A DNA stretch of 64,000 nucleotides, taken from contig NZ_WOXT01000004.1 in assembly GCF_009740395.1 (NCBI RefSeq), positions 62,001 through 126,000 on the forward strand. Direction: 5' to 3'. The first letter of the stretch is position 1; every line of letters starts with the position of its first letter. This DNA comes from Noviluteimonas gilva (GTDB taxonomy: Bacteria; Pseudomonadota; Gammaproteobacteria; Xanthomonadales; Xanthomonadaceae). A program made the position numbers and the translations under genes. Under the pieces are notes generated by a model. That model was not told the origin of the DNA and did not search any database. It saw only the letters and a list, made by a program, of their open reading frames with translations. Shown here piece by piece: positions 1 through 64,000 of this stretch.

Positions 1-1060
1 CTTCGCTCTTGGCCTGCACCTGGTCGGCCGTCATCACGTTGAGCTGCCAGCCCGTCAGGCGGCTGGCGAGGCGCACGTTCTGGCCGCCCTTGCCGATCGC
101 CTGCGCGAGGCGGTCTTCGGCCACCGCCAGGTCCATCGAATGCTTTTCTTCATCGACGATGATCGACTGCACTTCGGCCGGCGCCATCGCGTTGATCACG
201 AACTGCGCGCTGTTGTCGCTCCACAGGATGATGTCCACGCGCTCGCCGTTGAGCTCGTTGGACACGGCCTGCACGCGCGAACCGCGCATGCCGATGCACG
301 CGCCGATCGGATCGGTGCGGTGGTCGTGCGCGAGCACGGCGATCTTGGCGCGGTCGCCCGGGTCGCGGGCGCATGCCTTGATTTCGACCAGGCCCTGGCC
401 GACTTCCGGCACTTCGAGCTTGAACAGCTCGATCATGAATTCCGGCGCGGCGCGGCTGATGAACAGCTGCGGGCCGCGGGGCTCGCTACGCACGTCGTAG
501 AGGTAGCCGCGGACGCGGTCGCCGGCGCGGAGCACGTCGCGCGGGATGCCCTTGTCCTTCGGGATGAAGGCTTCGGCGTTGCCGCCGAGGTCGACGAAGA
601 TGTTGCCGCGCTCGGCGCGCTTGACGATGCCGGTGACCAGCTCGCCGACGCGATCCTTCCACGCATCCACGACCTGCGCGCGCTCGGCTTCGCGCACGCG
701 CTGCACGATCACCTGCTTGGCGGCCTGCGCGGCGATGCGGCCGAAGTCCGGGTTTTCGATCTGCTCTTCGATGTAGTCGCCGACTTCGGCGCCTTCGCTT
801 TCGTCGACCGCATCCATCAGGCGAACCTGGCGATCGGGCGATTCCATGACGACGTCGTCCGCGACCACTTCCCAGCGACGATAGGTTTCGTAGTTGCCGT
901 CCTTCGGGTCGATCTGCACGCGCACGAGCACGTCCTGGTCGTGGTAGCGCTTCTTCGCGGCGGACGCGAGCGCAGCCTCGATGGCCTCGAAGATCACCGA
1001 TTCCGGCACGCCCTTTTCGTTGGCGACGGCGTCGACGACAAGCAGGAGTTCTTTCGACAT
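1..1060 (-). CDS. nusA: Transcription termination/antitermination factor NusA (3' part cut by window edge)
   Basis: NusA binds RNA polymerase and nascent RNA in the cytoplasm and modulates pausing, termination and antitermination. The ATG is at 1060 and the frame stays open to base 1, so about 353 N-terminal codons are visible; the family is usually near 500. The protein opens MSKELLLVVDAVANEKG (RNAP-binding domain). An S1 domain follows around residues 130-200 (GELVTGIVKRAERGNIFVDL), then KH1 (GACIGMRGSRVQAVSNEL) and the beginning of KH2 (AIGKGGQNVRLASRLTGW). The C-terminal acidic repeats typical of gammaproteobacterial NusA would lie outside the window. rimP lies 53 bp upstream on the same strand, the usual rimP-nusA-infB order. 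Identification is secure; the C-terminal architecture cannot be judged. Confidence 0.97.
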   Translation of the reverse strand, partial: MSKELLLVVDAVANEKGVPESVIFEAIEAALASAAKKRYHDQDVLVRVQIDPKDGNYETYRRWEVVADDVVMESPDRQVRLMDAVDESEGAEVGDYIEEQIENPDFGRIAAQAAKQVIVQRVREAERAQVVDAWKDRVGELVTGIVKRAERGNIFVDLGGNAEAFIPKDKGIPRDVLRAGDRVRGYLYDVRSEPRGPQLFISRAAPEFMIELFKLEVPEVGQGLVEIKACARDPGDRAKIAVLAHDHRTDPIGACIGMRGSRVQAVSNELNGERVDIILWSDNSAQFVINAMAPAEVQSIIVDEEKHSMDLAVAEDRLAQAIGKGGQNVRLASRLTGWQLNVMTADQVQAKSE

Positions 1061-1113
1061 GGTTGTTGTGTCTCTACGTCAAAGTTGAATGTGGTTCGCG
1101 CCTGCGGCGCGCG

Positions 1114-1656
1114 TTACTTCTTGTTCCCTTGTTTCTTGTTCGCGGGGCTCTTGCCGGGTTTCTTCGGCGCCATGCCCAGCGCTTCCCAATCGGGCACGAG
1201 CTTGGCCTTGTCGATGTTGTCGAACGCCACTTCGAACGGGTTGCCATCCACGTCGAAGACGATCGAATCGCCTTCGACCCTGTCGATGCGGCCCTGCAGG
1301 CGGCGGCGACCGTCCTGCGGCAGCTTCAGCCCGACCTTCGCCGACTGCCCGGCGAAGCGCGCGAAATGCGACGGCGCGAACAACGGGCGGTCGATGCCCG
1401 GCGACGACACCTCGAGGGTGTAGTTGCCGCTGATCGGGTCCTCGACATCGAGCTGCGCGGACACCTCGCGGCTCACCGATTCGCAGTCCTCGATGCCGAC
1501 ATTGCGTTCGGCCGATTCGGCCTGCGGCACGTCGATGTAAAGGCGCAACACCGCCCCGCCCGGCGAGGGCAGGTATTCGGCGCCCAGCAACTCCAGGCCC
1601 AACGACGCAACGGTCGGGGCGAGCAGCGCCGAGATTTCGTTCGCCTTGTCGGTCAT
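1114..1656 (-). CDS. rimP: Ribosome maturation factor RimP
   Basis: RimP assists maturation of the 30S subunit. The 180-residue product has the family's N-terminal alpha/beta domain ([20 protein letters not shown], then [18 protein letters not shown]) and the signature stretch [15 protein letters not shown] leading into the C-terminal SH3-like domain. It ends in a lysine-rich tail (NKKQGNKK). I chose the ATG at 1656 ([12 protein letters not shown]). An ATG four codons upstream (1668) is possible but leaves a GAGG motif immediately against the start, whereas from 1656 that motif sits about 12 nt away. The frame is open further upstream, but it runs through a strong hairpin at 1716-1740 that is more likely leader RNA. 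It is first in a transcription unit with nusA. Confidence 0.93.
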
Positions 1657-1715
1657 AAGTGCGGCCATCCTCGCGGCAATCCAATTGCCCTGGGTCCGGC
1701 CGGGGCCGGAAAACA

Positions 1716-1740
1716 ACAAGGGGCCCGTCGGGCCCCTTGT
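1716..1740 (-). terminator. Terminator/attenuator-like hairpin in the rimP-nusA leader
   Basis: An 11-bp perfect stem (ACAAGGGGCCC with a 3-nt loop) is followed on the minus strand by the U-rich run TTGTTGTTTT. It lies about 60 nt upstream of the rimP start and downstream of any promoter in the tRNA-fMet to rimP gap. In E. coli the metY-rimP-nusA leader also carries terminators involved in NusA-dependent control. A similar attenuator role here is inference. Confidence 0.6.
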
Positions 1741-1837
1741 CAGCAGCGGGAACATGCATGAGATGCAAGCCCTACTGGATGTCGGCGCGGCGCACCCGCG
1801 ATGCGGGGCAGCCAGCGAGCCCGGCGGTCTCCCTGAA

Positions 1838-1861
1838 AGAAAAAAGGCTCCGAGGAGCCCT
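1838..1861 (-). terminator. Rho-independent terminator (minus strand)
   Basis: On the minus strand the stem GGCTCC-TC-GGAGCC is followed directly by TTTTTTCTTTC, a clean intrinsic terminator. It would end transcripts from the unknown gene at 2011-2418 and from the toxin-antitoxin pair before they reach rimP. Confidence 0.8.
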
Positions 1862-2010
1862 TGATCGCCAGCGGAGACGCTGGTTGCGGAAGACGAGGTC
1901 TACCGCCTGGAACGCCGCACAGTGTAGGCCCGAACGCCGGGGGTGGCAAGCGCAAGCGGCCGTACCGCCGGGGGCGGCGGCCGTACCGGTTCAGCCGGAG
2001 GCGCCGGAGC

Positions 2011-2418
2011 TTAGAAGAAGGTCGATTCGAAGACGAGGACCACCATCACCATCAGGGCACCCATCGCGATCGCCCAGAGCGCCCCCGAGGTGGCGCTGCG
2101 GAAATCCGCGTCTCGCTCGTCCTCGCGCTCGGCCTGCAGCGAGCGCCAGAGTCCCCCATGGCGGTGGAGGACAGCCGTCTCCCAATTCGGAACCTCCTGC
2201 CGGCACGAGCCCATCAGCGCGTAGCGGCCGGTGAGCGAACCGCCGGTCCAGGAGCGCGTGCGGTGGTCGGCCACCGGACAGTGTTGGAAGGCCCACACCA
2301 TGCCGTCGTAGTCGCACGCGACGTAGTCCGCCCACGGCGGCACATGGAAGCCGAAGGGACGTGCCCCACCGTGCAGGACGCTGGCGGGGAGGACGGGCGT
2401 GGTGGCATCGATTCGCAT
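2011..2418 (-). CDS. Unknown protein with one C-terminal membrane segment
   Basis: I do not recognise this 135-residue protein. It starts MRIDATTPVLPASVLHGG and has an aromatic-rich middle (PPWADYVACDYDGMVWAF, then TRSWTGGSLTGRYALMG). It ends with a charged stretch (QAEREDERDADF) followed by a hydrophobic helix (GALWAIAMGALMVMVVLVF) and stops four residues later. That suggests a tail-anchored protein with most of its mass in the cytoplasm. The ATG at 2418 is chosen; an ATG 17 codons upstream is open but the added residues look non-native. It sits 105 bp downstream of the antitoxin gene and is followed by an intrinsic terminator. Codon usage matches the neighbours. It could be strain-specific accessory content. 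Confidence 0.6.
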   Translation of the reverse strand: MRIDATTPVLPASVLHGGARPFGFHVPPWADYVACDYDGMVWAFQHCPVADHRTRSWTGGSLTGRYALMGSCRQEVPNWETAVLHRHGGLWRSLQAEREDERDADFRSATSGALWAIAMGALMVMVVLVFESTFF

Positions 2419-2523
2419 GCCAACGATGTATCGGGTGCGACGCCCCGCGTGCATCGTCCCGAAGGGCAACCGGATGCAGGCGCGGACGCATGCATTCCCG
2501 AAGCGGTCCGCGCGACGGCGCCC

Positions 2524-2964
2524 TCAGCGCTTTTTCGCGGCAGGTTTGCGTGCCTTCTTCGGCTTGATCGACGGCGCCTTTGCTTCCGCGCGCACGCCAT
2601 ACGCCGCCGGTGTTTGCATCACGCGCACGCGATTGGAATCGGAGCGCTTGTCCCTGGCCGCCGGCGTGTTGGCCACGACGCACACGCGGAAGCCGAGCGT
2701 GTCGAGCACGCGCGCAAGCGTGTCGAATGCAGGGTTGCCATCTTCGGCGAGCGCCTTGTAGAGGCTCGCGCGGGTGAGGCCCGTGCGATTGGCGAGTTCG
2801 CTCATGCCGCGCGCGCGGGCGACCTCGCCGATCGCCTTGAGGAAGAGCGCGGTGCCGCCTTCTTCGAAACAGTCGGTGAGGTAGTTGGCCATGACTTCGT
2901 CGCCGGCGAGATAACGGCCGACGTCGAAGCGGGAGGTGTGGAGCGTGTGGCTGTTGCTGGTCAT
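2524..2964 (-). CDS. Antitoxin of a RelE/HigB-type module (HigA-like DNA-binding protein) with a basic tail
   Basis: Probable DNA-binding antidote protein of the COG3636/TIGR02684 type that neutralises the adjacent RelE-like toxin and represses the operon. It has 146 residues. Residues 11-50 form the family's N-terminal part (FDVGRYLAGDEVMANYL). Residues 54-92 are the Xre-like helix-turn-helix (MSELANRTGLTRASLYKAL). Family members normally end near residue 100; here about 45 extra residues follow, finishing in the lysine/alanine-rich KPKKARKPAAKKR. The start is supported by a strong Shine-Dalgarno AAGGAGG just upstream. It follows the toxin gene by 18 bp, the toxin-first order typical of higBA modules. 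Confidence 0.85.
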   Translation of the reverse strand: MTSNSHTLHTSRFDVGRYLAGDEVMANYLTDCFEEGGTALFLKAIGEVARARGMSELANRTGLTRASLYKALAEDGNPAFDTLARVLDTLGFRVCVVANTPAARDKRSDSNRVRVMQTPAAYGVRAEAKAPSIKPKKARKPAAKKR

Positions 2965-2982
2965 TGCATCCTCCTTGTGCGT

Positions 2983-3273
2983 TCAGAGCGCGGCGGCGAG
3001 TGAGCGCGCGCGCAAGATGTCCCGCGACTGCGTGGACTTGTCTCCGCCGAGCAGCAATAAGGTGACCGTGCTGCCCTCTCGCACGAAATACAGCCGGTAC
3101 CCCGGGCCGCCGTGGATCCTCGCTTCGAGGACGCGGCCCCCGACCGATTTGCAATCGCCGAAGTTGCCGTCCGCCATGTTTGCGATCCGTGCGAGCACCT
3201 TGGTCAATGCGCGATCGCCGACGAGACCATCGAGCCAATCGTCGAACACGGCGGTGGTTCGTATCTCGTACAT
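2983..3273 (-). CDS. RelE/ParE-superfamily toxin (HigB-like addiction module killer)
   Basis: Predicted ribosome-dependent mRNA interferase toxin of the RelE/HigB-like (TIGR02683) type, 96 residues, the normal family length. Family features are MYEIRTTAVFDDWLDGL at the N terminus, NFGDCKSVGGRVLEARIHGG and GYRLYFVREGSTVTLLLLGG in the beta-sheet core, and KSTQSRDILRAR at the C terminus. R and K residues sit where the family places its active site. AAGGA lies 8 nt before the ATG at 3273 and supports the start. The antitoxin gene follows after 18 bp on the same strand. Family assignment is firm; toxicity is inferred. Confidence 0.88.
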   Translation of the reverse strand: MYEIRTTAVFDDWLDGLVGDRALTKVLARIANMADGNFGDCKSVGGRVLEARIHGGPGYRLYFVREGSTVTLLLLGGDKSTQSRDILRARSLAAAL

Positions 3274-3275
3274 GC

Positions 3276-3304
3276 ACTGTATCCTTTGGGCGACATTGCG
3301 TCAA
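3276..3304 (-). promoter_or_regulatory. Candidate sigma70 promoter of the toxin-antitoxin pair
   Basis: On the minus strand TTGACG, a 17-bp spacer and TACAGT match the sigma70 consensus well. The -10 box ends only 2 nt before the toxin ATG, so the predicted start of transcription falls inside or just after the start codon. Either this promoter is fortuitous or toxin translation depends on a longer upstream transcript. Confidence 0.4.
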
Positions 3305-3468
3305 CCATTGGAGACACCGGCTCCGACGCGACGCAACGTGCACAAAGCGTGCAGGACGCGTGATTCGCACACCGGGAACTGGTTCGGAAACCGCTCGCAC
3401 GATGCGTCTCGCACGCGCGCCGCCATTTCTTCACGCCATCGATTCGATGTGCGCGCTTGAATTCCCGC

Positions 3469-3708
3469 ATGGGCCGCATGGAACCGAAATTCGCACACGC
3501 CGTCGAAATCGGCAGGCGCGCCGCGCGCACGCTGCCCGACTCCACGTGGCGCGATGCATGGCTGCTGATCGCGGAAGCCTGGGTGCTCGACGAAACCGAA
3601 CCGCTCGACGAAGCGATGCCCGCGATCCGCAAGGGCTGGTGGGATCAACGCAGCCAGCGTGCGTGCAAACAAGCGCGTGCGTTGCTCGATGCGATGCGCG
3701 TTGCCTGA
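3469..3708 (+). CDS. Small unknown protein
   Basis: A 79-residue product from ATG 3469 (second ATG at 3478). It is tryptophan-rich and probably helical (DSTWRDAWLLIAEAWVLDET, later IRKGWWDQRSQRACKQAR). No signal peptide or membrane segment is visible and I do not recognise a family. Third codon positions are strongly G/C, as in real genes here, which argues for coding. No good Shine-Dalgarno is seen. It converges on the tRNA-fMet gene and could share the terminator at 3744-3781. Confidence 0.5.
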   Translation: MGRMEPKFAHAVEIGRRAARTLPDSTWRDAWLLIAEAWVLDETEPLDEAMPAIRKGWWDQRSQRACKQARALLDAMRVA

Positions 3709-3743
3709 AGCGCGCATCGCCTGAATCGAGGGTCTTTGATGCG

Positions 3744-3781
3744 CAAAAACAAAAACGGCGACCCGTTTCCGGATCGCCGTC
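3744..3781 (-). terminator. Rho-independent terminator after tRNA-fMet
   Basis: Minus-strand stem ACGGCGATCC/GGGTCGCCGT with a short loop, followed by TTTTTGTTTTTG. It lies 7 bp beyond the CCA end of the tRNA-fMet gene and would terminate it, separating it from the genes toward rimP. Confidence 0.85.
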
Positions 3782-3787
3782 GTTGTT

Positions 3788-3864
3788 TGGTAGCGGGGGC
3801 AGGATTTGAACCTGCGACCTTCGGGTTATGAGCCCGACGAGCTGCCAGACTGCTCCACCCCGCA
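3788..3864 (-). tRNA. Initiator tRNA-fMet (CAT)
   Basis: A 77-nt tRNA with encoded CCA and anticodon CAT in the loop CTCATAA. Initiator hallmarks are visible: the first base cannot pair with position 72 (U1-U72 here, against C1-A72 in E. coli), and the anticodon stem carries three consecutive G-C pairs (GGG/CCC). The T-arm is GCAGG TTCAAAT CCTGC. In E. coli metY lies upstream of rimP-nusA, and the same neighbourhood is kept here. Confidence 0.96.
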
Positions 3865-3875
3865 GCAGGCCGCGC

Positions 3876-3904
3876 ATTATGGTGAAGCCGCGCGAGGAAT
3901 GCAA
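3876..3904 (-). promoter_or_regulatory. Promoter of the tRNA-fMet gene
   Basis: Minus-strand TTGCAT, 17-bp spacer, CATAAT. The expected start is about 5 nt before the mature 5' end of the tRNA. It lies in the 67-bp gap after nuoN, so the tRNA need not depend on the long nuo transcript. Confidence 0.65.
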
Positions 3905-3931
3905 CCCGTGCGATGCACGCGTTCTTCAGGA

Positions 3932-5374
3932 TCAGCGGAACGCGGCCAGGCACCACGCCATCAGCGGGTTCCAGAAGATGCCGAGCACGAGCAGCAGCAA
4001 CGCATTCGCGCCGAAGGTGACGCGCAACGGACGGTCGTCGCGCTCGCGGATGCCCTCGCCCACCGGTGCGTCGAAGTACATCACCTTGATCACGCGCAGG
4101 TAGTAGAACGCGCCGATCACCGCGAACACGATGCCCACGATCGCCAGCCACAGCATGTCGCCCTGCAGCGCGGCGCGCAGCACGACCAGCTTCGACCAGA
4201 AACCGAGGAACGGCGGCACGCCGGCGAGCGATGCCATCACGCACAGCACCAGGCCGGCCATCCAGGGGTTGCGCGCGTTGAGGCCCTTGAAGTCGTCGAT
4301 CTCGTCGGCTTCGAAGCCCTTGCGCGACAGCACGACGATCGCGCCGAACGCCGCGGCCGACATGATCGCGTAGGTGATGGCGTAGAACATCGCCGACGCA
4401 TACCCCTGCGGGCCACCACCGGCGAGGCCGAGGAACAGGAAGCCGACGTGCGAGATCGTCGAGTACGCGAGCATGCGCTTGAGGTTGCTCTGCGCCAGCG
4501 CGATCAGGTTGCCGATCGCGAGCGACGCGACCGCAAGGCCTGCGATCAGCACGCGCCATTCGGCGTCGAGCGGACCGGTGCCCAGTTCGAGCAGGCGGTA
4601 GGCCATGCCGAACGCGGCGATCTTCGGCGCCGAACCGATGAACAGCGTGATCGGCGTCGGCGCACCGTGGTAGACGTCCGGCAGCCACATGTGGAATGGC
4701 GCGGCCCCGAATTTGAAGGCGATGCCCGCGACCATGAACACCATGCCCGTCAGCAGCAGGCCGGGCGTCGCCGAGCCCATCGCTTCGCGCACGCTGAGCA
4801 GATCCAGCGAGCCGGTAGCGCCGTAGGTCAGCGACATGCCGTACAGCAACATGCCCGAGGCGAGCGAACCGAGCACGAAGTACTTCATCGCCGCTTCGGA
4901 AGCGAGCGGGCTGTCGCGATCGATCGCGACCAGCGCGTACTGGCACAGCGCCAGCATTTCCAGGCCGAGGTACACCATCACCAGGCTGCCCGCGGACACC
5001 ATCAGCATCATGCCGGCGGTGGCGAACAACACCAGGACCGGCACTTCGCCCTTGTACAGGCCGCGCTCGCGCAGGAACGGCCAGATGTACACCAGCGACA
5101 GCGCCGACACGATGCAGGTGAAGAACTTCATGACGTCCGCCGCGATGTCGCGGATGAACATCCCGTTGAGCACCGTGCCCTGCCCGCCCGTGCCGAAGCC
5201 GATCATGCCGGCGACGACGGCCAGCACGACGATGCTCGCCACGTGCGTGATCCAGCGCTGGCGTTCGTCGAGGAACAGATCGAGCATCAGCAGCGCGAAG
5301 GCCGCGCCGACCAGCACCAGTTCGGGCAGCAGCGGCAGCAGTTCGGTGGCGTCGGGCATCGTCGTGGCGATCAT
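3932..5374 (-). CDS. nuoN: NADH-quinone oxidoreductase subunit N
   Basis: Antiporter-like inner-membrane subunit of proton-pumping complex I. The 480 residues are the usual length, with about 13-14 transmembrane helices. Conserved family stretches include SLVMVYLGLEMLALCQYAL (TM5 glutamate), AFKFGAAPFHMWLPDVYHGA (TM7 lysine and conserved PFH..LPD loop) and LKRMLAYSTISHVGFL. It is the last gene of the nuo operon, 13 bp or less after nuoM, and is followed by the tRNA-fMet gene. The ATG at 5374 is unambiguous. Confidence 0.97.
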   Translation of the reverse strand: MIATTMPDATELLPLLPELVLVGAAFALLMLDLFLDERQRWITHVASIVVLAVVAGMIGFGTGGQGTVLNGMFIRDIAADVMKFFTCIVSALSLVYIWPFLRERGLYKGEVPVLVLFATAGMMLMVSAGSLVMVYLGLEMLALCQYALVAIDRDSPLASEAAMKYFVLGSLASGMLLYGMSLTYGATGSLDLLSVREAMGSATPGLLLTGMVFMVAGIAFKFGAAPFHMWLPDVYHGAPTPITLFIGSAPKIAAFGMAYRLLELGTGPLDAEWRVLIAGLAVASLAIGNLIALAQSNLKRMLAYSTISHVGFLFLGLAGGGPQGYASAMFYAITYAIMSAAAFGAIVVLSRKGFEADEIDDFKGLNARNPWMAGLVLCVMASLAGVPPFLGFWSKLVVLRAALQGDMLWLAIVGIVFAVIGAFYYLRVIKVMYFDAPVGEGIRERDDRPLRVTFGANALLLLVLGIFWNPLMAWCLAAFR

Positions 5375-5387
5375 GCGTAATCTCTAA

Positions 5388-6899
5388 TCAGAGCTTGCTG
5401 GCCGCGAGCTGGCTCGCGAGCTGGGCGATGGAGGGTTCCATCAGGTCGGTCAGCGGCTTGGGATACACGCCAAGGGCCAGCACGCCGATCGCGAAGACGC
5501 CCAGCACGATCCATTCGCGCATGTTGATGTCTTCCAGTTCGGCGACGTGCGCGTTGGCCACCTCGCCGAAGATCACGCGCTTGACCAGCCACAACGTGTA
5601 GGCCGCGCCGAGGATCAGCGTGGTCGCCGCGCCGAAGGCGAGCAAGGGATGCTGCTGGAAGCTGGCGAGGATCACCATGAACTCGCCGATGAAACCCGAG
5701 GTGCCCGGCAGGCCCGAGTTGGCCATGCCGAACAACACCATGAACATCGCGAACCACGGCATCGTGTTCGCCACGCCGCCGTAGTCGCGGATCATGCGCG
5801 AATGCATGCGGTCGTACAGCACGCCGACGCAGGAGAACATCGCGCCGGAGATGAAGCCGTGCGAAATCATCTGCACCATCGCGCCCTGCAGGCCCAGGCG
5901 CGCGGCGTCCAGGTTGCCGGTGTCGCGCACGAGCGAGAAGGCGATGAACGTGCCCAGCGTGACGAAGCCCATGTGCGAGATCGACGAATACGCGATCAGC
6001 TTCTTCATGTCCTCCTGCACCAGCGCGACCAGGCCGATGTAGACGATGGCGATCAGCGACAGCGCGATCACCACCCACGCGAACTCGTGGCCGGCGTCGG
6101 GCACGATCGGCAGCGTGAACCGCAGGAAGCCGTATCCGCCGATCTTCAGCATGATCGCGGCCAGGATCACCGAGCCGCCGGTCGGCGCTTCCACGTGCGC
6201 ATCCGGCAACCACGTGTGCACCGGGAACATCGGCACCTTGACCGAGAACGCGGCCAGGAACGCGAAGAACAACCACGCCTGCTCGCGCATCGTCAGCGGC
6301 AACGCGGCCATGTCCGCGAGCTGCCAGCTGCCGCCCTTCAGGTAGAGATAGATGATGCCGACCAGCATGAACACCGACCCGAGGAAGGTGTACAGGAAGA
6401 ACTTGATCGATGCATACACGCGCCGCGGGCCGCCCCACACGCCGATGATGATGAACATCGGGATGAGCATCGCCTCGAAGAACACGTAGAACAGCATGGC
6501 GTCGAGCGCGCAGAACACGCCGATCATCAGGCCTTCGAGGATCAGGAACGCAGCGACGTACTGGTTGACGCGTTCGTCGATCGAGCCCCACGCGCCGATC
6601 AGCACCAGCACGGTGGTCAGCGTCGTCAGCCCGATCAGCGCGATCGAGATGCCGTCCGCGCCGAGCGCGTATCGGATGTCGTAGGCCGGGATCCACGCAT
6701 GTTGTTCGACGAACTGCATGCTCGCGTTGGCCATGTCGAAGCCGCTGAACAGCGGGATCGACAGGCCCAGGCACAGCAGCGCCGTGCCGAGCGCCAGCCA
6801 GCGCGCGGCTTGCGCGCGTTGCTGCCCGAGCATCAGCGCGAGCGCGCCACCGAGGATCGGCAGCCAGATCAACAGACTCAGCAGGGGCGCGTTCGCCAC
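5388..6899 (-). CDS. nuoM: NADH-quinone oxidoreductase subunit M
   Basis: Antiporter-like inner-membrane subunit of complex I, about 503 residues and 14 predicted helices. Visible motifs are FFEAMLIPMFIIIGVWGG (TM5 glutamate), FSVKVPMFPVHTWLPDAHVE (TM7 lysine and loop), DMKKLIAYSSISHMGFVTL and PGTSGFIGEFM. No ATG begins the frame. I chose GTG at 6899, which yields MANAPLLSLLIWLPILGG and aligns with the usual family start; TTG at 6917 would add six residues. It lies between nuoL (34 bp upstream from this start) and nuoN. Confidence 0.95.
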   Translation of the reverse strand: MANAPLLSLLIWLPILGGALALMLGQQRAQAARWLALGTALLCLGLSIPLFSGFDMANASMQFVEQHAWIPAYDIRYALGADGISIALIGLTTLTTVLVLIGAWGSIDERVNQYVAAFLILEGLMIGVFCALDAMLFYVFFEAMLIPMFIIIGVWGGPRRVYASIKFFLYTFLGSVFMLVGIIYLYLKGGSWQLADMAALPLTMREQAWLFFAFLAAFSVKVPMFPVHTWLPDAHVEAPTGGSVILAAIMLKIGGYGFLRFTLPIVPDAGHEFAWVVIALSLIAIVYIGLVALVQEDMKKLIAYSSISHMGFVTLGTFIAFSLVRDTGNLDAARLGLQGAMVQMISHGFISGAMFSCVGVLYDRMHSRMIRDYGGVANTMPWFAMFMVLFGMANSGLPGTSGFIGEFMVILASFQQHPLLAFGAATTLILGAAYTLWLVKRVIFGEVANAHVAELEDINMREWIVLGVFAIGVLALGVYPKPLTDLMEPSIAQLASQLAASKL

Positions 6900-6933
6900 G
6901 TGTTCGATTCCATGCAAGGTGGGCTCGGGGTCG

Positions 6934-9072
<2,139 letters not shown>

Positions 9073-9075
9073 CGG

Positions 9076-9390
9076 TCAGCCCTTCAAGGAGTCGATTTCG
9101 CCGACGTTGATCGTCCGGCGATTGCGGAACAGCGTCACGAGGATGGCCAGGCCGATCGCGGCTTCCGCCGCGGCCACCGTCAGGATGAAGAACACGAACA
9201 CCTGCCCCGCCGCATCGCCCAGTTCGCGCGAGAACGCGACGAAGTTGATGTTGACCGCGAGCAGCATCAGCTCGATGCACATCAGCAGGACGATGACGTT
9301 CTTCCGGTTGAGGAAGATGCCCGCCACGCTGATGCAGAAAAGCGCGGCACCGAGGGCGAGGAAATGCCCGAGCGACAGCGAACCGATCAT
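9076..9390 (-). CDS. nuoK: NADH-quinone oxidoreductase subunit K
   Basis: Small membrane subunit of complex I, 104 residues with three transmembrane helices. The conserved glutamates for proton transfer are visible in [18 protein letters not shown] (TM2) and [14 protein letters not shown] (TM3). The ATG at 9390 overlaps the nuoJ stop by 4 bp (ATGA), suggesting translational coupling. Confidence 0.97.
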
Positions 9391-10016
9391 GGCGTGCCCT
9401 CCTCCGTCGTGGTGGCGGGTTTGGTGGCGTCCATCTTCACCATGCGCAGGCGATCGGACGCGCGCACGCGCGCCTGGTCGGCCGGATTCTGGTGCTTCAC
9501 CCCGCCTCGGCGGCGCAGCGTGAGCATGACCGCCGCGACGACCGCGATGGTCAGGATCACCGCGGCCACTTCGAAGGGCAGCAGGAATTCCGTGAACAAC
9601 GCCTTCGCCAGCCATGCGGTGTTGGAGAGGTCGGCGGCGGCCGCGGCGTCGGGCGCGAGCGGTGTCTGCACGAGCACCTTCACGCCGATCAGCATGCAGA
9701 TCTCGACCAGCATCGCGATCGCGACGATCAGGCCGATGGGCAGGTAGCGCACGAAGCCTTCGCGCAACGGCGCGACGTCGATGTCGAGCATCATCACGAC
9801 GAACAGGAACAGCACCATCACCGCGCCGACGTACACCAGGATCAGCGCGATGCCGAGGAACTCGGCGCCGGCCAGGATCCACGTGCAGGCGACCGAGAAG
9901 AAGGTCAGCACCAGCAGCAATGCGGCCTGCACCGGGTTGCGGACGCTGATGACGCCGATGCCCGCGGCGACGGCCATGGTGGCGAACAGATAGAACGTGA
10001 GGGTCGGGAAATCCAT
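9387..10016 (-). CDS. nuoJ: NADH-quinone oxidoreductase subunit J
   Basis: Membrane subunit of complex I, 209 residues, five transmembrane helices. The TM3 signature with its pi-bulge region is seen in [21 protein letters not shown] polar C-terminal tail (residues 170-209, [19 protein letters not shown]) extends into the cytoplasm. It begins 7 bp after nuoI and overlaps nuoK by 4 bp. Confidence 0.96.
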
Positions 10017-10023
10017 GGGCGCC

Positions 10024-10512
10024 TCAGCGATACGGTGCGTCGGCCGCGCGGCGCGCGGCGATCTCGGCTTCGAGGCGGTCGCCGATCGCCAGCAACTGCG
10101 GCTTGGTCACGATGTTCTGGCCGCGCTTGTCGAAGTAGTACTCGTGGATGTGCGTCTCGACGATCGAATCGACCGGGCACGACTCCTCGCAGAAGCCGCA
10201 GTAGATGCACTTGAACAGGTCGATGTCGTAGCGCGTGGTGCGGCGCGTGCCGTCTTCGCGCTGCTCCGAATCGATCGTGATCGCGAGCGCCGGGCACACG
10301 GCCTCGCACAGCTTGCAGGCGATGCAGCGCTCTTCCCCGTTGGGATAGCGGCGCAGCGCGTGCAGGCCGCGGAAGCGCGGGGACTGCGGCGTCTTTTCCA
10401 TCGGGTACATCAGCGTGTACTTCGGACGGAACAGGTACTTGCCGGTGAGGAGCAGCCCCTGGGCGAGCTCGATCAGCAGCAGACTCTTGAGGAAGGAAAC
10501 GATGCGAGTCAT
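10024..10512 (-). CDS. nuoI: NADH-quinone oxidoreductase subunit I
   Basis: Peripheral subunit of complex I carrying clusters N6a and N6b. The 162 residues hold two [4Fe-4S] motifs, [12 protein letters not shown] and [12 protein letters not shown], and the family start [18 protein letters not shown] chose ATG 10512 ([12 protein letters not shown]). A GTG three codons upstream (10521) would overlap the nuoH stop as GTGA and is equally plausible in this coupled operon. Confidence 0.96.
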
Positions 10513-10517
10513 GCGCG

Positions 10518-11573
10518 TCACAGCCCCTTCGTGAACACGTTGAAGTGGACGAGCAGCGCAGTGACGAAGATCCACGCGATGGTGACCGGAATGAACACCT
10601 TCCAGCCCAGTCGCATGATCTGGTCGTAGCGGTAGCGCGGGAACGAGGCGCGGAACCAGATGAAGCAGCTCGCGAAGAAGAACACCTTCGGCGCCAGCCA
10701 CCACCAGCCATCCGCGGACAGGAACGGGATGCCGAGGCCATGGAACGGGCTCAGCCAGCCGCCGAGGAAGAAGATCGCCGTCGTGACGCTGACGAGGATC
10801 ATGTTCGCGTACTCGGCCAGGAAGAACAGCGCGAACTGCGAGCCGGAGTATTCGACCATGTGGCCGGCGACGATTTCCGATTCGCCTTCCACCACGTCGA
10901 ACGGCGCGCGGTTGGTTTCCGCGACACCGGAGACGAAATAGATCACGAACAGCGGCAGCAGCGGCCACATGAACCACTCGAACATGCCCGCGTTACCCGC
11001 CTGCGCCATGACGATCTCCGTCAGGTTCAGGCTGCCCGCCGCGATGAGCACGCCGACCAGCGCGAAGCCCATGGCGATTTCGTAGGAGACGACCTGCGCC
11101 GCGGCGCGCATCGCGCCGAGGAAGGCGTACTTCGAGTTCGACGCCCAACCGGCGAGGATGATCCCGTACACACCGAGCGAGGTCATCGCCAGCAGGTACA
11201 ACAGGCCCGCGTTCGCGTTCGACAGCACGAGCTGCGCGTCGAACGGGATGACCGCCCACGCCGCGAATGCCGGCACGAGCGTGATCAGCGGCGCGATGCG
11301 GTACAGGAAGGGCTGCGCCACGGTGGGCTGCACCACTTCCTTGAACAGCAACTTGAACACGTCGGCGAAGGCCTGGAGGATGCCCTTGCCGATGTACATC
11401 GGACCGTGGCGCACGTGCATCCAGCCGATCAGCTTGCGTTCCCAGACCACGTAGAACGCGACGGCCAGGATCACCGGCACGGCGATCAGCAGGATCTTGA
11501 GCACGATCCACAGCAGCAGGCCCATCGGCCCGAAGGCGACGAGCCAATCGCGGAAGGCGTCGACGTACATCAT
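10518..11573 (-). CDS. nuoH: NADH-quinone oxidoreductase subunit H
   Basis: Membrane subunit forming the quinone site next to NuoB and NuoD. It has 351 residues and about eight helices. Family signatures are [18 protein letters not shown] near the N terminus and [19 protein letters not shown] in the quinone-chamber loop. The ATG at 11573 overlaps the nuoG stop (ATGA); a second ATG follows immediately. Confidence 0.97.
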
Positions 11574-13804
11574 GCGCGGCTGACCTCCACGTTGCCCGAG
11601 AGCAGCGCGGCGGTCGCGCCATAGCCCGATTCCACCCATGCGCAACCGCGCGCGACCTTGTCGCTGATCGCGACCGGCAGCGTCGCCGTGCCCAGGGCGT
11701 TCTTCACTTTCGCCACGCCGTCGGCGTGCACGCCGGCCGCGCCCGCATCGTCCGGATGCAACACGATGCGCGGCCCCAGGTTAAGCGGATGCGCCTGCAG
11801 CGCGGCCGCGCGGCGCACGGTGGCGTCGCTGCGGTAGATCGCCTGCGAGGCGACGATGGCCAGGCCCGCACCGTGCGGCAACGCGTGCGCGGGCGCGGTG
11901 CCCTTCGCGACGACGACGTTGCGCAACGACAACCCCTTGCGCATGCCCGCGTAATCGGTGAAGTCGAAACCGGCGAGGCCGAGGTCCGCACCGAGTGCAC
12001 GCAACACGCGCCAGCCGGCACGCGCTTCACCCGGCGCTTTACCGCCTGCGGTGAAGTGCTGCACGTAGCCATCGAGGTTGGTCAGCGAGCCTTCGTTTTC
12101 CGGCAGCGCGGCGATCGGGAGGATCACGTCGGCCACGGCGCGCGTGGATTCGCACGCGTAATGGCTGAAGGCGACGACCTGCGCGCCCGACAAGGCCTTG
12201 AGCGCGAGCGCCTGGTCGGCGAAGTCCAGGCCCGGTTCGATGCCGTAGATCACGTACGCGCTGCGCGCATCGGTGAGCATCGACTGCGTGTCGCGCGAGG
12301 CCGGCACCACGCCATGCTGCGACAGGCCCAGCGCGTTCGCGCCCTGCGGGATGCGGCACAGCTTGGCGTTGTTCGCCGAAGCGAAGCCGCGCGCTGCGGC
12401 ACGGATCGCGCTCGCATGTTCGGAGGTTTCGGCGACGCCGCCGACGATCACCACGGCGCGCTGCGCGCCCGCGATGTCCACGCCGGCGAGCGCCGTGGCG
12501 AGTTCGGCCATGGTCACGATCGTCTTGGACGCGACGTCGAACGCCACGTCGAAATCGACCGGATTGACCATGTGCACGCGCGCGCCCTTGCGCTGCGCCT
12601 TGCGCACGCGCTGGTGCAGCAGCGGCAACTCGTGGCGCAGGTGCGAACCCACGATCACGATGACGTCGGCGTTGTCGATGTCGGCCACCGGCATCGCGAA
12701 CGGTTCGGCGACCGCGGCGTCGGACAGATCGCGCTGCGCGAGGCGATGGTCGAGATTGCCGGTGCCGAGGCCTTCGGCGAGGCGCGCAAGCAAGGCGCCC
12801 TCCTCGTTCGAGGTGGCCGGGTGCACGAGGATGCCCAGCTGGTCGCCGCCGTTGTCGCGCAGGATCTTCGCGGCCTTGGCCAGCGCTTCTTCCCAGCTGG
12901 TTTCGCGCCAGTCGTTGCCGTCGCGGACCATCGGCTTGGCGGCGCGATCCTGCGCGTACAAACCCTGGTGCGCGTAACGATCGCGGTCCGACAGCCAGCA
13001 TTCGTTGACGACTTCGTTGTCGCGCGGCACGGTGCGCATGACTTCGCCGCGCCGCACGTGCAGGAACAGGTTGCTGTGCAGCGCATCGGAGAAGCCGAGC
13101 GATTCGCGCGCGACCAGTTCCCACGGACGCGCGCGGAAACGGAACACCTTGTTGGTCAGCGCGCCGACCGGGCACACGTCGATGACGTTGCCCGAAAGCT
13201 CGGTCGTCAGCGGCTTGCCGTCGTACGTGCCGATCTGCAGGTTCTCGCCGCGCATCATGCCGCCGAGCTCGTAGGTGCCGGCGACTTCCGCCGTGAAGCG
13301 CACGCAGCGCGTGCACTGGATGCAGCGCGTCATGTCGCTGGCGACGAGCGGACCGAAATCCTCGTCGGCGATCACGCGCTTGCGCTCGGAGAAGCGCGAG
13401 ACCGAACGGCCGTAACCCAGCGAGAGATCCTGCAGTTCGCACTCGCCGCCCTGGTCGCAGATCGGGCAATCGAGCGGATGGTTGATCAGCAGGAACTCCA
13501 TCACGTTGCGCTGCGACTTCAACGCCTTGTCGCTGCGCGTGATCACCTTCATGCCGTCCATGACCGGCGTGGCGCACGCGGGCGCCGGCTTCGGCATCTT
13601 CTCGACTTCGACCAGGCACATGCGGCAGTTGGCCGCGATGCTCAGCTTGTCGTGGTAACAGAAGCGCGGGATCGGAATGCCGGCCTTGTCGGCGGCGGCG
13701 ATGATCATCGAGCCCTTCGGCGCGGTCATCGCGACGCCGTCGATCTCGATGGCGACGTGGCCTTCCGGCACGACGGGCTTGATATCGGATTCGACGGCGC
13801 TCAT
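11570..13804 (-). CDS. nuoG: NADH-quinone oxidoreductase subunit G
   Basis: Iron-sulfur subunit of the NADH-oxidising arm, 744 residues. The N-terminal 2Fe-2S domain has [15 protein letters not shown] and a later C (PAPAC). The His-Cys motif follows as [21 protein letters not shown] 4Fe-4S domain has [10 protein letters not shown] and CPVGALTNK. The rest is the molybdopterin-oxidoreductase-like domain (residues about 220-740), which holds no cofactor in complex I. It overlaps nuoF and nuoH by 4 bp each. The short-chain domain size resembles other Xanthomonads rather than the 900-residue E. coli form. Confidence 0.97.
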
Positions 13805-15168
13805 GCGGCCACACCTTGCTTGGCGACGACGGTCCCGGCGCGCTGGTCATCGACCAGGAAACGCCCGTTGACGATCGCGTATTCGAATTCGTCCCAGAAA
13901 TGGTGCAGGAAGCCCTGCACCGGCCACGCGGCGGCTTCGCCGAACGCGCAGATGGTGTGGCCTTCGATCTGCCCCGCGGCGGCACGCAACATCTGGAGAT
14001 CGTCCAGCGTCGCCTGCTTTTCCACGATGCGCGTCAGCATGCGGTACATCCAGCCGGTGCCTTCGCGGCACGGCGTGCATTGGCCGCAACTTTCCTTGAA
14101 GTAGAAGCGCGCGATGCGTTGGCACGCACGCACCATGCAGGTGGTTTCGTCCATCACGATGACCGCGCCCGAGCCCAGGCCCGAACCGGCCTTCTGGATC
14201 GAGTCGTAATCCATCGTGCAGGCCATCATCGCGTCGGCCGGCAAGACCTTCATCGACGAACCGCCGGGGATGACCGCCTTCAATTTGTGCCCGCTGCGGA
14301 TGCCGCCGGCGAGCTGCAGCAAATCGGCGAACGACGTGCCCAGGCGGATTTCGTAATTGCCCGGCTTGGCGACATGGCCCGAGACCGAGAACACCTTGGG
14401 GCCGCCGTTGTTCGGCTTGCCGAGGTTGAGGAACCATTCGGCGCCGTTGCGCACGATCGCCGGCACCGACGCGTAGGTCTCGGTGTTGTTGATCGTGGTC
14501 GGCTTGCCGTACAGGCCGAAGTTGGCCGGGAACGGCGGCTTGTAGCGCGGCTGCCCCTTCTTGCCTTCGAGCGATTCCATCAGCGCGGTTTCTTCGCCGC
14601 AGATGTACGCGCCGGCGCCGAGCACGTTGTACATGTCGATATCGACGCCGCTGCCGAGCAGGTTCTTGCCGAGCCAACCGTTGGCGTAGGCCTCGCGCGT
14701 CGCCTCTTCCAGGTGTTCGAAGGGCTCGTGGTGGAATTCACCGCGCAGGTAGTTGTACGCCGCCGGCGAACCGGTCGCGTAGCACGCGATCGCCATGCCC
14801 TCGATCACCGCATGCGGGTTGTAGCGCAGGATGTCGCGATCCTTTGCCGTACCGGGTTCGGATTCGTCGGAGTTGCACAGGATGTACTTGATGCCCGGAC
14901 CCTTCGGCATGAAGGACCACTTCAGGCCGGTCGGGAAGCCCGCGCCGCCGCGGCCGCGCAGGCCCGAGGCCTTGACCATTTCGATCACGGCAGCGGGTTC
15001 GATTTTTTCTTCGAGAATCTTGCGAAGCGCGGCATACCCGCCCGTCTTCAAATAATTCTCGTACGACCACGGCTTGTCGAAGTGCAGCGTCGTGTAGACG
15101 ACGTTGTGCTCCTGCGGCGCGGGGCCGACGGGACCGGTGGGATCCGAATAGTGGCTATGCCCTGCCAT
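13801..15168 (-). CDS. nuoF: NADH-quinone oxidoreductase subunit F (NADH/FMN-binding)
   Basis: Carries the NADH and FMN sites and cluster N3. It has 455 residues. Visible features are [19 protein letters not shown] (FMN/NADH glycine-rich loop), [35 protein letters not shown], and the cluster ligands [12 protein letters not shown] with a downstream C in [11 protein letters not shown] 20-residue N-terminal extension rich in H and P precedes the core. The ATG at 15168 is 3 bp after the nuoE stop, and the gene overlaps nuoG by 4 bp. Confidence 0.97.
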
Positions 15169-15171
15169 GCG

Positions 15172-15699
15172 TTACTCCAGGCCGTCCAGGAGCTCGTCGA
15201 CCTTCTGGGTCGTGAGCTGCTCGTGGTAGTGGCCATTGATCACCATCATCGGCGCGCCGCAGCACGCGGCCAGGCACTCTTCTTCGCGCTTGAGGAAGAT
15301 GCGGCCGTCGCTCGTGCTTTCGCCGAGCTTGCAGCCGAGCTTCTTCTCCGCGTGCGCGACCAGGTCTTCGGCGCCATTGAGCCAGCAGCTGATGTTCGTG
15401 CAGAAGGCGACGTTGTTGCGGCCGACCTGTTGCGTTTCGAACATCGAGTAGAACGTGGCGACTTCATACGCCCACACCGGCGGAATCGACAGGTACTTCG
15501 CCACCGCGGCGATGAGTTCGTCGGTCAGCCAGCCGCCGTTCTGTTCCTGCGCAGCGTGCAAACCCTGCAGCACGGCCGACCGCTTGCGGTCCTCCGGGAA
15601 CTTGGTGAGCCAGTGATCGATGTGCGCACGCGTGGCGTCCGACAGCACCTGCTGCGGATCGACGTTGCGCGCGTTCTCGAAATTGCCGGTCGCTCTCAT
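15172..15699 (-). CDS. nuoE: NADH-quinone oxidoreductase subunit E
   Basis: Thioredoxin-like 2Fe-2S (N1a) subunit, 175 residues. Ligand cysteines are visible as CTNISC and CLAAC. Family stretches include KRSAVLQGLHAAQEQNGGWL and PVWAYEVATFYSMF. It starts 64 bp after nuoD, one of the few real gaps in the operon, and ends 3 bp before nuoF. Confidence 0.97.
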   Translation of the reverse strand: MRATGNFENARNVDPQQVLSDATRAHIDHWLTKFPEDRKRSAVLQGLHAAQEQNGGWLTDELIAAVAKYLSIPPVWAYEVATFYSMFETQQVGRNNVAFCTNISCWLNGAEDLVAHAEKKLGCKLGESTSDGRIFLKREEECLAACCGAPMMVINGHYHEQLTTQKVDELLDGLE

Positions 15700-15763
15700 C
15701 GGTTATGCCTTGCTCGAAACTGTCTGGCTGGGTCTTGGTACGCAAGCGCCGATCGCACTGCGA

Positions 15764-17062
15764 TCAGCGGTCGATCTCGCCGAACACCACGTCGTACGTA
15801 CCGATCATCGCGACGACGTCGGCCAGCATGTGGCCACGCACGACGTGGTCCATCGACGAAAGGTGCGCGAAGCCCGGTGCGCGCAACTTGCAGCGGAACG
15901 GCTTGTTGGCGCCGTCGCTGACCAGGTACACGCCGAACTCGCCCTTCGGGGCTTCCACCGCGGAGTACGTTTCCCCTGCCGGGACGCAATACCCTTCGGT
16001 GAACAGCTTGAAGTGGTGGATCAGGGCTTCCATGTCGTCCTTCATCTCCTCGCGGGAGGGAGGCGCGACCTTGTAGTTGTCCAGCATCACCGGGCCGGGG
16101 TTGGCCTTCAGCCACTTCAGGCACTGCTGGATGATGCGGGTGGACTGGCGCATTTCGGCGACGCGCACGAGGTAACGGTCGTAGCAGTCGCCGTTGGTGC
16201 CGAGCGGAATGTCGAAGTCGACTTCGGCGTACTTCGCGTAGGGCTGCTTCTTGCGCAGGTCCCAGGCGAGGCCGGAGCCACGCACCATCGGACCGCTCAT
16301 GCCCCACGCGAGCGCGTCTTCCGGCGAGATCACACCGATGCCGACGGTGCGCTGCTTCCAGATGCGGTTCTCGGTGAGCAGCGTCTCGTACTCGTCGACG
16401 CGCTTCGGGAAATCTTCGGCGAAGCGCTCGAGGTAATCGATCATCGAGCCTTCGCGCCACTCGTTGAAACGCTTGAGCTTCTGGCCCTTGCGCCACGGCG
16501 ACTCGCGATACTTCGGCATGTGGTCCGGCAGATCGCGATACACGCCGCCCGGACGGTAGTACGTGGCGTGCATGCGCGCGCCCGACACCGCCTCGTAGAC
16601 GTCCATCAATTCTTCGCGTTCGCGGAAGGCGTACAGGAATACCGCCATCGCGCCGAGGTCGAGCGCATTGGAACCCACCCACATCAGGTGGTTCAGGATG
16701 CGCGTGATCTCGTCGAACATCGTCCGGATCCACTGCGCGCGTTCCGGTGCTTCGATGCCGAGCAAGGTTTCGATGCCGCGCACGTAGGCGTGCTCGTTGC
16801 ACATCATCGAAACGTAATCCAGTCGATCCATGTAACCGATCGACTGGTTGAAGGGCTTGGATTCGACCAGCTTCTCGGTGCCGCGATGCAGCAGGCCGAT
16901 GTGCGGATCGGCGCGTTGCACGATTTCGCCGTCCATCTCGAGGATGAGGCGAAGCACGCCGTGCGCAGCCGGATGCTGCGGGCCGAAGTTTAGCGTGTAG
17001 TTGCGGATCTCGGCGTTGTTCAGGCCCGAGGTGTTCGCGGGAATCTGCATCTGGGCGCTCAC
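15764..17062 (-). CDS. nuoD: NADH-quinone oxidoreductase subunit D
   Basis: 49-kDa-type subunit lining the quinone pocket, 432 residues, not fused to NuoC (unlike E. coli NuoCD). Conserved segments are [34 protein letters not shown] (quinone-site histidines) and DPVI-equivalent C-terminal FGEIDR. The start is GTG at 17062, overlapping the nuoC stop as GTGA; an ATG four codons inside (17050) is an alternative. Confidence 0.97.
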
Positions 17063-17781
17063 TTGCGCGCCTCCTTCTCTTCACCGGCAGCGGTGGCGTA
17101 ACGCGCGTCGTCGCGGATCACGCGCGGCACGCCGACACGCGGCTCCACCGACGTGACGGGCTCGTACACCACGCGCTGGCGCTCGCTGTCGTAGCGGACT
17201 TCGACGTTGCCGATCAGCGGGAAATCCTTGCGGAACGGATGGCCGACGAAACCGTAGTCGGTGAGGATGCGGCGCAGATCCGGATGTCCTTCGAACAGGA
17301 TGCCGTACATGTCGAAGGCTTCGCGTTCGAACCAGTTCACGCCCGGGTACAGGTCGACGATCGAGGCGATCACCGGCAGCGTGTCGTCCGCGCAGAACGC
17401 GCGCACGCTCAGGCGCTGGTTGTGCTGCATCGACAACAATTGCGCGACGACGGCGAAACGACGGTTCGGCGCGGGTTCTTCCTGCAGGCCGCTGGGTTGC
17501 TCGCCCCACTTGAAGCGGCCCGGACCACGGCCTTCAACGCCGCGGCTGAAGCCTTCGGACGACACGTCGGTGGTGTCCCACTCGTCGTTGCCGTAACCGA
17601 GGTAGTCGACGCCGCTGACGTCCATGCACAGTTCGAAACCGAAGGTGTCGCGCAACTCGCTGCACGCGACGTGCCATGCATCGGGAAGCACTTCGAGCGT
17701 GATCTCGTTGCGCGGAAGCGCGACGGTCACGACCGCGTCGGCGAAGTGCGCGCGCAGGCGCTCGACGAAGGCGGTGCTCAT
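17059..17781 (-). CDS. nuoC: NADH-quinone oxidoreductase subunit C
   Basis: 30-kDa-type hydrophilic subunit, 240 residues. The diagnostic region is [20 protein letters not shown] followed by [20 protein letters not shown]. An internal insertion rich in G, R and P (residues about 75-110, [20 protein letters not shown]) is longer than in many relatives. The ATG at 17781 overlaps the nuoB stop (ATGA). Confidence 0.96.
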
Positions 17782-18386
17782 GCGATGACGCCCTGCGTGC
17801 CGGACGCGTCGCGCGGTGCTTCGCGCTTCGTCGAGAACGGCGAGGATTCGTTGCGGCGGATCTTCTTCTGCAACTGCAGGATGCCGTAGACGAGCGCTTC
17901 GGCCGTCGGCGGGCAACCCGGCACGTAGATGTCGACCGGCACGATGCGATCGCAACCGCGCACGACCGCGTAGGAATAGTGGTAGTAACCGCCACCGTTC
18001 GCGCAGCTGCCCATCGAGATGACCCACTTCGGGTCGGGCATCTGGTCGTAGACCTTGCGCAACGCGGGCGCCATCTTGTTGACCAGCGTGCCGGCCACGA
18101 TCATCACGTCGGACTGGCGCGGCGAAGGACGGAACACGACACCGTAACGGTCCAGGTCCAGGCGCGCGGCGCCGGCATGCATCATTTCCACCGCGCAGCA
18201 CGCAAGACCGAAGGTCATCGGCCACATCGAACCGGTGCGCGCCCAATTCCACAGCGCGTCGAAGCTCGTGGTGACGAAGCCCTGCTCGAGCAGCGGGTTC
18301 TCGCCTTCCGGGCGCAGGATGTCGCCGACGCGATCATCGGGCAGCGGGTTGTGCATCAACCCCGAGACGGTCTGGATCACTCCCAT
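17778..18386 (-). CDS. nuoB: NADH-quinone oxidoreductase subunit B
   Basis: Carries the terminal cluster N2. It has 202 residues with ligand cysteines in [26 protein letters not shown] and [12 protein letters not shown]. The C-terminal tail (residues 175-202) is variable. The start at 18386 overlaps the end of nuoA by 10 bp. Confidence 0.97.
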
Positions 18387-18733
18387 TCCAGTGCACCCTT
18401 CTTCCAGACGTAAATGAAACCGATGACCAGCAGCGCGAGGAACACGCCCATCTCGACCAGGCCGAACACCCCGAGTTCGCGGAACACCAGCGCCCACGGG
18501 AAGATGAAGGCGATTTCCAGATCGAAGACGATGAAGAGGATCGCGATCAGGTAATAGCGCACGTCGAACTGCATGCGCGCGTCTTCGAATGCGTTGAAGC
18601 CGCACTCGTAAGGCGACAATTTTTCCGCACTGGGACGCTTGGGCCCGAGCACGTTGCCCACGACGATCAGGGCGATACCGATGCCGAGGGCAACGATCAG
18701 GAACAGCAGGGTCGGCAGATATTCAGCCAGCAC
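18377..18733 (-). CDS. nuoA: NADH-quinone oxidoreductase subunit A
   Basis: Small membrane subunit, 118 residues, three helices. Conserved [20 protein letters not shown] (loop next to the quinone chamber) and [17 protein letters not shown] are visible. The start codon is GTG at 18733, preceded by AGAGG with an 8-nt gap. It is the first gene of the nuo operon, and a promoter lies 50-75 bp upstream. Confidence 0.97.
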
Positions 18734-18783
18734 GCTCGGACCTCTTGATAGCCTCGTGCGCAGGGGGCGTACACGAGCCGGCT

Positions 18784-18810
18784 ATTGTAGCGGGCCGTGT
18801 ACGAAGACAA
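18784..18810 (-). promoter_or_regulatory. Candidate promoter of the nuo operon
   Basis: Minus-strand TTGTCT, 15-bp spacer, TACAAT. The -10 box is strong; the spacer is short. It lies between the terminator of tRNA-Leu and nuoA, giving a leader of roughly 45 nt. Confidence 0.5.
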
Positions 18811-18835
18811 CCACCCTTCACGTACTTATGAGTAC

Positions 18836-18864
18836 AAAAAAACCCGCCGAAGCGGGTTTTTTTG
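18836..18864 (-). terminator. Terminator after tRNA-Leu (bidirectional form)
   Basis: Stem AACCCGC-CGAA-GCGGGTT with A-runs on one side and T-runs on the other, so it would work on both strands. It lies 2 bp past the tRNA-Leu CCA end and insulates it from nuoA. Confidence 0.88.
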
Positions 18865-18866
18865 TT

Positions 18867-18951
18867 TGGTGCCCAAGGGGGGACTCGAACCCCCACGACC
18901 TAAGCCGCTACCACCTCAAGGTAGTGCGTCTACCAATTCCGCCACCTGGGC
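18867..18951 (-). tRNA. tRNA-Leu (GAG)
   Basis: An 85-nt class II tRNA with encoded CCA, the D-arm GCGGAATTGGTAGAC typical of bacterial tRNA-Leu, a long variable arm, and anticodon GAG in the loop TTGAGGT. The acceptor GCCCAGG pairs with CTTGGGC through one G-U. E. coli leuU, also GAG, sits directly after secG as here. Confidence 0.96.
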
Positions 18952-18993
18952 AATCAGGTCCCGCATCGCGCATCGCGCGCTGCGGAGTTCGAC

Positions 18994-19022
18994 ATTGTAT
19001 GTCGGATCAATCGTGTTGCGAA
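18994..19022 (-). promoter_or_regulatory. Candidate promoter of tRNA-Leu
   Basis: Minus-strand TTCGCA, 17-bp spacer, TACAAT, giving a start about 36 nt before the tRNA. It lies between the secG stop (19027) and the tRNA, so the tRNA may also be made by read-through from secG. Confidence 0.5.
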
Positions 19023-19026
19023 GCCG

Positions 19027-19455
19027 TTACTTCGTGGTCGCCGGTGCCGGCGCGGCAGGCACCGCAGTGTTGGCCGCAGGCGCCGCGGTGTTCGCGGCAG
19101 GCGCCACCGGCACGGCCGTGTTGGCCGGCTGCTGCGCGGGTGCCACGGCCGGAGCCGTCGGAACGCCGGACATCAGGCCGAGGTCGTTCTGCGCCTGCTG
19201 CGCTTCGGCCGGCGCCTTCACGCTGTGCGTGAAATTCCAACCCATGAACAGGGCGATGCCGAAGAAGGTGATCGCGAGCCACTTGGTGCTCTTCGACAGG
19301 AAGTTGCCCGCGCCGCGCGAACCGAACACCGTCGCCGACGCACCCGCGCCGAAACCGGAACCGGCCTGCGCACCAGCGCCGCGCTGCATCAGGATGAGCA
19401 CGATCATCGCGACCGCGATGAGCACGTACAGCACGTTGAGGATCGTCATCAACAT
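19027..19455 (-). CDS. secG: Preprotein translocase subunit SecG
   Basis: Auxiliary inner-membrane subunit of SecYEG. The first helix is LNVLYVLIAVAMIVLILMQR. It is followed by the conserved loop GAGAQAGSGFGAGASATVFG and a second helix (LAITFFGIALFMGW). Residues about 80-142 form a long Ala/Pro/Thr-rich tail of near-repeats (PANTAVPVAPAANTAAPAAN), much longer than E. coli SecG (110 residues in total). An ATG two codons in (19449) could also be the start. It follows tpiA by 23 bp. Confidence 0.92.
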   Translation of the reverse strand: MLMTILNVLYVLIAVAMIVLILMQRGAGAQAGSGFGAGASATVFGSRGAGNFLSKSTKWLAITFFGIALFMGWNFTHSVKAPAEAQQAQNDLGLMSGVPTAPAVAPAQQPANTAVPVAPAANTAAPAANTAVPAAPAPATTK

Positions 19456-19478
19456 CGGGAAGGGAACTCTGCCTTTGC

Positions 19479-20228
19479 TCAGGCCGCCGCGTCAGCGATG
19501 GCCAGGAAATCACGGGCGACGAGGGAGGCGCCACCCACCAGCCCGCCGTCGACGTCGGGCTGCGAGAACAGCGCCTTCGCGTTGTCGGGCTTCACGCTGC
19601 CCCCGTAGAGGATGGGCAGCAAGCCGGCAATGTTAGCAGAGCGCGAAGCGACCTCGCCACGAATGAACGCATGGACCGCCTGGGCCTGCTCCGGGGAGGC
19701 CGTACGGCCGGTCCCGATCGCCCAGACGGGCTCATAAGCGATGACCGCGCCGTCCAGGGCCTCGGGGCCGCCGAGCGCGAAGACCGGCTCCAGTTGCTCC
19801 TCGATGCGCCATTCGGTCTGGCCCGACTCCCGCTCGCGCAGGGATTCGCCGACGCACAGGATCGGGATCAGCCCCGCCCGCTTGGCCGCGAAGAACTTCC
19901 GCGCGACCAGCTCGCTGCTCTCGGCGTGGTACTGGCGGCGCTCGGAATGGCCGACCAGGCCGTATTTGGCGCCGACATCGAGCAGCATCGCGGCCGAGAC
20001 CTCGCCGGTGTAGGCGCCCTTCTCGTTGATGCTCACGTCCTGCGCCCCGAAGGACACCCCGCGCTCGGCGAAGTGTTCGACCAGCTCGCCCAGGTAGGGC
20101 AGCGGCGGCAGCACCACGCGCTCGACGCCGGCCACGGGCGCGACGCTGGCGATCTCTTCCACGAGCGCGCACGCGAACTTGCGATCGCCATGCAGTTTCC
20201 AGTTGCCCGCCACGATCTTGCGTCGCAT
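19479..20228 (-). CDS. tpiA: Triosephosphate isomerase
   Basis: Interconverts dihydroxyacetone phosphate and glyceraldehyde 3-phosphate. It has 249 residues. Active-site Lys and the start motif are in KIVAGNWKLHG, the catalytic His in LVGHSERRQYH, the catalytic Glu and flexible loop in AYEPVWAIGTGRTAS, and the phosphate loop in ILYGGSVKPDNA. ATG 20228 has GGAAGG upstream. The frame is open far upstream, but that part is antisense to the DUF6445-like gene. A TAGACT -10 box sits at 20263-20268. Confidence 0.97.
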   Translation of the reverse strand: MRRKIVAGNWKLHGDRKFACALVEEIASVAPVAGVERVVLPPLPYLGELVEHFAERGVSFGAQDVSINEKGAYTGEVSAAMLLDVGAKYGLVGHSERRQYHAESSELVARKFFAAKRAGLIPILCVGESLRERESGQTEWRIEEQLEPVFALGGPEALDGAVIAYEPVWAIGTGRTASPEQAQAVHAFIRGEVASRSANIAGLLPILYGGSVKPDNAKALFSQPDVDGGLVGGASLVARDFLAIADAAA

Positions 20229-20297
20229 GTGTGCCTTCCGGGAACGATCTTCGAATTGCGGAAGTCTAGCGCAGCGGCCCGCTTGGAGGCCGAAGGC

Positions 20298-20303
20298 TAT
20301 GAT
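20298..20303 (+). promoter_or_regulatory. -10 box for a probably leaderless mRNA
   Basis: TATGAT ends exactly 6 nt before the ATG at 20310, so transcription would start at the A of the start codon. No Shine-Dalgarno precedes this ATG. No good -35 is visible. Confidence 0.5.
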
Positions 20304-20309
20304 CGGCCC

Positions 20310-21002
20310 ATGTCGCTGCTCCGCCCGCCCGCACGCCCTTCCCTGCCCGTCCTGCCCTATCGCAAGCCCACGCCGGGCCGCGATTACTGGGTATTCGACG
20401 ACGTGCTGCCCGATCCCGACGCCGTGCGCACGCGCACGCTCGCGCGCACCGACTGGATCGAAGGCTTTCCGCACAAACCCGAATCCTGGCCGGGCCTGCG
20501 CGTGATGCCGGGCCTGATGTCCGACGAACTCGCGATCGTCGAAGCCCTCGTGCGCAAGGCGACGGGCGTCGACAAACTCTGGGTGGAATCTGCGCAGGAC
20601 GGCGCGCATCTGAACCACAACTGCATCCAGGTGGTCGGCGCCGACGAATGCGATGCGCGGCCGCACACCGATTCGCGCGCGTTGTGCCGTTTTGCCGCCG
20701 TGCTGTATCTCAACCCGAACGTGCCCGATTCGTGCGGCACCACGTTCTTCCGCCAGCGACTTCCGGGTGGGCAACGCGGCGGGAACATCGTGATGCCGCC
20801 GCATCAAACCCTGGTGCAGGCCTTGGGAACGCGCTTCGTGCCGCCCGACTCATTCGTGGAGGACGTCGACGTCGCCCATCGGTTCAATCGCTTGCTGCTG
20901 TATCGCGCGAACCTGCTGCATAGCGCGACGGGGTATTACGGGCGCACGCTGGAAGAGAAGCGCATGGCTGCGGTGTTTTTCTGGATGGCTAAGGGGGCTT
21001 GA
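20310..21002 (+). CDS. DUF6445-like protein, probable Fe(II)/2-oxoglutarate oxygenase fold
   Basis: A 230-residue soluble protein resembling proteins annotated as DUF6445; the family call is from memory and not certain. It opens the domain with YWVFDDVLPDPDAVR. A possible metal triad is visible: RPHTD (HxD) around residue 115 and a distal His in LLYRANLLHSATGYYG, with an Arg 8 residues later, as in double-stranded beta-helix oxygenases. Substrate unknown. It is the only plus-strand gene in this part, divergent from tpiA and convergent with another 2OG-oxygenase-like gene. The -10 box 6 nt upstream suggests a leaderless transcript. Confidence 0.75.
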   Translation: MSLLRPPARPSLPVLPYRKPTPGRDYWVFDDVLPDPDAVRTRTLARTDWIEGFPHKPESWPGLRVMPGLMSDELAIVEALVRKATGVDKLWVESAQDGAHLNHNCIQVVGADECDARPHTDSRALCRFAAVLYLNPNVPDSCGTTFFRQRLPGGQRGGNIVMPPHQTLVQALGTRFVPPDSFVEDVDVAHRFNRLLLYRANLLHSATGYYGRTLEEKRMAAVFFWMAKGA

Positions 21003-21051
21003 TCCCCCTCGAACGCGCGTTGCGCGTTCGATCCCCCTTGGAAAGGGGGAT
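21002..21051. repeat. Dispersed double-hairpin repeat, copy 1
   Basis: Two adjacent palindromes: CGAACGCGC/GCGCGTTCG flanked by ATCCCCC, then ATCCCCCTT/AAGGGGGAT. The same layout recurs at 41070-41120 (reverse orientation) and 43236-43285, with a different first-arm sequence (CAATCGCGC/GCGCGATTG). It lies between convergent genes and may act as a terminator. Confidence 0.8.
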
Positions 21052-21062
21052 GAGGGCCGCGC

Positions 21063-22022
21063 TTACTTCAGTTTGATTTCGCGCAATCGTTCTTCCAAGT
21101 AGCCCTGCGCCGTGATCGCCTCGGGATAACGCGAGGGATTGTCGGGCGTCACGCACGAATCCAGCACGTCGATCAGGAAATCCGGATTCGGGTGCAGGAA
21201 GAACGGCGTCGAATAACGCGGCTGGCGCGCGAGTTCGCCCGGCGGATTGACCACGCGATGCGTCGTCGAGGGATACACGTGGTTGGTCAGGCGCTGCAGC
21301 ATGTCGCCGATGTTGACGACGATGGTGTCCGCGTCCGACGTGAACGGCACCCACTCGCCCGTGCGCGACTTCACTTCCAGGCCCGCCGCGCTCGCACCGA
21401 CCAGCAACGTGATCAGGTTGATGTCTTCGTGCGCACCCGCGCGCACGTTCGGAATGTCGGGCGTGGTGATCGGCGGATAGTGGATCGGCCGCAGGATCGA
21501 ATTGCCGTAGTCCGTCTTGTCGACGAAGTAATCCTCCGGCAACCCGATGTGCAACGCGAGCGCCGCGAGCACCTGCGCGCCGAGCGCGTCGAGCGCCTGG
21601 TACAGGCCGTAGCCCACGTCGCGGAACTCCGGGATTTCGGCGGGCCACAGGTTGGCCTGCATCACGTCGGCGCAATGGTGGTCGCGCGGAATCTCGCGGC
21701 CGATGTGCCAGAACTCCTTGAGGTCGTGGTACTGCGCGCCCTTCGCGGTTTCCACGCCGAAGGGCGTGTACCCGCGCGCACCGCCGCCGCCGGCGACGTG
21801 ATACTGGCGCTTGGTCGCGTCGGGCAGCGCGAAGTAGCGCTGGAACACGTCGTACGCGCGGTCGATCTGGTCCTGCGGAATGCCGTGGTTGCGGATCCCG
21901 GCGAATCCCCACTCGCGGTAGGCGTTGCCCAGTTCGGCGACGAACGCGTCGCGGTCTTCAGGGCTTTTCGGATGCGTGAAACGCGCGATGTCGAGCGTGG
22001 GAATACGGGTCTGTGAAGTCAT
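21063..22022 (-). CDS. Isopenicillin N synthase-family 2OG-Fe(II) oxygenase
   Basis: A 319-residue non-haem iron oxygenase of the IPNS/2OG family. The N-terminal DIOX_N region has EWGFAGIRNHGIPQDQI. The iron ligands are in RAGAHEDINLITLL (HxD) and PSTTHRVVNP (His), and the 2OG-binding Arg-x-Ser is in RYSTPFFLHPNPDF. Close relatives in proteobacteria are annotated only as IPNS family oxygenases, so the substrate is unknown. It sits 12 bp downstream of glmM on the same strand. Confidence 0.9.
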   Translation of the reverse strand: MTSQTRIPTLDIARFTHPKSPEDRDAFVAELGNAYREWGFAGIRNHGIPQDQIDRAYDVFQRYFALPDATKRQYHVAGGGGARGYTPFGVETAKGAQYHDLKEFWHIGREIPRDHHCADVMQANLWPAEIPEFRDVGYGLYQALDALGAQVLAALALHIGLPEDYFVDKTDYGNSILRPIHYPPITTPDIPNVRAGAHEDINLITLLVGASAAGLEVKSRTGEWVPFTSDADTIVVNIGDMLQRLTNHVYPSTTHRVVNPPGELARQPRYSTPFFLHPNPDFLIDVLDSCVTPDNPSRYPEAITAQGYLEERLREIKLK

Positions 22023-22034
22023 CGATGTCTTGGA

Positions 22035-23392
22035 TTACTGCGCGGCCGCGCGCACGGCATCGGCCAGTTTGTCGAGGGTGTTGCGGACGAGCGTGTCGTC
22101 ATCGGCTTCGACCGTGACGCGCACGACCGGCTCGGTGCCCGACGGACGCAGGAACGCGCGACCGCGCCCCGCGACGGCCGACTGCGCATCGGCGAGCGCC
22201 GCCTGCACGGCGGGATGGTCGACCGGCTTGGCGCCCGGCGCGAGTTGCACGTTGATCGTCTTCTGCGGCACCTTGCGCATTCCGGAGAGCGCTTCGCGCA
22301 GCGAAAGGCCGCGACGGCGCAACACTTCGAGCACCTGCAGCGCGCTGACGATGCCATCGCCCGTGCTGGCGCGATCCAGGCAAAGCAGATGCCCCGAGGC
22401 CTCTCCGCCGAGCACGCCTTCGTGTTCGACCAGCATCTGGTGCACATAACGGTCGCCGACCTTCGAACGCAGGAACGCGATGCCGCGTTCGCCCAACGCC
22501 CGCTCCAGGCCGAAGTTCGTCATCAGCGTGCCGACCATCGGGCCGCGCAGGCGGCCGCTTTCCTGCCAATCGGTGGCGAGGACGAACAGCAGGTCGTCGC
22601 CGTCGCACACCGTGCCGTCGTCGGTCACGAACAACACGCGATCGCCGTCGCCATCGAAGGCGATGCCGATGTCCGCACCGGTGGCCTTGACGTGCGCGAC
22701 CAGCGATTCGGGATGCGTCGAACCCACGCCATCATTGATGTTCAAACCATTGGGATCGATGCCGATCGCATCCACGCGCGCGCCGAGTTCGCGCAGCACG
22801 AGCGGCCCGATCTGGTAGGTCGCGCCGTTCGCGCAATCCACCGCGATGCGCATGCCGGTGAGGTCGAAGCCCCTGGGCACGGAGTTCTTGCAGGCTTCGA
22901 CGTAGCGCTCGACCGCGCCGCGCGTGCGCAGTGCCTTGCCGAGCTGTTCGGAAGGCACGGTCGTGAACGGCTTGTCGAGTGCGGCTTCGATCGCCAGTTC
23001 CGTGGCGTCGTCGAGCTTCTCGCCTTCGGCCGAGAAGAATTTGATGCCGTTGTCGTGGTGCGGATTGTGCGAGGCGGAAATCACGATGCCGCCATCGGCG
23101 CGCAACGAACGCGTCAGGTGCGCGACGGCCGGCGTGGGCATCGGGCCCACGAGCTGCACGTCCACGCCCGCGGCCACCAGGCCGGCTTCGAGCGCGGCTT
23201 CGAACATGTAGTTCGAGATGCGCGTGTCCTTGCCGATGATGACCAGCGGCTTGCGCCATTCGCGAAGCGATTGCCGTTGCGCCTCGCGCAGGGCCAGCCC
23301 GTAGGCGTTGCCCAGGCGCAGCACGAAGTCCGCCGAGATCGCGCCCTCGCCCACCCGGCCGCGGATGCCGTCGGTGCCGAAATACCGGCGGC

Positions 23393-23396
<4 letters not shown>
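22035..23396 (-). CDS. glmM: Phosphoglucosamine mutase
   Basis: Converts glucosamine 6-phosphate to glucosamine 1-phosphate for peptidoglycan and LPS precursors. It has 453 residues. The start [14 protein letters not shown] is typical. The active serine is S109 in [18 protein letters not shown], the metal loop is FDGDGDR, the sugar loop is GGEASGH, and the phosphate loop is [11 protein letters not shown]. There is no ATG. The start is TTG at 23396, overlapping the accD stop as TTGA, so translation is probably coupled to accD. Confidence 0.96.
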
Positions 23397-24280
<884 letters not shown>

Positions 24281-24308
24281 GTATCGAGTCTTCCGTTCTG
24301 GGTGTTGC

Positions 24309-24347
24309 GCTCCCTCCCCTGCTTGCAGGGGAGGGTCGGGGTGGGGT
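24309..24347. repeat. Dispersed G/C hairpin repeat in the accD leader
   Basis: CTCCCTCCCCTG-CTTG-CAGGGGAGGG followed by TCGGGGTGGGG. A near-identical copy is at 43175-43214 and a related one, inverted, at 35616-35647. It lies downstream of the accD -10 box, so it would be transcribed in the 5' leader. Confidence 0.75.
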
Positions 24348-24357
24348 GTGGCGCGGC

Positions 24358-24385
24358 AGTCTAGCGCAGCGTCCCGCGAGGGCAA
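24358..24385 (-). promoter_or_regulatory. Candidate promoter of accD-glmM
   Basis: Minus-strand TTGCCC, 16-bp spacer, TAGACT, in the 114-bp gap between trpA and accD. The same TAGACT box occurs upstream of tpiA (20263-20268) and panD (62375-62380). Confidence 0.55.
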
Positions 24386-24394
24386 CGCGATGGG

Positions 24395-25207
24395 CTATGC
24401 GGCCCGCGCGCCGGGGGTGGCATCGAGCGCGGCGCGCAGCGGTGCGAGGAAACGCGTGGCTTCGGTCGCAGGATCGGTGGCCCCGGCGAGCGCGGCGACG
24501 AGCGCGCTGCCCACCACCACGCCGTCGGCGTGTTCGGCCATCGCGGCCGCCGATGCGGCGTCCTTGATGCCGAAGCCGGCGAGCACCGGCACGCGCGCCT
24601 GCTTGCGCAGGGCCTGCAGGCGTTCGGACGCGGCGCCGGCATCGAGCCGGTCGGCACCGGTCACGCCGGCGAAGCTCACGAAATACAGATAGCCCTGCGC
24701 GTCGTCGCACAGGCGGCGCAGGCGCGCCTCCGGCGTCGTCGGCGAGGCCAGCAGGATCAGTGCGATCCCGTGCGCATCGAGCGCGGCACGCAGGTCGCCG
24801 GCTTCCTCCGGCGGGAGGTCGACGAGCAGCACGCCGTCGACGCCCGCGTCCGATGCGTCGTGCGCGAAGCGATCGACGCCGCGGATCTCGACGGGATTCA
24901 GATATCCCATCAGGACCACCGGCGTCGTCGCATCGGTCTTGCGGAACGCACGCACCGTATCGAGCACGTACGACAGCCCGGCGCCGCGCGCCAGCGCGCG
25001 TTCCGAGCTGCGCTGGATCACCGGGCCGTCCGCCATCGGGTCGGAGAACGGCACGCCGAGTTCGAGCACGTCCGCGCCCGCCGCGACGAGCGCATGCAGC
25101 ACCGGCACCGTCGCGTCGAGCGCGGGATCACCCGCGGTGACGAACGGCACCAGCGCCTTGCGCCCGCGCGTACGCAGGGCATCGAACGTGTCGGACAACC
25201 GGCTCAC
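24395..25207 (-). CDS. trpA: Tryptophan synthase alpha subunit
   Basis: Cleaves indole-3-glycerol phosphate to indole and glyceraldehyde 3-phosphate. It has 270 residues. The catalytic Glu is in ADVLELGVPFSDPMADGPVI, the Asp in GVLLVDLPPEEA, and the phosphate loops are FVSFAGVTG and GFGIKDAASAA. The start is GTG at 25207. The DUF3144 gene separates it from trpB by about 400 bp, all on one strand. Confidence 0.97.
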   Translation of the reverse strand: MSRLSDTFDALRTRGRKALVPFVTAGDPALDATVPVLHALVAAGADVLELGVPFSDPMADGPVIQRSSERALARGAGLSYVLDTVRAFRKTDATTPVVLMGYLNPVEIRGVDRFAHDASDAGVDGVLLVDLPPEEAGDLRAALDAHGIALILLASPTTPEARLRRLCDDAQGYLYFVSFAGVTGADRLDAGAASERLQALRKQARVPVLAGFGIKDAASAAAMAEHADGVVVGSALVAALAGATDPATEATRFLAPLRAALDATPGARAA

Positions 25208-25215
25208 GGTGTGCC

Positions 25216-25596
25216 TCAGGCCTTGGTCTGTTCCTGCGCGGCGGCCGCCTGGCGGGCGAGTTCGGCCTGCAGCTCCGAAGCGCCGACGTCGATGCCGCGC
25301 TCATGGCCCAGGCCGTCCAGGTGCTCGTTGAGCATCGTGCGGTACAGCTTGGTCATGTAGTTGAGGAAGTCCTGGCGCTCGTTGGCGACATTGGCGCCCG
25401 CGCCCTGCATGAAGGTGTGCACGTTGAAGCGCGCGGCCGCGTACAGCGAGGCCATGCTGATGCGCTTGAGGCCGTGTTCCTTCGACTGCTTGTTGGTCAG
25501 TTCGAGGTACTCGTTGACCACCTGGAAGAATTTGGGGTCGAGCTGGTTCTGCTGCTGGTCGGCCTGGGCCTGGGCTTCGTTGGTTTCGTCGGTCAT
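25216..25596 (-). CDS. DUF3144-domain protein embedded between trpB and trpA
   Basis: A small acidic protein of 126 residues without signal peptide or membrane segment. The core DPKFFQVVNEYLELTNKQSK followed by SMASLYAAARFNVHTFM matches what I recall of DUF3144. The N terminus is Gln/Ala-rich (EAQAQADQQQNQ), and the C terminus is a probable helix (SELQAELARQAAAAQEQ). Function unknown. Its location inside the trpB-trpA pair implies co-transcription with tryptophan synthase. Confidence 0.8.
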   Translation of the reverse strand: MTDETNEAQAQADQQQNQLDPKFFQVVNEYLELTNKQSKEHGLKRISMASLYAAARFNVHTFMQGAGANVANERQDFLNYMTKLYRTMLNEHLDGLGHERGIDVGASELQAELARQAAAAQEQTKA

Positions 25597-25619
25597 GGGG
25601 TGGTTACTCCTGGCAAGGT

Positions 25620-26867
25620 TCAGAAAGAAAGTCCGTCGCGCGCGGCGATGGTGTGCACGTCCTTGTCGCCGCGGCCGGAGAGGTTGCACAGCACGATCGC
25701 GTCGCGCGGCATCCCCCGCGCGAGCTTCATGGCCTGCGCGACGGCGTGGCTGGATTCGAGCGCGGCGAGGATGCCCTCGGTGCGCGCGAGCTGGTGGAAG
25801 GCGGCCAGTGCTTCGTCGTCGGTGATGCCGACGTACTCCGCGCGACCGGTGTCCTTCAGGAATGCGTGTTCGGGGCCGACGCCCGGATAATCAAGGCCCG
25901 CGGACACCGAATGCGTTTCGACGATCTGTCCGTCGTCGTCGCACAGCACGTAGGTGCGATTGCCGTGCAGCACGCCGGGGCGGCCCGCCGCGAGCGATGC
26001 GGCATGGTGGCCCGTCTCGATGCCCTCGCCCGCCGCTTCGGCGCCGACGATGCGCACGTCGCGATCGTTGAGGAAGGCGTGGAAGATGCCGATCGCATTG
26101 CTGCCGCCGCCGACGCACGCGGTGACGACATCCGGCAAGCGCCCGTAATCGGCGAGCATCTGCGCGCGCGCTTCGCGGCCGACGACGGCGTTGAAATCGC
26201 GCACCATCCGCGGATACGGATCGGGACCGGCGACGGTGCCGATGATGTAGAACGTATCGGCGACGTTGGTCACCCAGTCGCGCATGGCTTCGTTGAGCGC
26301 GTCCTTGAGCGTTTGCGAACCGCTGGTCACCGGCACGACGGTCGCGCCCAGCAAACGCATGCGATACACGTTGATCTTCTGGCGCTCGATGTCGGTCGCG
26401 CCCATGTACACCACGCATTCCAGGCCAAGGCGCGCGGCCACCGTCGCCGAGGCCACGCCATGCTGGCCGGCGCCGGTTTCCGCGATGATCCGCGGCTTGC
26501 CCATGCGGCGCGCGAGCAGCGCCTGGCCGATGGTGTTGTTGATCTTGTGCGCGCCGGTGTGGTTCAGGTCTTCGCGCTTGAGCAGGATGCGCGCGCCGCC
26601 GTTTTCTTCCGACAGGCGCGTGGCTTCGTAGATCGGGCTCGGGCGGCCGACGTAATGCTTGAGGTCGTGTTCGAATTCGGCGATGAAGGCCGGGTCCACG
26701 CGCGCGGCGTCGTAAGCGGCCGCGAGCTCTTCCAGCGGGCCGATCAGGGTTTCGGCCACGAACCGCCCACCGAAGCGGCCGAAATGGCCGGTCGGATCGG
26801 GGGTGTTGCTGAAATCGATCAGCGCGGAGCCGGGCTGGACAGGCTCAGTCTGGGTGGCAGTCGGCAC
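25620..26867 (-). CDS. trpB: Tryptophan synthase beta subunit
   Basis: PLP enzyme condensing indole and serine into tryptophan. From the chosen start it has 415 residues. Family start [18 protein letters not shown] lysine K108 in [14 protein letters not shown], glycine loop [10 protein letters not shown], and [16 protein letters not shown] are visible. No ATG lies near the family start. GTG at 26867 is chosen, giving 23 bp overlap with trpF; a TTG at 26882 and an ATG at 26945 are open alternatives that add unlikely residues. Confidence 0.95.
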
Positions 26868-27510
26868 GACGAACTTCTTCAACGAAACGACGCATCTTAT
26901 CGCCGTCCTTGATCCCGGGTGCGCTTTCGATCCCGGAAGCGACATCCACGCCCCACGGAAGGGTCGAAATCACCGCGTCGAACACGTTGTCCGGCCGCAA
27001 TCCGCCGGCCAGGACGAAGGGCTTGCCGAGCCCGGTGGGCACCGTCGACCAGTCGAAGACCTCGCCCGTGCCGCCGGGCTGGCCCTCGGCGTGGCCGTCG
27101 AACAGAAAGGCCGAGGCCCCGGGGTACTTCATCAGCAGCTGGATCGCGTGCTGGGCGCGCTGGGTCGGGTCCAGGCCGCGCATGGGGATGCCCTTGATGT
27201 AGGGCACGCCGAATCCCTTGCAGAAGGCGTCGTCTTCCGCGCCGTGGAACTGCAGCAGGCTCGGGCGCACCTGTTTGACGACGGCGCGGACTTCGTCGGC
27301 GCTGTTGTCCTTGAACAGCGCCACCGCATCGACCAGCGGCTCCATGGCGTTGCGCATCGCCCGCGCTTCCTCGGGCTGCAGGCGGCGCGGGCTGCCCTCG
27401 GCGAACACGAAGCCGACCGCGTCCACGCCCAGCTCGCTGGCCAGGCGCACGTCGCCGGCGCGGGTCATGCCGCAGAACTTGATGCGCGTGCGGAACAGCG
27501 TCTTGCTCAA
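26845..27510 (-). CDS. trpF: Phosphoribosylanthranilate isomerase
   Basis: Third step of tryptophan synthesis from anthranilate, 221 residues, TIM barrel. Catalytic Cys is in [13 protein letters not shown], the catalytic Asp in [17 protein letters not shown], and the phosphate site in [12 protein letters not shown]. The start is TTG at 27510, overlapping the truA stop as TTGA, the same arrangement as accD-glmM. It overlaps trpB by 23 bp. Confidence 0.95.
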
Positions 27511-28292
27511 GCGCTCACCTCGTCGGGCAGGCCGAACAGGCCGGGATACACGGGACCGAGGAAGCACAGCCCGGTGGGCGGCGCGGTCGGGCCGGCGACG
27601 TTCCGGTCGCGGCCCGCCAGTAGCTCGGCGACCCAGGCCGGCGGCTGCTCGCCGCGTCCGACCGGGATCAGGGAACCGACGATATTGCGAACCATGTGAT
27701 GCAGGAATGCATTCGCCCTCACGTCGATCCAAACCTCATCGGCGGAGCGCTCGACCGTGATCGACTGCAGGTCGCGCCGCGCGTGCGGCGCCTGGCAGTG
27801 GACGGTGCGGAAGGCGCTGAAGTCGTGTTCGCCGACCAGGGCCTGCGCCGCGGCGTGCATCGCGGCCACGTCGAGGGGCAAACGCTCCCACGTGACGTAC
27901 TGGCGACCGAGTGCCGGGCGCACCGCGCGGTTGAGGATGCGGTAGCGGTAACGCCGCGCGACGGCGGAAAAACGCGCGTGGAAATCGTCGGCCACCGGCA
28001 CGCACCAGCGCACGCTCACCGACGGCGGCAGGCGCGAGGTCGCGCCGAGCACCCAGCCGCGCGGATCGCGCTGCACATCGGTTTCGAAATGCACGACCTG
28101 GCAGGCCGCGTGCACGCCGGCATCGGTGCGGCCGGCGCAGATGGTGTCGATCTGTGTGTTCGCGACGAACGACAGCGCCGTTTCCAGCGCCTGCTGCACG
28201 GTTTCGTCGCCGGCGACGCCCGGCTTGCTGAGGCGTTGCCAGCCGAGGAAGTCGCCGCCGTCGTATTCGACGCCGAGCGCGAAGCGGGCCAC
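27507..28292 (-). CDS. truA: tRNA pseudouridine(38-40) synthase TruA
   Basis: Modifies U38-U40 in tRNA anticodon arms. It has 261 residues. The catalytic aspartate is in [28 protein letters not shown] and [19 protein letters not shown] are family signatures. The start is GTG at 28292 ([15 protein letters not shown]). The order fimV-truA-trpF is conserved in Pseudomonas and Xanthomonads. Confidence 0.96.
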
Positions 28293-28326
28293 TTACGCCA
28301 CCGACATCAGTCGAGCGACGCGTGCA

Positions 28327-30138
28327 TCACAGCTCGCGCAACATGCGGGCGGCGGTGTCGCGTGCGGCCGGATCGCGACCATCGAGCACGTCGCGCAGGA
28401 TCACGCGCGCGGCATCGTCGTCGCCCATGTCGAGGTAAGCGCGCGCGAGCTCGAGCTGCTGCTTGGCGGTCTGCGGTTCGGCGACGGCGGTGTTGTCGTC
28501 GGACTGCGCGCCACCGTGCCACGTGGGCGCGGTGCCGAGCGCCGCGGGCGCGGACGTCCAGTGCGGCGTCGATGCCTTGGCGCGCGGTGCGGGCTCGGAG
28601 AACGTCGGGGTTTCTTCGGGTACGACGCGCTTCTCGGCGACGCGCGGCGCGACGTCGTCGGACGTCGGGATGCCGGCGGCGAGCGCTTCGGTGTCGTAGA
28701 CGCGGCGCGGTTCGGCGCGCGGCGTGCTGCGACGACGCGTGAACAACCACGCGAGCACGCCGAGCACGAGCAGGCCGGCGCCGCCCCACAGCCACGCGGG
28801 CGTGGTGGGTTGCGCGGGCTTTTCGCCGGTGGACGCGGTGGTGGCCGTGGTGTCGACCTTCGCCGCGGCGGCGTTGGATTGCGCGAGGCGCTGCTCGGCG
28901 GCGGCGAGCTTGCTGTCCTTCATCGCGATCAACGCCGACTGATCCTGCTGCAGCTTCTCCAGTTCCGCGACGCGGGACTTGAGCTCCTGCACTTCGGCAT
29001 CGCGCGCTGCGAGGTCTTCCTTCGTCTGGTTCAGTTCCTGCTGTCGCAGCATGTCGCCCTCGCCTCCGGCGCTTGCGCCGGATCGTGATCCCGGGGTTTT
29101 CGCGCCGCCGTCGACCGGCGGCACGATTTCGAGGCGTGCGCCGGCCACGCGCCGGCCGTCAGATGGCGTGCCCGCGCCGTTGGCCGCCGTGCCTGCCGTC
29201 TTCGCGGTGTTCGCAGGCGAGGCTTCCGCCGCGACGTTCGCAGGTTGCGGTGCGGGCGCGGCGAGTGCGCGCCATTGTTCGAGATGATCGCGCACCACCG
29301 CCGCGGCTTCGGCCGGCGCGAGTTGCGCGGCGTCCTGCGCCGGCGGCACGCGCAGCACCGCACCCGACTTGAGCAGGTTCACGTTGCCCTTGATGAAGGC
29401 GTCGGGGTTGGCGCGCAGCAGCGCGAGCATCGTCTGGTCGAGCGTGTAACCGCGCTGCACGACTTGCTCGGCGATGCCCGACAAGGTCTGGCCGTCGCGG
29501 ACCGCGATGCGATCGGCGGGCGTCGGCGCGGGCGTATCGGCCGGCGCGGCGACGGGCGCCGGTTCGGGTTGCGTTGCGACCGCATCGGCGTCGGCGGGCG
29601 CCGGTTCCGCGGGCGCGGCGTCGGCCGGCGGCGGCGGTTCGGGCTGCGCCGCGGGCTGCGGTGCGGCGGCCACGGGGCGCTCGATCACGTTGGACGGCGC
29701 GACGCTCGGCGCCTGGATCGGCGGCTGCGCGGGCGCGGCCACGGTGCGCGGGGTGTCGAGCAGCGCCGAGTATTCGCGGACCAGGCGGCCGCTGCCCCAG
29801 TCGACTTCGACCAGGAAGGTCACCAGCGGCTGGCTGACCGGCGCGGTGCTGGTCACGCGGATGACGGGGCGGCCCCGGTCGTCGAGCGCGACGGTGAACT
29901 GGAGGTCGGCGGCGGCCCCGCTCGGCGGTTCCAGGCCGATGCGGCGGAAGGTTTCCGGCGAGGCCAGGCGCGCCTGGAGCTGCTCGAGCTCGGCCGGATC
30001 GCCGGACACGATGGGGATTTCGGCCAGCAATGGCTGGTCGACTTTCGATTTCACCTGGATCTGGCCAAGGCCCAGCGCGGCGGCCGGCCCGGCCAATACG
30101 GCCAGGGCGATCGCCAGCGCGATGCGTCGAAGTGTCAT
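28327..30138 (-). CDS. fimV: FimV-family pilus/polarity protein
   Basis: Inner-membrane peptidoglycan-associated protein linked in Pseudomonas to type IV pilus assembly and polar localisation. It has 603 residues. A signal peptide (residues 1-22, IALAIALAVLAGPAAA) precedes the FimV N-terminal domain (LGQIQVKSKVDQPLLAEIPI). A Pro/Ala-rich linker follows, then a LysM domain (about 215-265, DGQTLSGIAEQVVQRGYTL), a coiled coil (about 360-415), one transmembrane helix (WLWGGAGLLVLGVLAWLF) and a C-terminal TPR-like FimV domain (QLELARAYLDMGDDDAARVI). A promoter lies 30-55 bp upstream. Confidence 0.92.
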   Translation of the reverse strand: MTLRRIALAIALAVLAGPAAALGLGQIQVKSKVDQPLLAEIPIVSGDPAELEQLQARLASPETFRRIGLEPPSGAAADLQFTVALDDRGRPVIRVTSTAPVSQPLVTFLVEVDWGSGRLVREYSALLDTPRTVAAPAQPPIQAPSVAPSNVIERPVAAAPQPAAQPEPPPPADAAPAEPAPADADAVATQPEPAPVAAPADTPAPTPADRIAVRDGQTLSGIAEQVVQRGYTLDQTMLALLRANPDAFIKGNVNLLKSGAVLRVPPAQDAAQLAPAEAAAVVRDHLEQWRALAAPAPQPANVAAEASPANTAKTAGTAANGAGTPSDGRRVAGARLEIVPPVDGGAKTPGSRSGASAGGEGDMLRQQELNQTKEDLAARDAEVQELKSRVAELEKLQQDQSALIAMKDSKLAAAEQRLAQSNAAAAKVDTTATTASTGEKPAQPTTPAWLWGGAGLLVLGVLAWLFTRRRSTPRAEPRRVYDTEALAAGIPTSDDVAPRVAEKRVVPEETPTFSEPAPRAKASTPHWTSAPAALGTAPTWHGGAQSDDNTAVAEPQTAKQQLELARAYLDMGDDDAARVILRDVLDGRDPAARDTAARMLREL

Positions 30139-30164
30139 GCCCTTCTCCCCTCAGGCCCGCGAAG

Positions 30165-30194
30165 ACTGTAGCCGCGCACGCTTGCCACTGGCAA
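30165..30194 (-). promoter_or_regulatory. Candidate fimV promoter with palindrome over the -35
   Basis: Minus-strand TTGCCA, 18-bp spacer, TACAGT. The -35 is one half of a perfect palindrome TTGCCAcTGGCAA (30182-30194), which could be an operator. It lies in the 88-bp gap between asd and fimV. Confidence 0.5.
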
Positions 30195-30226
30195 TGCGTG
30201 CACGCCCTCCCTCAATGACAACGCAA

Positions 30227-31246
30227 TCAGAGCGCGTCTGCGACCAGCTCGGCGATCTGCACCGCGTTCAGCGCCGCGCCCTTGCGGATATTGTCCGACA
30301 CGATCCACAGGTTGACCGCGCGCGGGTGCGATTCGTCGTCGCGGATGCGGCCCACGTAAACCGGGTCCCGGCCCGAAGCGTGGGTCACCGGTGTCGGGTA
30401 GCCGCCCGGCACGGGCTCGTCCACCACTTCGACCCCGGGTGCGGCCTGCAGCATCGCACGGACTTCCGCCGCGGTGATCTTTTCGCGCGTCTCGACGTTC
30501 ACGGCCTCCGAGTGCCCGAAGAACACCGGCACGCGCACGGCGGTCGGATTCACGCGAATGCTGTCGTCGCCGAGGATCTTGCGCGTCTCCCACACCAGCT
30601 TCATCTCTTCCTTCGTGTAGCCGTTGGGCTGGAAGTCGTCGATGTGCGGGATCAGGTTGAAGGCGATCTGCACCGGGAAGCGGTGCGGTTCGGGTTCCTG
30701 GAAGTTGAGGATGCCCGCGGTCTGCCGCCCGAGTTCCTCCATCGCCGAACGCCCGCCGCCGGAAACCGACTGATACGTGGCGACGTTGATGCGCTCGATG
30801 CCCACCTTGCGATGGATCGGCGCGAGCGCGACCAGCATCTGCATCGTCGAGCAATTCGGGTTGGCGATGATGCCGCGCGGCCGGTTGCCGATCTGTTCGG
30901 GGTTCACTTCCGACACCACCAGCGGCACATCGTCGTCGTAGCGGAAAGCCGAGGAGTTGTCGATCACCACCGCGCCGGCGGCGGCGAACTTCGGCGCGTA
31001 TTCCCTCGACGTCGCACCGCCCGCGGAGAACAGCGCGATGTCCACGCCGGCCGGATCGAACGTGGCCAGGTCCTGCACCACGACGTCGCGATGGCCGAAT
31101 TTCACCCGCGAGCCGGCCGATTTCGCGCTGGCGAGCGCGATGAGTTCGCCGACGGGGAAATTGCGCTCCGCCAGGATCGACAGCATGGTTTCGCCGACGG
31201 CGCCGGTGGCGCCGACGATGGCGACCTTGAAGGTTTTGTTCGTCAT
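30227..31246 (-). CDS. asd: Aspartate-semialdehyde dehydrogenase
   Basis: Reduces aspartyl phosphate to the semialdehyde for lysine/DAP, threonine and methionine. It has 339 residues. NADP loop VAIVGATGAVGETML, catalytic Cys in ANPNCSTMQMLVAL, SGGGRSAMEEL, and the active His in HSEAVNVETREKI are visible. It is of the shorter Asd type common in Xanthomonads rather than the 367-residue E. coli form. ATG 31246. It is followed by fimV. Confidence 0.96.
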   Translation of the reverse strand: MTNKTFKVAIVGATGAVGETMLSILAERNFPVGELIALASAKSAGSRVKFGHRDVVVQDLATFDPAGVDIALFSAGGATSREYAPKFAAAGAVVIDNSSAFRYDDDVPLVVSEVNPEQIGNRPRGIIANPNCSTMQMLVALAPIHRKVGIERINVATYQSVSGGGRSAMEELGRQTAGILNFQEPEPHRFPVQIAFNLIPHIDDFQPNGYTKEEMKLVWETRKILGDDSIRVNPTAVRVPVFFGHSEAVNVETREKITAAEVRAMLQAAPGVEVVDEPVPGGYPTPVTHASGRDPVYVGRIRDDESHPRAVNLWIVSDNIRKGAALNAVQIAELVADAL

Positions 31247-31284
31247 GTGATCCGTGATTCGTGGTTCGAAAAAAACGAGAGGGT

Positions 31285-32385
31285 TCAGCGCTTGGCCTTG
31301 CCCGGTTTGATGCGCGGCGAGACGTCGCCGACGTCGCCGCATTGCGCGCGATGGCGCAGCGCCTGGTCCATCAGCACCAGCGCGACCATCGCTTCGCAGA
31401 TGGGTGTTGCGCGCACGCCGACGCAGGGGTCGTGGCGACCATGCGTCACCACTTCGACCGGCTGCCCTTCCAGGTCCAGGCTGCGTGCCGGCAGGCGCAG
31501 GCTCGAGGTCGGCTTGAACGCCGCCGACACGATCACCTGCTGCCCGGTCGAAATGCCGCCGAGAATGCCGCCGGCGTGGTTGGACAGGAACCCATCGGAC
31601 GTGATCTCGTCGCGATGCTCGCTGCCGTGCTGCGCGACGACCGCGAAGCCGTCGCCGATCTCCACGCCCTTCACCGCGTTGATCGACATCAAGGCGCTTG
31701 CGAGTTCGCCGTCGAGCTTGCCGTAGATCGGCTCGCCCCAGCCCGGCGGCACGCCGTCGGCGACGACGGTGATGCGCGCGCCGACCGAATCGCCGGACTT
31801 GCGCAGCGCATCCATGTAGGCCTCGAGTTCGGCGACCTGCGCGGTGTCGGGCCAGAAGAACGGATTTCCTTCGACCGCATCCCAATCGAAGCCGCGCGGC
31901 ACGACATCGCCGATCTGCGCCAGGTGCCCGCGGACGCGCACGCCGAATTTCTCGCGCAACCAGCGCTTGGCGATCACGCCCGCCGCAACGCGCATCGTGG
32001 TCTCGCGCGCCGAGGAGCGTCCGCCACCGCGCGGATCGCGATGGCCGTACTTCTGCCAGTACGTGTAATCGGCGTGCCCGGGGCGGAAGGTTTGCGAGAT
32101 CGCGTCGTAGTCCTTCGACTTCGCATCGGTGTTGCGCACGACCAGCGCGATCGGCGTGCCGGTCGTGCGGCCTTCGTAGACGCCGCTGAGGATTTCGACG
32201 ACGTCGGCTTCGTGGCGTTGCGAGGTGTGGCGCGTGCGACCCGTCGCGCGGCGCGCGAGGTCGTCGACGAAATCTTCCGGCGCGATCGACACGCCCGGCG
32301 GGCACCCGTCGATCACGCAGCCGATCGCCGGCCCATGCGACTCCCCGAAGGTGGTGACGCGGAGCAGTTCGCCGAAAGTGTTCAC
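31285..32385 (-). CDS. aroC: Chorismate synthase
   Basis: Last step of the shikimate pathway (EPSP to chorismate), FMN-dependent. It has 366 residues. All three family signatures are seen: [33 protein letters not shown] and [17 protein letters not shown]. The start is GTG at 32385, 4 bp after the prmB stop, indicating co-transcription. Confidence 0.97.
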
Positions 32386-32389
32386 GGGG

Positions 32390-33316
32390 TCAGCGGCTCG
32401 GGCGGCGTGCGTCGGCGAGTTCGCGAATGCGCGCGTTGTGCTGCACGAGGTCGGTGCATTCGGCGACGAAAATGCCCATCTGCCCGACCTTGAACTCCAC
32501 CCATGCGAGGGGAAGTTCGGGCAGCAATTGCGTCAACGCCTTTTCGGACTCGCCCACTTCGCAGATCAGCAAGCCTTCGCGATCCAGGTGCAGCGGTGCG
32601 TCGCGCAGGATCTGCAACGCGAGATCCAGGCCGTCGTCGCCGGCGCGCAGGCCGAGGTCGGGCTCGTAGGCGTATTCCTTCGGCAGCGCGTCGGTTTCGG
32701 CGTTGGTGACGTACGGCGGATTGGTGACGATCAGGTCGTAGTGCTCGCCCTGCAGGCCGGAGAACAGGTCGGACTTCAGCAGACGGACGTTGTCGGCGTG
32801 CAGGCGCGCCTTGTTCTCGTTGGCGAGTGCGAGCGCGTCGTCGGAGATGTCCACGCCGTCGACGTGCCAGTCCGGGTGGTAGTGGCCCATCGCGATGGCG
32901 ATGCAGCCCGAGCCGGTGCACAGGTCGAGCGCACGCATGACTTCGCGGTCGCCGAGCCAGGGCTGGAAGCCGTTCTCGATCATCTCGGCGATGGGCGAAC
33001 GCGGCACGAGTGCACGGCGATCGGTCTTGAAACTCAGGCCCGCGAACCACGCCTCGCCGGTGAGATAGGCCGCCGGCATGCGTTCCTCGATGCGGCGCAG
33101 GAACAGGCCGAGGACTTCTTCCTTCTCCGCTTCGGTCACGCGCGCGTTGCCGTACACCGGGCTGAGGTCGTGCGGCAGGTGCAGCGCGTGCAGCGTGAGC
33201 TGCGTGGCCTCGTCCAGCGCGTTGTCGTAGCTGTGCCCGAAGGTCAGCCCCGACGCGTTGAAACGGCTCGCGCCGTAGCGGATCAGGTCGATGATCGTGG
33301 CCAGCTCGTCGGTCAT
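32390..33316 (-). CDS. prmB: 50S ribosomal protein L3 glutamine methyltransferase
   Basis: SAM-dependent methyltransferase that modifies a glutamine of L3. It has 308 residues. SAM motif [16 protein letters not shown] and the N5-glutamine motif VTNPPYV are visible. [13 protein letters not shown] before the SAM motif is characteristic of PrmB rather than PrmC. ATG 33316 ([12 protein letters not shown]). The open frame extends to about 33904 but the added part is antisense to the SCO1 gene. Divergent from that gene, with 112 bp between starts. Confidence 0.95.
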
Positions 33317-33428
33317 GGGCGCGGCGGAGCGGCGGCGGCCGCGGTCGTTGGGGCCGTGCATGATAGCGCGCCCGGTATCATTCACCGCTTCGCGCTGCTC
33401 CACGCGGCGCCCGACGGAACGCCCGATC

Positions 33429-34076
33429 ATGTTCAACCGCACCACCGCCTGGATCCTCGTGGTCGCGCTGGCCGCCGCCATCGGCCTGTGGGCCGGGCAC
33501 CGCTGGTACTCGCGCCCCGCCACGCCCGCCCTGCCGCAGACGCAGGCCGTGCGCCTGTTCCCCGAGCCGCGCGTGCTGCCGACCTTCTCGCTGCAGCAGT
33601 CCGACGGCACGCGCCTGGTGCCGGGCGAACTGCAGGGGCACTGGACGATCGTGTTCATCGGCTTCACCCATTGCCCGGACGTGTGCCCGACCACGCTGTC
33701 CGAACTCGGCGTGGCGCAGAAGCAGTGGGAAGCGATGCCCGACTCGGTGCGCCCGCGCGTGTTGTTCGTGTCCGTCGACCCCGACCGCGACACCGCGATC
33801 GGCACCGGCGAGTACGCGCACGCCTTCCATCGCGACACCATCGCCGCCACCGGCGACGTGCCGTCCCTCGAAGCCTTCGCGCGCAGCCTCTCGCTGGTCT
33901 TCATGAAGGTGCCGCCCGAAGCGGGACAGCCGGCCGATCGCTACAACGTCGACCACAGCGGCGCGCTCGCGGTGCTCGATCCGAAGGGCCGCATGGCCGG
34001 CGTCATCACGCCGCCGTTCGTGCCGCAGGCGATCGCCGCCGATTTCAAGACGCTCACCTCGTCCGTGGCACGCTGA
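33429..34076 (+). CDS. SCO1/SenC family copper-binding protein
   Basis: Membrane-anchored thioredoxin-like protein, usually involved in copper delivery to cytochrome c oxidase. It has 215 residues. The N-terminal helix at residues 7-23 ([15 protein letters not shown]) is an uncleaved anchor. The copper motif CPDVC is at residues 82-86 in [22 protein letters not shown] and the ligand His in [12 protein letters not shown] follow. No cytochrome oxidase gene is nearby. psd starts 4 bp after its stop, so the two are probably co-transcribed. Confidence 0.93.
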
Positions 34077-34080
34077 TCCG

Positions 34081-34950
34081 ATGCAACTCATCACCGCCCT
34101 CACCTACGTCCTGCCGCATCGGTTCGTGTCGTCGCTGGCGCGCAAGCTCGCGTATTCGACGAATCCGCGCACCAAGCAGTGGTTGATCGACACCGTCGTG
34201 CGCAAGTTCGACGTGAATTTGTCGGAAGCCATGGAGCCGGACGCGACGCGCTATCCGTCGTTCAATGCATTCTTCACCCGTGCGCTGCGCCCCGGCGCGC
34301 GCGTGCCCGATCCAGATCCGCGCGTGTTGACGATGCCGGCCGACGGCCGCATCAGCGAGTGCGGTCACATCGGGTTCGCGGGCGACGCGGAGCACGACGA
34401 TCCCGGGCACATTTTCCAGGCGAAGGGGCACGGGTTCAGCACCGCGCAGTTGCTCGGCGATGCGGAGAAGGCGAAGGCGTATGTCGGCGGGACGTTCGCG
34501 ACGGTGTATCTGTCGCCGCGCGATTATCACCGCGTGCACATGCCGTGGTCGGGGACGTTGGTGGAGACGGTGCATGTTCCGGGGCGGTTGTTCAGCGTCG
34601 GCGTGGATGCGGTCGGCAATGTGTCGCGGTTGTTTGCGCGCAACGAGCGCCTGGTCTGTCATTTCGAGACGGACTTCGGGCCGATGACCTTGGTGATGGT
34701 CGGGGCGCTGCTGGTTTCGGGTGTCGAAACGGTGTGGAGCGGTGTCGAGATTCCGCCCTACGGTGGGCCGATCGTGCGCAAGGACTGGCGCGGCAAGGGG
34801 GTCGTGTTGGAGCGGTTCGCCGAGATGGCGCGGTTCAACTACGGTTCGACGGTGATCGTGTTGTTGCCGAAGGGTGTTGCGGCGTTGGCGCCGACTTTGC
34901 GTGCGCAGGCGCCGGTGCAGTTGGGTGAGGCGTTCGCGACGTTGGTTTGA
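34081..34950 (+). CDS. psd: Phosphatidylserine decarboxylase proenzyme
   Basis: Makes phosphatidylethanolamine at the inner membrane after self-cleavage to a pyruvoyl enzyme. It has 289 residues. The cleavage motif is YGST with predicted cleavage between G255 and S256, in [12 protein letters not shown]. The proteolytic triad residues D88 (MPADGR) and H150 (RDYHRVHMP) are present. [15 protein letters not shown]-like sequence near residue 61 is typical. Shares a transcript with the SCO1/SenC gene. Confidence 0.96.
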
Positions 34951-34969
34951 AGGGGGTCCGCGGACGGGG

Positions 34970-35150
34970 CGTCGTTGTTTGTCGTGCGACTCCACCAGAT
35001 TGGCGCATCGGTACGCCGTACTGGATGTCCTTTTGCTACACGAAGAGCGAGCCACGCTCCGCAAAAGGACATCCAGCACGACGCACCGCTGCGCGCAGCG
35101 TCTGATCATTTCGCGACAGCACTTGGTGAATGGGTGCGTCGCTGGTTGCG
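34970..35150 (+). repeat. Palindromic repeat element, copy A
   Basis: A conserved 44-nt flank (34970-35013, beginning CGTCGTTGTTTG and containing CTCCACCAGA) is followed by a 23-bp inverted repeat (35014-35036 and 35061-35083) with a 24-nt loop. It then runs into a tail containing GGGTGCGTCGC. Copy B at 35791-35965 has the same layout in opposite orientation. The arms pair except at arm positions 3 and 7. No convincing gene covers it. Confidence 0.8.
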
Positions 35151-35280
35151 CGCTGCGCGCCAACTGCCAGCACTCCAGACGGACGGAACGTCGCCCACCT
35201 CGGCGCGCGCACCGTCGTGACTTCGTCGCCTCTGGCAGGCGACGTTCCTCGCGGCGATCTGATCGGAGAGCGGGGCCCCG

Positions 35281-35609
35281 CTACTCCAGTTGACGACGTT
35301 GCGGATTGAATCGAGTCGATTGGCGATGGAAGTTGCCTTCATCGCGGGCGGAGTCGAGCTCGACGGCGGTTGAACTGGGTCCGTCGCTGAGTGAATTGCG
35401 TGGGTTGACGACGGAACTCGGTGCATCGCCGATTGAACCGAGCGGGCTGGAAGTGGATCCAGGTTCCGTCGTCGAAGGACTGGCGTGCGTGGCTGAATGA
35501 CCTCAGCCCATCGCAGACTGCATCGCGTGCATTGGCGACGGAACACAGCCCACTACGCACGGAGTCAGCTGGGTTGGCGATGGAACGCAGCCCATTACGG
35601 ACCGAGTAG
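35281..35609. repeat. Degenerate tandem repeats of about 42 bp
   Basis: Units recognised by TTGGCGAYGGAA or TTGACGACGGAA at 35320, 35405, 35532 and 35574; the last two are exactly 42 bp apart and the others are near multiples (85, 127). The last units share AACRCAGCCCAYTACG. Short open frames show a 14-residue repeat, but no start, Shine-Dalgarno or codon bias supports a gene. 35151-35280 shows nothing recognisable. Confidence 0.6.
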
Positions 35610-35615
35610 TCCGGG

Positions 35616-35647
35616 TCCCCAACCCCTCTCCCGCAGGGAGAGGGGCG
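35616..35647. repeat. G/C hairpin repeat, inverted relative
   Basis: CCCCAACCCCTCTCCC-GCA-GGGAGAGGGG. It resembles the hairpins at 24309-24347 and 43175-43214 in reverse orientation, with the G-rich tract on the other side. Confidence 0.6.
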
Positions 35648-35674
35648 CCGCTTCACCCATCAAATCACCGCGAA

Positions 35675-35756
35675 GGCGCCGATGCCCGAGAGAGGACATC
35701 GAGGAGAGCGCGCGACCGGAGCTCGGCTCCGAGATGTCCTCGACGGGCAAGGCGCC
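35675..35756. repeat. Imperfect long palindrome
   Basis: Arms GGCGCC..TGCCCG...GAGGACAT (35675-35699) and its complement (35734-35756) enclose a second small palindrome CGGAGCTCGGCTCCG. Its arms are unrelated to those of elements A and B, except for the core GGACAT shared with A. Confidence 0.65.
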
Positions 35757-35790
35757 GCCCATCGGGTGTGCTGGCTGTACGCGCGCACCC

Positions 35791-35965
35791 ATCAACACGC
35801 GACGCACCCTTCATCAACCAGCTGTCGAGCAACCCGACGAATAGTGCGCAGCGGACGTCGCGTTGAAGGCCACATTGCGGAGCTTGAGCTCTTGCGGAGC
35901 AATGTGGCCTTCAATGCGGCGCGCCGCTGCGCCGGTCTGGTGGAGGCGCACCCCAAACAACGACG
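35791..35965 (-). repeat. Palindromic repeat element, copy B
   Basis: Minus-strand copy of the element at 34970. Its 44-nt flank (35922-35965) matches copy A at 36 positions. Arms are 35899-35921 and 35856-35878, and the tail again contains GGGTGCGTCGC. The arm sequence differs from copy A at eight of 23 positions, and every change is compensated on the partner arm. Confidence 0.8.
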
Positions 35966-36004
35966 ATGGTTCTGCGTACTGCACCTCAAGCTTTACCCCA
36001 CCCA

Positions 36005-36037
36005 AAAAGAAACCCGCCGGTGGCGGGTTTCTTTTTG
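36005..36037 (-). terminator. Strong terminator of the lytic transglycosylase gene (bidirectional form)
   Basis: AAAAAGAAACCCGCC-GGT-GGCGGGTTTCTTTTT, a long perfect stem with T-runs on both strands, 37 bp past the stop of the mltD-like gene. A further hairpin CCTCCCCTGGAGGGGAGG follows at 36041-36058. Confidence 0.9.
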
Positions 36038-36073
36038 ACCTCCCCTGGAGGGGAGGTAAGTGGCGCCTACCAA

Positions 36074-37612
36074 TCAATTCGCCGTGCAGCCTTCCAGGGT
36101 CAGCGTCTGCCCCGGGCGGATCGCGTAACGCGGCGCCTTGATGCGATTGGCTTCCGCGAGTTCCCGCATGTCGCAGGAGAACTTCTTGGAGATCGCCGTC
36201 AGCGTTTCGCCGCCGCGCACCTTGTACTTGCCGGCCTTCGCGGGCTTGGGCGTGTCGGCCGATGCGACGGGCGTCGGGCGCGGTGCGGTGGCCTCGGCGG
36301 TGGCGATGCTCGACACACCCCGCACGGCCGAAGCGGCGTCGCTCATGACCAACTGGTGCGCGAGGTCCGCACGCGGGCCCTGCGCGCAGTGACGACCGTA
36401 CAGACCGACGATCTTCGTCGTCGCGTTGAGCGTCGCACCGGCCGGCAGCCAGCTGTCGGCCTCGTAACGCGGATTGAGATTGCGCAAGGCGCGCATGTAA
36501 CCGTCGCGCGTGCCGCCGTTGCCCAGGCAGATCGTCAACTCGTAGATGGACGCCGCGCGCGTGAGCTTGAGCATCGCGGGCTTGGCTTCCACCTTCGGGA
36601 AGGTCAGGCCGTATTGCTTGGGATGCAGGAACAGCCACGCCGCCGCGATCACCATCGGCACGTAATCGCGCGTTTCGGCCGGGAACTGGTTGTAGACCGA
36701 CGCGTCCCAGAAGCCCTGCCCGTTCGCGCCGTTGTACACGCGCAGCGCGCGGCCTTCGCCGCCGTTGTAGGCCGCCAGCGCGAGCTCGATGCTGCGATTG
36801 AGCTGGCCCATGCGTTCGTTGAGGTAGGCGGCGCTGGCTTCGGCCGACGAACGCGCATCGAAGCGCGTGTCGAACCCGGTGCCGTCCGGCCCGAGGCCGA
36901 AGCGCTTGCCGGTGGCGTACATGAACTGCATCGGGCCCGCCGCGCCCGCGCGCGAGCTGACGTGCACCTTGCCGTTGGATTCCTTCGCCATGATGCCGAA
37001 CAGCAGCGCCTCGGGCAGGCCCGCGCGCTGGAACTCCGGCCACATCAGGTGACGCATGTACTGGTAATTCTCGTAGCTGCCGATCAGCGCCGGGCGCATG
37101 TCCGTCAACCACTTGCGGATGCCCGCCTGCACGGCGGGGTTGTACTGCACCATCTGGTCGAAGCGATGGTCGTCCGACAACAGTTGCGCGGCACGCGCGG
37201 CTTCCGGCACGTCGGCGGCGATCGCGGCGATGGCGTGATCGTCGTCCTCGTCGTCGGCGGCGACATCGTCCGCGGACTGCGCCTCGCCGTCGGCCTGCGA
37301 CTTCAACAGCCGCTTGTAGGTGGCGAGCATCGTCGGCACCGAGCAGCCCTTCTGCTGCATGCAGGCGGCGATGACGTCCTCCATGTCCTCCAGCGCGGCA
37401 TCGCTTTCCGCCGTGCCCGACGGATCGGCGTTGCCGATGCGCACCAGCGCCCCGCGATACCGCTGCTCGGCCGCCGCCATGCGCGTGTTCAACGCCTCGA
37501 CCGCGGCCTGGTCCTTCTTTGAGGCCGCATGCGCGGGCGAAACGACGGCGGCCAGCGCCAGCGTGGTGGCGAAGCAGAGTGCGGCGACGCGCGGCAAAAC
37601 CGAATCAGACAT
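36074..37612 (-). CDS. MltD-like membrane-bound lytic murein transglycosylase with LysM
   Basis: Exported peptidoglycan lytic transglycosylase, 512 residues. Signal peptide at residues 1-29 (LCFATTLALAAVVSPAHA). The SLT domain (about 190-350) has the catalytic E211 in GIMAKESNGKVHVSSRAGA and the motifs GPMQFMYATGKRFGL and ALAAYNGGEGRALRVYN. One LysM domain at the C terminus (about 460-508, YKVRGGETLTAISKKF) binds glycan. An acidic stretch (DDVAADDEDDDH, near residue 120) is unusual. ATG 37612; the frame is open upstream to 37990 but that part is antisense to the HerA-like gene. Confidence 0.9.
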   Translation of the reverse strand: MSDSVLPRVAALCFATTLALAAVVSPAHAASKKDQAAVEALNTRMAAAEQRYRGALVRIGNADPSGTAESDAALEDMEDVIAACMQQKGCSVPTMLATYKRLLKSQADGEAQSADDVAADDEDDDHAIAAIAADVPEAARAAQLLSDDHRFDQMVQYNPAVQAGIRKWLTDMRPALIGSYENYQYMRHLMWPEFQRAGLPEALLFGIMAKESNGKVHVSSRAGAAGPMQFMYATGKRFGLGPDGTGFDTRFDARSSAEASAAYLNERMGQLNRSIELALAAYNGGEGRALRVYNGANGQGFWDASVYNQFPAETRDYVPMVIAAAWLFLHPKQYGLTFPKVEAKPAMLKLTRAASIYELTICLGNGGTRDGYMRALRNLNPRYEADSWLPAGATLNATTKIVGLYGRHCAQGPRADLAHQLVMSDAASAVRGVSSIATAEATAPRPTPVASADTPKPAKAGKYKVRGGETLTAISKKFSCDMRELAEANRIKAPRYAIRPGQTLTLEGCTAN

Positions 37613-37738
37613 GCGAAAGGACACAAGTTGAGCGAAAGTCCGGGAGACGGTATCGGCGCACGTGCTGCACCGCAACCCATTTTTGCCGTGAAACTGCGGA
37701 CGCCATCGTGGATTGCCCTTGGATGGCCGACGCACGGC

Positions 37739-37744
37739 TATGAT
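37739..37744 (+). promoter_or_regulatory. -10 box upstream of the HerA-like gene
   Basis: TATGAT, with TTGCCC 20 bp upstream (long spacer). It gives a short leader of about 19 nt that contains AGG at a suitable distance from the ATG at 37770. Confidence 0.4.
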
Positions 37745-37769
37745 CGGCCGACACTGAACAGGCGCTTCC

Positions 37770-39296
37770 ATGGATCCCATCCTCGTCGGCAAGTCGGTCA
37801 CCACGCCCCAGGGCGGTCCGGTCACGCTGGAACCGAAGTACGGCAATCGCCACGGGCTCGTCGCCGGCGCGACCGGCACCGGCAAGACGGTGACGCTGAT
37901 GACGATCGCCGAAGGCTTCGCGCGCCTCGGCGTGCCCGTGTTCCTCGCCGACGTCAAAGGTGATGTCGCCGGACTCGCGGTCGCCGGCACGCCGGACCAG
38001 AAGGTGCTCGACCGCGCCGCGCAGATCGGTGTCGCGAACTACGCGCCCGCCGCGAACAACGTCATCTTCTGGGACCTCTACGGGAAACTCGGCCACCCGG
38101 TGCGCACGACCGTCAGCGAGATGGGCCCCACCCTGCTCGCGCGCATCCTGGAACTCAACGACACCCAATCGGGCGTGCTCGACATCGTCTTCAAGCTCGC
38201 CGACGACCGCGGCCTGCTGCTGCTCGATCTCGAAGACCTGCGCGCATTGCTCGGCGTCGTCGCCGACGAGCGCAAGGACATCTCGACGTCTTACGGCCTG
38301 GTCAGCGCGCAGTCGATCGGCGCGATCCAGCGCGCATTGCTGCGCCTGGAACAGGACGGCGCGGAACAATTCTTCGGCGAACCCGCGCTGGAACTGTCCG
38401 ACCTGATGCGCACCACGCCCGACGGCCGCGGCGTCATCGGCATCCTCGCCGCCGCGCAACTGGTGCTCAAGCCGCGCCTGTATTCGAGCTTCCTGTTGTG
38501 GCTGTTGTCGGAATTGTTCGAAACGCTGCCGGAAGTGGGCGACCTCGACAAACCGAAACTCGTCTTCGTCTTCGACGAAGCGCACCTGTTGTTCGACGAT
38601 GCGCCGCCTGCGTTGCAGCAGCGCGTCGAACAGGTCGTGCGGCTGATTCGTTCGAAAGGCGTGGGCGTGTACTTCTGTTCGCAGTTCCCCGACGACGTGC
38701 CCGACGAAATCCTCGGCCAGCTCGGCAACCGCGTGCAGCACGCGCTGCGTGCGTTCACGCCGCGCGACCAGAAGGCGGTGCGCACCGCCGCGGAAACCTT
38801 CGTCGCCAATCCCGATCTCGACGTGGGCAAGACGATCTCCGCGCTCGGCGTCGGCGAAGCGCTCGTCTCCACGCTGCACGACATCGACGGCGCACGCGCC
38901 GTGCCGATGCCGGTCGAACGCACGCTCATCGCGCCACCGCACTGCCGCATGGGCGCGATCACCGACGCCGAACGCGCGCAGGTGCGCGCCGGCAGCCCGG
39001 TCGGCGGGAAGTACGACACGTCGATCGATCGCGAATCGGCCGCCGAAAAACTCGCCACGCACGCACAGGCCGCCGCTGAACGCGCCGATGCGCCGAAAGC
39101 GAAGTCGCGCGAAGACGACGAACGCGAAGAACCCGGCGTCGGCCAGGCGGTCAAGGACGTCGTGTTCGGCACCAAGCGGCGACAGGGCATGGTGGAAACC
39201 ATGGCCAAGCAAACCGCGCGCACCGTCGGCAGCCGGATCGGCCAGCAGATCCTGCGCGGTGTTCTCGGCAGCATCTTCGGTGGCTCGCGCCGCTGA
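37770..39296 (+). CDS. HerA/FtsK-like ATPase, DUF853 (YjgR) family
   Basis: A 508-residue P-loop ATPase of the HerA-FtsK superfamily, the type of E. coli YjgR, whose role is not established. Walker A is GATGTGKTVTL at residues 33-43, Walker B LVFVFDEAHLLFDD around residue 270. ADVKGDVAGLAV and a sensor-like YFCSQFPDDVP are also family features. The C terminus is basic and amphipathic (KRRQGMVETMAKQTARTVG, ending FGGSRR). No nuclease gene (NurA, Sir2-HerA or similar) is adjacent, so an antiphage role is not suggested. It is followed by a lipoprotein gene on the same strand. Confidence 0.9.
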   Translation: MDPILVGKSVTTPQGGPVTLEPKYGNRHGLVAGATGTGKTVTLMTIAEGFARLGVPVFLADVKGDVAGLAVAGTPDQKVLDRAAQIGVANYAPAANNVIFWDLYGKLGHPVRTTVSEMGPTLLARILELNDTQSGVLDIVFKLADDRGLLLLDLEDLRALLGVVADERKDISTSYGLVSAQSIGAIQRALLRLEQDGAEQFFGEPALELSDLMRTTPDGRGVIGILAAAQLVLKPRLYSSFLLWLLSELFETLPEVGDLDKPKLVFVFDEAHLLFDDAPPALQQRVEQVVRLIRSKGVGVYFCSQFPDDVPDEILGQLGNRVQHALRAFTPRDQKAVRTAAETFVANPDLDVGKTISALGVGEALVSTLHDIDGARAVPMPVERTLIAPPHCRMGAITDAERAQVRAGSPVGGKYDTSIDRESAAEKLATHAQAAAERADAPKAKSREDDEREEPGVGQAVKDVVFGTKRRQGMVETMAKQTARTVGSRIGQQILRGVLGSIFGGSRR

Positions 39297-39350
39297 TTGT
39301 TCGAGCAGTCCATAACGACAACACACGTTCCACATTCCGGGGGTCAACCA

Positions 39351-39806
39351 ATGCGCAAGTCCGCCACGTTCCTGTTGCCCGCCTTCGCCCTGCTCGCCCT
39401 TGCGGCGTGCAAGCGCGAGGACACCACGCCCGTCGCACCGGCCGTCACCGCAGCCGCGCCTGCGACGATGCAGGCACCCGCACCCGCAACCGTCGCCACC
39501 GCGGTCGGCGTTTCCGAATCGCCGGCACCGGGCGAACACACGACGTTCGATGCGAAGGCGTTCGCGGGATCGTTCTCCAATGAGGGCGTGGAAGTGACCT
39601 TCGCCGCGGACGGCACCTACACGCTGAGCACGCAGGCGGCGGACGCAAGCACGGGCACGTGGTCGCTCGAACCCGATGCACGCCACGTGCGCCTGGATCC
39701 GAATGCGAAGTCGGAAGACGACCGCGTGTACGAACTCGTCGACAACGACCAGCTCAAGGCCGTCAACGGCACGCAGGTGCTGCGTCGCGCGGGCAGCGCG
39801 CAATGA
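39351..39806 (+). CDS. Predicted lipoprotein
   Basis: A 151-residue exported lipoprotein. The lipobox LALAAC places the lipidated cysteine at residue 20 after a short signal peptide. An Ala/Pro-rich linker (residues 25-60) leads to a small domain predicted to be beta-rich (AFAGSFSNEGVEVTFAADGT, STGTWSLEPDARHVRL). It resembles NlpE/META-type lipocalin-like folds, though I do not assign a family. Its stop overlaps the next gene's ATG by 4 bp. Confidence 0.75.
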   Translation: MRKSATFLLPAFALLALAACKREDTTPVAPAVTAAAPATMQAPAPATVATAVGVSESPAPGEHTTFDAKAFAGSFSNEGVEVTFAADGTYTLSTQAADASTGTWSLEPDARHVRLDPNAKSEDDRVYELVDNDQLKAVNGTQVLRRAGSAQ

Positions 39807-41062
39807 GTGCCACGCCCCGCGCCACGACGGCGCCGCCGGAACCGTTCTGGCAACGCATCCCCGCGATCATCCTGTATCCGATCCGCGGCGCGGCGCTCGT
39901 CACGCTGGTGATGCTCGCGCTTCTCGCGATCTTCCGCGGCATTCCCTTCATCGGGTGGCTGATCTCGATCGCGATGTGGCTCGGCGCCTACAAGTACGCG
40001 TTCGAAATCCTGCGGCGCTCGGCCGACGGCGACATGGAGCCGCCGGAAGTGATCGTCACCGTGGACAGCGGCGTGGTGTGGCGCTTCCTTGTAATGCAAT
40101 TCGTCCTCGTCGCGCTGCTCGTCCTGTTGCTGTTCACGCAGAGCAAGCTGCTGATCGTCGGCGGCCTGGCGTTGCTGGTGTTCCTGCAGCCCGCGCTCAC
40201 GATGACGCTGGCGATGACCGGCAGCCTGTCGAGCGCGCTGAGCCCGTCGACGGCGTTTTCGATCGTCGCGCGCGTGGGTTGGCCGTATCTCGCGGTCGTC
40301 GGCTTGCTGTTCGTCATCCAGTTGAGCGCGCTGACGGCCGGTGCGTGGCTCGGCCACATGGTGCCGCCGATCGTCGCGAACTGGTTGTCGACGGTGCTCG
40401 GCTTCTGGGGCCTGTTCTCCGCGTTCCATTTGATGGGCTACCTGATCTACCAGGCGCACGACGAACTCGGATACGAACCGGCGACGCTGCAGGCCCAGGC
40501 CACGCACGCGCCCATCGGTGCCGTCGGCGGCGAAGCCGTCATCGCGGAGGCCGAACCCTTGATTCGCGAAGGCCGCATGACCGAGGCCATCGCATTGCTG
40601 CGCACGGAAGTGCGCACGCGTGCGGTATCGACCGAAGTGCATGAGCTTTATCGCCGCCTGCTGCAGAAGGCCGGCGACATGCAGGTCGTGCAGGAACACG
40701 CGCGCCAATTCCTGCATCAGCTGATGATGGAGAAACAGGACCGCAAGGCGCTTGGATTGCTGCGCGAAAGTCTCGACACGGATCCCGCGTTCGTTCCCTT
40801 GCTGCCCGAACACGGCGCGCGCCTGGCCGAACAGGCCCGCCTCGGCGGCCAGGCGCAGTTGGCGGTCGACGCGCTGCATGCGCTGTTCAACGCGCGTCCG
40901 GGCGATGCGTCGTCGGCGCAGTGGGGCCTGACGGCCGCGATGATCCTGCTCGAACGCTTCAACCGCCCCGCCGAAGCGAAGGTGTTGCTCGAACGCGCGC
41001 GGACCCGCACGACGGACGAAGCACTGTTGCAGCGCATCGACGCCGCGCTCTCCCTTACCTGA
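39803..41062 (+). CDS. DUF4013-like membrane protein with C-terminal TPR-like region
   Basis: A 419-residue inner-membrane protein. Five or six transmembrane helices lie between residues 25 and 215 (AALVTLVMLALLAIF, FLVMQFVLVALLVLLLF, LAVVGLLFVIQLSALTAG). This part resembles DUF4013-type proteins, from memory. Residues about 240-419 are soluble and helical with TPR-like repeats (EAEPLIREGRMTEAIALL, RKALGLLRESLDTDPAFVPL). Its ATG at 39803 overlaps the lipoprotein stop (ATGA), so the two are translated together. Function unknown. Confidence 0.75.
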   Translation: MSATPRATTAPPEPFWQRIPAIILYPIRGAALVTLVMLALLAIFRGIPFIGWLISIAMWLGAYKYAFEILRRSADGDMEPPEVIVTVDSGVVWRFLVMQFVLVALLVLLLFTQSKLLIVGGLALLVFLQPALTMTLAMTGSLSSALSPSTAFSIVARVGWPYLAVVGLLFVIQLSALTAGAWLGHMVPPIVANWLSTVLGFWGLFSAFHLMGYLIYQAHDELGYEPATLQAQATHAPIGAVGGEAVIAEAEPLIREGRMTEAIALLRTEVRTRAVSTEVHELYRRLLQKAGDMQVVQEHARQFLHQLMMEKQDRKALGLLRESLDTDPAFVPLLPEHGARLAEQARLGGQAQLAVDALHALFNARPGDASSAQWGLTAAMILLERFNRPAEAKVLLERARTRTTDEALLQRIDAALSLT

Positions 41063-41069
41063 CGGCTGC

Positions 41070-41120
41070 TACCCCCCTTCCAAGGGGGGTCAATCGCGCA
41101 AAGCGCGATTGGGGGGGATA
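41070..41120. repeat. Dispersed double-hairpin repeat, copy 2
   Basis: Reverse orientation of the copies at 21002 and 43236: ACCCCCCTT-CC-AAGGGGGGT, then CAATCGCGC-AAA-GCGCGATTG and a G-run. It sits between convergent genes. Confidence 0.8.
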
Positions 41121-41136
41121 AAGCAACGACGCCCCC

Positions 41137-42603
41137 TCACCCGTTCTCGAGCAGGAACCGAGCCTTCACCGCCTGCGGCTGCTGCGGGTGGCGTTCGGTG
41201 AGATGGCGCAGGCAACGCACGTGGGCGGCCTGCGCACCGGCGTCGCGATGGCGCAGCGCGAGATCGAACCAGAGTTGCGACGCGGTGTCCGGCGCGACAT
41301 CGGCCGTGAGCGGTTGCAGGGCGCGCTCGGCGGCGTCGAGGACGCCGAAGGCGATCGCGCGTCGTGCAAACGACAAGCGCACGTCCGACGGGATCGCGCT
41401 GGCCTGCGCATCCAGTTCCGCAAGCAACTCACCCTGCGCCCGCACGCTGTTCGCATCCGGCGCTTCGATCGACAAGGCTTGCAACGCGCGGGCCGTCGCC
41501 TGCTCGGCGCGTCCCCCGTTGCGCGCCACGCGATAACGCGCGAGTTGCACGTCCACGCGCCACGGCGCTTCGGCCGCCAATGCGGTCAGCAGCGCATCGG
41601 CTTCGGCCAATTGCATGCGCCCGATGTGGCGCTGCGCGCGCTCCCAGCGATCGTCCTTCGCCGGCGCGTCGGGTGCGGCGTCGCGAATGAACGCCGTGCG
41701 CACCTGCCCTGTTGCGGCGAGCGCGGCGCCCATCAACGCGCCGCACACGAGTCCGCCGGCATGCGCTTCGAACGCGACGTTCGAATCATCCCGCACGAGC
41801 AGATTGAACAATTCCCACCCGAGCCACGCCGGGAACAACCACAGCGCCGGCGCACGCACGTAATCGAACCACACGCCGATCCAGTAGAAGAACCGCACCG
41901 GCTGCGTGCCCCACACCAGGCAGAAGCACCCCATCAGCGCAGCGATCGCACCGGAGGCACCGAGCCCGCCCGTCGCATCGCCCCAGTGGAATGCGATCGA
42001 TGCGAGGTTCGCGCCGACCGCGCCGAGCAGATACACCGCGAGGAACCGCCACGGCCCCAGCGCACCCTCGACCAGCAGGCCGATGATCATCAGGAACAGC
42101 ATGTTGCCGAACAGGTGGCCGAAGTCGGCGTGCAGGAAGGCCGAACTCACCAGGCGCACGGGATCGAACTCGGAAGCGCGCAGGAGATAGCGCAGTGTCG
42201 GAATCGACGACAGCGTCGCGTCGTAACCCGCGCGCAGGCGGCGCCATTCGTCGAACGTCGATGCGTCGGGAAACAAGCGCCCGGTGCGCAAGGCCGGTTC
42301 GAACTCGCGATCCACCAGCGTGTGTTGCCCGACGAACGCGTGGCGCGCGTCCTCGTCACGCAGTGCGCGGAACTCCGCGAGGTCTTCGGCGCGTCCACCA
42401 CGCTCGATCAGCCATCGCTCGTACGCGGGCGCTTCGATCTCCGCCAGGCGCGAGGGGATGTAATCGGTCAACGCTTCCTGGACCCGCGCCTGGTCGCCTG
42501 CCTGCAGGCCGAAGAAGACGAACACATTGATCAGGACGAGCAGCGCGGTGACGACGGGAAACGTGGCGCGCGTCAGCGGGCGATGCAGCGGCAGCAGGAG
42601 CAT
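41137..42603 (-). CDS. Rhomboid-family intramembrane serine protease
   Basis: A 488-residue membrane protein. First helix at residues 15-34 ([18 protein letters not shown]), a 110-residue periplasmic or lumenal loop, then the rhomboid core. [16 protein letters not shown] supplies the HxxxxHxxxN motif at H158-N167. The catalytic serine is S217 in [14 protein letters not shown] and the catalytic His H281 in [13 protein letters not shown]. Residues 300-488 are a soluble helical, TPR-like tail ending [13 protein letters not shown] 42603. Substrates unknown. Confidence 0.9.
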
Positions 42604-42676
42604 GCAGGAGGCGTCGCCCTTGATCGTTGGGCGCGAGCTTGGCATAAGCAACGCACGATTGGGACGAAGGGCATCG

Positions 42677-43174
42677 ATGGGACGTTGGCGGCCACCGGGG
42701 GAGAAAGCCACCGCGCTGATCACGCGCGAGGGGCACGCACGCCTGAAGGCCGAACTCGACGATCTGTGGCGCGTGCGCCGTCCGGAGGTGGTGAAAGCCC
42801 TCGCCGCCGCCGCGGCCGAAGGCGACCGTTCCGAGAATGCCGAGTACACCTATCGCAAGAAGCAGCTCGGCGAAATCGATCGGCGCGTGCGGTATCTGTC
42901 CAAGCGCCTGGAAGTGCTGCGCGTGGTGGACACCGCGCCGACGGATCGCGAAGCGGTGTTCTTCGGCGCGCAGGTCGAGATCGAACATGCGACGACGGGA
43001 GAAACGCAGCGCTACCGCATCGTCGGGCCCGACGAGACCGATGCGAAGCTGGGTTGGATCAGCGTGGATTCGCCGCTGGCGCGCGCGATGATGAAAAAGC
43101 GCGTGGACGATGAGTTCGAAGCGATGCTGCCGGGTGGCGCCTCGCGATACTTCATCGTCGACGTGCAGTACTGA
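42677..43174 (+). CDS. greB: Transcription elongation factor GreB
   Basis: Rescues backtracked RNA polymerase by stimulating transcript cleavage. It has 165 residues. The N-terminal coiled coil carries the acidic tip in [18 protein letters not shown] and [20 protein letters not shown]. The C-terminal FKBP-like domain has [39 protein letters not shown] favours GreB over GreA. ATG 42677; the frame is open further upstream without family similarity. Divergent from the rhomboid gene by 73 bp. Confidence 0.93.
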
Positions 43175-43214
43175 ACTCCCTCCCCTGCTTGCAGGGGAGG
43201 GCTGGGGTGGGGTT
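43175..43214. repeat. Dispersed G/C hairpin repeat after greB
   Basis: ACTCCCTCCCCTG-CTTG-CAGGGGAGGG followed by CTGGGGTGGGG, nearly identical to 24309-24347. Immediately after the greB stop, so it may serve as terminator. Confidence 0.75.
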
Positions 43215-43235
43215 GCGTGGGATCGACGCGATCTT

Positions 43236-43285
43236 TATCCCCCTCAATCGCGCTGTGCGCGATTGATCCCCCTTGGAAGGGGGAT
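43236..43285. repeat. Dispersed double-hairpin repeat, copy 3
   Basis: TATCCCCCT, CAATCGCGC-TGT-GCGCGATTG, then ATCCCCCTT-GG-AAGGGGGAT. It shares its first palindrome arms with copy 2, not copy 1. It ends 4 bp before the rimO stop. Confidence 0.8.
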
Positions 43286-43289
43286 GGGG

Positions 43290-44648
43290 TCAGGCGGCGC
43301 TGTAGCTCACTTCGCCGTACAGATCGTGCTCGTCGGCGCCGAGGATTTCGACGTCCACGAAATCGCCGGGCTTCAGGCCGGCTTCGCGACCATCCTGGAT
43401 CTGCACGAGGCCGTCGATTTCCGGCGCGTCGAAACGCGAGCGCGCGATCGCAAGCTCGCCGTCGATTGCGTCGACGATGCAGCGCTGCGTCGTGCCGACC
43501 TTCGCTTCCAGGCGGCCCGCGGAGATCGCAGCCTGACGCTCCATGAAGCGCGCCAGGCGCTCCTGCTTCACGTCTTCCGGGACCGGATCGGGCAACGCAT
43601 TCGCCGTCGCACCTTCGACCGGCGAATACGCGAACGCACCCACGCGGTCGAGCTGCGCTTCATCGAGGAAGTCGAGCAGCGTTTCGAATTCGGCTTCCGT
43701 CTCGCCGGGGAAACCGACGATGAAGGTCGAACGGATCGCCAGCTCCGGGCAGATTTCGCGCCACTTGTGCACGCGCTCGAGCGTCTTCTCGACGCTGCCG
43801 GGGCGCTTCATCAGCTTGAGGATGCGCGGCGCGGCGTGCTGGAACGGAATGTCGAGGTACGGCAGCAACTTGCCGTCGGCCATCAGCGGAATGATGTCGT
43901 CGACGTGCGGATACGGGTACACGTAATGCAGGCGCGTCCAGATGCCGAGTTCCGACAGGCCTTCGCACAGCGCCTTCATGCGCGTCTGGTACGCCTTGCC
44001 GCGCCAGGTGCGCTCGGCGTACTTCACGTCGACGCCATAGGCCGAGGTGTCCTGCGAGATGACGAGCAGCTCGCGCACGCCGCCCATCGCGAGCTTCTCG
44101 GCTTCGCGCAGCACGTCGTCGACCGGGCGCGAGACGAGGTCGCCACGCATCGACGGGATGATGCAGAACGTGCAGCGGTGATTGCAGCCTTCGGAAATTT
44201 TCAGATACGCGTAGTGCTTCGGCGTCAGCTTCAGGCCGTAGTCGGGCACGAGATCGAGGAAGGGATCGTGCGACGGCGGCAACGCCAGGTGCACGGCTTC
44301 CATCACCGAGGTGTAGTCCTGCGGGCCGCTGATCGACAGCACGCCCGGGTGGGCTTCGCGGATTTGCTCCGGCTTCTTGCCCAGGCAACCGGTGACGATG
44401 ACCTTGCCGTTCTCCGCGATGGCCTCGCCGATGGCGTCCAGCGATTCGGTCACCGCCGAGTCGATGAAGCCGCAGGTGTTCACCACGACGATGTCGGCAT
44501 CGTCGTAGGTCTGCACGATGTCGTACCCCTCGACCTTGAGCTGGGTGAGGATGCGTTCGGAGTCCACGAGCGCCTTGGGGCACCCGAGACTGACGAACCC
44601 GACCTTGCCTCCCTGGCTGGCGGACTTGGGCTTGGTGGCGATGGACAT
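43290..44648 (-). CDS. rimO: Ribosomal protein S12 methylthiotransferase
   Basis: Radical-SAM enzyme adding a methylthio group to Asp of S12. It has 452 residues. N-terminal UPF0004 domain with three cluster cysteines ([34 protein letters not shown]). Radical-SAM motif CNHRCTFC in [21 protein letters not shown]-terminal TRAM domain (about 380-452). The S12-type signature [10 protein letters not shown] separates RimO from MiaB. ATG 44648, with a perfect TATAAT box 37 bp upstream. Confidence 0.97.
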
Positions 44649-44684
44649 CGAGGGGTCGGACCGGGGGGATGCGGAAGGTCGCGG

Positions 44685-44690
44685 ATTATA
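44685..44690 (-). promoter_or_regulatory. -10 box of the rimO promoter
   Basis: Perfect TATAAT on the minus strand in the 154-bp divergent gap between rimO and the dienelactone hydrolase gene. No clear -35 accompanies it. Expected leader about 30 nt. Confidence 0.6.
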
Positions 44691-44802
44691 GGGGCGCGGG
44701 CGGCCCCTACGGCCGCTTGGCCGCCCGATCCGCGCTTGCTGTTTCGCGCGATTTACCAAGGAGTACGATTCCCTCACGCCCATCGCCAGGAGGCCCGCGG
44801 CC

Positions 44803-45471
44803 ATGCATGGATGGATCGACATCGAGACCCCGCACGGGCCGGTGCGGGGTTGGCGCGCCGAGCCGCCGGGTCCTTCGAAGGGCGCGGTGGTGGTGATCCA
44901 GGAGATTTTCGGCGTGAACGCGCACATCCGCAGCGTCGCCGAGCGGCTGGCCGATGCCGGGTTCGTGGCGCTTGCACCGGCCCTGTTCGATCCGGTCGAA
45001 CACGGCGTCGAACTGGGTTACGACGACGCCGGCGTGCAACGCGCACGCGCGCTGGTGTCCGCGCTGGGCACCGAACGCGCGATGGATGTCATCAACGCTT
45101 CCGCCGAAAAATTGCAGATGGAAGGCCTGCGCGTGGGCGCGATCGGGTTCTGCTGGGGCGGCACCCTCGCCTTCCTGTGCGCCACGCGCCTGTCGCTCCC
45201 CGCGGTCGGTTACTACGGCGCGCGCAGCGTGCCTTTCCTCGACGAGAAAGCCGGCGCACCGTTGATGTTCCACTTCGGCGCCGACGACAACAGCATTCCG
45301 CCGCACGACATCGAACTGCATCGGCAGAAACAACCGCAGGCGCAGGTCTTCGTGTACGAAGGCACCGGGCACGCGTTCAATCGCGACGTGGATCCGAAGG
45401 CGTACGGCGCCGACGCCGCGAAGCTGGCCTGGCAACGCACGCTCGACTTCCTCGAGGCGCAACTGCGATGA
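44803..45471 (+). CDS. Dienelactone hydrolase family protein
   Basis: A 222-residue alpha/beta hydrolase. The catalytic triad is Cys in [14 protein letters not shown], Asp in [14 protein letters not shown] and His in [13 protein letters not shown], as in carboxymethylenebutenolidase. [20 protein letters not shown] is a family signature. No aromatic-degradation genes are nearby, so the true substrate is unknown. A strong CAGGAGG precedes the ATG. It overlaps the HIT gene by 4 bp. Confidence 0.92.
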
Positions 45472-45887
45472 ACCTCGACGCGTGGCATCTGCATCCGCAA
45501 CTGGCCGACGACACGCACCCGGTCGCCTCCTGGCCCCTGTGCGACGTGCGATTGATGGACGATTCGAACCATCCCTGGCTGATCCTCGTGCCGCGCATCG
45601 CCGAAGCGACCGAAGTCACCGATCTCGCACCGCCGCAGCAACTGGCGCTCGTGCAGGAAATCGATCGCGCATGTCGCGCGCTGCAGGTCTTCCGCCCGCA
45701 CAAACTCAACGTGGCGGCGCTCGGCAACCTCGTGTCGCAGCTGCACATCCACGTCATCGCGCGTTATCGCGAAGACATCGCCTGGCCGCGTCCGGTCTGG
45801 GGCATGGCGGCCGCGAAGCCTTATGGACCGGAGCAACTGATCGAGCGGATTCAGCTGTTGCAAGAGACAATCGGCGCTGGATCCTGA
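45468..45887 (+). CDS. HIT-domain protein
   Basis: Small nucleotide-binding protein of 139 residues. The HIT motif is QLHIHVIARY: the first two histidines, including the nucleophile position, are present but the third is Ile, as in the common proteobacterial QLHxHVIAR subgroup. LMDDSNHPWLILVPRI and HKLNVAALGNLV are also typical. Coupled to the hydrolase gene upstream by ATGA. Substrate unknown. Confidence 0.9.
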   Translation: MNLDAWHLHPQLADDTHPVASWPLCDVRLMDDSNHPWLILVPRIAEATEVTDLAPPQQLALVQEIDRACRALQVFRPHKLNVAALGNLVSQLHIHVIARYREDIAWPRPVWGMAAAKPYGPEQLIERIQLLQETIGAGS

Positions 45888-45907
45888 CCCACGCTGGGGA
45901 ATCACCG

Positions 45908-46198
45908 ATGCGCAAGTTGTTCCTGGCCGCTGCTCTCGCGGCCCTCGCCCTGCCCGCGCAGGCCGGCCTGTTCGACAAAAAGCCCGACGACATCGCGAAC
46001 GAAGCCGTCCGCAACGGCCTGCTGGCCACGACGATCTGGGTCGACGCCACCTGGGGCTTCCGCAACCAGGGCGCGGCGAATGCGCTGAGCCGCGCGCACC
46101 AGGCCTTCGCCACGCGCGGTTACAAGGTGCAAAGCGTGGAGCCGTACATCGAGAACGGCGACTTGCAGGGCTTCTTCGTGACTTACCAGAAGCCGTGA
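45908..46198 (+). CDS. Small exported protein of unknown function
   Basis: A 96-residue protein with a clear signal peptide (residues 1-19, LAAALAALALPAQA) and a mature domain of about 77 residues (NQGAANALSRAHQAFATRGY, DLQGFFVTYQKP). No family recognised. It starts 20 bp after the HIT gene on the same strand and has no terminator before it, so it is probably the last gene of that transcript. Confidence 0.75.
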   Translation: MRKLFLAAALAALALPAQAGLFDKKPDDIANEAVRNGLLATTIWVDATWGFRNQGAANALSRAHQAFATRGYKVQSVEPYIENGDLQGFFVTYQKP

Positions 46199-46208
46199 TC
46201 GCAACAAC

Positions 46209-46236
46209 GTCCTCCGCCGCCACTGCGGCGGAGGAC
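46209..46236. terminator. Perfect hairpin between convergent genes
   Basis: GTCCTCCGCCGC-CACT-GCGGCGGAGGAC, a 12-bp perfect stem without a T-run, in the 46-bp gap between the exported-protein gene and the RDD gene. Probably a bidirectional transcription stop. Confidence 0.5.
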
Positions 46237-46244
46237 GCGATGGA

Positions 46245-46733
46245 TCAGTTCTTCAACACCTGCGTGCCGGCGATGAGATCGTGGCCGCAACGGCGGTCGC
46301 TGCGGAAGATCAGCAGGACGTTGATCATGCTGAGCACCAAGCCGAGCACCGGAATTGCGCCCGCCACCTGCACCGGCAGGTAACGCTTGAGGATCAGGGT
46401 GCCGAAGGTGGGCTGCGTGCCGTCGAGCAGCGCGATGCGGATGCCGAGCACCTTCTTGCCCCAGGTCTGCGCCGACTGCGCCAGCGGCCAGCCCTGCACG
46501 ATCAGGAACACCAGGAAGCCGGCGAAGCCATACGCCACGACCTTGCCGATGCCGACTTCGCCGCGCGCGGCCTGTTCGAAGTAACCGGTCGCGAACATCG
46601 CCGGCACCAGGATCACGCACAGGAGGATCGTGTCGATGAGCGCCGCGAGGAAGCGCTCACCGCGCCCCGCGAGGACTTCTTCGGTGTGTTCTGCGACGCT
46701 GGCGCTGGGCGCCTGGTACGGATTGTTTTCCAT
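46245..46733 (-). CDS. RDD-family membrane protein
   Basis: A 162-residue inner-membrane protein. The RDD start GRGERFLAALIDTILLCVIL carries the Arg-Asp signature; further helices are KVVAYGFAGFLVFLIVQGW and PVLGLVLSMINVLLIF. QTWGKKVLGIRIAL and FRSDRRCGHDLIAGTQVL are typical family ends. Role unknown; the family is often linked to ion or solute transport. Confidence 0.88.
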   Translation of the reverse strand: MENNPYQAPSASVAEHTEEVLAGRGERFLAALIDTILLCVILVPAMFATGYFEQAARGEVGIGKVVAYGFAGFLVFLIVQGWPLAQSAQTWGKKVLGIRIALLDGTQPTFGTLILKRYLPVQVAGAIPVLGLVLSMINVLLIFRSDRRCGHDLIAGTQVLKN

Positions 46734-46774
46734 CGACTTCCCCTTCCCCTTGGTTGGTGTGGAACGAACTTTTC

Positions 46775-47344
46775 TTACGTGCGCGGCAGCGTGACCCCCG
46801 TCTGCCCCTGGTACTTGCCGCCGCGGTCCTTGTACGAGGTCTCGCAGACTTCGTCGGACTGGAAGAACAACATCTGCGCCACCCCTTCATTCGCGTAGAT
46901 GCGTGCCGGCAACGGCGTGGTGTTGCTGAATTCCAGCGTCACGTGGCCTTCCCATTCCGGTTCCAGCGGCGTGACGTTGACGATGATGCCGCAGCGCGCG
47001 TATGTGCTCTTGCCCAGGCACACGACGAGCGTGTCGCGCGGAATGCGGAAGTACTCGACGGTGCGCGCCAGCGCGAAGGAATTCGGCGGGATGATGCACA
47101 CGTCCGATTCGATGTCGACGAAGCTGCCGGAGTCGAAATGCTTCGGGTCGACGATCGTCGAGTTGATGTTGGTGAAGACCTTGAACTCCCGCGAGCAGCG
47201 CACGTCGTAGCCGTAGCTGGAGGTGCCGTAGCTCACGATGCGGTGGCCGTCGGCGGCGTGCTTGACCTGCCCGGGTTCGAACGGCTCGATCATCTTCTGC
47301 TGTTCGACCATTCGGCGGATCCAGCGGTCGCTCTTGATGCTCAT
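46775..47344 (-). CDS. dcd: dCTP deaminase
   Basis: Deaminates dCTP to dUTP for thymidylate synthesis. It has 189 residues, near the family length. [36 protein letters not shown] (catalytic Glu region) and [13 protein letters not shown] are family signatures. ATG 47344 with a TACAAT box at 47374-47379 in the 42-bp gap after mrp. Confidence 0.97.
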
Positions 47345-47386
47345 GCGGTCTCTTGCGGGTTCGGGATTGCGGGATTGTATGGGGTT

Positions 47387-48457
47387 CTAGAGCAACTGCG
47401 CGCCCAGCGACACCGGTGCGCGCGGGCGGCGCGCGAGTTCGGCGGCCAGGCGGCGCGCGACGGCGCGATAGGCCGCGGCGGCGGGCGAATCGGGGTCGGC
47501 GGCGACGATCGGCGTGCCGGCATCGCCCTGCTGGCGGATGCCGATCTCCAGCGGCAGCGAGCCGAGCAGCGGCGTGCCGTACTGCGCGGCGATGCGCTCG
47601 CCGCCGCCATGGCCGAAGACGTGTTCGACATGCCCGCAGTTGGAGCAGGTGTGCACCGCCATGTTCTCGACCAGGCCCAGCACCGGCACCTCGACTTTTT
47701 CGAACATGCGCAGCGCCTTGCGCGCATCCAGCGTCGCCACGTCCTGCGGCGTGGTCACCACCACGGCGCCGGCGACGGGGATCTTCTGCGCAAGCGTCAG
47801 CTGGATGTCGCCCGTGCCCGGCGGCAGGTCGACGAACAGGTAATCGAGCTGGCCTTCGCCGCCCCACAGCGTCTGTTCGAGCAACTGCGTCAGCGCGGAG
47901 GTCGCCATCGGGCCGCGCCAGATCATCGGCGTGTCCTGTTCGACCATCAGGCCGATCGACATCGCTTCCACGCCGTGCGCGTGCATCGGCTCGATCGCCT
48001 TGCCGTCGGGACTGTCGGGGCGACCGGACAGGCCGAGCATCATCGGGATGCTCGGGCCGTAGACGTCGGCATCGAGCACGCCGACGCGCGCGCCTTCGCG
48101 GGCCAGCGCCAGCGCGATGTTCACCGCGGTCGTCGACTTGCCCACGCCGCCCTTGCCCGAACCCACGGCGATGACGTTGCGGATGCGCGGCAGCGGCGCG
48201 AGTTGCCCCTGCGGCGCGTGCGCGTCGATGCGCGTCTGGAGTTCGAGGCTGGCGAGCTTGAGGCCTTCGGCGGCGACCGCCTCGGCGACCTGCGCGCGCA
48301 GCATTTCGTGCCAGCTGGCGGCCGGATAGCCCAGCGTAACGGCAACGGCGGCGTGACCGTCGCTGACGGCGGCGCGGATGCGCGCGCCGGTATCGGCGAG
48401 CGTAAGGCCCGCGGCGGGGTCGCGGAGGGCGGCGATCCGGGATTCGAGGGGCGTCAT
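47387..48457 (-). CDS. mrp: Iron-sulfur cluster carrier protein Mrp/ApbC
   Basis: P-loop ATPase that carries and transfers Fe-S clusters. It has 356 residues. An N-terminal MIP18/DUF59-like part (residues 1-85) precedes Walker A VGSGKGGVGKSTTAVNIAL. LDADVYGPSIPMMLG and LFVDLPPGTGDIQLTLAQ are signatures. The cluster-binding CxxC is in HTCSNCGHVEHVFG. ATG 48457. A TACAAT -10 box lies at 48484-48489. Often located next to metG, as roughly here. Confidence 0.95.
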   Translation of the reverse strand: MTPLESRIAALRDPAAGLTLADTGARIRAAVSDGHAAVAVTLGYPAASWHEMLRAQVAEAVAAEGLKLASLELQTRIDAHAPQGQLAPLPRIRNVIAVGSGKGGVGKSTTAVNIALALAREGARVGVLDADVYGPSIPMMLGLSGRPDSPDGKAIEPMHAHGVEAMSIGLMVEQDTPMIWRGPMATSALTQLLEQTLWGGEGQLDYLFVDLPPGTGDIQLTLAQKIPVAGAVVVTTPQDVATLDARKALRMFEKVEVPVLGLVENMAVHTCSNCGHVEHVFGHGGGERIAAQYGTPLLGSLPLEIGIRQQGDAGTPIVAADPDSPAAAAYRAVARRLAAELARRPRAPVSLGAQLL

Positions 48458-48483
48458 GGGAGGCACTGCGGGGGGAGCCGTGC

Positions 48484-48489
48484 ATTGTA
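48484..48489 (-). promoter_or_regulatory. -10 box upstream of mrp
   Basis: TACAAT on the minus strand, 26 nt before the mrp start, in the 141-bp divergent gap shared with the DUF2147 gene. Confidence 0.45.
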
Positions 48490-48536
48490 GGCTGAACCGC
48501 CGCGCGGCCCCGACTTCCGTACGCACCCGGATGCGG

Positions 48537-48542
48537 TATAAA
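48537..48542 (+). promoter_or_regulatory. -10 box upstream of the DUF2147 gene
   Basis: TATAAA on the plus strand, giving a leader of about 50 nt that contains GGGAGGGG before the ATG at 48599. Confidence 0.45.
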
Positions 48543-48598
48543 GCCGCCAGTCCGCCGGATTCGTGCGGACCATTTCAACGATCCCTGGGAGGGGACCC

Positions 48599-49042
48599 AT
48601 GCGCACCAAGTTCTTCGCTTCCGTGCTGGCGATGCCGCTGCTCGTGGCTGTGTTCGCGACGTCGGCCCAGGCGCCGGATCCGGTCATCGGCAAGTGGAAG
48701 ACCTTCGACGACGAGACCGGCAAGCCGATGTCGATCACCGAGGTCTATCGCACCAAGAACGGCGGGATCGCGGCCAAGGTCGTCGAATCCCTCAACAAGC
48801 CCAACGCCACGTGCGACGAATGCTCGGGCGACAAGAAGGGCAAGCCCGTCGCGGGCATGCTCGTGTTCTGGGACGTGGTGCAGCAAGACGGCGTCTGGTC
48901 GGGCGGCAAGGGCTTCAAGCCGTCGACGGGCGACAACTTCAAGGTCAAGACGGTCAAGGCTTCGGCCGACGGCAAGCACCTGGAAGTCACCGGCTGCAAG
49001 CTCGTGTTCTGCCGCACCGGCAAGTGGGAACGCGTCAACTGA
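48599..49042 (+). CDS. DUF2147 exported protein
   Basis: A 147-residue secreted or periplasmic protein. Signal peptide at residues 1-25 (LAMPLLVAVFATSAQA). The mature part has DPVIGKWKTFDDETGKPMSI, two cysteine pairs (ATCDECSGD and GCKLVFCRTGKW) and the glycine-rich YRTKNGGIAAKVVE, matching DUF2147. Function unknown. A good Shine-Dalgarno (GGGAGGGG) precedes the ATG, and a terminator follows at 49077. Confidence 0.88.
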   Translation: MRTKFFASVLAMPLLVAVFATSAQAPDPVIGKWKTFDDETGKPMSITEVYRTKNGGIAAKVVESLNKPNATCDECSGDKKGKPVAGMLVFWDVVQQDGVWSGGKGFKPSTGDNFKVKTVKASADGKHLEVTGCKLVFCRTGKWERVN

Positions 49043-49076
49043 CGATCGCGCGTTCGCGCGCATCGCAGTCGACACC

Positions 49077-49104
49077 GAAAGCCCGGCGCAAGCCGGGCTT
49101 TTTC
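49077..49104 (+). terminator. Rho-independent terminator after the DUF2147 gene
   Basis: AAAGCCCGGC-GCAA-GCCGGGCTTTTTCG on the plus strand, 34 bp after the stop. Confidence 0.9.
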
Positions 49105-49114
49105 GTGTCCGTGC

Positions 49115-49120
49115 CATAAT
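49115..49120 (+). promoter_or_regulatory. -10 box upstream of metG
   Basis: CATAAT, directly after the terminator and 26 nt before the metG ATG; no convincing -35. Confidence 0.4.
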
Positions 49121-49146
49121 CGCCGGCCCCGTTCAAAGCACGCGCC

Positions 49147-51204
49147 ATGCCCCGCCACGTCGCCGTCTCCTGTGCCCTGCCCTATGCCAACGGCCCGTTG
49201 CACCTCGGGCACCTGGTGGGCTACGTCCAGGGCGACATCTGGGTGCGCGCACGGCGCATGGCGGGCGACGCGGTGCGCTTCGTGTGCGCCGACGACACGC
49301 ATGGCACGCCGATCATGCTGGCCGCCGAGAAAGCCGGCACCACGCCCGAGCAGTTCATCGCCGCGATCCAGGCGCAGCACGAGCGCGACTTCGCCGACTT
49401 CCACGTCGCCTTCGATCATTACGACTCGACCAACTCGCCGGCCAATCGCCAGCTGACCGAAGCGATCTACGCGGCGCTCGATGCGCGCGGCCACATCTCG
49501 CGGCGCAGCGTGGCGCAGTTCTACGATCCGGCGAAGGGCATGTTCCTGCCCGATCGCTACATCAAGGGCATCTGCCCGAACTGCGGCACGCCCGACCAGT
49601 ACGGCGACAACTGCGAGAACTGCGGCGCCACGTATGCGCCGACCGATCTGAAGGAACCGCGCTCGGTGCTCAGTGGCGCGACGCCGGAGTTGCGCGACTC
49701 CGAGCACTTCTTCTTCGAAGTCGGGCCCTTCAGCGATTTCCTGCGCGGCTGGCTCGCCAGCGACGTCGCGATTCCCGGCGTGAAGGCCAAGTTGCTGGAA
49801 TGGCTCGACGCCGAAGGCGGCCTGCGCGCGTGGGACATCTCACGTGATGCGCCCTACTTCGGGTTCCAGATCCCCGGCCATCCGGGCAAGTATTTCTACG
49901 TGTGGCTCGATGCGCCGATCGGTTACCTCTCGGCGCTGCAGGTGTTGTGCGAGCGCGATGGCGCCAACTTCATGCAGTACCTCGCGCACGACAGCGAAGC
50001 CGAGCTGCACCATTTCATCGGCAAGGACATCGTCAACTTCCACGGCCTGTTCTGGCCGGCGGTGTTGCATGGTGCGGGCTTCCGCGCGCCGACCAAGCTG
50101 CACGTCAACGGCTATCTGACCGTCGACGGCGCGAAGATGTCGAAGTCGCGCGGCACCTTCGTCATGGCGCGCACGTATCTGGAGGCCGGCCTGGATCCCG
50201 AAGCGCTGCGTTACTACTTCGCCGCGAAGTCCGGCGGCGGCGTCGACGATCTCGACCTCAACCTGCACGACTTCGTCGCGCGCGTGAACAGCGACCTGGT
50301 GGGCAAGTTCGTGAATCTTGCGAGCCGTTGCGCCGGCTTCATCGACAAGCGCTTCGGCGGCCAGCTCGCCGATGCATTGCCGGATGCGGCGATGTACGCG
50401 CGTTTCGTCGATGCGATCCCGCAAGTCGCCGCTGCATACGAAGCGAACCAGCCCGCCGCCGTGTTGCGCCATGCGATGGCGCTCGCCGACGAAGCGAACC
50501 GCTACATCGACGAAACCAAACCGTGGGTGCTCGCCAAGCAGGAAGGCAGCGGCGCGCAACTGCAGGCCGTCTGCACGCAGGGCCTCAACCTGTTCCGCGT
50601 GCTCGCCGCGATGCTCAAGCCGGTGTTGCCGCTGTTGTCGCAGCGCGCCGAAGGGTTCCTGCGCGCGCCCGTCGCGGGCTGGCAGGACCTCGCGCAGCCG
50701 CTGCTCGCGCATCGCATCGACCCTTACGTTCCGTTGTTCACCCGCATCGACCCGAAGCACATCGACCACATGACCGAAGCCAGCAAGGACACCATGGCGT
50801 CCGTCGCCGCGCCGCCCGTCGCCGCCGCGAAGCCCGAAGCCCTGAAGCCCGTGACGGCTGCAGCGGCCGAGACCGCGCACATCGGCATCGATGATTTCGC
50901 GAAGCTCGACCTGCGCGTGGCGACGGTCCTGGCGTGCGAATTCGTCGAAGGCTCCGACAAGCTGCTGCGCTTCGAACTCGACGCGGGCGAACTGGGCAAG
51001 CGCCAGATTTTCTCGGGCATCCGTGCGTCGTACGGCGATCCGGCGGCGCTGGTCGGTCGCAACGTCGTGTTCATCGCCAACCTCGCGCCGCGCAAGATGC
51101 GCTTCGGCGTGAGCGAAGGAATGATCCTCTCCGCCGGTGCCGATGGCGGCGGGCTGCACTTGCTCGACGCGCAGGGCGCGCCGGCGGGTGCGCCGGTCAA
51201 GTAA
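49147..51204 (+). CDS. metG: Methionyl-tRNA synthetase
   Basis: Charges tRNA-Met and tRNA-fMet. It has 685 residues. HIGH-type motif HLGH in [17 protein letters not shown], two zinc pairs (CPNCG and CENCG), KMSKS in [13 protein letters not shown], and a C-terminal tRNA-binding domain (about 575-685, [17 protein letters not shown]). This is the long dimeric form with C-terminal domain. ATG 49147. The RnfB-like gene follows after 4 bp. Confidence 0.98.
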
Positions 51205-51208
51205 GGCC

Positions 51209-51625
51209 GTGGACATCGCGATCGACCTCGTCGAGCGTCTCGATCGCGTGTTGCCGCAAACGCAATGCGGCCAGTGTGGTTTCGCGGGTTGCCGCCCGTA
51301 TGCGGAGGCGATGGCGCGCGGTGAAGCCGGCGTCGAACGCTGTCCGCCCGGCGGTGATGCGGGCGCACGCGCGCTCGCGAAGATCCTCGATGTCACGCCG
51401 GTTCCCTACGATCGATCGCGCGGCACACACAAGCCGCCGATCGTCGCGCTGGTCATCGAAGCCGATTGCATCGGCTGCACCAAGTGCATCCAGGCCTGCC
51501 CCGTCGACGCGATCGTCGGCGGCAGCAAACACATGCACACCGTCATCGAACCGCTGTGCACCGGTTGCGAGCTTTGCGTGCCCGCATGCCCGGTGGATTG
51601 CATCGAAATGGTCAGTGCCGCCTGA
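51209..51625 (+). CDS. RnfB-like iron-sulfur protein without membrane anchor
   Basis: A 138-residue soluble ferredoxin-like protein. An N-terminal 4Fe-4S (Fe4S) domain has [16 protein letters not shown] and ERCPPGG. Two ferredoxin motifs follow, [19 protein letters not shown] and [18 protein letters not shown]. It aligns with RnfB, but the N-terminal membrane helix of E. coli RnfB (192 residues) is missing and no other rnf genes are near. The start is GTG at 51209. It is co-transcribed with metG and overlaps the convergent VOC gene by 14 bp. Confidence 0.85.
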
Positions 51626-51974
51626 CGGGTTCGCCGAAGGTCAGCCAGAACCCGTTGTTGTCGCGCAGGATGAACTCGCGCATGCCGTAGAAGGTGTCGT
51701 GCGGGCTTTCGAACACGACCACGCTCCGGGGCAGCGCGTTGAAGAGCGCATCGACGTCTTCGACCTGCAGATACAGATCGGCGTCGCGGCGCGGCGCATC
51801 GCTCGCGTGGCCGCCGCAGTTGAACATCACGCGGCCCTCGCCGTAGCCGAGCAGCGCCCAGATCAGCTCGCCCTCTTCTTCCGCGCTCTCGATCAGCGTG
51901 AAGCCCACCGAGACATACCACGCGATGGTCGCGCGGATGTCGGGAACCTGCAGCATCGGCGTCAGCGTCGCCAT
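51612..51974 (-). CDS. VOC-family (glyoxalase/bleomycin-resistance-like) protein
   Basis: A 120-residue single VOC domain. [38 protein letters not shown] and [19 protein letters not shown] are typical. Likely metal positions are not clearly conserved (no His in the first motif; Glu in REFILRD), so the activity is uncertain. It lies 7 bp upstream of the TraB/GumN gene's end in the same direction and converges with the RnfB-like gene. Confidence 0.85.
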
Positions 51975-51981
51975 GCGAGAC

Positions 51982-52926
51982 TTACCGCTTCGCGCACGCC
52001 GAGCAGACGCGCTCGACCGTATAGCCCTGCGCCTTCATGCGTTCGACCACGCCGTCCTTGCCGAGCAGGTGCAGCGCGCCGACCACGACCAGCGTGTCGT
52101 CGGTGCCCGGTGTGTCGAGGCGCTTGCGCAGCAGCGGCACCCACGCAGCGTTGCGATCGCTGTTGATCGTCTTGTAGAGCGCCGGATACTCGTCGCGGAA
52201 TTCGACGCCGAGCTTCTTCCACAACTGGTCGACATCACCGCTCCGCCATTGCGCATGCAGGCGCTCCAGCGCGGCCTTGCCGCCGTCGGTTTCGTCGAAC
52301 GATTCGGCCATCAGCTGCAATTGCACCTGCCTGTCCATGTTTTCGAACATCGCCAGCTGCTTCATGCCGCCTTCCAGCCCGCTCGTCCGCTTGCCGTCGG
52401 CCGTCGCCTGCTTGCCCAGATGCGCGTCGAGGCCGAGTTCGGAATCGAACCCCGCGGCGCGCGCCTCGGCGATCGTCACCAGCAGGCTGGCGTACCAGGC
52501 ATCGACCATCTGGAACATCGCCGGCTGCACGCCCATCTGCCGAAGCGTGGCTTCGTTGTCCTGCAGCCACTGCGCCAGGCGCGCGCGCTGCGCGGGCGGA
52601 AGTTCATCGTTGAGCGTAGTGCCGTCCGTGCGAATCGCCGCCTGCCCCATCGCCATACCCAGGTCCTTCGACAACATCTCCTCCGGCGCGAGTTCGAACA
52701 CCACTTCCTCGGCATCGGCATACGCCGCGTCGACATCCTTCGACAGCGGATAGTCGTCCTTCGTCAGCATGTGGAAGGAGCCCAGCAGGTAGACGGTGTT
52801 GTCCTTGTCGGACACTTTCCACAGCAGCGGCACCGGCGCGCCCGTGGATTTCGGCGCCGAGGCGTCGGAGGCGAACAGCGGGATCGCGATGGCGAGTGTC
52901 GCGGCGGCGAGCAGGAGGCGGCGCAT
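51982..52926 (-). CDS. TraB/GumN-family protein, exported
   Basis: A 314-residue protein with a signal peptide (residues 1-19, LLLAAATLAIAIPLFA). TraB/GumN signatures are VYLLGSFHMLTKDDYPLS near the start, EVVFELAPEEML, and VVVGALHLLGKDGVVERMKA near the end; these hold the GxxH and Glu residues of the Tiki/TraB-type metalloprotease fold. It ends RVCSACAKR. Function in Xanthomonads unknown. Follows the DUF1684 gene by 14 bp. Confidence 0.9.
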   Translation of the reverse strand: MRRLLLAAATLAIAIPLFASDASAPKSTGAPVPLLWKVSDKDNTVYLLGSFHMLTKDDYPLSKDVDAAYADAEEVVFELAPEEMLSKDLGMAMGQAAIRTDGTTLNDELPPAQRARLAQWLQDNEATLRQMGVQPAMFQMVDAWYASLLVTIAEARAAGFDSELGLDAHLGKQATADGKRTSGLEGGMKQLAMFENMDRQVQLQLMAESFDETDGGKAALERLHAQWRSGDVDQLWKKLGVEFRDEYPALYKTINSDRNAAWVPLLRKRLDTPGTDDTLVVVGALHLLGKDGVVERMKAQGYTVERVCSACAKR

Positions 52927-52940
52927 GTCGGATCCTTCGA

Positions 52941-53879
52941 TCAGTGTTTGGTGTAGACGCGTTCGCCGGCTTCGACTGCAAGATCGAGGCGATTGGCGAC
53001 CGGCGGCAACGGACAGGTGGCGTAAGCCGTGAACGCGCACGGCGGATTCTCCGCGCGATTGAAATCGATCGTCATCTGCTGGTTCGCGGTCGGGCGCGCG
53101 AGGTCGAGATAGCGGCCCGCGGGATAACTGCCGTGCCCGCTCGTGCGATCGGCGTAGACGAGGAACAGCGTCGGTTCGCCTTCGTCGAGCAATTCGAGGC
53201 GATGGGTCTTGCCGCCGTGCGTGAATTCCACCGCGCCGGGGTTGGCCACTTGTTCGACCATGTTGACGATGTTGACGATCGGCAGCGTCGTGCCCGCCGG
53301 ATGCGGGATGAAGCGCCCGGTGACCTTCCACTCGGGACCGCCCGGCCAGAACTGCAAGCCGGCGAACTGCAACCGCGCAGGCGCATCGCTGTGCTTCACG
53401 CGAAGCGCAACGCGGTCGCCGCGCTTGATGACCGTGGCCAGGCCCTTGCCCTCGTCGAAACCGATCTTGCTCGGGCCGCCTTCGTCCGCGTCGGTCTTCA
53501 GCACCGTCGCACCCGTGAGCGGTTCGCCGTCGAGCGTCAGCGCGGTGCTCTTGTCCGGCACGAAGCGCACACGGCCATCGGCACCGAGTTCCAGCATGCC
53601 CAGGTGCGCCGGGCCCATCGCCATGCGGATGCCATTGCTGCCCGCGGCGCCGGCGTAATGCGAACCGGGGTCGATCCAGTGCAGGCCGATCACCGACGTC
53701 CACCCTTGCGGCGCGGTGAGTTCGGCGACGCGTGCATCACGCCACGGCTTCTCCGATGCGGCGAATGCGCGTGCGCGCGCTTCGGCCGCCGCGCGTGCGG
53801 CCGCTTCTTCGTCGGTCTTGTCGCAGGCGCCCAACACGAGCGTGCAGGCGATCAACGTCAGCGCCAGTCCCTTCCCCAT
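52941..53879 (-). CDS. DUF1684 lipoprotein
   Basis: A 312-residue exported lipoprotein. Lipobox TLVLGAC places the cysteine near residue 18. The DUF1684 core includes GWTSVIGLHWIDPGSHYAG, GRYLDLARP and IDFNRAENPPCAFTAYATC with PLPPVANRL. I chose ATG 53879, which has AAGG about 9 nt upstream and gives a normal signal peptide; an in-frame ATG at 53897 has no such site. Function unknown. It starts 22 bp after mutL and continues into the TraB/GumN gene. Confidence 0.9.
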   Translation of the reverse strand: MGKGLALTLIACTLVLGACDKTDEEAAARAAAEARARAFAASEKPWRDARVAELTAPQGWTSVIGLHWIDPGSHYAGAAGSNGIRMAMGPAHLGMLELGADGRVRFVPDKSTALTLDGEPLTGATVLKTDADEGGPSKIGFDEGKGLATVIKRGDRVALRVKHSDAPARLQFAGLQFWPGGPEWKVTGRFIPHPAGTTLPIVNIVNMVEQVANPGAVEFTHGGKTHRLELLDEGEPTLFLVYADRTSGHGSYPAGRYLDLARPTANQQMTIDFNRAENPPCAFTAYATCPLPPVANRLDLAVEAGERVYTKH

Positions 53880-53901
53880 TCCCCTGACCTTCCCCATGTG
53901 C

Positions 53902-55692
53902 TCAACGCCCTCGAAGGAACCATTTGTCGATGTCGCCCAATGCGAAGCGCGTCCACGTGGGACGGCCGTGGTTGCATTGGCCGGAACGTTCGGTCGCTTC
54001 CATTTCGCGCAGCAGCGCGTTCATTTCGGCGATGGTAAGACGACGATTGGCGCGCACGGCGCCGTGGCAGGCCATCGTCGACAGCAATTCGTCGCGCGCG
54101 GCGGACACGCGCCGCGATTCGCCGTGTTCGCGCAGATCGGCAAGCACGTCGCGCAACAAGGCTTCGACATCGCCATCGGCGAGCAAGGCCGGCACGCTGC
54201 GCAACAGCAGCGAACCCGGCCCGCTGCGCGTGAGTTCGAACCCCAGCGCGGCGAGCGTGGCGGCCTCGCGTTCGGCGACATCGGCTTCGCGCTCGGACAC
54301 CGCGACGTTCATCGGCACCAGCAAGGGCTGCGTGCGCAGGCCTTCGCCGTCGTGCGCGCCCTTGAGCTTTTCGTAGCCGATGCGTTCGTGCGCGGCATGC
54401 ATGTCGACGACGACCAGACCGTCGGCGTTCTCCGCGAGGATGTAGATGCCGTGGAGTTGCGCGATCGCGAAGCCGAGCGGCGGCGCGGTGTCGTCGCGCG
54501 CCTCGGGCATCGACATGGGGCGCGGCGCTTCGGCGAGGGCGACGTCGTCGTTCGCATACAACGCCGCGTACGCGACCCGCGCATCGGCGACACGCAACGA
54601 CAGGCCCGACTGATCCGAACCATTCCACGACGGACCGACCCACGTGCGCGCGCCAGGTTCGGCAACGACGGGCGCCGCGCTTTCCGCCGAGAGGCCCGCG
54701 CGCGTTTCGGCCAGCGCCGCATGCAGCGTGCGATAGACGAAGTCGTGCACCAGGCGCGATTCGCGGAAGCGCACTTCGTGCTTGGCCGGATGCACGTTGA
54801 CGTCGACGGTGCGCGGGTCGAGTTCGAGGAACAACACGTAAGCCGGTTGTCGCCCGTGGAAGAGCACGTCGGCGTAGGCCTGCTTCACCGCATGCGCGAC
54901 GTTGCGGTCGCGCACGCTGCGGCCGTTGACGTAGAGATACTGCTGGTCGGCGCTCGCGCGGTTGTAGACCGGTTGCGCGATCCAGCCGTGCAGGCGCAAG
55001 CCGGCGCCGGAATGTTCGACGCGCAGCGCGTGCTTCGCGAATTCCTCGCCGAGCGTTTCGAACAGGCGATCGGTGGACGCGAGGATGCCGTCGCCGCGAT
55101 AGCGACGCGCAGGGCGGCCGTTGTGCGAGACGCGCAGTTCGACATCCGGGCGTGCGAGCGCGAGCGAACGCAGCCATTCTTCGATGTGACTCAGCTCCGT
55201 GCGTTCGGCGCGCAGGAACTTGCGGCGCGCGGGCACGTTGTAGAACAGGTCGCGCACTTCGACCGTCGTGCCCTGCGGATGTGGTTTCGGGGCGACTTCG
55301 CCCAGGCGGCCGCCGTCGACGTGCAAGGCGGCGCCATGCTCGGCGTCGGTGCGTCGCGAGGCGAGCATGAAGCGGCTGACCGACGCGATCGACGGCAACG
55401 CTTCGCCGCGGAAACCGAGCGTGGCGACGGCTTCGAGGTCGTCGAGCGAGGCGATCTTGCTGGTCGCGTGGCGCGACACCGCGAGCGGAAGTTCGTCGGG
55501 CGCGATGCCGCCGCCGTCGTCGCGCACGCGGATCAGGCGGATGCCGCCTTCTTCCAGGTCGATCTCCACGCGGCGCGCGCCGGCGTCGAGCGCGTTCTCC
55601 ACCAATTCCTTGACGACGGACGCCGGTCGTTCGACGACCTCGCCCGCGGCGATCTGGTTGATCAGGGTGTCGGGAAGTTGGCGGATGGGCAC
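53902..55692 (-). CDS. mutL: DNA mismatch repair protein MutL with endonuclease motif
   Basis: GHKL ATPase linking MutS to excision. It has 596 residues. N-terminal ATPase motifs: [53 protein letters not shown]-terminal dimerisation domain contains [12 protein letters not shown], which fits the latent endonuclease motif DxHAx2Ex4E, plus ACHGAVRA and CNHGRPT. E. coli MutL, which works with MutH, lacks it. The start is GTG at 55692 ([18 protein letters not shown]); a GTG five codons upstream (55707) is also open. It follows amiC by 43 bp. Confidence 0.96.
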
Positions 55693-55735
55693 TGCGCGGC
55701 GCTGCACGAAAGAGCAGCGCCGATCATACCTGCCG

Positions 55736-57250
55736 TCAGCGGCTGCCGGCGGCGCTCGCCGTCGGATTCTCTGCGGCTTCCGCGCGCGCCGCATACAGCG
55801 TTCCCGGCGGCGGCTGGCGGGTGAAATAGCGGTTGACGCCATCGAGGATCGCGCGCGCCAGGTCTTGCTGGTGGCGCGGATCGTTGAGGCGGCGTTCCTC
55901 TTCGGGGTTGGTGATGAACGCGGTCTCCACCAACATCGAGGGCACGTCGGGCGAGCGCAGCACGACGAAGTTCGCGCGCTCCACGCTCGACTTGTGGGTC
56001 TTGCCCAGTTTCTTCAGGCCGCTCAGCACGTGGCCGGCGATGTCCTCGGAGGCCTTCATCGTGGCGCTCTGCGAGAGGTCGAGCAGCACCGAGGCCAGCG
56101 TGTTGTCCTTGTCCTGCAGGCGCACGCCGCCGACCAGGTCGGCCGCGTTTTCCTGGTTCGCCAACCAGCGCGCGGCCTGCGACGAGGCGCCGCGCTGCGA
56201 CAGCACGAACACCGACGAACCGTTCGCATCGGGGTTGTTGAACGCGTCGGCATGGATCGACACGAACATGTCCGCCTTCGCCGCGCGCGCCTTCTGGTAG
56301 CGCTGCGCAAGCGGGATGAACACGTCGGTGTCGCGGGTGAGGTAGGCCTTCAGGCCGGGCGTGGCGTTGATCTGGCGCGCGAGTTCGCGCGCGATGGCGA
56401 GCGTCACGTCCTTCTCGCGCGTGCCGCGGCCGCCGCGTGCGCCGGGATCCTGGCCGCCGTGGCCGGCATCGATCGCGATGACCAGCTCGCGCATGCCGGC
56501 CTTGCGCAGTTGTTGCATCGACTTGGTCGCGCCGGGCGGCGGCGTGGTCGAAGCGATCGGCGTGGGCACGCCGGTGGCGATGGTGGTCGGAACGCCGGTC
56601 GCGATGGTGGTGGGCGGCGAATAGGTCGACGCGCTCGTCGAGGCAGCCGACGGGACCGTGGAAACAGGCTTGCTCGCCGCGCCCTGCGCATTCGGCAGCG
56701 TGGCGACGAGGCGCGAGGTCGCTTTGGCCGAACGCGCGGCGGTTTCCTGCGGCGTGGGTTCGGGTTTGTTGGCGAACGCACCGATGGGATCGGCGACGGC
56801 GGGGCTGACAACGGCTGTGCCGCCGAGGTCACCGCTCGCACCCGGCTTGCCGTCGCCCGGCCATTCGAGCACCAGGCGCGTCACGCCGTCGGTGGTTTCC
56901 ATGCGGGGCTTGAGGCCCACGACCGGCGATGCGAGGTCGAACACCACGCGAACCGTGCCCGGCACGGGCTGGCCCGTGCGGACCGACTTCACCACGCCGG
57001 CGCCTTCGGGCAGCGCGAAGCGGCCGAGCTTGGCGGCGGGCAGGTCCACCACGAGGCGGTCGGGGCCGGCCAGGGTCAGGGTCGAGTAATCGGCGGGGCC
57101 GTCGAGCAGGAGTTCGGCGCGGGTGCCGGTGGCGCCCTCGCGAAGGGTCAGTCCCTTGATCTCACCGGCGCGCGCGATGTTCCAGCACAGCGCGAAGATC
57201 AGCGCTGCGCCGAGTGCCCATTGCTGCACGGTGGCCCCCTTGATACGCAT
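55736..57250 (-). CDS. N-acetylmuramoyl-L-alanine amidase with AMIN domain (AmiB/AmiC type)
   Basis: Periplasmic amidase that splits septal peptidoglycan. It has 504 residues. Signal peptide at residues 1-28 ([13 protein letters not shown]). AMIN domain about 30-130. A Ser/Thr/Pro linker contains a heptapeptide repeat TTIATGVP. The amidase_3 domain (about 255-480) has zinc-site segments [31 protein letters not shown] and [14 protein letters not shown]. The C terminus is disordered. The order tsaE-amidase-mutL matches E. coli tsaE-amiB-mutL. Confidence 0.93.
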
Positions 57251-57257
57251 GACCGGG

Positions 57258-57286
57258 AGTTAAGCACCGGCCGGAGGGTTTTGCAA
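57258..57286 (-). promoter_or_regulatory. Candidate promoter of the amidase gene
   Basis: Minus-strand TTGCAA, 17-bp spacer, TTAACT, with the -10 box 7 nt before the ATG at 57250, implying a leader of 0-1 nt. The -10 match is weak. Confidence 0.35.
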
Positions 57287-57328
57287 CCACTTTTTCCTTA
57301 TCTATCCGGCACCTGCCACCGGTTCCTC

Positions 57329-57811
57329 TCAGCGAGGGGGAACAAACGCATGCAAGTGGGGGTGACCGGCCAAACGCGCCAACCATTCGTCGCCGACCGG
57401 CGACCCCGCGACGGCATCGAGCGACCGTCCGTCCCCTTCCAGGGCGAGCAGGACGTCGATATCGGGCTGCGGAAGCGCCCGCCCGCCGCGCTCGGGCCAT
57501 TCGACCAGCCAGAGCGTGCCCTCGCTCGCGTCGAGGCCGAGGAATTCCAGTTCACCCGGATCGCCGATGCGATACAGGTCCAGGTGCAACGCATCGCCAC
57601 CGTCATCGAGTGGATAGCGTTCGACGAGCGTGTAGGTCGGACTGCGAATCGCGCCGCGCACGCCGAGTGCGCGCAACAACGCACGCGCGAACGTCGACTT
57701 GCCCGCACCCAGATCGCCACGCAAATGCACGATCGCGCGCGGCGGACGCGTGCTTGCGAAAACCGCCGCGATGCGATCGGTGTCGTCGGGCGTGGGCAGG
57801 AACGCGCGCAT
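57329..57811 (-). CDS. tsaE: tRNA threonylcarbamoyladenosine biosynthesis ATPase TsaE
   Basis: P-loop ATPase of the t6A pathway, working with TsaB and TsaD. It has 160 residues. Walker A is HLRGDLGAGKSTFARALL, followed by IRSPTYTLVERY and HLDLYRI. WLVEWPERGG is also typical. Its ATG overlaps the nnrD stop by one base (TGATG), so translation is coupled. Confidence 0.95.
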   Translation of the reverse strand: MRAFLPTPDDTDRIAAVFASTRPPRAIVHLRGDLGAGKSTFARALLRALGVRGAIRSPTYTLVERYPLDDGGDALHLDLYRIGDPGELEFLGLDASEGTLWLVEWPERGGRALPQPDIDVLLALEGDGRSLDAVAGSPVGDEWLARLAGHPHLHAFVPPR

Positions 57812-59304
57812 CAGCGAATCGCATCAGGATTCGCGAGGCGACGCAACCGCGGCAGCAGATCCGACGGCAACAAACCGCGTTCGCCACCGTCGCGCGCCGC
57901 TTCGTCGCCCGCGCTTGCATGCAGCAATGCGCCGACGCACGCAGCGTCGTATGCCGACATGCCCTGCGCACGCAATGCAGCGATCACACCGGTAAGCAGA
58001 TCGCCCATGCCACCGGCGGCCATGCCGGGATTGCCTGCGCCGATGACGGCGGCACGACGACCACGTTCGACGACGATCGTGCCTGCGCCTTTCAACACGA
58101 CGACGGCATCGTATTTTTCCGCGATCGCGTTCGCCGCGCCGTGGCGATCGTTCTGGATGTAAGCCGACGACACACCGAGCAAGCGCGCGGCTTCGCCCGG
58201 ATGCGGCGTGAGAATGGCGCCCGAGGGCAACGCAACGTTGTCGCGCGTGGCGAGCAGGTTCAACGCATCGGCATCGAGCACGAGCGGTTTGTCCGCTCCG
58301 AGCGCGGCGCCGAACAACACGCGCCCCCACATGCCCTGCCCCAACCCGGGTCCGGCGGCGACGACATCCGCGCGTTCCAATTGCACCGCGAGGTCTTCGC
58401 TGCGTTCGACCGCGCGCACCATCGCTTCGGGCCGGCGCGCGAGCAGCGCACCGACGTATTCCTCGCGCGTTGCGACGTCGACGAGCCCAGCGCCTGCACG
58501 CAACGCAGCTTCCGCGCACAACATGATCGCGCCGCCGCTGCCGTGGTCGCCGCCCAGGCACAACACGCGCCCGGAATCGCCCTTGTGCGCATCGCGACTG
58601 CGCGGGCGCAACACACCCTTCAATGCATCGGGTAGCAGCAAGGCCGAATGCGGATCGATGCCGTCGAACATCTGCGAAGGCATCGACAACTCGGCGAGTT
58701 CGAGCCTGCCGCGCATCGTGATCGCGGGCCCCGTGTGCAAGCCGGGCTTGGGCACGATGAATTCCAGCGTGCGCGTGGCGAGCACCGCCGCGCCGGGCAT
58801 ACCGCCGGTGTCGGCGTCGATGCCGCTCGGCACGTCGATCGACAGGCGCGGCGCCGGCTGCGCGTTGATCGCGTCGATCAGCGCCTTCGCGTTGCCTTCC
58901 GGCGCGCGCGTCAGGCCGATGCCGAACAAGGCATCGATGATGAGATCCGCGGGCGGGAGCGTATCGACGAAGGCCTCGATGGGGCCCTGGCGCTGGCGGA
59001 ATTCATCGCGCGCTCGTTGGGCCGACGGCGTGGTCGGCGAATGCTCGGGCAAGCGCACGACGCGCACGGAGCGCCCCGCCTCGAGCGCCAGGCGCGCCAG
59101 CACGTAGCCGTCGCCGCCGTTGTTACCCGGCCCGCAGACCACGACGATGCGCTGCGCCTGCGGCCAATGCCGCAGCGCGCAATGCCAGGCCGCGCGGCCG
59201 GCGCGCCGCATCAACTCGAAGGCGTCGCCGCCCAATTCGGCGGTGGCGCGCGCGTCGAGCGTGCGGGCGGCTTTCGTGTCGTACAACGCAAGGGTGGCGA
59301 CCAT
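57811..59304 (-). CDS. nnrD: Bifunctional NAD(P)H-hydrate epimerase/ADP-dependent dehydratase
   Basis: Repairs hydrated NAD(P)H. It has 497 residues. The N-terminal epimerase domain (about 1-210) has VVCGPGNNGGDGYVLARLAL and IDALFGIGLTR. The C-terminal dehydratase/ribokinase-like domain (about 220-497) has HKGDSGRVLCLGGDHGSGGA, ILTPHPGEAARLLG and GNPGMAAGGMGDLLTG. The E. coli YjeF/Nnr fusion has the same arrangement. It starts at ATG 59304, only 22 bp from the divergent queG start. A -10 box (TAGAAT) 6 nt upstream suggests a leaderless mRNA. Confidence 0.95.
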   Translation of the reverse strand: MVATLALYDTKAARTLDARATAELGGDAFELMRRAGRAAWHCALRHWPQAQRIVVVCGPGNNGGDGYVLARLALEAGRSVRVVRLPEHSPTTPSAQRARDEFRQRQGPIEAFVDTLPPADLIIDALFGIGLTRAPEGNAKALIDAINAQPAPRLSIDVPSGIDADTGGMPGAAVLATRTLEFIVPKPGLHTGPAITMRGRLELAELSMPSQMFDGIDPHSALLLPDALKGVLRPRSRDAHKGDSGRVLCLGGDHGSGGAIMLCAEAALRAGAGLVDVATREEYVGALLARRPEAMVRAVERSEDLAVQLERADVVAAGPGLGQGMWGRVLFGAALGADKPLVLDADALNLLATRDNVALPSGAILTPHPGEAARLLGVSSAYIQNDRHGAANAIAEKYDAVVVLKGAGTIVVERGRRAAVIGAGNPGMAAGGMGDLLTGVIAALRAQGMSAYDAACVGALLHASAGDEAARDGGERGLLPSDLLPRLRRLANPDAIR

Positions 59305-59310
59305 CGCCGG

Positions 59311-59320
59311 ATTCTATACT
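59311..59320. promoter_or_regulatory. Overlapping divergent -10 boxes for nnrD and queG
   Basis: ATTCTATACT reads TATACT on the plus strand (59315-59320) and TAGAAT on the minus strand (59311-59316). Each ends 6 nt before the start codon of its gene (queG GTG 59327, nnrD ATG 59304). The -35 regions would lie within the opposite coding sequences; none is clear. Confidence 0.5.
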
Positions 59321-59326
59321 TGGCAG

Positions 59327-60409
59327 GTGGCCTCCCTTTCGTCTACGCCGTCGCATCCTGCACCCGAGGGCAATGTCCTGGCGGCGCAGATCCGTGCGCT
59401 CGCCCGCGAGCTCGGCTTCCAGCGCGTGGGCATCGCAGGCGTGGACCTGTCCGCAGACGAGGGCTACCTGCGGGACTGGCTCACGCAGGGCCTCTACGGG
59501 TCGATGGACTGGATGGCGCGCCACGGCGACAAGCGTTCGCGCCCCGCCGAGTTGATCCCGGGCACGGTGCGGGTGATCTCGGTCGGGCTGGATTACGCGC
59601 AGGACGACGCGGAAGCGTGGCGCACCCTCGCGCACGGCGAGCGCGCCTACGTCGCGCGTTACGCGTTGGGTCGCGACTATCACAAGCTGATGCGCAATCG
59701 CTTGCAGACGCTGGCCGATCGGATCGCCGCGCTCGTGGGGCCCTTCGGGCATCGGGTGTTCGTCGATTCGGCGCCGGTGCTCGAACGCGCGCTCGCACGC
59801 AACGCGGGCCTGGGCTGGATCGGCAAGAACACCTGCCTGATCGATTCCGATGCAGGCTCGTGGTTCTTCCTCGGCGAGGTGTTCGTCGACATCCCGCTGC
59901 CCGTCGACGCACCGGCGAGCGCGCATTGCGGCACGTGCCGGCGTTGCATCGACATCTGCCCGACGCAGGCGATCATCGCGCCCAACCAGCTCGATGCGCG
60001 GCGCTGCATTTCGTATCTCACGATCGAGCATGAAGGCAGCATCGATCCCGAATTGCGGCCCCTGATGGGCAATCGCATCTTCGGGTGCGACGACTGTCAG
60101 CTGATCTGTCCCTGGAACAAGTTCGCGCGCCGCACCGACGAACCGGATTTTCGTGCCCGCAACGATTTGGACACGGCGACGTTGCCCGCGTTGTTCGCGT
60201 GGACGGAAGACGAGTTCCTCAAGCGCACGGAAGGCTCCGCCATCCGCCGCAGCGGATATGGGCGGTGGTTGCGCAATATCGCGGTGGCGCTGGGGAATGC
60301 GCCGACAACGCCTGACGTAATGGCTGCGTTGGAATCGCGCAAGGAGATCGATGACGCCGTCGTGCGCGAGCACGTCGAGTGGGCGCTGGCGCAGCACGCC
60401 GCGCGCTGA
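59327..60409 (+). CDS. queG: Epoxyqueuosine reductase QueG
   Basis: Cobalamin- and Fe-S-dependent enzyme for the last step of queuosine synthesis in tRNA. It has 360 residues. Two 4Fe-4S motifs, CGTCRRCIDICPTQAI and CDDCQLICPWNKF. DUF1730-type N-terminal segment GFQRVGIAGVDLSADEGYL, and GWIGKNTCLIDSDAGSWFFL. The C-terminal HEAT-like repeat region follows. The start is GTG at 59327 with no Shine-Dalgarno. Divergent to nnrD; its stop abuts the convergent pgi stop. Confidence 0.95.
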   Translation: MASLSSTPSHPAPEGNVLAAQIRALARELGFQRVGIAGVDLSADEGYLRDWLTQGLYGSMDWMARHGDKRSRPAELIPGTVRVISVGLDYAQDDAEAWRTLAHGERAYVARYALGRDYHKLMRNRLQTLADRIAALVGPFGHRVFVDSAPVLERALARNAGLGWIGKNTCLIDSDAGSWFFLGEVFVDIPLPVDAPASAHCGTCRRCIDICPTQAIIAPNQLDARRCISYLTIEHEGSIDPELRPLMGNRIFGCDDCQLICPWNKFARRTDEPDFRARNDLDTATLPALFAWTEDEFLKRTEGSAIRRSGYGRWLRNIAVALGNAPTTPDVMAALESRKEIDDAVVREHVEWALAQHAAR

Positions 60410-61933
60410 TCAACGCTCCCGCAGGATCTCGTCGAGCAAGGCTTGCGTCACGGGATCGGCGATCTCCGCTTTCTGTCCACGCATCGCGGGCAGCAACGCA
60501 CTGGCCACCTGCTTGCCCAATTCGACACCGAACTGGTCGAACGCGTTGATGCTCCACGCGACCGATTGCAGGTACACGCTGTGTTCGTACAGCGCGACCA
60601 GCGCACCGAGCGAACGCGGCGTCAGCGCATCGAGCAACAGCATCGTGCTGGGTCGATTGCCTGCGTAACGACGATGCGGATCGTCGTTGCCCTGGCCGTT
60701 CGCGAAGGCTTCGGTCTGCGCGAGCAGGTTGGCGAACAACGCACGGTGGCTTTCGCGATGCGGATGATCGGCCTGCACGGTGCCGACGAAATCGCCCGGG
60801 ATGATGTCGGTGCCCTGGTGCAGCGCCTGGAAGAAGCTGTGCTGCACGTCGGTGCCTGCCCCGCCCCACCACACCGGCACGGTGCGTTCGGCGACGGGTG
60901 AACCATCCAGGCGCACGGACTTGCCGAGGCTTTCCATCACCACTTGTTGCAGATGTGCCGGCAAGAGCTTGAGGCGATCGTCGTACGGGAACACGCCCTG
61001 CGACGCGAAACCGAGCGCGTTGCGATTCCACACCGCCGTCAGTGCATGCCAGTAGCCGAGGTTTTCGCGCGGCGCGGTGTGCAACACGTGCGCGTCCATC
61101 TCCGCTGCGCCCGCAAGCAAGGCTTCGAACGCCGGCATGCCCAGCGCCAGGCCGATCGGCAACCCCACCGCCGACCACAGCGAATATCGGCCGCCGACCC
61201 AATCCCACATCGGCAGGATGCGTGCTTCGGGAATGCCCCACTCCGCCGCGCGCGCCACGTTGGCGGTGACGGCGAGCAGGCGCGTGTCGTCGCCGAGCCA
61301 TTCGCGCACGATGCCGCCGTTGAGCAGCGTTTCCTGCGTGCCGAAGGTTTTCGACACGACGATCGCCGCGGTGCGCTTCGGATCCAGACCAGCGAGAACG
61401 CGCTGTGCGGCCGCGCCGTCGACGTTGGAAATGAAATGGACGCGGAAGCGGCCGGGTTTCGGCGGCTTCAACGCATCGACGATCAGCCGCGGCCCGAGAT
61501 CCGATCCGCCGATGCCGATGCTCACCACATCGGTGACCGGCGTGTCCTGCAGCGTGTCGACCACGCGGCGCATGCGCGCGAGCGCGGTCTGCGCTTCGGC
61601 GTGCGCGGCGACGGCGATGGGCGCATCGCTCAACGCGCTGCGCAAGGCCGTATGCAGCGCGGCGCGGTCTTCGGTCGGATTGACGCGCTTGCCGTCGAAC
61701 AGGTCGCGCAGGCATTCGGGGAATTGCGCCGTATCGGCGAGCGCGAACAACGCGTCGATCGCCGCGTCGTCGTAACGCTGGCGCGCGAAGTTGGCGTAGA
61801 TCGGACCGACGCGGAACGCGAGATCCGTGGCGCGACCCGGCGCCTGTACCAGCGCGCGGATCGGCGTGTCGCCCAGGCGCGCGGCGTGCGCGCGCAGGGC
61901 TTCGAAGTGCTGCTTGAAGGGGCTGGCGTCCAT
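60410..61933 (-). CDS. pgi: Glucose-6-phosphate isomerase
   Basis: Interconverts glucose 6-phosphate and fructose 6-phosphate. It has 507 residues, shorter than E. coli (549) but usual for Xanthomonads. Signatures are [39 protein letters not shown] (PGI signature 1 region), the active Glu/His region in [20 protein letters not shown], and [14 protein letters not shown] near the C terminus. ATG 61933. Ends one base from the convergent queG. Confidence 0.97.
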
Positions 61934-61944
61934 GCGCCCCAGTA

Positions 61945-62325
61945 TCACGCAGCCTGCTTCGGCATCGAGTGATTGGTGTGCGTCAGCGCGTTGAGCCGGT
62001 CGACGTACACGCAGGTCGGCTTGTACTTCGCCGCTTCGGCCTCGTCCATCGCGGCGTAGGCGCAGATGATCACCAGGTCGCCGGGCGATGCGCAGTGCGC
62101 GGCCGCGCCGTTGACCGAGATCACGCCCGAGCCTTCTTCGCCGCGGATCGCGTAGGTCACGAACCGCATGCCGTTGTTGACGTTGTAGATGTGGATCTGT
62201 TCGTACTCGCGGATGCCGCTGATGTCGAGCAGGCGGCCGTCGATCGCGCACGAGCCTTCGTAATGCAGCTCGGCGTGCGTGACCGTGGCGCGGTGGATCT
62301 TGGCTTTGAGCAGGTTGAGCTGCAT
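61945..62325 (-). CDS. panD: Aspartate 1-decarboxylase proenzyme
   Basis: Makes beta-alanine for pantothenate through a self-generated pyruvoyl group. It has 126 residues. The self-cleavage site is G24-S25 in [15 protein letters not shown]. Lys9 in [11 protein letters not shown] and the Tyr/Arg residues [20 protein letters not shown] are conserved. ATG 62325. It has its own promoter (62375-62403) and follows panC by 106 bp. Confidence 0.97.
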
Positions 62326-62374
62326 GGAACGGCGCTCCGCGAGTGGCCGGGCGTGGGGCCCGGGAAAGGTGCGC

Positions 62375-62403
62375 AGTCTAGATAGGGGTTTTCCGCGCCG
62401 CAA
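62375..62403 (-). promoter_or_regulatory. Candidate panD promoter
   Basis: Minus-strand TTGCGG, 17-bp spacer, TAGACT, in the panC-panD gap. Predicted leader about 45 nt. Confidence 0.5.
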
Positions 62404-62422
62404 CAAAGGGGGCCGTCGGCCC
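62401..62422 (-). terminator. Weak terminator-like hairpin after panC
   Basis: GGGCC-GAC-GGCCC followed by CCTTTGTTG on the minus strand, 10 bp after the panC stop. The T-run is short, and the site overlaps the panD -35 box. Confidence 0.35.
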
Positions 62423-62431
62423 ACCCGGCGT

Positions 62432-63274
62432 TCAGAATTCGAGGTTGTCGATCAGGCGCGTGCGACCCAGGCGGGCGGCGACCAGCGCCACGCGCGGGCC
62501 GGGAATGTCTTGTGGTTCAAGCAGTTCCGGCGTGCGCACGACGGCGTAGTCGACCTCGAAGCCGGCCGCCGCCAGCGCCGCCCGCGCCTGGTCCTCGATT
62601 TGGGAACGCGGCGTTCCGCCCAGCGTCGCCTCCCGCATGCGCTGGAGGGTGCGGTGGATGGTCGCCGCCACCGGCCGTTCTTCCGCCGACAGGTATTGGT
62701 TGCGCGAACTCATCGCGAGGCCGTCGGGCTCGCGCAGCGTGTCGGCGGCGAGCAGCTCGACCGGGAACGCGAGGTCCTTCACCAGATACCGGATCGCCGC
62801 CAACTGCTGGTAATCCTTGCGACCGAACACGGCGACATCGGGCTGCACTTGCAGGAACAGACGCGCGACCACCGTGGCAACGCCATCGAAGTGCCCGGGG
62901 CGATGCGCGCCTTCCAACACATCGGTTACGCCGGGCACGCGGATGCGCACAGCGTTGTCCGCGCCGAACGGATACATCGTCGCCACTTCGGGCATCCACA
63001 ACAGGTGGCAACCGGCGGCGGACAAACCCGCGGCATCGGCGTCGGGCGTGCGCGGATAGCGGGAGAAGTCTTCGTTCGCGCCGAACTGCGTCGGATTCAC
63101 GAACACGCTCGCGACCACGCGATCGACATGTTTGCGCGCGAGTTCGACGAGCGAGTAGTGGCCCGCGTGCAGGTTGCCCAGCGTCGGTACGAAACCCACG
63201 CGCAAGCCCGCGCGTTTCCACGCACCGACGTGCGCCCGCAGCTCGTCGAGCGCGGTGGCGATCGCGAGCGTCAT
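62432..63274 (-). CDS. panC: Pantothenate synthetase
   Basis: ATP-dependent condensation of pantoate and beta-alanine. It has 280 residues. HIGH-type motif in [54 protein letters not shown] and [12 protein letters not shown] (KMSKS-type) are all present. ATG 63274 overlaps the panB stop by 4 bp (ATGA), so the two are translationally coupled. Confidence 0.97.
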
Positions 63275-64000
63275 TCGTAGGCGTGCGCGGCGTCGGGGAA
63301 GGCGCCGCTGCGCACGTCGTCGCCGAAAGCCTTGATGGCGCCCGCGATCGAACCGCCTTGCGCGAGGAAGTCCTTCACGAACTTCGGGCGACGATGCCCG
63401 GTGTTCACACCGAGCAGATCGTGCAGCACGAGCACCTGGCCATCGCACGCGGCGCCGGCGCCGATGCCGATGGTAGGAATCGGGCTCGCGACCGTGATCG
63501 CGGCGGCGAGCGAGGACGGCACGCACTCGAGCACGAGCAGCGTTGCGCCCGCTTTCGCGACGGCCAAAGCGTCTTCGCAGATCTGCTTGGCGGCCTTGTC
63601 TTCGCGGCCTTGCACCTTGTAGCCGCCCAGGCGCAGCACCGATTGCGGCGTCAGGCCAAGGTGCGCGCAAACCGGAATCTCGCGATCGACGAGGAAGCGG
63701 ATGACATCGAGCTTGTGCGCCGCGCCTTCGAGCTTGACCATCGCCGCGCCGGCCTGCAGGAACTTCAGCGAGGCATCGAGTGCGCGCTCGGGCGTGGCAT
63801 CCGCGCCGAACGGCAGGTCGGCGATCAACAGCGCACGCTGCAATCCGCGCGAAACGCAGGACACGTGATACGCGATGTCGTCGACGGAGACCGGCAGCGT
63901 GCTGCCGTGTCCCTGCACCACCATGCCGAGCGAATCGCCGACGAGGATCAGGTCGACGCCGTTGTCGTCCATGACGCGCGCGAACCCCGCGTCGTAGGCG
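63271..64000 (-). CDS. panB: 3-methyl-2-oxobutanoate hydroxymethyltransferase (5' part cut by window edge)
   Basis: First committed step of pantothenate synthesis. About 243 codons are visible to base 64000; the N-terminal 30 or so residues lie beyond the edge. Metal/substrate segments are [65 protein letters not shown] and [21 protein letters not shown]. An internal ATG at 63972 is not the start, because coding similarity continues upstream of it (AYDAGFARV). Confidence 0.97.

Follow-up and report, generated by a model that had tools for sequence, protein, structure and literature searches.

In the present study, a pair of inverted palindromes lying between two convergent genes in a 64,000-nucleotide stretch of the Noviluteimonas gilva genome (hereafter the window) was found to belong to a family of large hairpin repeats, of which 73 copies were collected from three genomes of one genus (30 from N. 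gilva itself, 34 from G004 and nine from G001, these genome counts being lower bounds). Herein, we propose an explanation that we consider rather probable: the family consists of unusually large, REPIN-like, non-autonomous repeats that are multiplied as pairs, are recognised by their shape and have arms that are free to change. First, a half-element comprises a head (CCACCAG in the N. gilva genome) with a variable triplet after it, then hairpin 1 with its roughly 34 pairs, a tail and a second hairpin (hairpin 2). Second, two halves are joined with their heads outward into a pair; the elements are located mostly at the 3' ends of genes, and the pairs would have multiplied within the carrier genomes. 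Third, the acting factor may recognise the head together with the shape into which one strand folds, not the sequence of the arms, because the head is loosely conserved and G-U pairs are tolerated in a strand-specific manner; with recognition of this kind, the arms would be free to change, on both sides at once. Fourth, this two-sided change might at least sometimes arise through template switching, with one arm copied into the other. Once in place, the elements would probably supply the mRNAs on either side with hairpins at their 3' ends, a putative role.

The local arrangement in the window is as follows. The original prediction described two copies, A and B, with 44-nt flanks of which 36/44 bases are identical and 23-nt arms that differ at positions 6, 8, 11, 13, 15, 17, 18 and 19, and recomputation gave exactly these values, with the differences of the partner arms at exactly mirrored positions (8/8 compensated); the two imperfect pairs at arm positions 3 and 7, A-C as written and G-U on the opposite strand, were also reproduced. 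The extent of the element had to be revised: the 23-nt arms are present, but they are the inner portion of a stem of about 34 pairs in both copies (with heads, 34992-35094 in A and 35846-35943 in B), and inward of each stem lies a second hairpin (35185-35248 in A, 35675-35756 in B). The pair sits between psd (phosphatidylserine decarboxylase; 34081..34950, + strand; Pfam PF02666, E 1.1e-51), whose 3' end faces head A at 41 nt, and a convergent gene for a lytic transglycosylase with LysM (36074..37990, - strand, given as the longest ORF with an uncertain true start; Pfam SLT and LysM at 36077-37615), whose 3' end faces head B at 130 nt. Copy A, on the + strand, comprises the conserved 5' flank outside the head (34970..34991, the beginning of the 44-nt flank shared with copy B), the head CCACCAG followed by the variable triplet (34992..34998, exact pattern match), hairpin 1 of arm type 1 (TGGATGTCCTTTTGC; 35003..35094, inverted repeat I2) and hairpin 2 (GGAACGTCGCC ... 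GGCGACGTTCC; 35185..35248), which was read from the sequence and has similar modules in relatives. The centre of the pair (35249..35674, unstranded), a part read in the same way and variable in length among the N. gilva pairs, contains degenerate repeats and a CCCCTCTCCC palindrome (35623-35645); by eye, the repeats at 35280-35620 have a period of about 36 nt and are TTGGCGATGGAACGCAGCCCATTACGGACCGAGT-like. Copy B, on the - strand, comprises hairpin 2 (GGCGCC..GCCCG..GAGGACATC / GATGTCCTC..CGGGC..GGCGCC; 35675..35756, read from the sequence), which is of a different type from that of A and is also found after other N. gilva copies, hairpin 1 of arm type 2 (TTGAAGGCCACATTGC; 35846..35932, inverted repeat I4 and top covariance-model match) and the head CCACCAG (35937..35943, exact pattern match, CTGGTGG on the + strand). 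Between copy B and the transglycosylase gene lies a terminator-like palindrome (36003..36037, unstranded, inverted repeat I5, 100% complementary), an edge of which (TTTTTGGGTGGGG) occurs upstream of 11/30 N. gilva copies; a sub-threshold match to the Whalefall-1 RNA (35994-36059, - strand, 27.3 bits vs 37) covers a palindrome and terminator-like sequence. The flank pattern CCACCAGNNNGGCGCANCGGNNCGCCG has two matches in the window vs 0.01 expected, and both strands of both copies fold as RNA with z from -7.7 to -11.4 against dinucleotide shuffles, of which 0/200 were as stable, so that the copies are not a product of chance.

Sequence searches with both window copies, followed by alignment, yielded 30 intact hairpins in the N. 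gilva genome, seven of arm type 1 and 23 of type 2 or close variants, and both types have a common outer stem, common flanks and a common loop motif, GGAGCNT. Sixteen of these hairpins form eight inverted pairs and 14 are single; all eight pairs, each within 2 kb, are head-outward and measure about 450-1430 bp head to head. By hand count, 5/8 pairs mix both arm types, which seems no more than chance. Two defective copies were left out of all counts, C5:25398, which lacks the inner hairpin, and C6:2835, a fragment cut at the loop and in tandem with an intact copy. A weak covariance-model match at C5:135187-135329 (38.6 bits), outside the 30 counted, could be the decayed partner of the single copy C5:134863, about 230 bp inside of it. 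The widest N. gilva pair (C2:103153-103796) encloses two small overlapping ORFs, one of which was checked and has no Pfam match.

A DNA similarity search of 297 genomes of the bacterial family, with the best two candidates scored per genome, revealed no relatives, and nine single matches in an exact-pattern scan of contigs, all in unrelated taxa, were taken as chance. A covariance model built from the 30 N. gilva copies, with the best 13 candidates scored per genome, detected distant relatives in 2/4 same-genus genomes, and a second model, built on 15 diverse copies, identified at least 34 hairpins in G004 and at least nine in G001, both of the same genus as the window. This second search covered 40 genomes, as a rule scoring the best 102 of several thousand candidates in each, and among these best 102 no copy was seen in the genus-mates G002 and G003 or in the other 35 genomes. 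In a search of 395 genomes of the bacterial family, with the best ten candidates scored per genome, one weak match from another genus (G217, 45.9 bits) was a long palindrome without a head and was not counted as a member. Members were seen in one genus only. The G004 copies form 15 pairs, which measure 558-634 bp from end to end and are head-outward without exception (15/15), as well as four single halves, and the DNA enclosed by these pairs is a near-mirror set of hairpins; in G001, each half is joined to one from another palindromic family (by eye, six to one kind and three to another). Hairpin 1 with its head measures 92-115 nt across the 73 copies. The head is CCACCAG in 23/30 N. gilva copies and 3/34 G004 copies, with the variants CCACNAG in 26/34 G004 copies and CACCCAG in 6/9 G001 copies. 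An apical loop conserved throughout the family was ruled out, as GGAGCNT occurs in 29/30 N. gilva, 15/34 G004 and 0/9 G001 copies; the loop is common within subfamilies.

The arms differ at most positions across the three genomes (TTGATCCCTTTTC, GTGTGTGTCTTGG, CACAGTCTTTTCTGCCGC) yet pair throughout. In the alignment of 15 diverse copies (eight N. gilva, five G004 and two G001), 93.7% of cells pair vs 72.2% in shuffles, changes on both sides are seen in 24/34 pairs, and the score for covariation reaches 0.608 vs 0.210 (sd 0.018) in shuffles and at most 0.140 in slid controls; the shuffles ignore relatedness, so that these figures are not probabilities, while the slid controls retain it, and the register of the structure, having been picked on the same alignment, has an advantage over its slid versions. 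The score of the alignment of the 30 N. gilva copies is 0.228 vs 0.112 shuffled, and its nine two-sided pairs are not unusual, as 97/500 shuffles reach that count. The original prediction would have failed on an absence of further copies or on copies with uncompensated arms; compensated copies were found in the N. gilva genome and in 2/4 same-genus genomes.

In some near-identical copies, compensated changes occur in mirrored blocks. The right copy of locus L123 and the left copy of L116, both in G004, differ by twelve substitutions that amount to six base-pair exchanges, two of them C-G against G-C, and are otherwise identical outside the last 11 nt, and the left copies of L113 and L116 differ solely by three adjacent exchanged pairs; both are the most extreme cases in a list of 40 copy pairs that have members in common. 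Minimum-spanning trees of close copies have 55 short branches, along which both sides had changed in 14 pairs vs 2.6 expected, and 12/14 swap one Watson-Crick pair for another; only 12 such exchanges are available, four with transversions, and eight are reachable by two transitions via G-U. The mirrored blocks are what template switching across the hairpin would produce, and a block, once existing, could have spread by conversion between copies. Template switching has been described for RNA hairpins, where multibase compensatory changes result from a single copying event (Monttinen and Loytynoja 2022, PMC8794818, as far as its available text goes). The present case resembles those hairpins in this respect and differs from what that text describes in that the repeat is bacterial and dispersed and has many near-identical copies, from which candidate switch events can be read directly. 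In the evolution of RNA and DNA hairpins, it has long been puzzling that long stems keep their pairing as both sides change, and 73 copies in three genomes, including near-identical ones that differ only by mirrored blocks, could make the rates of templated and stepwise compensation measurable.

In addition, one strand of the element is kept foldable. In hairpin 1, the better-folding strand is the one that ends in the head's reverse complement (…CTGGTGG), both in all 30 N. gilva copies (30/30), which were found by sequence, and in all 43 others (43/43), which were found with folding-strand models that may favour copies folding on that strand. In the window, this is the - strand for copy A (-71.3 vs -53.7 kcal/mol) and the + strand for copy B (-68.8 vs -59.5 kcal/mol). 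The same strand folds better in 45/46 motif-located modules of hairpin 2 (46 of the 73 halves, the other 27 being without the search motif) and in 70/73 whole halves. Along the same 55 short branches, the one-sided changes in the stem, scored on the folding strand, were between Watson-Crick and G-U pairs in 52 cases and between Watson-Crick and A-C pairs in six (p 3e-10), and 42 additional one-sided changes involve mismatches and fit neither class. With pairs taken from the fold of the other strand, the counts are 49 vs 7. Unpaired sites on the folding strand show no matching mutational bias (C/T 6, A/G 14). This strand-specific tolerance of G-U argues for selection on the hairpin. It would be very surprising if all stem covariation came from the mechanics of mutation, that is, from template switching, with no selection on pairing: the mirrored multi-base blocks are what such a process would leave, but template switching makes perfect pairs and cannot alone yield the 52:6 strand bias, and the unpaired C/T changes do not exceed the A/G changes on the folding strand. 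Selection on the hairpin and templated correction of it had been offered as two readings of the covariation; the G-U tolerance bears out the former and the mirrored blocks the latter, and both are probably at work.

A structured RNA, which the original prediction had also offered, is possible, and in its fullest form this explanation appears unlikely without being far-fetched. The elements would be useful to the host: transcripts of convergent genes would cross the pair as far as its far half, the strand of which folds best, and end there, thereby gaining a stable 3' end and shielding the neighbouring gene from antisense transcription, and copies would have spread by duplication only. The layout agrees with this reading, as, with convergent neighbours, it is the opposite gene that reads the foldable strand of each half, and, with genes called by a simple codon-usage script, the 3' end of the neighbouring gene faces the head at 56/72 halves that have a called gene. 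Changes unique to one copy retain the G-U bias in weaker form (14 vs 4, p 0.03). On the other hand, the same strand folds best in 73/73 hairpins although the adjoining gene points away at 16/72 halves, and the genus-mates G002 and G003 are without a copy among their best 102 candidates. In the two window copies, the preferred strand is the same with RNA as with DNA energy parameters, so that RNA and single-stranded DNA are not told apart in this way. No Rfam family reached its cut-off over the element: at gathering score, the whole window contains two tRNAs only, and all 24 matches over 34900-36120 are below cut-off, with E up to 5. The lack of a promoter-like site in 34900-36100 carries little weight, as 0.1 was expected by chance.

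We prefer the explanation as REPIN-like repeats. Of the 72 heads, 56 face the 3' end of a gene and 16 do not; among the 56, the distance to the stop codon is 18 nt or less in 23/28 cases in G004, 6/23 in the N. gilva genome and 1/5 in G001. The gap between psd and mltD is 1.1 kb in N. gilva, is 54 bp and without the element in G004, and is occupied by other things in G001-G003. Conversely, the G004 pair L131 has an empty counterpart site in the N. gilva genome (L043), and another site is occupied in both N. gilva (C4:220308/220740) and G001 (L137), with different arms. From the species-specific copy sets and the empty site we infer mobility, with multiplication inside each carrier genome. No excision product was found, and no target-site duplication was evident in 23 pairs, where the mean shared word was 2.2 nt vs 2.1 in shuffles; L131 has one possible 5-nt repeat, 12 nt outside its right head. 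The search for a transposase that moves the copies, suggested in the original prediction, was carried out with Pfam profiles: the Y1 transposase profile (PF01797) has no match in the three carriers G000 (N. gilva), G001 and G004 (0/3), and is present in G003, one of the two genus-mates with no copy seen, and in 5/14 control genomes. The reverse transcriptase profile (PF00078) likewise gave 0/3 carriers, with one sub-cutoff match in G002 and matches in 3/14 control genomes. A more specific version of our explanation is that these mobile hairpins are recognised by the head and the shape of one strand, that they are multiplied by an enzyme class other than those searched for, and that single templated events rewrite several pairs of the arms, with stem covariation arising through mirror copying, after which selection on one strand acts as a filter; this version is held only tentatively, and we would not yet count on it.

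Of the kinds of element suggested at the outset, a REP/MITE-like repeat fits best, apart from the target-site duplication. In the text available for each source, REP dimers are head-outward inverted doublets located at gene 3' ends between convergent genes (PMC3733652), and REPINs are head-outward doublets for which compensatory changes in the hairpin are reported (PMC3116915). The present family resembles the REPINs and GTAG REPs of those texts and of the portion available of PMC8266576 in being palindromic, extragenic, present in many copies, arranged in head-outward doublets and located 3' of genes, as well as in strand-specific recognition of the hairpin and in compensatory hairpin changes. 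The differences are considerable: the head is CCACCAG-like, not GTAG, with GTAG/CTAC in the head-side 13 nt of 0/73 copies; the hairpins measure 92-115 nt in two tiers, as opposed to palindromes of 20-40 bp; the pairs are about 450-1430 bp; variation is concentrated in the stem next to the head; and Y1 transposase was not found in the carriers. Thus, true membership of the REP/RAYT system, with the transposase lost or overlooked, is improbable, despite the head-outward doublets at the 3' ends of convergent genes and the reported compensatory changes, in view of the absent GTAG/CTAC, the hairpin size and the restriction of PF01797 to G003 among these genomes; the family is REPIN-like in its working, not a REPIN member. 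As RAYT is the defining component of REPINs, a REPIN-like design where RAYT was not found suggests that such repeats can multiply by a different route. CGTC-tagged REPs are reported to form head-outward dimers without a dedicated transposase (PMC3733652, in its available text), whereas CGTC/GACG is found in the head-side 13 nt of only 24/73 present copies and the present hairpins are far larger. As in MITEs, which have terminal inverted repeats, the halves are inverted copies, but no target-site duplication was found.

Recombination sites that bound the segment between the copies, either attC-like or as an invertible switch, had also been envisaged. Integron attC sites have conserved outer boxes, variable complementary arms and a single-strand bias, with a core motif GTTRRRY. 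The present family is similar in kind in these three features; however, the GTTRRRY core occurs in the outer bases of only 4/73 copies, the pairs are inverted, and the enclosed DNA consists of near-mirror hairpins in G004 and varies in length in the N. gilva genome (pairs of about 450 to 1430 bp head to head). No support for an invertible segment was obtained, and this is the explanation to which we give the least credence. No name for the present repeat family was found in the literature searched, a search that left subscription journals mostly outside.

Several further features were observed in these genomes. In G001, the psd-mltD intergenic region (L065) holds a different large nested palindromic element, and halves of this kind, judged by eye, are attached to 6/9 G001 members of the present family. 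In G003, where no family copy was seen, that region (L063) contains a Y1 transposase gene between GGGGTCAGAGCAC-type inverted repeats. Another inverted palindrome family lies inside a G004 pair (L067:1140-1440), the arms of which, CCACCAAAAGAATCCCG and CCCATCAAAGCAATCCCG, seem to covary, and one copy of this palindrome is present at L128. In the left flank of L129 and the right flank of L113 in G004, the first 20-30 bases of the element are duplicated in short tandem arrangement immediately beyond the head, and the G004 locus L118 (C1:299147-299246) is a single hairpin bordered on each side by a head-like sequence, which gives the impression of a complete pair collapsed into one hairpin.
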